DNA from: a virus
Length of the DNA: 31,173 nucleotides
Direction: 5' to 3' (one strand)
IMG/VR virus record: IMGVR_UViG_3300032006_001406
Location: 1 to 31,173 of that record
The notes under the pieces were generated by a model. That model was not told the DNA's origin and made no database searches. It worked only from the letters and a program-made list of their open reading frames with translations. Made by a program: the position numbers and the translations under genes. Numbering within the stretch: the first letter of the stretch is position 1; each line of letters starts with the position of its first letter. Of this stretch, positions 1 to 31,173 are shown piece after piece.

Positions 1-3000
1 GGGCCACCACCAATCCACCCACCAGCCTGGTACTGTCCTTCGAGGATGCCCATCCGTGATGCTCCACCACTGTGAACGGCCTCACTCACCTGGTGGTATT
101 CTGCTGCGGTGAGCCTGTTGATCAGATACTCGTTGCCAGTCGGCACCAGTGCACGAGTTTGCTCATGCGTGTCCATCGGTGTTAACGGGCTGGTGTATCC
201 CATCTTCAGCCTATTGTAGGCTGGAACCTTGAGCGCACTAGGATTGCTTAGTGCCGGATTGATGATGCCCGTTTCACGGTAACGATCGAAGATCTTGTAA
301 GGTACACCGTCATCTTTGTCAGGCAGGAAATGCTTAGGACCGTTGGGGTGCATTGCAACGTAGTGAGCTCGGGCCTCCGAATACGGGATGTTATGAATTC
401 TCGCGTAGTTCATCAGAGAGCCGTTCGCTATCTCTCCGCTCACCGAGTTCTGTACCGAGCCCGCAGATGTCGCCGCGACCAGATCCTCGAACGACGTGAG
501 TGGGTTGTTTATACCGTCGATACGCTGGGCAATGGGATCCAGGTTGTAGAAGCCCCTGCCACCTTGCTCCAGCCCCAACCTGACCTGCCTGTCGAGGATG
601 TTCATCACCCGCTCATGGGTGAGTGACTGGGTTAGGCCTGGCCTGCGCTTGCCTGTAGGGTCAGGCAAGAGGTCCGGCTGACCACTGAGTCGTCTGTATT
701 CTGGATCGAAGCCAGTCCTGTCGAACACGCCACGTTCGATGGGAGTGAAGTCCTCACCGAGCTCGTACCGTCCTGGGTCCGACTCGATGTGAGCGAGCGC
801 AGCCTCGGTGCGTGACAGCCTGCGTTGTATCTCACTGCGTGGGGCACGGCCAGCGGATTTAGAAGGGGTCTCCGGCCTGGGGTAGAAGAGTCCCCTGCCT
901 GGTATGTCCTGTTCTGCCGCCCTTAGCTGCCCTGCGGTTCCTTGGATTCTGGTGAGGTCTGATCCTGCTCCGAACCCGTGCTTGTTGGCGAATCCTTGAT
1001 AGGCTGGGGTGATGTGTTCATCGATGATATTCGCCAGTTCGCCAAATCCTTCTGGTCCTTTGGTGGCAGCGGCGTATAGTTCTCTCCCGAGGTAGATCCC
1101 TTGAAAACCATCGTAATACCTCTCCGTGACATCGGCGTTATTAACAGCGGCATCGACCTTGTCTACTAAGTCAGATGGACTGCCGCTACCGTAATCTATT
1201 ACCACAACCTTATCGCCATCAAGAGTTGCACCGAGGTCATTTGCCCTGAGCGACTCAACGATCTTCTGCGTATTACCTTTCAAAACAATACCAGCGTAAT
1301 TGTCTTCCGCTGAGACAACGTGCTTGGCTAAGTCGGAGGCCGTTGGGTTAGAAAGACTTGCTGACGAGTACGCCGCCTCGGCTGCCTGACCAGTGACAGT
1401 TCCCCTGTAGGCCATGATCGTTTTGATCGCCTCTGTGTCTGCACCCTCGATCTCCAACAACACATTGGGACTTACGACACCCTCATAAATTCCTTCGCCT
1501 TCTCTCTTGACGATCTTGACGTTGGAGCCAGTCTGGCGGTTATAAAGGTCAACGATCAGATCACCGGACTCGCCGCCGCTCAGCGCCCGCTCGATTACCG
1601 TGGTGAGCTCTGCTTCGTATTGTTTAGGCGTGGCCCTGAATAAGCCTACTTGTAAATCTTTGCTGACGTTCTCGTGGGTTATCGTCCATGATGATCTAGG
1701 GAGCTCGACCTTGCGGGTATCTCCTCCAGCACTCTCCCACCTCGACGGGTCACCATAGATCCCTCGTACCGCCTCCGCATCACCAGGATCTTGTAGATCG
1801 AAGACCCCCTGCTTCGAGTCAGCAAACTCTGTGAGCCACGGGTCGATGATGTAGCGGTCATCAAGAACAGCGAAGTCGTGACCATCTGCCTGTGGAGCAA
1901 TTTCCTTAAATCCTTTATTTCCACCGAAAACTGTTCCAGGATTGGCTTCATCCGAAAAACCAACAACCTTAACGCGACCTTTGCCAAGTTTATCTTGGAT
2001 AGCGCAAGCGAAGCCTGTGCATTGAACGCCAGAGTGCCCCGTCTTACGGAAGGATGATTGACCTTCTCCACCAAACTCGATCCCGTAAAACTCATCCATG
2101 TGTTCACTAGAATCGAAGCGAATAAACTGCTCGTCCAACTGCCGCCTTGTAGTTTCACGCACTGCATCAGTACCCTTACCGCCGACTCTCTGCAAGGCTG
2201 ACCCGAGAGGAGGCTGTGTTGTCGCAGCACCCTTCAGCCTGGTAGCAACCCTGCTGGCAGTACCCCTGAGTGTTCTTCCAACTCCCGCTGATCCCGCTCC
2301 TTTAAGAGCGGCCTGACCGAGGCCACCGAGCAGTGCTCCTGTGATGATGTTGCTCATCCTCTCTTCTTCAGAGTCGGCGGGTGCCACAGCACCAGTCAGG
2401 CCACCACCAACCATACCAGCCGGACCCGTGCCGTACACATACCCAGAGCCTTCCTGCCTGACCTTCTCACGCATCTGGGGAGTGACCTCGAAACCCCAGT
2501 CCGGTCCCAGGTCACTATACTTCTTCTGCTCGATCACCCACTGGCCGTAGAGACCAGACTCGGGATGTGCTCCTGTTAGGTATCTATTAGCATTGATGTC
2601 GAGCTCCTCGAACGACATCTGTTCTGGCTCTTGTCTCCATAACTCAGTCTCATATTGCTGCTTGTATGCCAAGCCTTCTGCTTCAGCGAATTGGCTCACA
2701 TAGGCATGGGCCTCTTCCAGAGTATCGAAGCGAGGGCCTGCCACCACGCGCCCAGCGTTCTGTGTCCTTGAACCAACAGGCTTTACGATGATGGGATGTG
2801 ACGGGACATCACCGACATCGCCTAGTCGATTGGCCTGCTCCAGCTTTCTTTCCCACATAGCTAGTTTAATGCGAGCTTCTTCTATGCGCCTAGTGAGCTC
2901 TTCACGATTACTATGCGTAGGCGTTAGGGCTTTTTCGTCAGAGGCGAGTTGGTGTCGAAGCTCCTGGATTTTGTTCTCCATCGCGTTTATGAACCGCTCC

Positions 3001-6000
3001 TGACCAACCATGACCCTGTGGAACACACCAAAGTCGTTTGTGTCTTTGACCTCAGCGTGTGGGAGTCCGTAGTTAATGCGCGTGACCCGTGGCGCAGAGT
3101 TCTTGCCGTACTCTGATTTCAGATATCGGGCGGCGTGTTTTGGCAGCAACTGGTTGTAGCGAGACAGGTGCGCCGCACCACCGACTCCAAGAGCTTCGCC
3201 CCGTATGTTGGCAGCCGTCATATGACGCTGAGCTAGATCTCCTCCAGCACTTTCCTTCATGCGTTCAATCTCCATTTCGAGATTGAATTTGTACTGCTGA
3301 GCTCCTCCTAGACCTGTGAGATCGTGACCTCCAAGAATCGTGTCCGGTATCCTGGTGTCGCTAAAATCAGTAGCCTCAAGCTCGGCCCACTCTGCTCTTA
3401 GGGCAGTTTCCTCTGCTGTGTTCCCATACAACAACTCCTCTATCTCTTCACCTCTTTTAATGATTGGCTCTAACGCTTCTATCTTTTCTTGTAGTGGCTG
3501 TATCGCCTTAGCCACCCTTGCTTGATGCGGTGCAAGAACCGGATAGTCCTCCCAGACACCTTCCTGTGACATCCATTTTTTGAAACTTAGGTTAGTATCG
3601 AATGTTCCAAATGGTCTAGCCAGAAACTCTTCACGCTTGGCCTCGAAGCGTGCAGCCTTCGCTATGAGTTCCTTGGCGGGTCCAGCGCCGATGTATTCCC
3701 CGAGCTTATCCTGCTCTATCACCTTTCCGTTGTAGCCACTTAACGTCGCGCCATTGTGGCCCCAGACAGTGAGCTCCCCTTCTGTCCCACCTATAGGCCT
3801 CCACTCTATTTGCTTGGCATGGTTTCTGACGCCGTAAGTGTCGGCACTGGCTTCACCGCTCAGCCAGGTCACACGATCATGCCCACCTTCGACAGCCATC
3901 GCGATGGCCTTTTTGACGATGAGCTCTATTCGAGGCTTTTGTTCCTGGTACGGGAAATTGGCTGGCACGTTGCTGCCGCTCAGAGCAAGAAGCGCAGTGT
4001 CCATTACTTCTTCTTCAGTGGCTCCCTCTATGAAGCCCTGTCTCGTGCGTTTCGCTGGATCCCACTGTTTTGTGCCACCACCTTCCGGTCGAGTAACACT
4101 TCCTCCAGGCTTCCACTCGTAGGGCTGGTCAACTGAACCCCTGTAGGCTTCCACTCTGAGCTCTCTACCAGCTAATCGGTGCGGCCTGCCAGATCCCCAG
4201 CGGTACATATCACCTGGGTGCATACCTTCTGATGGACCCGATGGGTACTCGTTAGGCCACCGGAAATCCTCGGGAGGAGTCACTCTCCATCTCATGCCTG
4301 GCATTTGAGATATGTACCCTTGTTCAAACCCAACACCACCCAGCATAGCTCTCTTTAACGCACCTTCAGTTAGGGGAACAGCAACCCCAACAGGGTAACC
4401 ATTTGGATCTACAGGTGCGTCTAGAGCTGACAAGGAAGTGGGGGGAGACTCGGCGTCTTTTGCCCACTGGTAGCTGTAGTCTGGTAACTCCTCCTGGTGG
4501 ATATATAAGAGCGCCGACTCTATCGCTTCTTCTCTGGTGGCTCCGTGGATTACCATATGGTTACCAGAGTCCCACTGCCCTTCAGGGAAGAGGAGGTCGT
4601 CCGCTTGCTGGCCTTCTCCAATCTGTTTTTGTGTTGACTGACCCAGGTGTCTCTTAGGTATCACCACCATCCACGGCATCGGGAGAGGTTCACCTGTTTG
4701 GGAGTTTTGCCTTCCCTCTGTCACGGCCTGTTGGTAACCCTCGGCACCGTGCCCCTGAAACTCTAGCGGCGATTCCTGCCAGCGAAGGTTCCCGAGATCA
4801 ATACGGTCTATGTCTGGCTGGAAGCCATAGCTTCTAAGCTGTGGGTCAGCGCCATAGCCCCTGGGCACCGCACCGCCTGGCATATGCACCGTAGCCATCT
4901 CTTCCGGTTCAAAGACCTCACCGAAGAGCCTTGTCTGTGTAGCGTCCAACTCGGTTGCCGCTCTGACCAACTCCTCAGATGCTATGAGGGATTCCCTGGG
5001 AAGCTCGTACTGTCTCAAATGCCAGGCATGAGATGGAGAGTCATAACTCAGCTCTCTAGGGGTCATCGATGCCTCGTTAGTTACCGTAGGGTTTACACCC
5101 TTTTGGGCAATCGAAGCTATTCTAACTAGATCGTTGGGGCTGATAACGCCTGTGTCGAAGCTACCCTCAAAAGCGTTCAGGACATCGCTGTCAGCGCCCG
5201 CATGGTACAAAGCTTCTCTGAGATTTTTTTCAAACCCACTCAACGCAGTGACGTAACGCTGCCTTGCTTCACCGAGTCCGGCTTCCTCTAAATTGACAAT
5301 TGTAGATTTGCGGTCGCCATACTTGGGGAACAGCTCCTCGACATTCACCGCTCGCAGAGATTCCATATACCCTTCTCTGTCACGAATCGTAGTACGGAGT
5401 ACCTCTCTGGCTTCCGCAGCAGTCGCAGCAGGCCTGGCTTTTGTCCTGCCAGCGTAACTGGTTACAAAATCTGCCCTCTCTTCCCTCGACATCGATTCAA
5501 GTCCCAGCTCACGTCTCACCGCACTCAGGTGACCTTCCCACCTGTCAGGAGCTGCTATGTTCCTGGGCAGTGCTCCATTGTACACATATCCATCGCGTGA
5601 CCACAGATCAGCGTGCTTGTGTAACGGCGTCTCGATTCTGGGGGGCGATACGACTCCCTCGTCGTATACCTCTTGAGGAGTTCTCCTTGGGCCTTCTACC
5701 ACCGTTCCCTCGGGGAGCTCGTCTTGGCGGTATCCCGTCGCCCTCGCAGGTGTAATTACATCTTCCTGGGCTTCACCGATATTGAGGTGTGTTTCCTTGC
5801 GCCCAGTCTCAGGGTTCACCCAGTGACGATCCGATGTCCGTATACGAACGATTGTGGCAGCAGGATCTTTGTGTGTCCGAGCTTTACTTGAGAATCCTCT
5901 GGGATCTGCTCCTCGGATAGTTGTGTCCGTCTCGCCTAGACCGAAGGGCATACCAGTTACTGGCCGATCCCTGACGTGACGTTGGAGATCGAGTAACCGT

Positions 6001-8576
6001 GTTTGCTCGCCCTCTAGGGTCAACTGCTCAAGGACACCTGTAGGCTCCCCCTCGTATTGTGTCTGTACTACTACCTCCTCACCACGGGCCAGTGCCGCGA
6101 TGTGCCGCTCGGTTGTAGCGATGTCGGTTGCCAGATCTCCAGTCAGGTGCTCAGGGTCACCCGAGCCAACACGATACGGTTCTATTCCTGGGCCAGGCCT
6201 GCCTTCAAACATCCTCTCGCGCTCTGCTCTCAGCGCGGGAGTGTCGTACTGAACCATTACTTCTTGGTGGTTGTCGGTCATCCTGACCTCGTTTCTACCA
6301 CGTTGGTTCCACTGACGGACAGTGCCTTCACTAGTCCACTGAGGCTGCTCTCTCATCCCAGGTGGTAGCATATGCATAGGAACGAATGCGCTTGCATCGC
6401 TATGCACGCCTATACCTTCTGGGTTCTTTTGCATCGTATACAAGAAAGCGTCGGCTTCTTCTTTGGTCGCAAACGATTCTATGAGAACGGTGCTGTCTTC
6501 GATAATCGGCTCTTGAGTTTCCTTGGCACCCAACCTTTGTCTCGGCATTGTGCCGTAGATATGGAACGGCTTGGCCGGATCCAGCTTCCAAAGATCGTTT
6601 TTGTAACCAGTTACTCCAGCAGGCCAAGAGACAGGAGCGTCTGCTGGCCTGTCCATAAATTGATAGCCAACCCAATACTCGTCTGCATCGTACATTGGAG
6701 ATTCTTCAGCCATTCTATCATATATCTCATCTTCCCAGCCTCCATACGGGGGCGCTCCCTCGCCCCAGACTGGGCGTGCTTCCTTTGGGAGGTCTCTAGC
6801 CGCCAGCCACTCCTCTATGTCTCCTGGTTTATGCTCTACGATATGCGGGTTCTTCCAGCGCACGCCCTCAGCTCGTCGTGTCTCTGGTAGCTCTAGACGA
6901 TTCTGGTCATGGTAGGCCAGCAGCTCGTCTCGGGTGAACATCTTCTTAGGATCTTCCGAGAGCAGTTTCTGCATACCCGTTACGTCGAGCTCGCCCTGCC
7001 TGACTGCTGGCCTGCCCTTGTTTGCGTCACCCTTTACAAACATAGAGAGCCACTGTGAGGCAGTAGCCTTTTCTTGTGGTGCCTTCTCGATGGCAACCTG
7101 CAACCTGGACTCCTGAGCTCCTGGCTGGATACCGACAGGTGCACGAGTGGACTCAGCGATACTGGTCAGTAGCTTGGGTGCGTTGATCGGCGGCAGCATT
7201 GGCGATATCGGTGTGCCACCTCCTAAAGGCTTAATGGTGGTCGGAGCAATATCCCCTACGTCTAAGGTGACATCGCCCTTAGCTCTGCCAGTCAGACGTG
7301 CCTGTCCGGCTGTCTGTAGCGGTGTACGGCCAGCGAGCCCAGGTGTTACGACCTCGGTTGCCTGTGGTGTTGGTCTTGGTGTTGGTCCTGGTCCTCCAAG
7401 CGTCCAATCGGATGGCTTCGTCTTCATCACCGTAGCGTCACCAGGCATCCTGTACCTATTCATCATGCTCAACTTGCCGAAGTTCGTTAGCGCACTGATA
7501 GCGCCCGTGAACCCCAAGTTCGATACCGCCCTAGACCACCACCTGGAACTAACGTCTGTACCGAGCACGTTATCCACAATGTGAGACGCATTCATCAAGT
7601 CTGGGTGCATCGCCATGCCGACATTCGGTATTGCGTATCTACCAGTGACACCAATGAGCGTTTGGGCGAATGAGCTCGGCTGCCCCGAGACCATAGTGGT
7701 TATATATTCTGGCTCTAACCCACCTTTTACGAAGTTGGGGTTAGGAATTTGTTTTGCGAATTGCTGGCCTGTTTTAGTTCTCCAGGGATTAGCTATCGCA
7801 CGGAGAGCGTCAAGTGTACGACGCTTATCGGGGGACATGGCCGCTACTACTCGACTCTGATTGTGCAATCTTATCGCCTCGGCGGCAGCGATCTCCGATT
7901 CTGTCGCGTTGGCAATACCCCCCTTGAACGCCGACATCGGATCCCTGGGAATCGTATAGCTACTACCAGGACTAGGAAGCGCCCTTTGCATACCCCGCAT
8001 TGTGCTACCCACCATCCTACTCCCCACTGCTGTGGCTCCCATTCCAGCCAAAACACCAGCACCCTCGAATGCTGCGAGAGTCATTCCGAGATGGGCAGTC
8101 CCTCTACCTATATCTGCTGGCTTGCTTTTGATGTCACGCATACGCCAGTCTTCTTGCCTCTGACGTGCCATAGTAGGATCGGTGCCAACTATGTCGTGCA
8201 GAACAGCAGTACCACCGTGCACAGCGCCCGCTGCCTGCCTTCCGGCACTTATGAAGGCATCCGTCAGCGGCCCAGCGAACGGACCACCTACGGATTCGGG
8301 ACGAATTTCAGTGGGTTCTTCCTGGAACTGGGCAGCTATCGTAGGAGGATCAGCAGGCCCTATTGTTGGCTGCGGTGTAATACCGTACTCATCAACCACC
8401 CTGGTAACGTCGGCTGGTTGCTGAACGCCTTGGATGAGTTTGCGGAGCTCGCGGTGGTCCGGCCCTCTTTCTTCTACTGGGGGCGCATCGAGATTGGCAC
8501 GCCAGTTAGGCGTGTATCCCGCCAGAATGCGCTGTAATAGACTTAGCGGCTTGGGGTCATCATTATGAAAAGGCAT
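1..8576 (-). CDS. Giant polyvalent-type phage protein, partial (C-terminus off the left edge)
   Basis: The frame is open from ATG at 8574-8576 to the window edge: 2858 codons without a stop. Layout by residue: Pro-rich start; Gly/Ala hydrophobic segment about 155-190; Trp509 in ASQWLSMF and FTRDELLAYHDQNRLEL at 547-563; long variable region; PYQEQK from 1542 followed by HDRVTWLSGE (Trp1571); coiled coil about 1685-1735; GEALGVGG from 1793 and LLPK; coiled coil about 1855-1917; EVTPQMR 2030-2036; second Gly/Ala segment about 2050-2115; papain-like triad C2186/H2233/D2245; DTH at 2802-2804. The blocks near 509-563, 1542-1580, 1793-1825 and 2030 occur in this order in large polyvalent proteins of phages and conjugative elements. 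Some such proteins, like P1 DarB, are co-injected to counter host restriction. The start is 1 nt past the upstream stop, suggesting coupled translation; its own ribosome site is weak. An injected multi-domain effector is inferred from the neighbours, not shown. I saw no RNA polymerase motifs. Confidence 0.85.
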   Translation of the reverse strand, partial: MPFHNDDPKPLSLLQRILAGYTPNWRANLDAPPVEERGPDHRELRKLIQGVQQPADVTRVVDEYGITPQPTIGPADPPTIAAQFQEEPTEIRPESVGGPFAGPLTDAFISAGRQAAGAVHGGTAVLHDIVGTDPTMARQRQEDWRMRDIKSKPADIGRGTAHLGMTLAAFEGAGVLAGMGATAVGSRMVGSTMRGMQRALPSPGSSYTIPRDPMSAFKGGIANATESEIAAAEAIRLHNQSRVVAAMSPDKRRTLDALRAIANPWRTKTGQQFAKQIPNPNFVKGGLEPEYITTMVSGQPSSFAQTLIGVTGRYAIPNVGMAMHPDLMNASHIVDNVLGTDVSSRWWSRAVSNLGFTGAISALTNFGKLSMMNRYRMPGDATVMKTKPSDWTLGGPGPTPRPTPQATEVVTPGLAGRTPLQTAGQARLTGRAKGDVTLDVGDIAPTTIKPLGGGTPISPMLPPINAPKLLTSIAESTRAPVGIQPGAQESRLQVAIEKAPQEKATASQWLSMFVKGDANKGRPAVRQGELDVTGMQKLLSEDPKKMFTRDELLAYHDQNRLELPETRRAEGVRWKNPHIVEHKPGDIEEWLAARDLPKEARPVWGEGAPPYGGWEDEIYDRMAEESPMYDADEYWVGYQFMDRPADAPVSWPAGVTGYKNDLWKLDPAKPFHIYGTMPRQRLGAKETQEPIIEDSTVLIESFATKEEADAFLYTMQKNPEGIGVHSDASAFVPMHMLPPGMREQPQWTSEGTVRQWNQRGRNEVRMTDNHQEVMVQYDTPALRAERERMFEGRPGPGIEPYRVGSGDPEHLTGDLATDIATTERHIAALARGEEVVVQTQYEGEPTGVLEQLTLEGEQTRLLDLQRHVRDRPVTGMPFGLGETDTTIRGADPRGFSSKARTHKDPAATIVRIRTSDRHWVNPETGRKETHLNIGEAQEDVITPARATGYRQDELPEGTVVEGPRRTPQEVYDEGVVSPPRIETPLHKHADLWSRDGYVYNGALPRNIAAPDRWEGHLSAVRRELGLESMSREERADFVTSYAGRTKARPAATAAEAREVLRTTIRDREGYMESLRAVNVEELFPKYGDRKSTIVNLEEAGLGEARQRYVTALSGFEKNLREALYHAGADSDVLNAFEGSFDTGVISPNDLVRIASIAQKGVNPTVTNEASMTPRELSYDSPSHAWHLRQYELPRESLIASEELVRAATELDATQTRLFGEVFEPEEMATVHMPGGAVPRGYGADPQLRSYGFQPDIDRIDLGNLRWQESPLEFQGHGAEGYQQAVTEGRQNSQTGEPLPMPWMVVIPKRHLGQSTQKQIGEGQQADDLLFPEGQWDSGNHMVIHGATREEAIESALLYIHQEELPDYSYQWAKDAESPPTSLSALDAPVDPNGYPVGVAVPLTEGALKRAMLGGVGFEQGYISQMPGMRWRVTPPEDFRWPNEYPSGPSEGMHPGDMYRWGSGRPHRLAGRELRVEAYRGSVDQPYEWKPGGSVTRPEGGGTKQWDPAKRTRQGFIEGATEEEVMDTALLALSGSNVPANFPYQEQKPRIELIVKKAIAMAVEGGHDRVTWLSGEASADTYGVRNHAKQIEWRPIGGTEGELTVWGHNGATLSGYNGKVIEQDKLGEYIGAGPAKELIAKAARFEAKREEFLARPFGTFDTNLSFKKWMSQEGVWEDYPVLAPHQARVAKAIQPLQEKIEALEPIIKRGEEIEELLYGNTAEETALRAEWAELEATDFSDTRIPDTILGGHDLTGLGGAQQYKFNLEMEIERMKESAGGDLAQRHMTAANIRGEALGVGGAAHLSRYNQLLPKHAARYLKSEYGKNSAPRVTRINYGLPHAEVKDTNDFGVFHRVMVGQERFINAMENKIQELRHQLASDEKALTPTHSNREELTRRIEEARIKLAMWERKLEQANRLGDVGDVPSHPIIVKPVGSRTQNAGRVVAGPRFDTLEEAHAYVSQFAEAEGLAYKQQYETELWRQEPEQMSFEELDINANRYLTGAHPESGLYGQWVIEQKKYSDLGPDWGFEVTPQMREKVRQEGSGYVYGTGPAGMVGGGLTGAVAPADSEEERMSNIITGALLGGLGQAALKGAGSAGVGRTLRGTASRVATRLKGAATTQPPLGSALQRVGGKGTDAVRETTRRQLDEQFIRFDSSEHMDEFYGIEFGGEGQSSFRKTGHSGVQCTGFACAIQDKLGKGRVKVVGFSDEANPGTVFGGNKGFKEIAPQADGHDFAVLDDRYIIDPWLTEFADSKQGVFDLQDPGDAEAVRGIYGDPSRWESAGGDTRKVELPRSSWTITHENVSKDLQVGLFRATPKQYEAELTTVIERALSGGESGDLIVDLYNRQTGSNVKIVKREGEGIYEGVVSPNVLLEIEGADTEAIKTIMAYRGTVTGQAAEAAYSSASLSNPTASDLAKHVVSAEDNYAGIVLKGNTQKIVESLRANDLGATLDGDKVVVIDYGSGSPSDLVDKVDAAVNNADVTERYYDGFQGIYLGRELYAAATKGPEGFGELANIIDEHITPAYQGFANKHGFGAGSDLTRIQGTAGQLRAAEQDIPGRGLFYPRPETPSKSAGRAPRSEIQRRLSRTEAALAHIESDPGRYELGEDFTPIERGVFDRTGFDPEYRRLSGQPDLLPDPTGKRRPGLTQSLTHERVMNILDRQVRLGLEQGGRGFYNLDPIAQRIDGINNPLTSFEDLVAATSAGSVQNSVSGEIANGSLMNYARIHNIPYSEARAHYVAMHPNGPKHFLPDKDDGVPYKIFDRYRETGIINPALSNPSALKVPAYNRLKMGYTSPLTPMDTHEQTRALVPTGNEYLINRLTAAEYHQVSEAVHSGGASRMGILEGQYQAGGWIGGG
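1706..2129 (-). other. Papain-like Cys-His-Asp domain inside the giant protein
   Basis: This segment encodes about residues 2150-2290 of the giant frame. A Cys sits in VQCTGFACAIQ (Cys2186), as expected for the nucleophile at the start of the core helix. GHDFAVLDDRYIIDPW follows, with His2233 starting one strand and Asp2245 before Pro-Trp in the next. The order Cys, His, Asp and the ending 'IIDPW' are typical of papain-like and transglutaminase-like folds, which include peptidases, amidases and deamidases used as effectors and toxins. A second Cys (2191) lies five residues on. The segment directly follows a Gly/Ala hydrophobic stretch. The substrate cannot be told, and activity is inferred only from the triad. 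Confidence 0.6.
4282..4310 (+). repeat. Left arm of a perfect 29-bp inverted repeat
   Basis: The reverse complement of this stretch is identical over 29 nt to 5013-5041, and the identity stops abruptly at both ends. In the giant gene this arm encodes SQMPGMRWR plus two bases of the next codon (residues 1423-1432). The arms are separated by 702 bp. The giant frame is open through both arms and the spacer. Confidence 0.95.
5013..5041 (+). repeat. Right arm of a perfect 29-bp inverted repeat
   Basis: This is the partner of 4282-4310. In the giant gene it encodes most of DSPSHAWHLR (residues 1179-1188), the antisense reading of the other arm, so the two arms give unrelated peptides. In the minus-strand transcript the arms could pair as a 29-bp stem around a 702-nt loop. 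Confidence 0.95.
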
Positions 8577-8577
8577 C

Positions 8578-10764
8578 TCACCGTCGAGTCCGATCTAACG
8601 CTTCAATCTGATCTTCCGTCAGACCTTGTTCTCGAAGGAAAGCCTTTTCATCCATAGAGAGTCCAGACCTGCCACGGCTGCCAGATTGTGCCTCGCCAGC
8701 AACAGTTCCACCGTAGGTGGCTGCACTCACGGTAGGACCACCTCTCGTGACGTACTCCCTGCGTACTGACTGCTGCTGTGGACCCATAAGTCGTTGCGTG
8801 ATCTCGGCAGCATCCTGGCCCCGAGCCGTAAGGAGCGGTGCCATATGCCCAGCCACTTCACCGGACGCCGAAGCCTGACGGCCTCTCAGCGCGGTTTTCA
8901 GGGCACCCACAGCTACAGGCACCACACCGCCACTCATCAACCCAGTGAGATCGACGCCGCTCATTGCCGCGACTTCCAGGAGCTTGTCCACGGTAGCAGA
9001 CTGCTGCATCACGAACCTGCCAGTGCTAGCCATCCGCGCTTCGTTTGTCAGGTTCTCGACAAACTCATTGAAAGCCTCGTCGCTAGGGAACAGCAAACGC
9101 ATACGCTCCCTGTCTGCGGTACGGTCGGACAATGGTCTCGATAATGTCAGGTTGCGGTTGCTGGCTACCATCTCAAGCCTCTGTGCCATCCCCTCCACAC
9201 CACCTCGCACGAAGAGCTCCCTCTCGGCCTCGCCCATTCTAGCCAACGCCGCTTCTACATCACTAGCGGGTGTATTGAATAATTTACGTCCAAGCTCCAG
9301 AGCTTCTTTTTCAGCTTCTCCACCACCCCACACTGAACGAGCGGCGTTGTATGCAGGAACCTGTTCATCGACACGTCCAAGCATTTCTCTCAGCTTGGTC
9401 TGTAGAGCACGAGCTTCTTGGCGGCCCATAGTCGCAGTCGCACCCGATCGCATTTGGATCACGTCATCCATGCCGCGCTTCATGTAGTCGATCGCCTGGA
9501 CAGGGAGCGCCGCAAGATCGTCTGTCAACGGTGGTAGCGTCACTCCCTCCTGCTTGGCGATTCTCACGCCAGTCTCGTATGCACTCTTGAATGTTTCATC
9601 CTTCAGGATGTCGTCACCGATTATATCTCTAGATATCGGTGGAGCTGAGTAGGCCTCATCATATAGAGGTGCGGCATCAGTCCTCTGCCGCTCCATGATT
9701 TCTTCCGTGGCTTCGGCAAACGAGCGACGGTTGTTCTGGTCGCTGAGACGCAAGACATCATCGATGATGCGCTCTTCCTGTCCAGCACCACGGCGATGCA
9801 GGAACGCAGGTATATCTTCTTTAGCAGTGCCAGGTACACTAGTGGCACCTCGGGCGGCTCCCCGTGTTTGCTGGCTCACATCCATGATCGTGGCTTCTGG
9901 GTGTCGTTCGAGCATCTCGACCGCCTCCTTGAGCTCCGGCGAGCCCGCAGGTGGCAAGGTCTCTGCAACCCTGCGTGCGGCTTGATCTTCTACCGTCTCG
10001 ACGCCCATCCTATTCATCAAGTTCGGCACAACCCCAGTAGCCGCAGCGGTAGGTCTCAATCCCGTCAGGTCGAGTCCTTTGCTAAGCATATAACCAGTAC
10101 CACGGGTTCCTGCCTGCGCGACCGGACCCAGTACTGCACCAGCTCCAACTCCGATACCCGTAGGTAAGACTCTCTCCCACGGCATACCTTCAGCGTGACC
10201 GAAGGCCTGAGCTCCACCTTCGATCGCGGCACCCACTACTGGACGTGCAGCCGTCTGGGCGCTCATCATACCAAGAGCTGGACGGGTAGCGACGGCCCTG
10301 GCACCAGTTGTACCGATCTGGGCTAGACGCGCTGCCGTGGAGGTGGCGACCGGAACGGCCCCCGCGCCACCAGCAGGTGCTGTTATCAGAGCCGCACCCA
10401 CGATCGGTGATATAGCGCCAGTAACTTCGCTGAGACCATAAGTCCAAGGATACGCCTCTCTAGAGGCTTGGTTACGACCTCGCACGTCGGCAACATTCCT
10501 GGTATAGGCTTCGCCAGGTGTTTCACCACCAGGCATTAACGATGGAATGGACCTGAATCCAGCCATCATCTCATCGCTGAGTCCAACGGTGAGACCCTGC
10601 CCGAATCCACGAGCTACCGCACCCATTCTGCTTGGAGGAGTTATACCAGCCTCTTCCATTCTCTGTCTTATAATGTCTATACGACGATTACGGTCTTGGT
10701 CTGGATCCTGTACGGTGGGACCGCCGCCGCCACGATGCATTCCTGGTGGGGGTCTAATAGCCAC
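8578..10764 (-). CDS. Conserved phage internal/ejection-type protein, 728 aa
   Basis: The chosen start is GTG at 10762-10764, because GAGGGG lies 7 nt upstream; an ATG eight codons later is the alternative. The gene overlaps the preceding one by 11 nt. The N-terminus is Pro/Gly-rich and polar. Residues about 110-215 are Gly/Ala-rich and hydrophobic, with several possible membrane-inserting segments. From about 285 comes HPEATIMDV, then RGAARG (301-306), then a long charged helical region with PLYDEAY, and NEARMAST near 590. The C-terminus is polar and ends with a short helix. The order 'xPEAT(I/L)xDV ... RGxAR ... APLYxxAY ... NEARMA' recurs in large uncharacterised proteins of many phages and prophages, usually next to internal virion genes. 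I know no biochemical function. Its place before the giant gene and after three similar genes suggests a packaged protein that helps DNA cross the envelope; this is inference. Confidence 0.9.
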   Translation of the reverse strand: MAIRPPPGMHRGGGGPTVQDPDQDRNRRIDIIRQRMEEAGITPPSRMGAVARGFGQGLTVGLSDEMMAGFRSIPSLMPGGETPGEAYTRNVADVRGRNQASREAYPWTYGLSEVTGAISPIVGAALITAPAGGAGAVPVATSTAARLAQIGTTGARAVATRPALGMMSAQTAARPVVGAAIEGGAQAFGHAEGMPWERVLPTGIGVGAGAVLGPVAQAGTRGTGYMLSKGLDLTGLRPTAAATGVVPNLMNRMGVETVEDQAARRVAETLPPAGSPELKEAVEMLERHPEATIMDVSQQTRGAARGATSVPGTAKEDIPAFLHRRGAGQEERIIDDVLRLSDQNNRRSFAEATEEIMERQRTDAAPLYDEAYSAPPISRDIIGDDILKDETFKSAYETGVRIAKQEGVTLPPLTDDLAALPVQAIDYMKRGMDDVIQMRSGATATMGRQEARALQTKLREMLGRVDEQVPAYNAARSVWGGGEAEKEALELGRKLFNTPASDVEAALARMGEAERELFVRGGVEGMAQRLEMVASNRNLTLSRPLSDRTADRERMRLLFPSDEAFNEFVENLTNEARMASTGRFVMQQSATVDKLLEVAAMSGVDLTGLMSGGVVPVAVGALKTALRGRQASASGEVAGHMAPLLTARGQDAAEITQRLMGPQQQSVRREYVTRGGPTVSAATYGGTVAGEAQSGSRGRSGLSMDEKAFLREQGLTEDQIEALDRTRR

Positions 10765-12193
10765 CTGTATACCCCTCGTATTGTAGCATCCAATCTATTT
10801 GGTATTCGGTGTAGCCCTGTTCTATGAGCTGAGTCATGCGATCCCCAGCAGACATCTCCGGTGGAGCTATACTTCCAACATCGTTCCACCGTGCCCCACG
10901 GTCCCTGCCATCGGCCAGCGTAGCAGCCCGCACCAGTGCGCCGACTTGTGCTTCCAGTCCCCGCATCTTGAATACGGCGGTCTCCATGTTGTCCCCAACC
11001 TGCGGCACGATAGCGTCCACAAGTTGCTGGATTTCTTTCGGACTAATCGCGGCACCAGATGTCCACCGCAGCGAAGCACCGACAACCATCGTAGCGGCTG
11101 CCCTGTATTGCTGTACTTCAGTGCTCTGAACAAATCGGCCAGTAACGCCCTCTATGAGTCCAGACGGTCCAGGAGCTCCAGCGAATTCTGCTGTAAGATC
11201 CTCGATCATCTGGTAACCGAGTACGGCCCGATCTGCTACAGCAGCAGCCCTGCGATCGCTTTCTGCTGGCTGTAGGCCCCTCCTTTCTTCTTCTTCGTAG
11301 TTCGTTACCCAGGTTTGCAGGGACTCGTCGTCCATGCTGTCCAGCCATGCTCTCGTCTCTGGGTCGATTTTGTCGCCCTGGGATTCGAGGAAAGTGAGTG
11401 ATCCTAGACGCTGAGCACTTGCTGGGGCGTCGGGGTTGTATGCGTAGTATTGCTGATATATGGCAGGGATCTCCGCTGGATCGACCCCTGACACCGAGAC
11501 ATTGCCAGACGAGTCCATGCTGAATACGGGCTCGGGTTTAGTGGCTTCTGCAATTTGCTGCGCCGCCCCCAAGCTTGGGACACCACTAGCATCGATTTGC
11601 CCATCCGACACGCTGAACTCTGTCGGCTCGCCAGACCATAGCCTTCCTGCTCGTAGGTGCTCCATCCCGCGCTGTTGTCCGAGATCGTACTGGGCCTGTT
11701 CCGCGATTGCTTCAGGAGAACGAGCATAGTCGTACCTGGCTGGCTGGAAGCTTCCAGCTTCGACACCTACATCGAGCTGCGGTAATCGGGTGAGCTGGTC
11801 ACCGAATTGACGCACTGCTGTGTCTTGGTCGAGTCCCATAGCTAGAGGGCCACCACCAGCACCTCCCATAGCGACCGGAGACGGCGTGATACCTCTGTCC
11901 ATGACACTTGGCGTATCAACCCCAAGGTCTACTGGAAGAGGTGTAGTGGTCTGTCCTGGCTCGTATACCTCTGTGCCAGGGGTTCCTGTCCAGCCCTTGG
12001 CTAACCAGTCCTGGTTGTTACGCACGGCCTCGGCTAGGAGATTTTGCTCGTCTAGCTCAATCCTGCGAAGTGCCAGCGCGTTTGTCTGGTTACGCTGTCT
12101 GCGATCCTCGGACATGGCCGCTATCCTCATCAGCGCATCGCCTAGTTTGCTGCCTATATCGGAAATAGCGTGACCGACGTTATAACGAGCCAT
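10754..12193 (-). CDS. Internal virion-type protein with SGAAIS motif, 479 aa
   Basis: ATG at 12191-12193 follows GGGGAAG at a good distance and begins 2 nt after the preceding stop. The N-terminal 65 residues look like an amphipathic, charged helix. A Pro/Gly-rich low-complexity linker follows to about 135, then a mixed central part. The C-terminal 110 residues are helical and contain LRWTSGAAISPKEI, with SGAAIS at 379-384. A motif of the form 'LR.eSGAAIs..E' recurs near the C-termini of many otherwise different phage proteins that sit among internal/ejection or tail genes; its function is not known to me. No enzyme motif is visible. The neighbours are Gly/Ala-rich and coiled-coil proteins, so a role in the ejected complex inside the head is the best guess. 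Confidence 0.88.
   Translation of the reverse strand: MARYNVGHAISDIGSKLGDALMRIAAMSEDRRQRNQTNALALRRIELDEQNLLAEAVRNNQDWLAKGWTGTPGTEVYEPGQTTTPLPVDLGVDTPSVMDRGITPSPVAMGGAGGGPLAMGLDQDTAVRQFGDQLTRLPQLDVGVEAGSFQPARYDYARSPEAIAEQAQYDLGQQRGMEHLRAGRLWSGEPTEFSVSDGQIDASGVPSLGAAQQIAEATKPEPVFSMDSSGNVSVSGVDPAEIPAIYQQYYAYNPDAPASAQRLGSLTFLESQGDKIDPETRAWLDSMDDESLQTWVTNYEEEERRGLQPAESDRRAAAVADRAVLGYQMIEDLTAEFAGAPGPSGLIEGVTGRFVQSTEVQQYRAAATMVVGASLRWTSGAAISPKEIQQLVDAIVPQVGDNMETAVFKMRGLEAQVGALVRAATLADGRDRGARWNDVGSIAPPEMSAGDRMTQLIEQGYTEYQIDWMLQYEGYTGGY
10772..10777 (-). promoter_or_regulatory. Ribosome binding site supporting a GTG start
   Basis: On the minus strand the sequence reads GAGGGG, 7 nt before GTG at 10764. 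It lies inside the end of the preceding gene. It favours the GTG over the ATG at 10740 as the start of the 728-residue protein. Confidence 0.6.
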
Positions 12194-12195
12194 GC

Positions 12196-13047
12196 TTATC
12201 TTCCCCGCGACCAGTCGCTAAAGCTTCTGGGAGTTCTGCCTTGCGGGTGCCTAGCGTATTGCCGTGCAAATAACTCGGCACCACCCTCGGGCCAGGCATC
12301 TCGTGATCCCGAAATAGCTTCTGTGATTGGCGGCACAATCTGCGCGGCCAGATAAGCTTTTTCGAGTCCACTCAGGTCACCCCAGAATCCACCTACCTTG
12401 TCACCTATCTTGTCTATTACCGAACCGCTTCCTTCGCCCAGAGCTCTTTTGACGCCAGCCTGTCCACCAAACCGAGCATTTATTTCGGCAGCACTAGTTT
12501 CGAGAGCCCGCTGTGACTGTCCGACATTAGCAAGAGCACCACCTGGCTGTTTGGATCTCTCCATCGCTTGTTGCATCCAAGGTGGCATACTACCCGCCTC
12601 TTGTGCCATTGGCGTCAAAGCAGGAAACGATGTTGGTGCTGAGGTTGCCGCACTACCAAGTTGTTGATGCCATGCAGACTGAGCTGCTGGTGACAGTCCA
12701 CCAGGCCCACCAGTCATGGGCATTACACCGTACCCAGGTGCCGCCGCACCCGCAAACGCGCCTTCTAGATTCTGGATGCCAGGAATCTGCTGTCCCACCA
12801 CACCAGCACCGTACCCAGTAGCTGCATCTTTCAGCAGCCTGCCAAGGTCGCCCTTGCCCTCGAAGCTGGACGGCCTGTCACCCCACGGCTGTGGAATTGC
12901 GCCACCAGCGGTGCGACCTGCTGCCGCTCCTAGAGGACCACCCAAAGCGAATCCAACACCAGTCAATATCTGCTTGGGATCAGTGATCCACTTTGCAGCA
13001 CCCTCCATGCGCTTCCAAAAACCTGGTTTCTGCTGCTGAAAAGCCAT
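12196..13047 (-). CDS. Gly/Ala-rich putative internal virion protein, 283 aa
   Basis: ATG at 13045-13047 has GGAG about 10 nt upstream. The N-terminus has a short basic-aromatic stretch (QKPGFWKRM) and then a Gly/Ala hydrophobic segment at about 28-50 (GVGFALGGPLGAAAGRTAGG), which resembles a glycine-zipper membrane-inserting helix. The middle is Pro/Gly/Ala/Met-rich and probably flexible. A second Gly-rich helix and a hydrophobic stretch (LEKAYLAAQIVPPITEAI) lie near the C-terminus, which ends basic. I do not recognise a family. The composition and position resemble small ejection proteins of podoviruses, which insert in membranes to extend the tail; that is inference. A 30-nt gap, the largest in this half of the window, precedes it. 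Confidence 0.85.
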   Translation of the reverse strand: MAFQQQKPGFWKRMEGAAKWITDPKQILTGVGFALGGPLGAAAGRTAGGAIPQPWGDRPSSFEGKGDLGRLLKDAATGYGAGVVGQQIPGIQNLEGAFAGAAAPGYGVMPMTGGPGGLSPAAQSAWHQQLGSAATSAPTSFPALTPMAQEAGSMPPWMQQAMERSKQPGGALANVGQSQRALETSAAEINARFGGQAGVKRALGEGSGSVIDKIGDKVGGFWGDLSGLEKAYLAAQIVPPITEAISGSRDAWPEGGAELFARQYARHPQGRTPRSFSDWSRGR

Positions 13048-13077
13048 TAGTTATATCGCTCCGTTAGTAGTTACTAC

Positions 13078-15507
13078 TTATTCGCTTTTGAAACCACCGT
13101 TTTCTTTAGACTCTGTCCCACCTTTTGGAGGAGCAGGTGTCGTTGTACGGCCTGACCTTTGAGAGTATTTCCCTAGCCACTTATTGAGCTCATCAGTATC
13201 TACATCGGCACTCAGAGCCTCCATGACCATCCTGAGCCGTTCGGTATCGTCGGCTCTCTCGAACTCGGACTCACGCTGCGCGAGTTGCTCCTCGGTCTCC
13301 CACTTTCTGACTTCGAGCTCTTCTCTCTTGAACTCACGATCCTTATCGCGCTGTGACGATTCCAGTTCGTGTAGTCCTTCCCAGCGAGCTCGCTCGTTGT
13401 CGATCTCCCACGTTCGCATCTCGGCTGACCGCGCTTCGATAGCTTCACGGCCAGCGATTTGAGCGTCGTTCATTGACTCCCTTGAAAGGTTGTCTGCTGC
13501 TCGCATAGAAGCCTCGGCACTAAGACCCAACTCTTGCAGCTCCAACTGCAACTCGGATCTCGCCGTGTTGTTGGCACTGTTCATTCTTTCGTTCGCTTGA
13601 TCCGTCGCTGCACGCCAAGCGGTCTCGGCGTCTAGGCCAGCTTGCACCATCGCGTCGGCCATTTCTTGAATCTTTTCACGGCTCCCGAGCTCGGCATTCT
13701 GTAGCGCAGTTTCGTGACCCCTATCGAGTACCGCAGCCGCTACATCGGCATCGATGCCCAGATTCATCAACTCTTTTTGTGATTTATTGCGGGATTCCTG
13801 CATCGCGATGTTGGCTTCGTTGGTCGCCTTGTTGCGTGCAGTCTCTGCCGAGATGCCTTCCGATTGGATCTTCTGGGCTGCCGTTTCCAGCTTCTCCTGC
13901 AACTCCTGGTCAGCCTTACGCCAAGCAGCTTCCTCCTCTATACCCTTCTCCTGGAGCGCGAGAGCTTCACGTTCGAGGACGCGATTCAGTTTGTTCTCTG
14001 CCGCCTGAGCTTCTATTGAGCCTGCCTGTAGGCCTGCTGCGGCCACCCGTTCTGCTGTGCGATCGGCGTATTCTGCCTTCCTCGCATCGACCTGCTCTTG
14101 GTATTCCTGCTCCTGCAATCCGAGACTCTCGGCCCACTGGCTCTGCTGAGCTTCATGTGAGGCCTGGAACTGATCCTCTTGAGCCTGCATTCGTGCTTGT
14201 TCGAGCGTGAGCTCTTGACCGAGTCTGTCGGCTTCGAGCTGCAACTGATCGCTGCGCCACTGGATCTCGGCTTCGTCGCGAGCCTGTTGCAGATCCATGT
14301 CCTTGTTGGCGAGCTGTATCCGCTCTGCGTCTTGATCGAGTTGGCGTTCGCTCAGGCCTAGCTCTTGCAGACGGGCCTGTCTTGCCTCTTCGAGCACAGC
14401 CTGCTCCTGGCTCAGCGATGCCTCGAACTGCTCGTTCTGTATTGTGATGCGCTCGCGAGCGATGTTGAACTCTTCTCCTGCGAGCTCCTTCTCTTGTTTT
14501 AGCGACTCTAGACGGAGGTCGATTTCTGCTTCGTTCATCGCCTCTGTTATGTCCATCGCACGCCCAGCTTCCGTGGCCCTGTTCTGTATCTCCATCGCCC
14601 TCAAGCTGAGCGACTCGCTATCGAGTCCGTACTGCTGGATCCGAGCCGTTTGTGCTTCAGTGAGCGAAGCCTCGAACTGGGACTGCTCTTGCGCCTTCTG
14701 GGACTCGAATTGCTGGTTTTCGATTTCCATCTTGGCACGTCTGAACGCCTCATCGTACTCCATGCCCGTCTCTTGGAGATCGAGCGCCCTCTCTTGGATT
14801 GACGATACCGAGCCGAACTGCTTCTCCCATTCGTACTGGGATTGGCCGAATTCAGCTTGCCAGCGTTCTTCGTTCACTCTATCGCCACCGAGTTCACGCT
14901 CGAACTCGGCTGACCTGAACCCTATATCGGCAGCACCAGCTCTGTCGGCTGCCCAGGCGTCTGCTGCTGCTTGGTTAAGTTGATTTAAGCGTGATGTGCG
15001 TTCTCGTTCGAGGTCACCGAGCAGTCCTGCTCTGAGCTCACCTTCGACGCTGGATCCAACCATGCCACGCTGTGACATGAACTCATCTAGCTCTGCTCCT
15101 GCATACAATCTCTTGTTTTCGAGCTCGGCATCGATCTGACTGGTGATGTCGCTAATAAGATCACTGTCGTAGCGACTCGGTTTCGCCATCGCATCACTGG
15201 CGAAATTCTCCATACCTGGAGCAGCAGCTTCTGCGCGGAACGCACCTGGAGGTGTGTCGTATTCGGGAGCCGCTTGACCAGCAGCGAACCCACCGCCTGG
15301 CGCAGCTTGAGCCTGCCATGTAGCTAGTGATGGATCGAAAGTCTGTCCTGGGTTAGCCTCTTGCCACGCAGATTCCAAGTTAGCGGCTCTTGTGGCTGCG
15401 TCTCCCTCTCCGAACATACCAGGCGGCACTGAGAAGCCGCCCTTCTTTAGTTGTATATCCCTCGCTTTCGGAGGCCTTACAAGTGGAGTATCTGTATTAA
15501 TCGGCAT
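13078..15507 (-). CDS. Long helical-repeat (coiled-coil) virion protein, 809 aa
   Basis: The ATG shares one base with the preceding TAA. The first 110 residues are Pro/Gly/Ala-rich and disordered-looking. From about 110 to 770 the protein is almost entirely charged helix rich in Glu, Gln, Ala, Arg and Leu, without a signal peptide, membrane segment or enzyme motif. Units of roughly 36 residues recur, each with a turn of the type 'G-(I/L/M)-x-x-(E/D)-x-A': GMEYDEAF, GIEEEAAW, GISAETAR, GIDADVAA, GLDAETAW, GLSAEASM. The C-terminus is a polar Thr/Pro/Lys/Gly tail. Phages use such proteins as internal core or ejection proteins (podoviruses) or as tape measures (long-tailed phages). With no tail-tube gene seen and Gly/Ala-rich ejection-type genes following, I favour an internal protein. 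The family is not recognised. Confidence 0.88.
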   Translation of the reverse strand: MPINTDTPLVRPPKARDIQLKKGGFSVPPGMFGEGDAATRAANLESAWQEANPGQTFDPSLATWQAQAAPGGGFAAGQAAPEYDTPPGAFRAEAAAPGMENFASDAMAKPSRYDSDLISDITSQIDAELENKRLYAGAELDEFMSQRGMVGSSVEGELRAGLLGDLERERTSRLNQLNQAAADAWAADRAGAADIGFRSAEFERELGGDRVNEERWQAEFGQSQYEWEKQFGSVSSIQERALDLQETGMEYDEAFRRAKMEIENQQFESQKAQEQSQFEASLTEAQTARIQQYGLDSESLSLRAMEIQNRATEAGRAMDITEAMNEAEIDLRLESLKQEKELAGEEFNIARERITIQNEQFEASLSQEQAVLEEARQARLQELGLSERQLDQDAERIQLANKDMDLQQARDEAEIQWRSDQLQLEADRLGQELTLEQARMQAQEDQFQASHEAQQSQWAESLGLQEQEYQEQVDARKAEYADRTAERVAAAGLQAGSIEAQAAENKLNRVLEREALALQEKGIEEEAAWRKADQELQEKLETAAQKIQSEGISAETARNKATNEANIAMQESRNKSQKELMNLGIDADVAAAVLDRGHETALQNAELGSREKIQEMADAMVQAGLDAETAWRAATDQANERMNSANNTARSELQLELQELGLSAEASMRAADNLSRESMNDAQIAGREAIEARSAEMRTWEIDNERARWEGLHELESSQRDKDREFKREELEVRKWETEEQLAQRESEFERADDTERLRMVMEALSADVDTDELNKWLGKYSQRSGRTTTPAPPKGGTESKENGGFKSE

Positions 15508-15935
15508 TATGTACCCAGGTCTGCGAAGGCCATCTTATCTGCTCCATCATCGCCGTCGAATTTCGTGTATGTGCTGCCGTCCCCTTCCAGGAATACTGGA
15601 ATCAAGAACAGGTAGTAGCGGTTCGTGCCGTTCCTGCTGATCGTCAGATCCTGCTGGCGGTTGCTCCTGCAATCCACCCTGGTCGAACTCACATAGTTGC
15701 TGGTGCTGTAGGTCGCACCGCCCTTGCTTGTGGCAGTGCTCTGTACCTGTGCCTGCACAAACTGTGTTGCTCTCGATGCTACGAACCGCACGTTCACGTC
15801 TGTCCCAGCGCCAGTGTCCTTCTGTCCCTCGATCGATACCCTCTGTTGGTTGTCCCAGAACGAAGCCAACCCGCGCAGGAATCTGTCGAGCTCCGGCGGC
15901 AAGCCCAGAGGCAGACTGTAAGGACCACCTGGCAT
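15507..15935 (-). CDS. Small beta-rich putative tail protein, 142 aa
   Basis: ATG at 15933-15935 directly abuts the stop of the beta-propeller gene, and the stop overlaps the next start by one base. A short helical N-terminus (LPPELDRFLRGLASFWDN) is followed by alternating Thr/Ser/Val-rich strands, consistent with a compact beta-sandwich, and an acidic, Gly/Asp-rich end. No cysteine pair, enzyme motif or signal peptide is seen. I do not recognise the family. Tight coupling between the nozzle-like gene and the helical-repeat gene suggests a tail accessory or fibre-attachment protein. A frame shifted by one base over the same stretch is also open but less protein-like. Confidence 0.8.
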   Translation of the reverse strand: MPGGPYSLPLGLPPELDRFLRGLASFWDNQQRVSIEGQKDTGAGTDVNVRFVASRATQFVQAQVQSTATSKGGATYSTSNYVSSTRVDCRSNRQQDLTISRNGTNRYYLFLIPVFLEGDGSTYTKFDGDDGADKMAFADLGT

Positions 15936-17594
15936 TTACCATGACTCCCGCATTACACCAGCAGCCAGCTCAACAGCAGCTATCTTGACAGCCGCTGTAG
16001 AGGTGACCTCCACAGGCAACGCAACACCCTTGGAACCTACCCTGGCTTTCTTGGTGGTTGGTTTGGTTGAGATGCCGAAACTCATCGTATGTGCCGTGCT
16101 ATCCACGCCGTCAGCTTTGACTCTCACTGTTACGTTGCTGGCTGCCGCCTGCTGCGAGGAAACACGCACTACACGAGCTCGCTTGTCACGCATCGCCTGC
16201 TGGAACATGAACGGACGTGTCACGAGCTTGAACGATATGTCTTCGCCACCAGTGCCTCCTGGCTCGGCGTTGTCCGTGTCACCCTTCTCCAGTTGCCGCA
16301 CGAACCCGTCGTAGCCACAACTGATTGGTGTCGTGGTTAGCTGAGCTCCAGCGAGATCTGCCAGGAATAGTGCAGCGTGGTCATGTACGGTGGACGCGAA
16401 GTCGAGATACCCGTCCGAGTCTATCGTCATAAACTCACCACCAGTGAGCGTAGTCGTCAGATACCCGAGCAAGGTGTCGCCAAGGTCTCGATCAGACGTT
16501 GCGCTTCTTTCCAGGTAGCCGCTGCTGTCCACATACAGAGTATCGTCGTCTGAGGACGCATAGCGGTGCAGCATGAGTGCTGGGGGGTGCTCCTCTGTCG
16601 GCGGCCTGTAGCCGATCATGTAATCGTTCTGAGACGATGTTATAGGAACCGCACACCAGTACTCGTGTTTCTGCGGCCAATACAAGCCGACAGCGGTTCC
16701 TGGAGTGCTCGATAGCTGAGACCAATTCATGCCGTCCATAAACTTCTGGATGCTACGAGTGGCAAGCTGTATCTGGCCGCCGATCTGGTAGAATTCCACA
16801 CCTCGCTTGCTCAGCCAGCACACGCCCTGGTTACCTACAGCCTGAATCGTGCGTGGTGCCACGCATCCCACCGATCGTGATATACCCCGAGCTCCAGCCT
16901 CGACTTCCAGCGTATTGAACCCGTATCCCTCGATGTAGCCTGTGCTCTCGCTCTTGAACACCATTAGCACGCTACCAAGCTGGTAGAGCCCAGTGAGGTG
17001 TATATCACCGTCATGGGTCTGTGCCTTGACCGTCAGCCCGTCTGGAGTAGCCCAGGTGTCTATGTCTCCCACCTTGGATGCGACCACGTCTATGCCACTG
17101 TGGCCTGTAGCCCAGAGACGGTTACCGAACACTGCCAGATACTTCACGTTGTTCGGGATGTTCGAGATCGTGGCCCAAGCGGATCCGTTCCACTGATAGG
17201 AATTCGTGCCACCGTTCGCTGCACAGAGCACGTTGACCGCACCCTCGCGCATGATGACCAGGCTCCAGAATGCCTCTGTGAGGCCCGTAGCTTGCTGTGT
17301 CCAGGACGCGCCCTCGTTGGTTGACGTGTACATCTTGTCGCCCATAAACACTACGAGCTGCTGTGCGCCAGCAGCCGTATGATATTCGATAGCCCCAAAG
17401 CATTGAGCTCCAGAATTCAGAGCTGTAGTGTGCAGCTTCTCGCTGCCGCCTCTACGCTCGACCGTCTGCCCGTCGAAGGACACACGCCCATTCTGGAGGA
17501 GCTCGCACTCGTCTGGCTTATACTCGACAGGAGCGGCAGTGTCATTCATGCCCCTGGCAAACGAGAGCTGCTGCTCTTGAACCATCAAGGCCAT
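15936..17594 (-). CDS. Beta-propeller tail nozzle/hub-like protein, 552 aa
   Basis: The N-terminus (LSFARGMNDTAAPVEYKPDECELLQNGRV, quoted in part: LSFARGMNDTAAP and ECELLQNGRV) is the typical opening of phage proteins that state how many 'bound' positions precede a propeller. Successive blades carry motifs such as FMGDKMYTSTNEGASW, QWNGSAW, VFGNRLWATG and VFKSESTGYIEG. GISRSVGCVAPRTI and GVCWLSKRGVEFYQIGG follow at about 245-280 and are strongly conserved in this group. The last third (from about 400) is beta-rich and probably forms a separate tip domain. Related proteins are annotated as tail stabilisation, nozzle or tubular proteins in short-tailed phages. They close the tail channel and support fibres. 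The position between fibre and internal-protein genes agrees. The exact homologue (P22 gp10-like or T7 gp12-like) cannot be fixed by eye. Confidence 0.85.
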   Translation of the reverse strand: MALMVQEQQLSFARGMNDTAAPVEYKPDECELLQNGRVSFDGQTVERRGGSEKLHTTALNSGAQCFGAIEYHTAAGAQQLVVFMGDKMYTSTNEGASWTQQATGLTEAFWSLVIMREGAVNVLCAANGGTNSYQWNGSAWATISNIPNNVKYLAVFGNRLWATGHSGIDVVASKVGDIDTWATPDGLTVKAQTHDGDIHLTGLYQLGSVLMVFKSESTGYIEGYGFNTLEVEAGARGISRSVGCVAPRTIQAVGNQGVCWLSKRGVEFYQIGGQIQLATRSIQKFMDGMNWSQLSSTPGTAVGLYWPQKHEYWCAVPITSSQNDYMIGYRPPTEEHPPALMLHRYASSDDDTLYVDSSGYLERSATSDRDLGDTLLGYLTTTLTGGEFMTIDSDGYLDFASTVHDHAALFLADLAGAQLTTTPISCGYDGFVRQLEKGDTDNAEPGGTGGEDISFKLVTRPFMFQQAMRDKRARVVRVSSQQAAASNVTVRVKADGVDSTAHTMSFGISTKPTTKKARVGSKGVALPVEVTSTAAVKIAAVELAAGVMRESW

Positions 17595-17600
17595 ATGCTA

Positions 17601-18023
17601 CTACTCAGCCTTCTCGATGCGGAGCAGAGCTGCCATATCGATGATCGTGTTCGGTGAAAGCGATACCCCGTTCGTTCCCTCTGCCCAGCCGAGCTCGTCG
17701 CCGTCCTGGTAGAGTGTGAACTGTTCTGGGAGCTTGAGCTCCTGGGCCATTAGATCATTGAACCCAGCGACGTACTCCGGCCAGCCAGGCATATCGGATC
17801 TCATCTCGGTGGCCGTCTCTTCGCCCTCTCCAGGTGTGCCGTATCGCTCGATAAGACCGCCATTGAGCTCCTGCACGTCCTCGATGCGATCCTTGATCAG
17901 CCTCTGCACCTCGACCATACGAAGTGCTACGCCCATCGGGATCTTGGTGTTGCCGCATTCTCTGAGTGCAGCTTGCACCGTTCCGAGCTCAGCGTTCGTG
18001 ATTGTGACCTTATTTTTTGCCAT
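17601..18023 (-). CDS. Small phage protein, DUF1617-like, 140 aa
   Basis: Two starts are possible. ATG at 18039-18041 overlaps the fibre stop as ATGA but has no ribosome site. ATG at 18021-18023 (MAKNKVTIT) follows AGGAAGAAGG and is preferred. The protein is mixed alpha/beta: a lysine-rich strand, 'ITNAELGTVQAAL', a long helix around 'MVEVQRLIKDRIEDVQELN', a linker and a hydrophobic C-terminal helix. The pattern of a short basic strand followed by 'xNxEL..v...L' and a long charged helix recalls the small DUF1617 proteins found near tail genes of phages. The match is by style only. It lies between fibre and nozzle genes, so a tail accessory or assembly role is possible. Confidence 0.8.
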   Translation of the reverse strand: MAKNKVTITNAELGTVQAALRECGNTKIPMGVALRMVEVQRLIKDRIEDVQELNGGLIERYGTPGEGEETATEMRSDMPGWPEYVAGFNDLMAQELKLPEQFTLYQDGDELGWAEGTNGVSLSPNTIIDMAALLRIEKAE

Positions 18024-18026
18024 TAT

Positions 18027-18036
18027 CCTTCTTCCT
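18027..18036 (-). promoter_or_regulatory. Ribosome binding site deciding the 18023 start
   Basis: The minus strand reads AGGAAGAAGG. Its AGGA is 9 nt before ATG at 18023. The upstream in-frame ATG at 18041 has no purine-rich site, so this signal favours the shorter product starting MAKNK. Confidence 0.6.
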
Positions 18037-18037
18037 C

Positions 18038-21000
18038 TCATGGGCTCACGTCTACTTCTGGAGACGGGCCGTGTATAGGTGGTTCAGCAACTTTTTCTTG
18101 CTCTACGATGACTTTCCCAGTTTCATCGGTCCAGTCGGTTTCCATCATGTGTTCGTCACACCGTTCTGCGACTACTAACCAACTAACACTATCACTAGAA
18201 TCAGAATCAGCGCATTCTATCGTAAGCACACTTCCTTCGACTGAACCACGCACAGCGGACCATCCGTCCTCATTCTGCACCCAGCATTGCGGGTCACGAC
18301 AGAGTAGCTCCCAAGTTCCTTCGCTCATGTCGGAGGCTTCATCTAAATCGACTTGAGCCGTACCGCCGGAAAGCTCTACCTTGCCTCTGTAATTTAGGTC
18401 TGCTCGCGGTCCTTCGATGAATGAATGATATAGGCTATGCGTGTCCTTCTTTTCTGGTAACGGATGGTCGATTTTGAATGAGCCAGAACCCTTAGATAAG
18501 GCACCAGCCAGAGTGACGTTACCATCTTCCATGACTTGAAATACCGTAGCGTCAGAATCATCGCGATCAGTCACGCATCGGATATGGTAATAAGATTGCG
18601 CCGCAGACCCCGCCGCTGTTGTCATTAGAAGAGATGGGGTGCCACTGGGGACGCTGACGTTGTGATCTAGCGTTAATGCGTTAAAGGTGGAGGTGCTAGT
18701 GCGGATATATGCCGCTGAGCTCGCCCCATATCCGTTGGCTCCGGCAGTCCTAGCTCCAACCAGAAGGTTTACGTCAATGCAAAACGCCCCTGAGTCAATT
18801 AGTCCGGCATAGTTGTTAGTGCCTCCACCAGAAGGTGCCCCTTCTATATAGAACGAGGCAGTATTAGTCACAGCGGCACTAGTGGCATCTAAGTTGATAC
18901 CAGGAGTATTGATTCGCATCTGGGCAATCAGCCCAACGGTAGTGCTGGCCGGAACCACAAAGCTGTTGTTTACATACAAGCCAGTGAGGTGACCAGTGTT
19001 GTTGGCGTGACCAGTCATGGTTGTGCCAAGCGTCACACAGGCTTCGTTATCTGAGGTCGCTTGGCTTGTATAGCTTCCTGTCTGCTCAGTGATGCCTGCT
19101 ATAGCAAGATTGCCGTAAGACTTGACCTCAATTCCGTGCGGGGCAGAACCGGACTCAGCAACATGGAATGCCGTAACACCACCAGCCACTACATCTAAAC
19201 GATCAGCCGTACCCTCTTCGATATAGGTATTGGATCTGCCGTCTAGATAGAACTTACCACCAGCAGGCATCACAAAATCTTGTGCGGCTTCTATATATTC
19301 ATTGCCACTATTGTAGTTGAAGTTTGCTACCTCACTCCCACCACAGATGACTCCTATGTGGTCAGCACCTCTTTCGTGGATGTAAGTATTGCCGCCGCCG
19401 TCTAGGTAGAACTTACCTAGAGGATTCATTGTTACATTTCTACCTTCCAGTTGTAACGAGGCATACTGCGACCCATTCTCATAGGTGTATAACAGCAACT
19501 TACTGTCTTCACTGGTGTTACTGGCATCAGTCATTATGCTACGGATTAAACCACATTCTAGGCCATTGCCAGCATCATCTTCTGTGTAGAAATAGATGCG
19601 GCCACCTTCGTCATCGTCTTGGCCCACTCTGGTATTTTTGAGGTTTAGAACACCGCCATTAGCGTTAGCACCAGTGTTGCTTATGTTTACGGTAGGCGTT
19701 CCAGCAATATCTAGCGTGACAGTTGGGGTCGGAGTACCAATTCCTATTTTTCCATCCGACAGAATCGTCATGCGGTAAGTGGGAGCATTGGCACCATCAG
19801 CAGTTGTACCAAACTGCAACCTACTGGGAACGTCATTCGCACCTGGGGTGCCGTCTATGAAGCAACTGATCTCAGCACCTACGGAACCCCTATCAGTACC
19901 ATCAGCGGCATCCCAGTAGATTGCCCCCAAATGGTCATCATCTTGAACGATGGTGTCAGAATTGACCGCTGTACCTCTGGATTTACCCAGATACAATGCG
20001 GGTCCATTGGCATCGTTGCTATTTCTGAACGCAGATATACTTGAACCAGGACCGCCAGTACCTTCTACCTGTAGCCTAGCCGTTGCTCCATAAAACGCAT
20101 CGGGTGTAACAGTTCCAAGAGTGAGAACACCAGATGTATTTAGAGCAAACTTGGTATTAGCCGCACTGCTTCCCGTACCCATCATAAACGAAGTGCCATC
20201 ACCCCAATCGTCGCTATCACGCAATCCAATAGCCCAGTTGCTACTTCCAGCAGTTTGGAAATCAACTGTGGCATTCTGATCCGATGCTGACCTGTCTATG
20301 TCTACAGATGCCGCTGAAGATGAATCAACAATGACCTTGGCCGCTGACTTAGCGACTTCAAGATTACCACTCAATGTAGCCGCCGCGAGCGTAGTGGCTC
20401 CCGACACACCCAGCGTACTAGCCATATCTACCGCACCGTCGATATCCACCACATCTAGGTTGGTAGTCCCGTCTACATCCAAATCACCATTGAAGTCTGC
20501 GTTTCCAGCCAGAGTTAGCGTTCCAGAGACATCCAGTGTACCGTTCAGATCTACGGCGGTTGTGTTGATTTCCACCTCATCGGTCGCCGCGATAATCATC
20601 TTCGTGGCGCTGGCACCGCTGATGTACTGGGAAGCGTCGTTGAACTGAAGCTGGCGAGTGCTGTTCAGGAGGATTCCTGTGTCAGCAACGTGAGTGAGCG
20701 TTACGTCGCGATCAGCCCCCCACGCCAGCACAGCGGCGTCGGTCTTGAGGCTGACGTGCTGGTTGAAGTCCCAGGAGTCGGTGTCGTTCTCCCAGAGTAT
20801 TGTCTTGTCGCTTGCGCCTTTTAGCGTGATACCACCACCGTCTGCTGTAGAGTCGGATGGGGAGGCGACTGAGCCAAGCTCAATGTTTTTGTCGTCTACC
20901 GAGATCGTGGTGGAGTTGATGGTTGTGGTCGTACCGTTGACCGTAAGATCGCCAGCTATAGTGACGTTGCCCGTCAGCGCCGACGTACCTGACACAGTCA

Positions 21001-22621
21001 GTGCCGCATTAACGTCTAGCGTGGTAGCATCGATGTTGACATCGGTGGTCGCCGCAATATCTAGGTCAGCGGCTGAGCTCGCACCGATATACTGGCTGGC
21101 GTCGTTGAACTGGATACGCCTGGTGGAGTTGAGTAACAGTCCGGTGTCGTGAACGTGGGTAAGGCTGACCTCACTGTCGCCTCCGAAATTCAGTACGGCA
21201 GCGTCGGAAACCAGGCTCAGATCATCCCCTACTGATGCATCTGCGCTCATGGTCACGTTTCCGGTTAGCAGGCTGGTTCCCGACACATCCAACGTGCCGT
21301 TCAAGTCCACTGCCGTAGCGTTTAGCTCGATCTCGTCGGTAGCATTGATATCGAGTACAGTTGCGCTAGGTGCATTGATGTACTGTGATGCGTCGTTGAA
21401 TTGCAGCGCCATCGTGGAATTCAACAGCAATCCCGTATCGGCAACGTGCGTCAGGCTTACATCTTGGTCATCGCCTAATCCGATAACCGCGCCATCGGCA
21501 AGATACAGGTCGCTGAACTCTAGTGACGTTGTACCTAGCGCAGCCCCATCTGATGCGTCAGGAACAAAGGCTGTCGTAGCAGTGATTGTTGTGCCCTGTA
21601 TGGTGCTAGCGCCTGTTATTGCTCCACTTACTAGCAGCGTGCTAGCCATGTCTACTGCTCCGTCAATATCTACTACATCTAGATTTGACGTACCATCTAC
21701 ATCTAAATCGCCATTGAAATCTGCGTTACCAGCTAGAGTCAATGTTGATGCCATATCAACAGCACCATCAATGTCTACGACATCTAGGTTTGCGGTCCCG
21801 TCTACGTCCAGGTCGCCTGCTAAGTCAATTCCTGCGGCACCTGCTAATACCAAGTCATCAGTAGACGTGTCCCATAGCATATAAGCACTGGCTGTGTCAC
21901 CAAAGAATTTGACATCGTATCCAGTGTCATCGACACCAACCGTAACCGTTGAATCAATCTGTACTGCACCGTCAATATCAACTGCATCTAGGTTGGTGGT
22001 GCCGTCTACGTCCAGAGCTCCGTTAAAGTCTACAGCACCCGCTACAGTGAGCGTGCTTGAGACATCTAATGTGCCGTTCAGGTCTATTGCGGTAGCAGTA
22101 AGGTCGATCTCGTCAGTAGCAGCGATAGACAGTACCGTGGCACTTGTGCCACTGATGTATTGGCTTGAGTCATTGAATTGAAGCTGTCGGGTGCTATTCA
22201 GGAGTAGACCAGTGTCGGCAACGTGCGTCAGGCTTACGTCCGAGTCAGCTCCGAAATTCAGGACTGCTGCGTCCGATTTCAGCGTAACGTCATCGCCTAC
22301 TTCCAAGTCCCCTGCCAAGGCCAGCTTGCCAGCCGTCCAGGTGCCTACCGCCGTACCAGCGATCACATCGAGGAACGTGCCTGCGGCAGACATATAGCGA
22401 CCAGAGTCCTTGTCGGCCTCGAAGCTGTAACTAGGACGAGACGCCGATCCACTGGCTACTTGGACCTGGCCGTCCTTGTCTATCGTGCAGACAAGAGTCC
22501 CCGAGTTGGGTCCGTTCCAGATCTCCAGCAACGACTCGTCTGTCGTATCGCGAGCTGTCGCGAACCCAAGGATGTGGGTGTTGTCCTGTGGTTGGATCGC
22601 CTTGATCCCGAAAGCACCCAT
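18038..22621 (-). CDS. Large repeat-containing tail fibre-like protein, 1527 aa
   Basis: ATG at 22619-22621 has GAGGT 7 nt upstream. After a short N-terminal domain (about 1-115, probably particle attachment) comes a Asp/Gly/Thr/Ala repeat region (about 116-740). It contains four copies of a roughly 73-residue module centred on 'LTHVADTGLLLNST' and several short 'DVDGT.NLDVVDIDGAVD' units, expected to form a beta-rich shaft. The middle and second half mix beta-rich modules, including GKIGIGTPTPTVTLDIAG, a pattern common in trimeric fibres, and two 'KFYLDG..NTYI' units. Near the end, FKIDHPLPEKKDTHSLYHSF and 'EGPRADLNYRG' are a conserved C-terminal module shared by many phage fibre and structural proteins. 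No endosialidase or lyase catalytic motif was seen. Host attachment is inferred from architecture and position. Confidence 0.88.
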   Translation of the reverse strand: MGAFGIKAIQPQDNTHILGFATARDTTDESLLEIWNGPNSGTLVCTIDKDGQVQVASGSASRPSYSFEADKDSGRYMSAAGTFLDVIAGTAVGTWTAGKLALAGDLEVGDDVTLKSDAAVLNFGADSDVSLTHVADTGLLLNSTRQLQFNDSSQYISGTSATVLSIAATDEIDLTATAIDLNGTLDVSSTLTVAGAVDFNGALDVDGTTNLDAVDIDGAVQIDSTVTVGVDDTGYDVKFFGDTASAYMLWDTSTDDLVLAGAAGIDLAGDLDVDGTANLDVVDIDGAVDMASTLTLAGNADFNGDLDVDGTSNLDVVDIDGAVDMASTLLVSGAITGASTIQGTTITATTAFVPDASDGAALGTTSLEFSDLYLADGAVIGLGDDQDVSLTHVADTGLLLNSTMALQFNDASQYINAPSATVLDINATDEIELNATAVDLNGTLDVSGTSLLTGNVTMSADASVGDDLSLVSDAAVLNFGGDSEVSLTHVHDTGLLLNSTRRIQFNDASQYIGASSAADLDIAATTDVNIDATTLDVNAALTVSGTSALTGNVTIAGDLTVNGTTTTINSTTISVDDKNIELGSVASPSDSTADGGGITLKGASDKTILWENDTDSWDFNQHVSLKTDAAVLAWGADRDVTLTHVADTGILLNSTRQLQFNDASQYISGASATKMIIAATDEVEINTTAVDLNGTLDVSGTLTLAGNADFNGDLDVDGTTNLDVVDIDGAVDMASTLGVSGATTLAAATLSGNLEVAKSAAKVIVDSSSAASVDIDRSASDQNATVDFQTAGSSNWAIGLRDSDDWGDGTSFMMGTGSSAANTKFALNTSGVLTLGTVTPDAFYGATARLQVEGTGGPGSSISAFRNSNDANGPALYLGKSRGTAVNSDTIVQDDDHLGAIYWDAADGTDRGSVGAEISCFIDGTPGANDVPSRLQFGTTADGANAPTYRMTILSDGKIGIGTPTPTVTLDIAGTPTVNISNTGANANGGVLNLKNTRVGQDDDEGGRIYFYTEDDAGNGLECGLIRSIMTDASNTSEDSKLLLYTYENGSQYASLQLEGRNVTMNPLGKFYLDGGGNTYIHERGADHIGVICGGSEVANFNYNSGNEYIEAAQDFVMPAGGKFYLDGRSNTYIEEGTADRLDVVAGGVTAFHVAESGSAPHGIEVKSYGNLAIAGITEQTGSYTSQATSDNEACVTLGTTMTGHANNTGHLTGLYVNNSFVVPASTTVGLIAQMRINTPGINLDATSAAVTNTASFYIEGAPSGGGTNNYAGLIDSGAFCIDVNLLVGARTAGANGYGASSAAYIRTSTSTFNALTLDHNVSVPSGTPSLLMTTAAGSAAQSYYHIRCVTDRDDSDATVFQVMEDGNVTLAGALSKGSGSFKIDHPLPEKKDTHSLYHSFIEGPRADLNYRGKVELSGGTAQVDLDEASDMSEGTWELLCRDPQCWVQNEDGWSAVRGSVEGSVLTIECADSDSSDSVSWLVVAERCDEHMMETDWTDETGKVIVEQEKVAEPPIHGPSPEVDVSP
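20415..22275 (-). repeat. Tandem and interspersed repeats within the fibre gene
   Basis: Four copies of a module of about 220 bp lie at roughly 22051-22275, 21281-21495, 20990-21209 and 20526-20743. Each encodes 'DVxLTHVxDTGxLLNST' and 'QFNDxSQYI', and ends near 'LNGTLDVS' or a variant. Shorter units encoding 'DVDGTxNLDVVDIDGAVD' lie between them, for example at 20420-20506, 21644-21730 and about 21745-21815. The copies are close at the protein level but differ at many third codon positions. Confidence 0.85.
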
Positions 22622-22625
22622 TTAA

Positions 22626-22937
22626 CTACCTCGCTATCATGTAGACTATGTCATCACCTGCGTTGTCACATATGATGTAGAGCTCGTCCAGGTTGCCGAC
22701 TGGGATCCACCCAGTCTCTTCCTTGGCATCTAACTCCCATCCGCTTGTCACATCGGTAGTACCATCTACCACGGTGACTCCTGAAAAGCCGACGTAGACG
22801 TTTCCAGAGTTGTTTGCCACCGCTTTGATATTCACACATTTAGCGGTGACATCCGGCAACTGTGCGGCACTGGTGGAACCAGATTTTTCCCCTGTCGCTA
22901 CAACCCTGACGTATTGCGTTGCGTTCATTCCCAACAT
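22626..22937 (-). CDS. Small beta-rich virion protein, 103 aa
   Basis: The frame could begin at 23042, but that would overlap the preceding gene by 94 nt. ATG at 22935-22937 (MLGMNATQY) lies 11 nt after that gene's stop and has AAGGA 8 nt upstream, so it is chosen. The protein is short, beta-rich and soluble, with 'AQLPDVTAKCVNIKAVANN', 'GNVYVGFSGVTV' and 'LDELYIICDNAGDDIVYM'. The pattern 'aqLP...c..v.I.a...N.g.vYvG.sgVt' followed by 'v.nl..iyv....g..v.y' is common in small phage structural proteins near head-tail or fibre genes. The function is not established; decoration or fibre attachment is plausible. It is 4 nt from the fibre gene, so they are probably co-translated. Confidence 0.8.
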   Translation of the reverse strand: MLGMNATQYVRVVATGEKSGSTSAAQLPDVTAKCVNIKAVANNSGNVYVGFSGVTVVDGTTDVTSGWELDAKEETGWIPVGNLDELYIICDNAGDDIVYMIAR

Positions 22938-22945
22938 GGCACTTG

Positions 22946-22950
22946 TCCTT
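22946..22950 (-). promoter_or_regulatory. Ribosome binding site for the 103-residue protein
   Basis: The minus strand reads AAGGA, 8 nt before ATG at 22937. It overlaps the stop codon of the upstream adaptor gene and supports the downstream start over the long overlapping one. Confidence 0.5.
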
Positions 22951-23647
22951 ATGTGTAGTAGTGTGTACCCAGCGTCGGTTTCGGCCTGAGCTTTCTCGGT
23001 GTCCTGCTGCGTCGTGAGCGCCGGAACGCACGCTGCTCGCACGTCCTAACCTTATTGCGGATCTTGGCCTCCATCTCTTGTCCACCAGGAAGCCATGAGT
23101 CTTCCATAGCTCTCTCTGCTGCGTATGCCACGATCAGCGGTCGGTCCTCGCTAGGGAAATCGACCGTAGCACTCGATAGCGTAGGCAGGCGGTGATGGTA
23201 GTCGTAGATCAAGCTTGCAGGTGGATTAGCACCCCTGGCGATCCACAGGTTGGTGCCTTGCAGCCAGTAGCGGTTGCCCCTGACTCTGAACCTGTCCCTG
23301 AAGTCCACCAGGCTGCCCCAGCGCGTGCCGTCTATCTTCCTGAGCGCACTGGTCATGTCGTCGCCAGCCAGCCGGAAGAAGTCGCTTTCTAGTGCCTTGT
23401 AGCGTCCACCGTCATCCGATTCCGTACCGCTCCACGACGTGATCGCCGTGGCTTGTGATACCCACCTATCGGACAGCCCGCAGTCCATCAGATAGTCTTG
23501 AGCGTCGTTTAGTCCATACTGAAGAAACTGGTTGACGGCTTCCAAGGACGAGTCGTCGTGCTCGATCAGAGAGTCGTCATCAGAAGCAGTATCAGTAATC
23601 CTGTAGAACGCTCGCTGTAGACTTGCCAGATTGGTGAGTACGGCCAT
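22949..23647 (-). CDS. Putative head-tail adaptor/connector protein, 232 aa
   Basis: The ATG shares a base with the preceding TAA. The protein is mostly helical in its first half (LASLQRAFYRITDTASDD and 'SSLEAVNQFLQYGLNDAQDYLM'). A central beta part follows with 'TRWGSLVDFRDRFRVRGNRYWLQGTNLWI' (parts quoted), then a helix near 'PLIVAYAAERAMEDSWLPGG', and it ends in a very basic stretch rich in Arg. This organisation (helical bundle, beta insertion, C-terminal extension) and the location between capsid and tail genes fit the adaptor that docks under the portal. I recognise the style rather than a specific named family. The basic tail could contact DNA or the portal. Confidence 0.82.
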   Translation of the reverse strand: MAVLTNLASLQRAFYRITDTASDDDSLIEHDDSSLEAVNQFLQYGLNDAQDYLMDCGLSDRWVSQATAITSWSGTESDDGGRYKALESDFFRLAGDDMTSALRKIDGTRWGSLVDFRDRFRVRGNRYWLQGTNLWIARGANPPASLIYDYHHRLPTLSSATVDFPSEDRPLIVAYAAERAMEDSWLPGGQEMEAKIRNKVRTCEQRAFRRSRRSRTPRKLRPKPTLGTHYYT

Positions 23648-24195
23648 TAGGTCACGGTAGTTTGGGGTTTACGTCTTCGAGGAACTTGTGCTGTCATCGG
23701 CGCATCGTCTGGAAGCGCAGCGATCTCTTCTTCTTCTACCTCTATGAATCCCGTCGCGTCGGACTTGTTCTCTTCTCGTCCGTCAGCGATGAACCCTGCT
23801 ATGTCGTCGGCACTGAGCCCTCGCTCTTCTGCCGCCTCGAAGAACTCTTCCTTCAATGTATCGACGCGACTTCTCTTCTTTTCGCGCTCGATCTCTTCTG
23901 GATCTACACGGAAATCGTAGTTCTTGTAGTTATGTCCTGTTGGGAGCTCGTCCCAGACATAGACCTCTTTATGGGTCTCTGGACGGATTTCAAAAATCGG
24001 CACCGTTGGAATACCAAGCTGGTTGAGCTTCCACGCTTGCTCACCAGTATCCGTGAGCACTGCCTGGCGCACGTCCTTCGTGTAGGTGCGTTCAATGATA
24101 GGGCGGCCATCGGTATGTGTGCCGATGATCTCCTCGTCCTCACCCAGGACGGTGCGTGGCCTTAGTCTCGAAATTCTATTTAGTCTCTGTCTCAT
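23647..24195 (-). CDS. Unknown head-module protein, 182 aa
   Basis: Start and stop are coupled to both neighbours: the ATGA junction at 24192-24195 and TAATG at 23645-23649. AGGAG lies 8 nt before the start. The N-terminus is basic (MRQRLNRISRLRPR). The middle is mixed with hydrophobic-Pro stretches (LGIPTVPIFEIRP) and aromatic residues. The second half is a long, highly charged helical region with an acidic stretch (IEVEEEEIAALPDD), ending basic. No membrane segment or enzyme motif is seen. I do not recognise the family. Its place between capsid and adaptor genes suggests a small virion or assembly protein. Confidence 0.78.
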   Translation of the reverse strand: MRQRLNRISRLRPRTVLGEDEEIIGTHTDGRPIIERTYTKDVRQAVLTDTGEQAWKLNQLGIPTVPIFEIRPETHKEVYVWDELPTGHNYKNYDFRVDPEEIEREKKRSRVDTLKEEFFEAAEERGLSADDIAGFIADGREENKSDATGFIEVEEEEIAALPDDAPMTAQVPRRRKPQTTVT

Positions 24196-24743
24196 GGTGT
24201 CTTCTCCTGTGTCGGCCCCTCTTCAGGGGGGGACTGTGATAGGTCTATTCCTATTGGTAAAAACGGTTCCTTCATCACACGCTTACGCACATCTCTGCCA
24301 ACCGCCAATGCTTCTTCTCGCATGGCTAGGCGTAGGCGCTCCTTTGTGTCGCGCTGAGTCTCCACCTGCCAGGTCAACGCATCCTGAATCGAACTAAACT
24401 CACCTTGACCACTCCATGTGTCGCCCTTCTCTAGCATCTCAGTCAACCCACTTACACCTAATTCCTCTAATTCGTAACCCACATACAGCCCTACATCCTT
24501 GTCGAAGTAGGTAATCTCGACGGTCTCGACTGGTTCCTCTTCGAGTTCTCCTGCTTTCCAGGCCGCCAGTACCGGATCATCCGGCATGAGCGATATCCGT
24601 ATCTGCCACTGACAGACAGGCTCGGGTATCCACACGATATGAGCGTGCCTGCCACTCTTCCTGAAGTGCAGCTCGACAGCGTCCTGGAACTCGTAGGGAG
24701 CTCGGCGTTGTTCCGAGCCCCCTACAGTGTGTATCAGACCCAT
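24192..24743 (-). CDS. Unknown head-module protein, 183 aa
   Basis: ATG at 24741-24743 has a near-perfect ribosome site, AGGAGGA, 8 nt upstream. The protein begins with a short hydrophobic strand and has aromatic, beta-type segments (AHIVWIPEPVCQWQIRISL), an acidic patch (GELEEEPVETVEITYFDKD) and a helical second half (IQDALTWQVETQRDTKERL). It ends in a polar, Pro/Glu/Gln-rich tail. No catalytic motif or membrane helix is seen. The family is not recognised. It overlaps the next gene by 4 nt (ATGA), so the two are probably translated in a coupled way. Confidence 0.78.
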   Translation of the reverse strand: MGLIHTVGGSEQRRAPYEFQDAVELHFRKSGRHAHIVWIPEPVCQWQIRISLMPDDPVLAAWKAGELEEEPVETVEITYFDKDVGLYVGYELEELGVSGLTEMLEKGDTWSGQGEFSSIQDALTWQVETQRDTKERLRLAMREEALAVGRDVRKRVMKEPFLPIGIDLSQSPPEEGPTQEKTP

Positions 24744-24751
24744 CTAAAGAG

Positions 24752-24758
24752 TCCTCCT
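24752..24758 (-). promoter_or_regulatory. Strong ribosome binding site for the 183-residue protein
   Basis: The minus strand reads AGGAGGA, 8 nt before ATG at 24743. It is the best match to a consensus site that I saw in the window, in the 26-nt gap after the beta-helix gene. Confidence 0.6.
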
Positions 24759-24769
24759 GCTAGTCATGC

Positions 24770-25684
24770 TTAACTACTCGCCGTACCGATAAGCATACCT
24801 GTCTCGCCACCAGCGTTAACCCCGTAATTCTCAAAGAGGCTAAGCGAACCAACGGTGTTGACCCAGGTCGTCTGGCCGTTCGTTGCGATCATGCAACTGT
24901 TGTACCTGACGTGCCCTGTGGCGGCACTGTACCCCTCGATGTTCACGTCAACAGCGTTGGCGTTCTCTAAGGCACAGTCTTCGATGAGACAGTCCGTCCA
25001 TGCAGCACTCATGTCGATGTTGGCTGCCGAGAAGTCGCCGTGGCTAACCAGTTTGCGAATCGTGACATGGTCAGCCGCTGCTCCGGTGAGGAACCCAGTG
25101 TTACCCGCTGTGTCCGTACCGTGGTTCACGCACCCGATGCACTCGAAGTAATCCGCATCGGCAGTAAGCGTGATCCAGTGCAACGTGTTCTTCGCTGCCG
25201 TGGCATCGTCGAACAGGCAGTTCTCGATCCGACAGTGAGCTGCCGTGACGGGAATACCCACCACGAGCGAGTCCACGTCATTGATGAAATGGATGTTCTG
25301 GATGGTGACATTAGCCGCCGACACTGCAACGGTCGCTGCCGTATTGTCGAGCGTGATCTGTGGGCGGTCGGTGCCTCGGCCTAAGCCGATAATGCTGATG
25401 CCCGCCACGTCTGCCGCGATAGCTGATGCGCTACTGAGCGTCTCAGCGTGTCCTGGCATCGCGTAAATGATGTCACCCTTGCTCGCCGTGCATTTGTTGA
25501 TCGCGGCGTCGATTGTAATCAGAGCCTCGTCCGAGGCGTCCCCTGTGTTGGCCGCAGCTCCACTACCCGAGTCCACATAGAAGATGGAGCCCGTCGTGTG
25601 GTTGATGAGGTTCCGCAATTCCTGCGAATACTTCACCTCGCGCAGAGCGTTACGCAGCCTGTTATTCAGTTCCTGACTTGACAT
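24770..25684 (-). CDS. Parallel beta-helix virion protein beside the capsid gene, 304 aa
   Basis: The first 30 residues form a charged helix (LNNRLRNALREVKYSQEL). FYVDSGSGAAANTGDASDEA follows, then successive short strands with Ala/Asn/Asp turns: ISIIGLGRG, VTIQNIHFIND, CRIENCLFDD, YFECIGCVNHGTD, VTIRKLVSHGDF, CLIEDCALENANAVDV. That spacing is typical of right-handed parallel beta-helix proteins. The opening motif with 'G.IIYAMPGHAETL' recurs in phage proteins encoded next to capsid genes. No polysaccharide lyase active site is evident. A head fibre or decoration protein, or a trimeric host-binding appendage, is likely. The gene begins 105 nt after the capsid stop, past a hairpin, with AAGGGA about 10 nt upstream. 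Confidence 0.85.
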   Translation of the reverse strand: MSSQELNNRLRNALREVKYSQELRNLINHTTGSIFYVDSGSGAAANTGDASDEALITIDAAINKCTASKGDIIYAMPGHAETLSSASAIAADVAGISIIGLGRGTDRPQITLDNTAATVAVSAANVTIQNIHFINDVDSLVVGIPVTAAHCRIENCLFDDATAAKNTLHWITLTADADYFECIGCVNHGTDTAGNTGFLTGAAADHVTIRKLVSHGDFSAANIDMSAAWTDCLIEDCALENANAVDVNIEGYSAATGHVRYNSCMIATNGQTTWVNTVGSLSLFENYGVNAGGETGMLIGTASS

Positions 25685-25719
25685 TGAAAATGGTCCCTTG
25701 CCTAGAAGGCGTTAGAGGC

Positions 25720-25748
25720 TGGGCGAGAGGCACTGTGCCCCCCGCCCA
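25720..25748 (-). terminator. Strong hairpin after the capsid gene, terminator or processing site
   Basis: The outer arms TGGGCG/CGCCCA and inner arms GGCAC/GTGCC form an interrupted stem around a one-base centre. It lies in the only spacer longer than about 30 nt, 42 nt beyond the capsid stop. No run of T follows on the minus strand, so complete intrinsic termination is unlikely. Partial termination or protection of the capsid messenger would let the capsid be made in excess over later genes. The rest of 25685-25789 shows no clear promoter. Confidence 0.5.
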
Positions 25749-25789
25749 ACAACCCGTTTCGATACTAATTCATACTACCCATACACCTA

Positions 25790-27112
25790 TTAGCTAGGCA
25801 CTGGGCTGAAGTCGCTAGCAGTCACGTTAGCAAGGCTAATGCCTGTCAACGCAGCGTGCCTGTTACGGCGATCGCTGAATGACTGCTTGTAACTTTTGAC
25901 GTACCACTCCTTACCGTCGAAGTCGCTCAGGCGGCTGAACTGGCTGCCGTCTTCAGCGAAGTAATCGGCTTCACCGTCGAGATCGACTGTGAAGAGGTCT
26001 TCAACTGATAGGGTGTAGAGTACATCGTGGATCTGCCAATCGTCTTCAATGAAGTCCATATTGGCGATCCTGACGGCCTCGTAGCCGCCCTCGAACGTGC
26101 GACCGAGTGCAGTCTGCTGCTGGAATCCGACGAGCGTTCTGGCGAGCTCAGCGATCACACTACCCTGGGCGCAGCAAACGTGTGTGCTCGGCCCTACGGG
26201 TGAGGTGGATTTCGCTCTAAGCTGCCTGAAGTGCTCGGTCACTTCGATGTGATCGAAGCTTGCACTTGCCTTACGATAAGGCTTCCAGCGCGGATAGGTC
26301 GATTGTGAAATGTTAAACACCGTCGTCGCATCTTCGTCAGGGTCCACGATATTAAGCAAGCCGTTAGGCGCATTCGTGTATTCTGAAGCGAAGTAGTCTG
26401 TCGAGATGTTCGGGGTTGTGGCGTTAACGATCAGATCGTTAGCCGCCAGTTGGTTGCCTGGCTCCCATGTGCCAGCAGTCGTGACAGTTACCGTATTCGT
26501 GCTATGTGTGATAGCACTGATGGTCCCTGCGCCTGCTAACGCATTCGAGCTGCCGACATCAACCCAGTTGATGATCATGCCTACCTCCATGTGGAGGAGA
26601 GGCGGTGTGTCAGCGTGACCGTATCCGTCTTTCACAACGAACACAGTTGAGCTCGTGCGAGACGATACCTTACACAGCGTACCGTTCGACGTGCCAATAG
26701 CGTGACGGATCTGAGAACGCCCGAATGCATCCCACATCTGGTCGAACATACGACCGAGTAGGTCACCGAACGCGCCTGGACCGCGCACTGCACGCTTTTC
26801 GATAAAGTTATCGATTGCTCTACGAACGTAGAGCCTAGCTGGTGTGGTTTCCCCTTCCACCGCATCAACATACTGGTGGTCAGGAAGATTACCGTCCGAA
26901 CCCATCGCCCCACCCGCATACGTCAGATCGGCTGAGAAGACTAGCTTCTCACCATCGATGCGGTAGTCACCTGCTCCAGCCTCTTGAAAGAGCTGGCTGG
27001 TAGGTGACCAGGAGGACACGTTCGGCTTGACCTCACCAGCATAGATCTCGTGTACCAGCCCCGTGAGGTCGGTAATCGCCTCAAGGCCGGAGACTTGTGA
27101 TCCTAATGCCAT
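25790..27112 (-). CDS. Major capsid protein, HK97-fold, 440 aa
   Basis: ATG at 27110-27112 has GAGGT about 9 nt upstream. The protein follows portal and scaffold-like genes, the standard place for the major capsid protein, and its length is usual. Features seen: a short N-terminal region without a clear protease delta domain; a Gly/Asp-rich early loop (ADLTYAGGAMGSDGNLPDH); a helix with 'NFIEKRAVRGPGAFGDLLG' leading to the spine-like 'MFDQMWDAFGRSQIRHAIG'; a large beta insertion (about 145-245) with Thr/Val repeats; and a C-terminal P-domain-like part containing 'WQIHDVLYTLSVEDLFTVD' and 'KEWYVKSYKQSF'. A separate scaffold gene upstream agrees with the lack of an N-terminal scaffold domain. 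The fold is inferred from pattern and context. Confidence 0.88.
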   Translation of the reverse strand: MALGSQVSGLEAITDLTGLVHEIYAGEVKPNVSSWSPTSQLFQEAGAGDYRIDGEKLVFSADLTYAGGAMGSDGNLPDHQYVDAVEGETTPARLYVRRAIDNFIEKRAVRGPGAFGDLLGRMFDQMWDAFGRSQIRHAIGTSNGTLCKVSSRTSSTVFVVKDGYGHADTPPLLHMEVGMIINWVDVGSSNALAGAGTISAITHSTNTVTVTTAGTWEPGNQLAANDLIVNATTPNISTDYFASEYTNAPNGLLNIVDPDEDATTVFNISQSTYPRWKPYRKASASFDHIEVTEHFRQLRAKSTSPVGPSTHVCCAQGSVIAELARTLVGFQQQTALGRTFEGGYEAVRIANMDFIEDDWQIHDVLYTLSVEDLFTVDLDGEADYFAEDGSQFSRLSDFDGKEWYVKSYKQSFSDRRNRHAALTGISLANVTASDFSPVPS

Positions 27113-27129
27113 AGGTCAAAACCTCATGT

Positions 27130-28407
27130 TTACGCCCGCTGACCCCACGTTCTAACGCGGGAGCGACGGGCTCGTTTTTGTTGACTAGGGCTCATAGCCC
27201 TGAGCTCGTTGTTCTCGGTCGGTGTGCCATGATCGCGCACTCCTGCCGCCAACGTACTCGGGACAGACCCTGGTCTTGTCGCGTGACGAGTGGCAGCCTG
27301 TTCGAGGTTATTCACCTCTTGCTGCCGCGCTTCTTCTTTGACCTTTGCCTCTGCCGCTGCGAGCTCTTGCTTCCTCTGCTCGGCAGCAGTAACAGCCTGC
27401 TGGGCCTGCACATCTGGGCTTTGGGCATACGCAGCATTTGCATAAGTATACCAACCACTTGGTGTAGGCTCCTCACCTCTGGCTGAGCACATCGAACCAT
27501 ATCCAGACAGAGCCTGCCTGACCTCTGTTTCATTCCAAAGCGGATACTGCGGAGGCACGTCCGTGTTCGGATTACCCCGCATAGCGTCGTTGATAGCGTC
27601 GTTGGCGAACTTGTTGGCCCGCTGGACAGCTACCTCGTTCATGTACTGATTACGCGCTTCTGCTTTGGCCTGTTCCAGGCCCTCGGCTCCTTGTGTCGTC
27701 AAGATACCGTTGCGATAAGTATCGGCATCGGCCTGTCCATAGGTCTGCAACAGGTCTCGGTATGTCTGCTCCTGTTCGGAAGTCAGAATACCACCTGAAC
27801 TCGCTTGTTGCCTCCAGTACTCTGCATCAGCGCGGGTCTCTATGAGTTGGGCGCTGACTTCGTTGAGTTGTTGAGAAGCTTGGTCGAGGTCGGACCTACG
27901 GACATGGCTGTTCAGCAGAGCTCTGAGATCTCGTTCATCTTCAGAAGCTACCGTGAACGCCTCGCGCCCCCTCTGTCGCAGGGGATGGTTGTCTGCGACG
28001 GGGACTGTCACGGACGTAACGTCAGGGGTAGTGGCCTGCGTGTCCGTGGCCCCGTCCATTGCCACTTCAGAAGATGAAGTAGCTACGGTATCGGGGACTT
28101 GATCACCGGAAGTCGAGCTTTCGGGCGACTTCTCGGCTTGTTCTTCTTTCATAAACTGACCGCCCTGCGGCGTACCTTTCGGTTGGCGCAAGCGGTCAGC
28201 GGCATTTGTTTGTGTTTCCTGCTCTGCAAGAGCTGCCTCTATCTTGGCACCTAAACGCTCTTTGGCACCCTGCTTGATGTCGGAGACAGTTTGCTGTGTC
28301 CTATCGACTGCTGGCGGTGCTTCTGGAGTCGATGGTGCCTCGACTACAGGAGCTTCTGCTGGTGCTTCTGCGACTTCCGAGGCCGTTACGGCGGCGGTGT
28401 CAGACAT
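27130..28407 (-). CDS. Putative capsid scaffolding protein, 425 aa
   Basis: GAAGAGGT lies 3 nt before the ATG. The first 130 residues are low-complexity and acidic, rich in Ala, Glu, Pro, Thr and Ser. A helical, charged middle follows, with 'DLDQASQQLNEVSAQLIETR' and many Gln/Ala. Then comes a second coiled coil (QQAVTAAEQRKQELAAAEAK), and a strongly basic end (QQKRARRSRVRTW). An acidic disordered N-terminus, a central coiled coil and a basic C-terminal tail that binds the capsid protein are the hallmarks of scaffolds in short-tailed phages. The position between portal and capsid genes fits. No protease motif (Ser/His) is visible, so a scaffold-protease fusion is unlikely. Confidence 0.82.
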   Translation of the reverse strand: MSDTAAVTASEVAEAPAEAPVVEAPSTPEAPPAVDRTQQTVSDIKQGAKERLGAKIEAALAEQETQTNAADRLRQPKGTPQGGQFMKEEQAEKSPESSTSGDQVPDTVATSSSEVAMDGATDTQATTPDVTSVTVPVADNHPLRQRGREAFTVASEDERDLRALLNSHVRRSDLDQASQQLNEVSAQLIETRADAEYWRQQASSGGILTSEQEQTYRDLLQTYGQADADTYRNGILTTQGAEGLEQAKAEARNQYMNEVAVQRANKFANDAINDAMRGNPNTDVPPQYPLWNETEVRQALSGYGSMCSARGEEPTPSGWYTYANAAYAQSPDVQAQQAVTAAEQRKQELAAAEAKVKEEARQQEVNNLEQAATRHATRPGSVPSTLAAGVRDHGTPTENNELRAMSPSQQKRARRSRVRTWGQRA

Positions 28408-28421
28408 AGTACCTCTTCATG

Positions 28422-30695
28422 TTATGCAGCACCCTGCGCTGCTTGAGTCAGTTTTGCTATCTCGGTAGTGGATGTATTCATAGCCTCGGACGTGGGCGAG
28501 CCAGCTTCTGCGCTCGCAAGACCTGGTGATCCACCAGGAGATGTCGATGCCGCTAGCTGTCCAGGAGAGGGAGCCTCTACCTGGGCCGCCCTGGATATCT
28601 GTTGTCCACTCAGCCACTTAAAGAACTGATCCTGCCTGAGCATGGCTACCCTTCTCACGATCGAGTCTTCGCTCTCGTCTTGCGTCATCGTAGATAACGC
28701 TTCGAGGTGAGCTGTGGTGTCGTCGTCCATCATAATAGGGTACTGCCCGTCAACGATAGGCCATAGATACTGTGCTGCCTGCTCGACCACGGGATTCTGC
28801 ATACCAGTGACTTGCTGGGGATCCAGGCCGTACTCCTCCCTGAAGGACTTGACCACCTCCCTTATGCCCTGGTTGACGACCTTAGCACGACGCTCACGCA
28901 TCTCTTGTGGATCGAGCTCGTCAGGCCAAAGGCTTCTGTCTGGGTATTGCTTCTTGAATTGCCTGGTAGATATCGCTCGTTCGCCTGTAGTTTCGTCCAC
29001 CATGCCCCACAGGTTCATTAGCGTCTGGGCCTTGTTCTCCGTCGTGGCACCGAACCCAGACGTGAGCCTGTACATCGGCAGCATCTGGGAGAGCTGGCTC
29101 CTGTCGATGTAGGGCTGGATGAGGTGAGCGATCTCGTCTCCTGCTATATCCACAAGCCACGGCACGTCGCCGTATTCCTTCATTAGATTCCAGCAGATAC
29201 CCATGAACTGCTCGGCACTCTCCCTGAATCTCTGGTTGGTAGGCCCGTGTACGGTGTCATCTGCCCGTGCCAGGGCCACCACCTTGGCAGCAGCGTCACC
29301 GGACTTGCTTTCTCCACGGCTCGCAGCCTGCCAGCCTCCTTTACGGAACATCCCAGCCTCGATGCGCTGGATCTTGTTCTCAAGCAGCGGTATGTGACGG
29401 TAGGGGAGCTCCAGGTACTGAGGCACGAAGCCCGCGCCTGGATCGATCTCTATCTCACCGTCGTCTATGTAGGCCGCACTGTCGTCTGCGATCACGCCAG
29501 CAGTAACCAGTGGAGCCCTGACCGAACGTCGCACAAACTCGTTGACCAACGTCTCTAGCTGGTTGAGCTGGACCTGGTCCTCGTCTAGGTCGGCCACATA
29601 CGGCTTACCATGCACGTCATCGAAGCGATTCGCGCTGTAGACCTGTACACAGCTAAATGTGCCACCAGGTAGAGGTCCGTCGTGTAGCAGCACGGCGTTA
29701 CCGAAGCCACCACTCGTGCCACCACCAGTTGCGTCTGCTCTGTCCGTACTCGCTGATCCGTTTAGGGCGATCATCGTGAGTCGTCCGTAGGGATGATTTA
29801 CATCTGCCCCAGGTGCGATCTCGCGATAGATCAAGGCTATGAGCTCTTCACCGTCTTGGCCGCTCATTAGTGCCGAGGTGCCGTGAATCGAGTTGCCAGC
29901 CATCAACCACTTCCTGACCGTGCGCTGGAACCTGCTAGACGAGTTGAGCTTCGTGCTGCCTTCGATGCCTGGTATCTCGGGGAACGCCTGCCGCACTCCC
30001 TCTGCGCTGACTACACGCCCGTAGGTCATTCTCTCGACGTTGCCACGAGTTGCGCCAGTCGAGTACACCGTGTCGAACGGGTCTCCTACCCAGCAGTCTA
30101 TCGATCCACGTTGTGGTCCCTGCATACCTTCTGCGTGTACAGGCTGGTAAGCGTCAAAATGTGGATCGTCACGCCACTGAGCGTGGACCGGACAGTGACC
30201 GTAGGCCGCTGCCATGTACATGGCTTCAGCGAACAAGCTGTTCAGGTTCTGCTCACTGGCTATGTAGTTGGCGAATGCCTGGTCGATAGCTCCCGACTCT
30301 CTCGAATGGCGATCTGGCCTGGTCTCCACCACAAACCTGAACGGCATCGTAGTGTGGTAGGCCACCATGTTGTCTACCATCGGACGCAGCAAGTTGTTCT
30401 GAGCTCGTGGTACGCCACTGAGGTTGTGCGGGATCTGGATGCGCTCACCGTTGTACAGGTCAGCCCACTGGTTATCACCCTCGCCATCGATGTGGATGAG
30501 GTACTTCTCGGCTGTTAGATCATGGAATCGCTTGCTGTCTAGACCCTTGCGGTGGAACTCGGCTACTTCCCTGGCGATCGCGCTCGGATCGCCCATACCC
30601 ATCGCATCCATTTGGTTGTCAGGCTGAGCTGACACCGCATCATCGCCACCGTAGTGACCAGAGGACGTGACTGTGGTATTAAGGGGAGTTGCCAT
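28422..30695 (-). CDS. Portal protein, 757 aa
   Basis: The protein lies at the head of the capsid cluster. Residues 95-125 contain GVPRAQNNLLRPMVDNMVAY and 'MPFRFVVETRPDRHSRESG', a pattern typical of portal proteins (a clip/wing start with a conserved Asn-Pro-Asp helix). A helix with 'AIDQAFANYIASEQNLNSLF', a beta-rich wing and 'YVADLDEDQVQLNQLETLVNEFV' follow. A long helical stem region with 'RFRESAEQFMGICWNLMKEYG' comes next, then a crown-like C-terminal helical part and a Ser/Pro/Ala/Thr-rich tail from about 705. The length fits large podovirus-type portals. The ring of portal subunits is the DNA entry and exit channel. The start has no clear ribosome site; the gap upstream is 27 nt. Confidence 0.88.
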   Translation of the reverse strand: MATPLNTTVTSSGHYGGDDAVSAQPDNQMDAMGMGDPSAIAREVAEFHRKGLDSKRFHDLTAEKYLIHIDGEGDNQWADLYNGERIQIPHNLSGVPRAQNNLLRPMVDNMVAYHTTMPFRFVVETRPDRHSRESGAIDQAFANYIASEQNLNSLFAEAMYMAAAYGHCPVHAQWRDDPHFDAYQPVHAEGMQGPQRGSIDCWVGDPFDTVYSTGATRGNVERMTYGRVVSAEGVRQAFPEIPGIEGSTKLNSSSRFQRTVRKWLMAGNSIHGTSALMSGQDGEELIALIYREIAPGADVNHPYGRLTMIALNGSASTDRADATGGGTSGGFGNAVLLHDGPLPGGTFSCVQVYSANRFDDVHGKPYVADLDEDQVQLNQLETLVNEFVRRSVRAPLVTAGVIADDSAAYIDDGEIEIDPGAGFVPQYLELPYRHIPLLENKIQRIEAGMFRKGGWQAASRGESKSGDAAAKVVALARADDTVHGPTNQRFRESAEQFMGICWNLMKEYGDVPWLVDIAGDEIAHLIQPYIDRSQLSQMLPMYRLTSGFGATTENKAQTLMNLWGMVDETTGERAISTRQFKKQYPDRSLWPDELDPQEMRERRAKVVNQGIREVVKSFREEYGLDPQQVTGMQNPVVEQAAQYLWPIVDGQYPIMMDDDTTAHLEALSTMTQDESEDSIVRRVAMLRQDQFFKWLSGQQISRAAQVEAPSPGQLAASTSPGGSPGLASAEAGSPTSEAMNTSTTEIAKLTQAAQGAA

Positions 30696-30722
30696 TAGTC
30701 GAAGATATAAGTCAACAGTGCG

Positions 30723-31076
30723 TCAGCCAATGCCAACGCTCGATTCGAGTTCAGCTTGAATCTCACTCCAAGCCCTGCCCTCTCTATGGTGAGCTATTCT
30801 GGCGCTATTGCGTAGGTTTTGGCGAACGTGTTCGGATTCGTACTTGTCTATGACGTAAGTCAAGGACGATGGTATGGGTTGCTGTGGCTCCCTCGGTTGG
30901 GGCGGTAACTCGGTCATACCGCTCTTTCTCCGTTGCACTCGGCGTGCATGATCGAGCCACTCGTCGTTCTGTAGCCTGAGACGATCGCGCTCTTCGATGA
31001 CCAGGTCATATGCGGTGCGGCTGACCCAGGGCCACCTTATGCCTCGCTTCGTTTTGCGACTGTCGTGTATAATCAC
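30723..31076 (-). CDS. Small unknown protein before the portal gene, 117 aa
   Basis: The start is GTG at 31074-31076, overlapping the preceding stop as GTGA. No clear ribosome site exists, so coupled translation is likely. The N-terminus is basic (HDSRKTKRGIRWPWVSR), with a helical, charged middle (YDLVIEERDRLRLQND), a Pro/Gln linker and a C-terminal helix (YESEHVRQNLRNSARIAHH). It is soluble and has no motif I recognise. It lies between a coiled-coil protein and the portal, where phages often encode small terminase or packaging-related proteins, but nothing in the sequence supports that assignment. Confidence 0.7.
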   Translation of the reverse strand: MIIHDSRKTKRGIRWPWVSRTAYDLVIEERDRLRLQNDEWLDHARRVQRRKSGMTELPPQPREPQQPIPSSLTYVIDKYESEHVRQNLRNSARIAHHREGRAWSEIQAELESSVGIG

Positions 31077-31171
31077 TTTGCGAGCTCGGCCTTGAGTACC
31101 GCCATCTCGACTTCCAGGTCTCTGATGCGGCCTTCCAGATCGTCGATGCGTTGTGTGAGCAACCCCGAAAC
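31073..31171 (-). CDS. C-terminal end of a coiled-coil protein (5' part outside the window)
   Basis: The frame is open from the right edge to TGA at 31073-31075. The visible 32 residues contain QRIDDLEGRIRDLEVEMAVL followed by KAELAK, a clear heptad pattern of Ile/Leu/Met. The stop overlaps the next start (GTGA), the coupling used elsewhere in the window. What the full protein is cannot be seen. Confidence 0.7.
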   Translation of the reverse strand, partial: VSGLLTQRIDDLEGRIRDLEVEMAVLKAELAK

Positions 31172-31173
31172 TC

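Follow-up and report, generated by a model that had tools for sequence, protein, structure and literature searches.

The virus record IMGVR_UViG_3300032006_001406 of IMG/VR, analysed here over its whole length of 31,173 bases and referred to as the window, carries on its minus strand an open reading frame (18038-22621) whose 1527-aa product is predicted to be a phage tail fibre, both by profile and by its position in a block of virion structural genes. When compared with the PHROG profiles, this protein matches the tail fiber protein family phrog_18345 (E 4.9e-26, aa 817-988) and, as a second match in the same gene, phrog_9942 (E 2.6e-20, aa 455-994). The genes for a portal protein (phrog_156), a major head protein (phrog_14242) and an internal virion protein (phrog_511) lie around it on the same strand. 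The best stretch for phrog_18345 falls outside the region of A and B repeat units described below, and the one for phrog_9942 partly overlaps it. Membership of the Bactofilin family (PF04519) was rejected, as the match of 21.4 bits is below the Pfam gathering score of 27.9, and so was membership of a chorion family, whose Pfam match is also under the cut-off. Fibres of cyanophages and other marine phages resemble parts of the window fibre, and the virus is probably a marine, short-tailed phage. Just upstream of the fibre gene (22626-23647, minus strand) there are open reading frames of 138 and 232 aa with a 94-base overlap; the listed start of the shorter one may be too early, since most of its relatives match only about 100-105 of its residues.

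The fibre protein is repetitive beyond chance, with a best self-diagonal score of 61 against 7 or less in 40 shuffled proteins. Profiles built from the gene's own copies locate four A units of about 85 aa and four B units of about 35 aa, all of them on the minus strand. In the order of the protein, these are A unit 1 (22058-22309, aa 105-188, profile match of 151 bits), B unit 1 (21929-22036, aa 196-231, 66 bits), B unit 2 (21728-21832, about aa 264-298, 67 bits), B unit 3 (21620-21727, aa 299-334, 72.5 bits), A unit 2 (21278-21505, aa 373-448, 138 bits), A unit 3 (20987-21241, aa 461-545, 146 bits), A unit 4 (20522-20761, aa 621-700, 147 bits) and B unit 4 (20396-20503, aa 707-742, 72 bits). 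B2 and B3 adjoin each other, with a spacing of 35 aa. The number of units in related phages, a check proposed in the initial annotation, varies: by the same profiles, the window has four A and four B units, L003 five A and three B, and L009 two A and no B, and neither kind was found in L010, L014, L015 and L016.

An AF2 monomer model of aa 96-345 reaches a mean pLDDT of 77 and a pTM of 0.54, with most of A1 well scored and the B units scored medium. A Foldseek search with this model gave only weak matches (best E 0.65). The VIA comparison returned the phiKZ spike (Z 5.3, rmsd 2.5, 62 aligned), the K1F endosialidase (Z 5.1, rmsd 3.4, 85 aligned) and P2 gpV (Z 4.7, rmsd 4.2, 114 aligned), all of them under the trusted level of the tool. 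Its 13 best rows consist of phage or injection-system spikes and endosialidases with Z of about 5 or less, and the later rows include unrelated proteins. The matched spikes and endosialidases are three-chain beta-helical proteins. The repeat region may form a trimeric, beta-rich fibre shaft.

The units are kept as protein and differ in their codons. The initial annotation had counted 14 synonymous differences and a single Thr/Ser change between two stretches of 29 codons, 20420-20506 (codons 706-734 in the minus-strand frame of the gene) and 21644-21730 (codons 298-326), which correspond to B4 and B3, respectively. An exact recount agrees: 14 codons are identical, 14 differ synonymously and one differs non-synonymously (T/S), with 16 nucleotide differences in total. 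Likewise, the 26-residue core of B2 keeps 25 of its 26 residues in B3, with 18 synonymous differences, and 25 of 26 in B4, with 16. Over the whole fixed spans, the protein identity is 63-83% in the other 11 of the 12 pairs of own copies. The dN/dS check that had been suggested for these copies gives a dN of 0.015-0.38 in the 12 pairs and a dS that goes from 1.2 to undefined by saturation, with a value of 1.0 in one 18-codon piece of B1/B2; the ML and YN00 values of dS, which are unstable at saturation, were left out. The result that would have refuted the observation, copies that all change to a similar degree at synonymous and non-synonymous sites, was not found.

B1, the linker that follows it, B2 and B3 form a block (21635-22057, minus strand, aa 189-329) that is recognised by its DNA identity to other IMG/VR contigs. 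Over aa 189-328, it is 86-89% identical to the DNA of L062, L071, L076, L077 and L079, and blastn stretches of 87-90% identity are found in these five and in L067. The order B1-linker-B2-B3 is conserved. Between the window and the five contigs, the block has a dN of 0.011-0.04, a dS of 0.54-0.65 and a dN/dS of 0.018-0.074, and since this dS is not saturated, the comparison between phages gives a usable estimate of strong constraint; between L062 and L071, the dS is 0.48. Therefore, as own copies start at a dS of 1.2, the spelling of a copy differs more from its siblings in the gene than from its counterpart in other phages. For neighbour counts, a B unit was defined as a 29-aa stretch with at least 17 matches to the consensus. 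Of the 67 B units sampled, 65, among them the four of the window, are closest in DNA to a unit of another contig, and only two to a unit of their own (3.0%, against 3.6% with shuffled labels, in 25 non-redundant fibres). Concerted evolution of the B units was rejected on this count. The closest DNA relative of B4, for instance, is the third B unit of L077, with 82 of 87 nt.

The phages that share the block appear to differ from the window in other genes. The head proteins of L062, L071, L076 and L077 match phrog_371, whereas that of the window matches phrog_14242 (the head is unclassified in L067 and L079). When 19 window protein queries were compared with the six sharing pieces, the only one to match was the C-terminus of the fibre, which is 68-74% identical to L062, L067 and L071 over 138 aa; the other 18 gave no match. 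The fibre block and the tail end are thus shared and the core genes are not seen, a partial test given that these pieces are 4.2-12.5 kb long. The fibres of all six contigs open with another N-terminal sequence. In a tree of 15 distinct blocks, the window and L002 fall between L071/L076/L077/L079 and a group made up of L062/L067 and the rest, with supports of 0.97 and 0.92, and as the tree is unrooted the direction of transfer is not readable from it. Relatives of the B block are also encoded in sixteen bacterial genome contigs (L101-L116), 14 of them from MAG-titled records.

Base composition differs along the gene. It had been noticed that some copies look more AT-rich than others, and codon use per copy bears this out, with a GC3 of 0.28 in B3, the AT-rich copy of the pair compared above, 0.36 in B2, 0.51 in B4 and 0.67 in A4. 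The AT-richness looks regional and not a property of single copies, since the linkers beside B2 and B3 are also low in GC3 (0.42 and 0.45). Along the fibre, the GC3 is 0.69 in the N-terminus, falls to 0.28-0.45 in the stretch that runs from B1 through the linker after B3, returns to 0.61-0.67 over A2 to A4 and is 0.39 over aa 743-988. In the other large genes of the window it is 0.57. The N-terminus, B3, the A2-to-A4 stretch and aa 743-988 depart by at least 2 s.d. from synonymous shuffles; B1, B2, the B1-B2 linker and B4 do not depart from them on their own, and B3 is the only one of the five pieces of the low-GC3 stretch to lie more than 2 s.d. away. The GC3 of the block is 0.35 in L062 and 0.34 in L071, against 0.45-0.61 in their sampled structural genes. 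The block is therefore AT-rich in all three phages measured, in agreement with a block that moves as one piece.

Close relatives document changes at the scale of units. In the sister phage L002, whose head protein differs from that of the window at about 0.5% of residues, one A unit has been replaced within the 619 fibre codons compared. The replacement is in frame (21257-21460, minus strand, about aa 388-455): DNA identity is 70% over aa 376-460 and 88-100% in the 60-nt windows outside aa 381-460. A search for the donor of the replaced unit gave no close candidate among the best 79 loci of the scan. The fibre of L003 is devoid of the linker of the window and of the greater part of B2, with a different linker at this position.

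Taken as a whole, the region is probably a repetitive fibre shaft made of old, constrained duplications that have since been exchanged between phages in blocks. The model proposes that the A and B units would have arisen by duplication long before these phages separated, that selection for a trimeric, beta-rich shaft would have kept them, and that recombination would then have moved them between phages in blocks, so that one gene may now hold units of different recent sources. As the best DNA matches to its A and B segments are in fibres of other viruses, the window fibre seems to be a patchwork whose parts were traded, and not a set of fresh copies. Two origins had been offered in the initial annotation for repeats of this kind, and both find support. 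Old duplication under strong protein constraint is borne out by a dS near or at saturation between copies and a block dN/dS of 0.02-0.07 between phages, and assembly from different phages by a block common to other phages, B units with their closest DNA in other contigs and the unit replacement in L002. These are not alternatives: the divergence of the copies is ancient, and blocks of them move from phage to phage. Overall, this is ordinary fibre mosaicism, well resolved.

The most serious competitor is vertical descent, in which an ancestral fibre duplicated its units and each lineage then drifted without exchange. The age of the copies, with a dS of 1.2 or more, and the conserved order B1-linker-B2-B3 would agree with it. 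Even so, it is improbable, because phages with another type of head protein carry the block at a dS of 0.54-0.65, because L010 and L014, whose major head proteins are 88% and 94% identical to that of the window, show no A or B units, and because a single unit has been replaced in L002; the unrooted block tree and the fragments also lean against it.

It could also be argued that the codon divergence is itself selected, since identical repeats would be deleted, as a natural form of codon scrambling. Such selection should leave copies sharing fewer codons than expected from random synonymous choice. In the window, they share 186 codons, above the mean of 146 (s.d. 9.6) in synonymous shuffles, none of 2000 shuffles reaching that number; since the shuffles pool codon use over the whole gene, regional GC3 may account for some of this excess. 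In a first sample of 34 fibres, the window included (34 of 42 non-redundant fibre ORFs, all with at least two repeat pairs, and excluding a contig that has two ORFs), none is significantly low in codon sharing and 21 are significantly high. Compared with shuffles, none of these 34 has a longest exact run that is significantly short, and 12 have one that is significantly long. A second sample of 60 fibres (60 of 114, picked by one peptide, its overlap with the first sample not removed) has again none significantly low, and 34 significantly high. Selected codon scrambling was rejected on these counts and is very unlikely. In its favour, the longest exact direct repeat in the whole fibre gene is of 23 nt, and very few recent copies are seen in both samples: the codon identity is 0.20-0.69 in the 48 pairs of the first sample with at least 90% protein identity, and it is 0.9 or more in one of 770 copy pairs of the second, a rarity that should not be over-read, since short-read metagenome assembly can lose fibres with long exact repeats. 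Some recent duplication or conversion does exist, which speaks against all copies being old, as an exact 26-base spelling is common to 9 of 100 pairs within a contig and to 87 of 14951 pairs between contigs (contigs not cleaned of redundancy) and L126 has an exact run of 87 nt between copies; this run and those of 47 and 52 nt in L179 are likely to be recent duplication or conversion. The earlier suggestion that codon divergence would limit the loss of repeats by recombination can be kept in part: such an effect may exist as a by-product, considering the 23-nt repeat, but selection for it is contradicted by a codon agreement that is above random in the window and never significantly below it. 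We infer that the codon divergence results from drift and mixed origin, and is not a selected device against recombination.

That the copies were duplicated in tandem only recently and then changed fast at synonymous sites is the least credible reading of all, for even if B2 adjoins B3 and a few recent-looking pairs occur elsewhere, in L179 and L126, B2 and B3 share only 7 of 24 codons at shared residues (6 of 24 in the core, where 8.1 are expected at random), and neighbouring pairs are not more alike than distant ones, with a median codon identity of 0.511 and 0.516, respectively.

When aa 96-345 were searched against 50,697 records of isolate phages, six weak matches came up, so that few genes of finished genomes enter the comparison. 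Ten genes from six isolate records were considered, four of them without an internal pair. The gene S-SM2_032 of Synechococcus phage S-SM2 (L119, 3002-4885) has a 29-aa tandem array in which 111 of 123 residues are kept, with codons at random expectation (54 of 111, 51.6 expected), and this is the pattern of same protein and drifted codons in a finished genome. A second array of the same gene keeps more codons than expected (64 of 89, 38.4 expected), as does a collagen-like array of S-CBS2 (27 of 32, 13.4 expected). The picture that isolate fibres offer on codon keeping is mixed.

A further step in the reading of old units exchanged in blocks, which is put forward only tentatively, is that phages from distinct families would take their units from one shared stock of ancient A and B lineages, every lineage having a spelling of its own, and that the short B units would be the preferred joints of exchange. 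Block edges were taken as the ends of similarity blocks of at least 300 nt and at least 85%. In a first set, 24 of 61 edges fall in B units, against 8.8% at random and 21.7% with conservation-matched positions (the highest of 300 draws being 34.4%), and in a second set, cleaned of overlap, 29 of 79 do so, against 9.2% and 26.2% (highest 35.4%); each block is counted from both fibres, so the edges are not independent. No excess is found in A units (10 of 61 and 0 of 79). With 200-nt blocks in the second set, 31 of 101 edges are in B units, which only equals the highest matched draw. The excess is no more than suggestive of a role as joints, and B units could also be simply well-conserved borders of modules.

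Fibre modules shared among the unrelated marine Alteromonas phages A5, V22 and P24 have been reported (PMC10579305), and the likeness to the window lies in host-recognition parts common to phages of distant families. Those phages share whole host-recognition modules with chaperones, whereas what the window appears to share is an internal block of some 140 codons together with single units and a C-terminal domain, placed behind different N-terminal sequences. Persi et al. 2016 (PMC5120217) describe purifying selection and birth-and-death of protein repeats, with copies conserved singly and homogenisation not being the rule. As in the window, copies within a protein are more diverged there than the same copy is between related proteins; in the window, the comparison spans phages with different head proteins, and thus points to transfer in addition to descent. 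The sharing of fibre modules and the repeats diverged within and conserved between proteins were therefore already published, and the present case fits both. Codon scrambling of repetitive genes in synthetic biology (PMC12365220, PMC10094428) resembles the window in that the same protein repeat has different DNA spellings; it is designed to avoid recombination, whereas the window repeats have no excess of divergence over chance. In a literature search, no title or abstract start among the papers listed deals with codon-diverged fibre repeats in phages. Repeats of same protein and different DNA need no special selection for codon divergence. Their synonymous sites serve as lineage tags, by which copies with nearly the same protein sequence can be told apart, and these tags let the exchange of fibre parts be traced unit by unit in metagenome data. 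The composition of the fibre can change which cells a phage recognises.

Three other minus-strand frames of the window have no Pfam or PHROG match. One of them (3-8576) encodes 2858 aa and is open at the window edge. Another one (24770-25684), which adjoins the major head gene, encodes a 304-aa protein that was not detected in L008-L013 and is found at 87-100% in L001-L007 and L014. The third (13078-15507) encodes an 809-aa protein with 15% Ala, 14% Glu and 9% Gln, which is probably helical.
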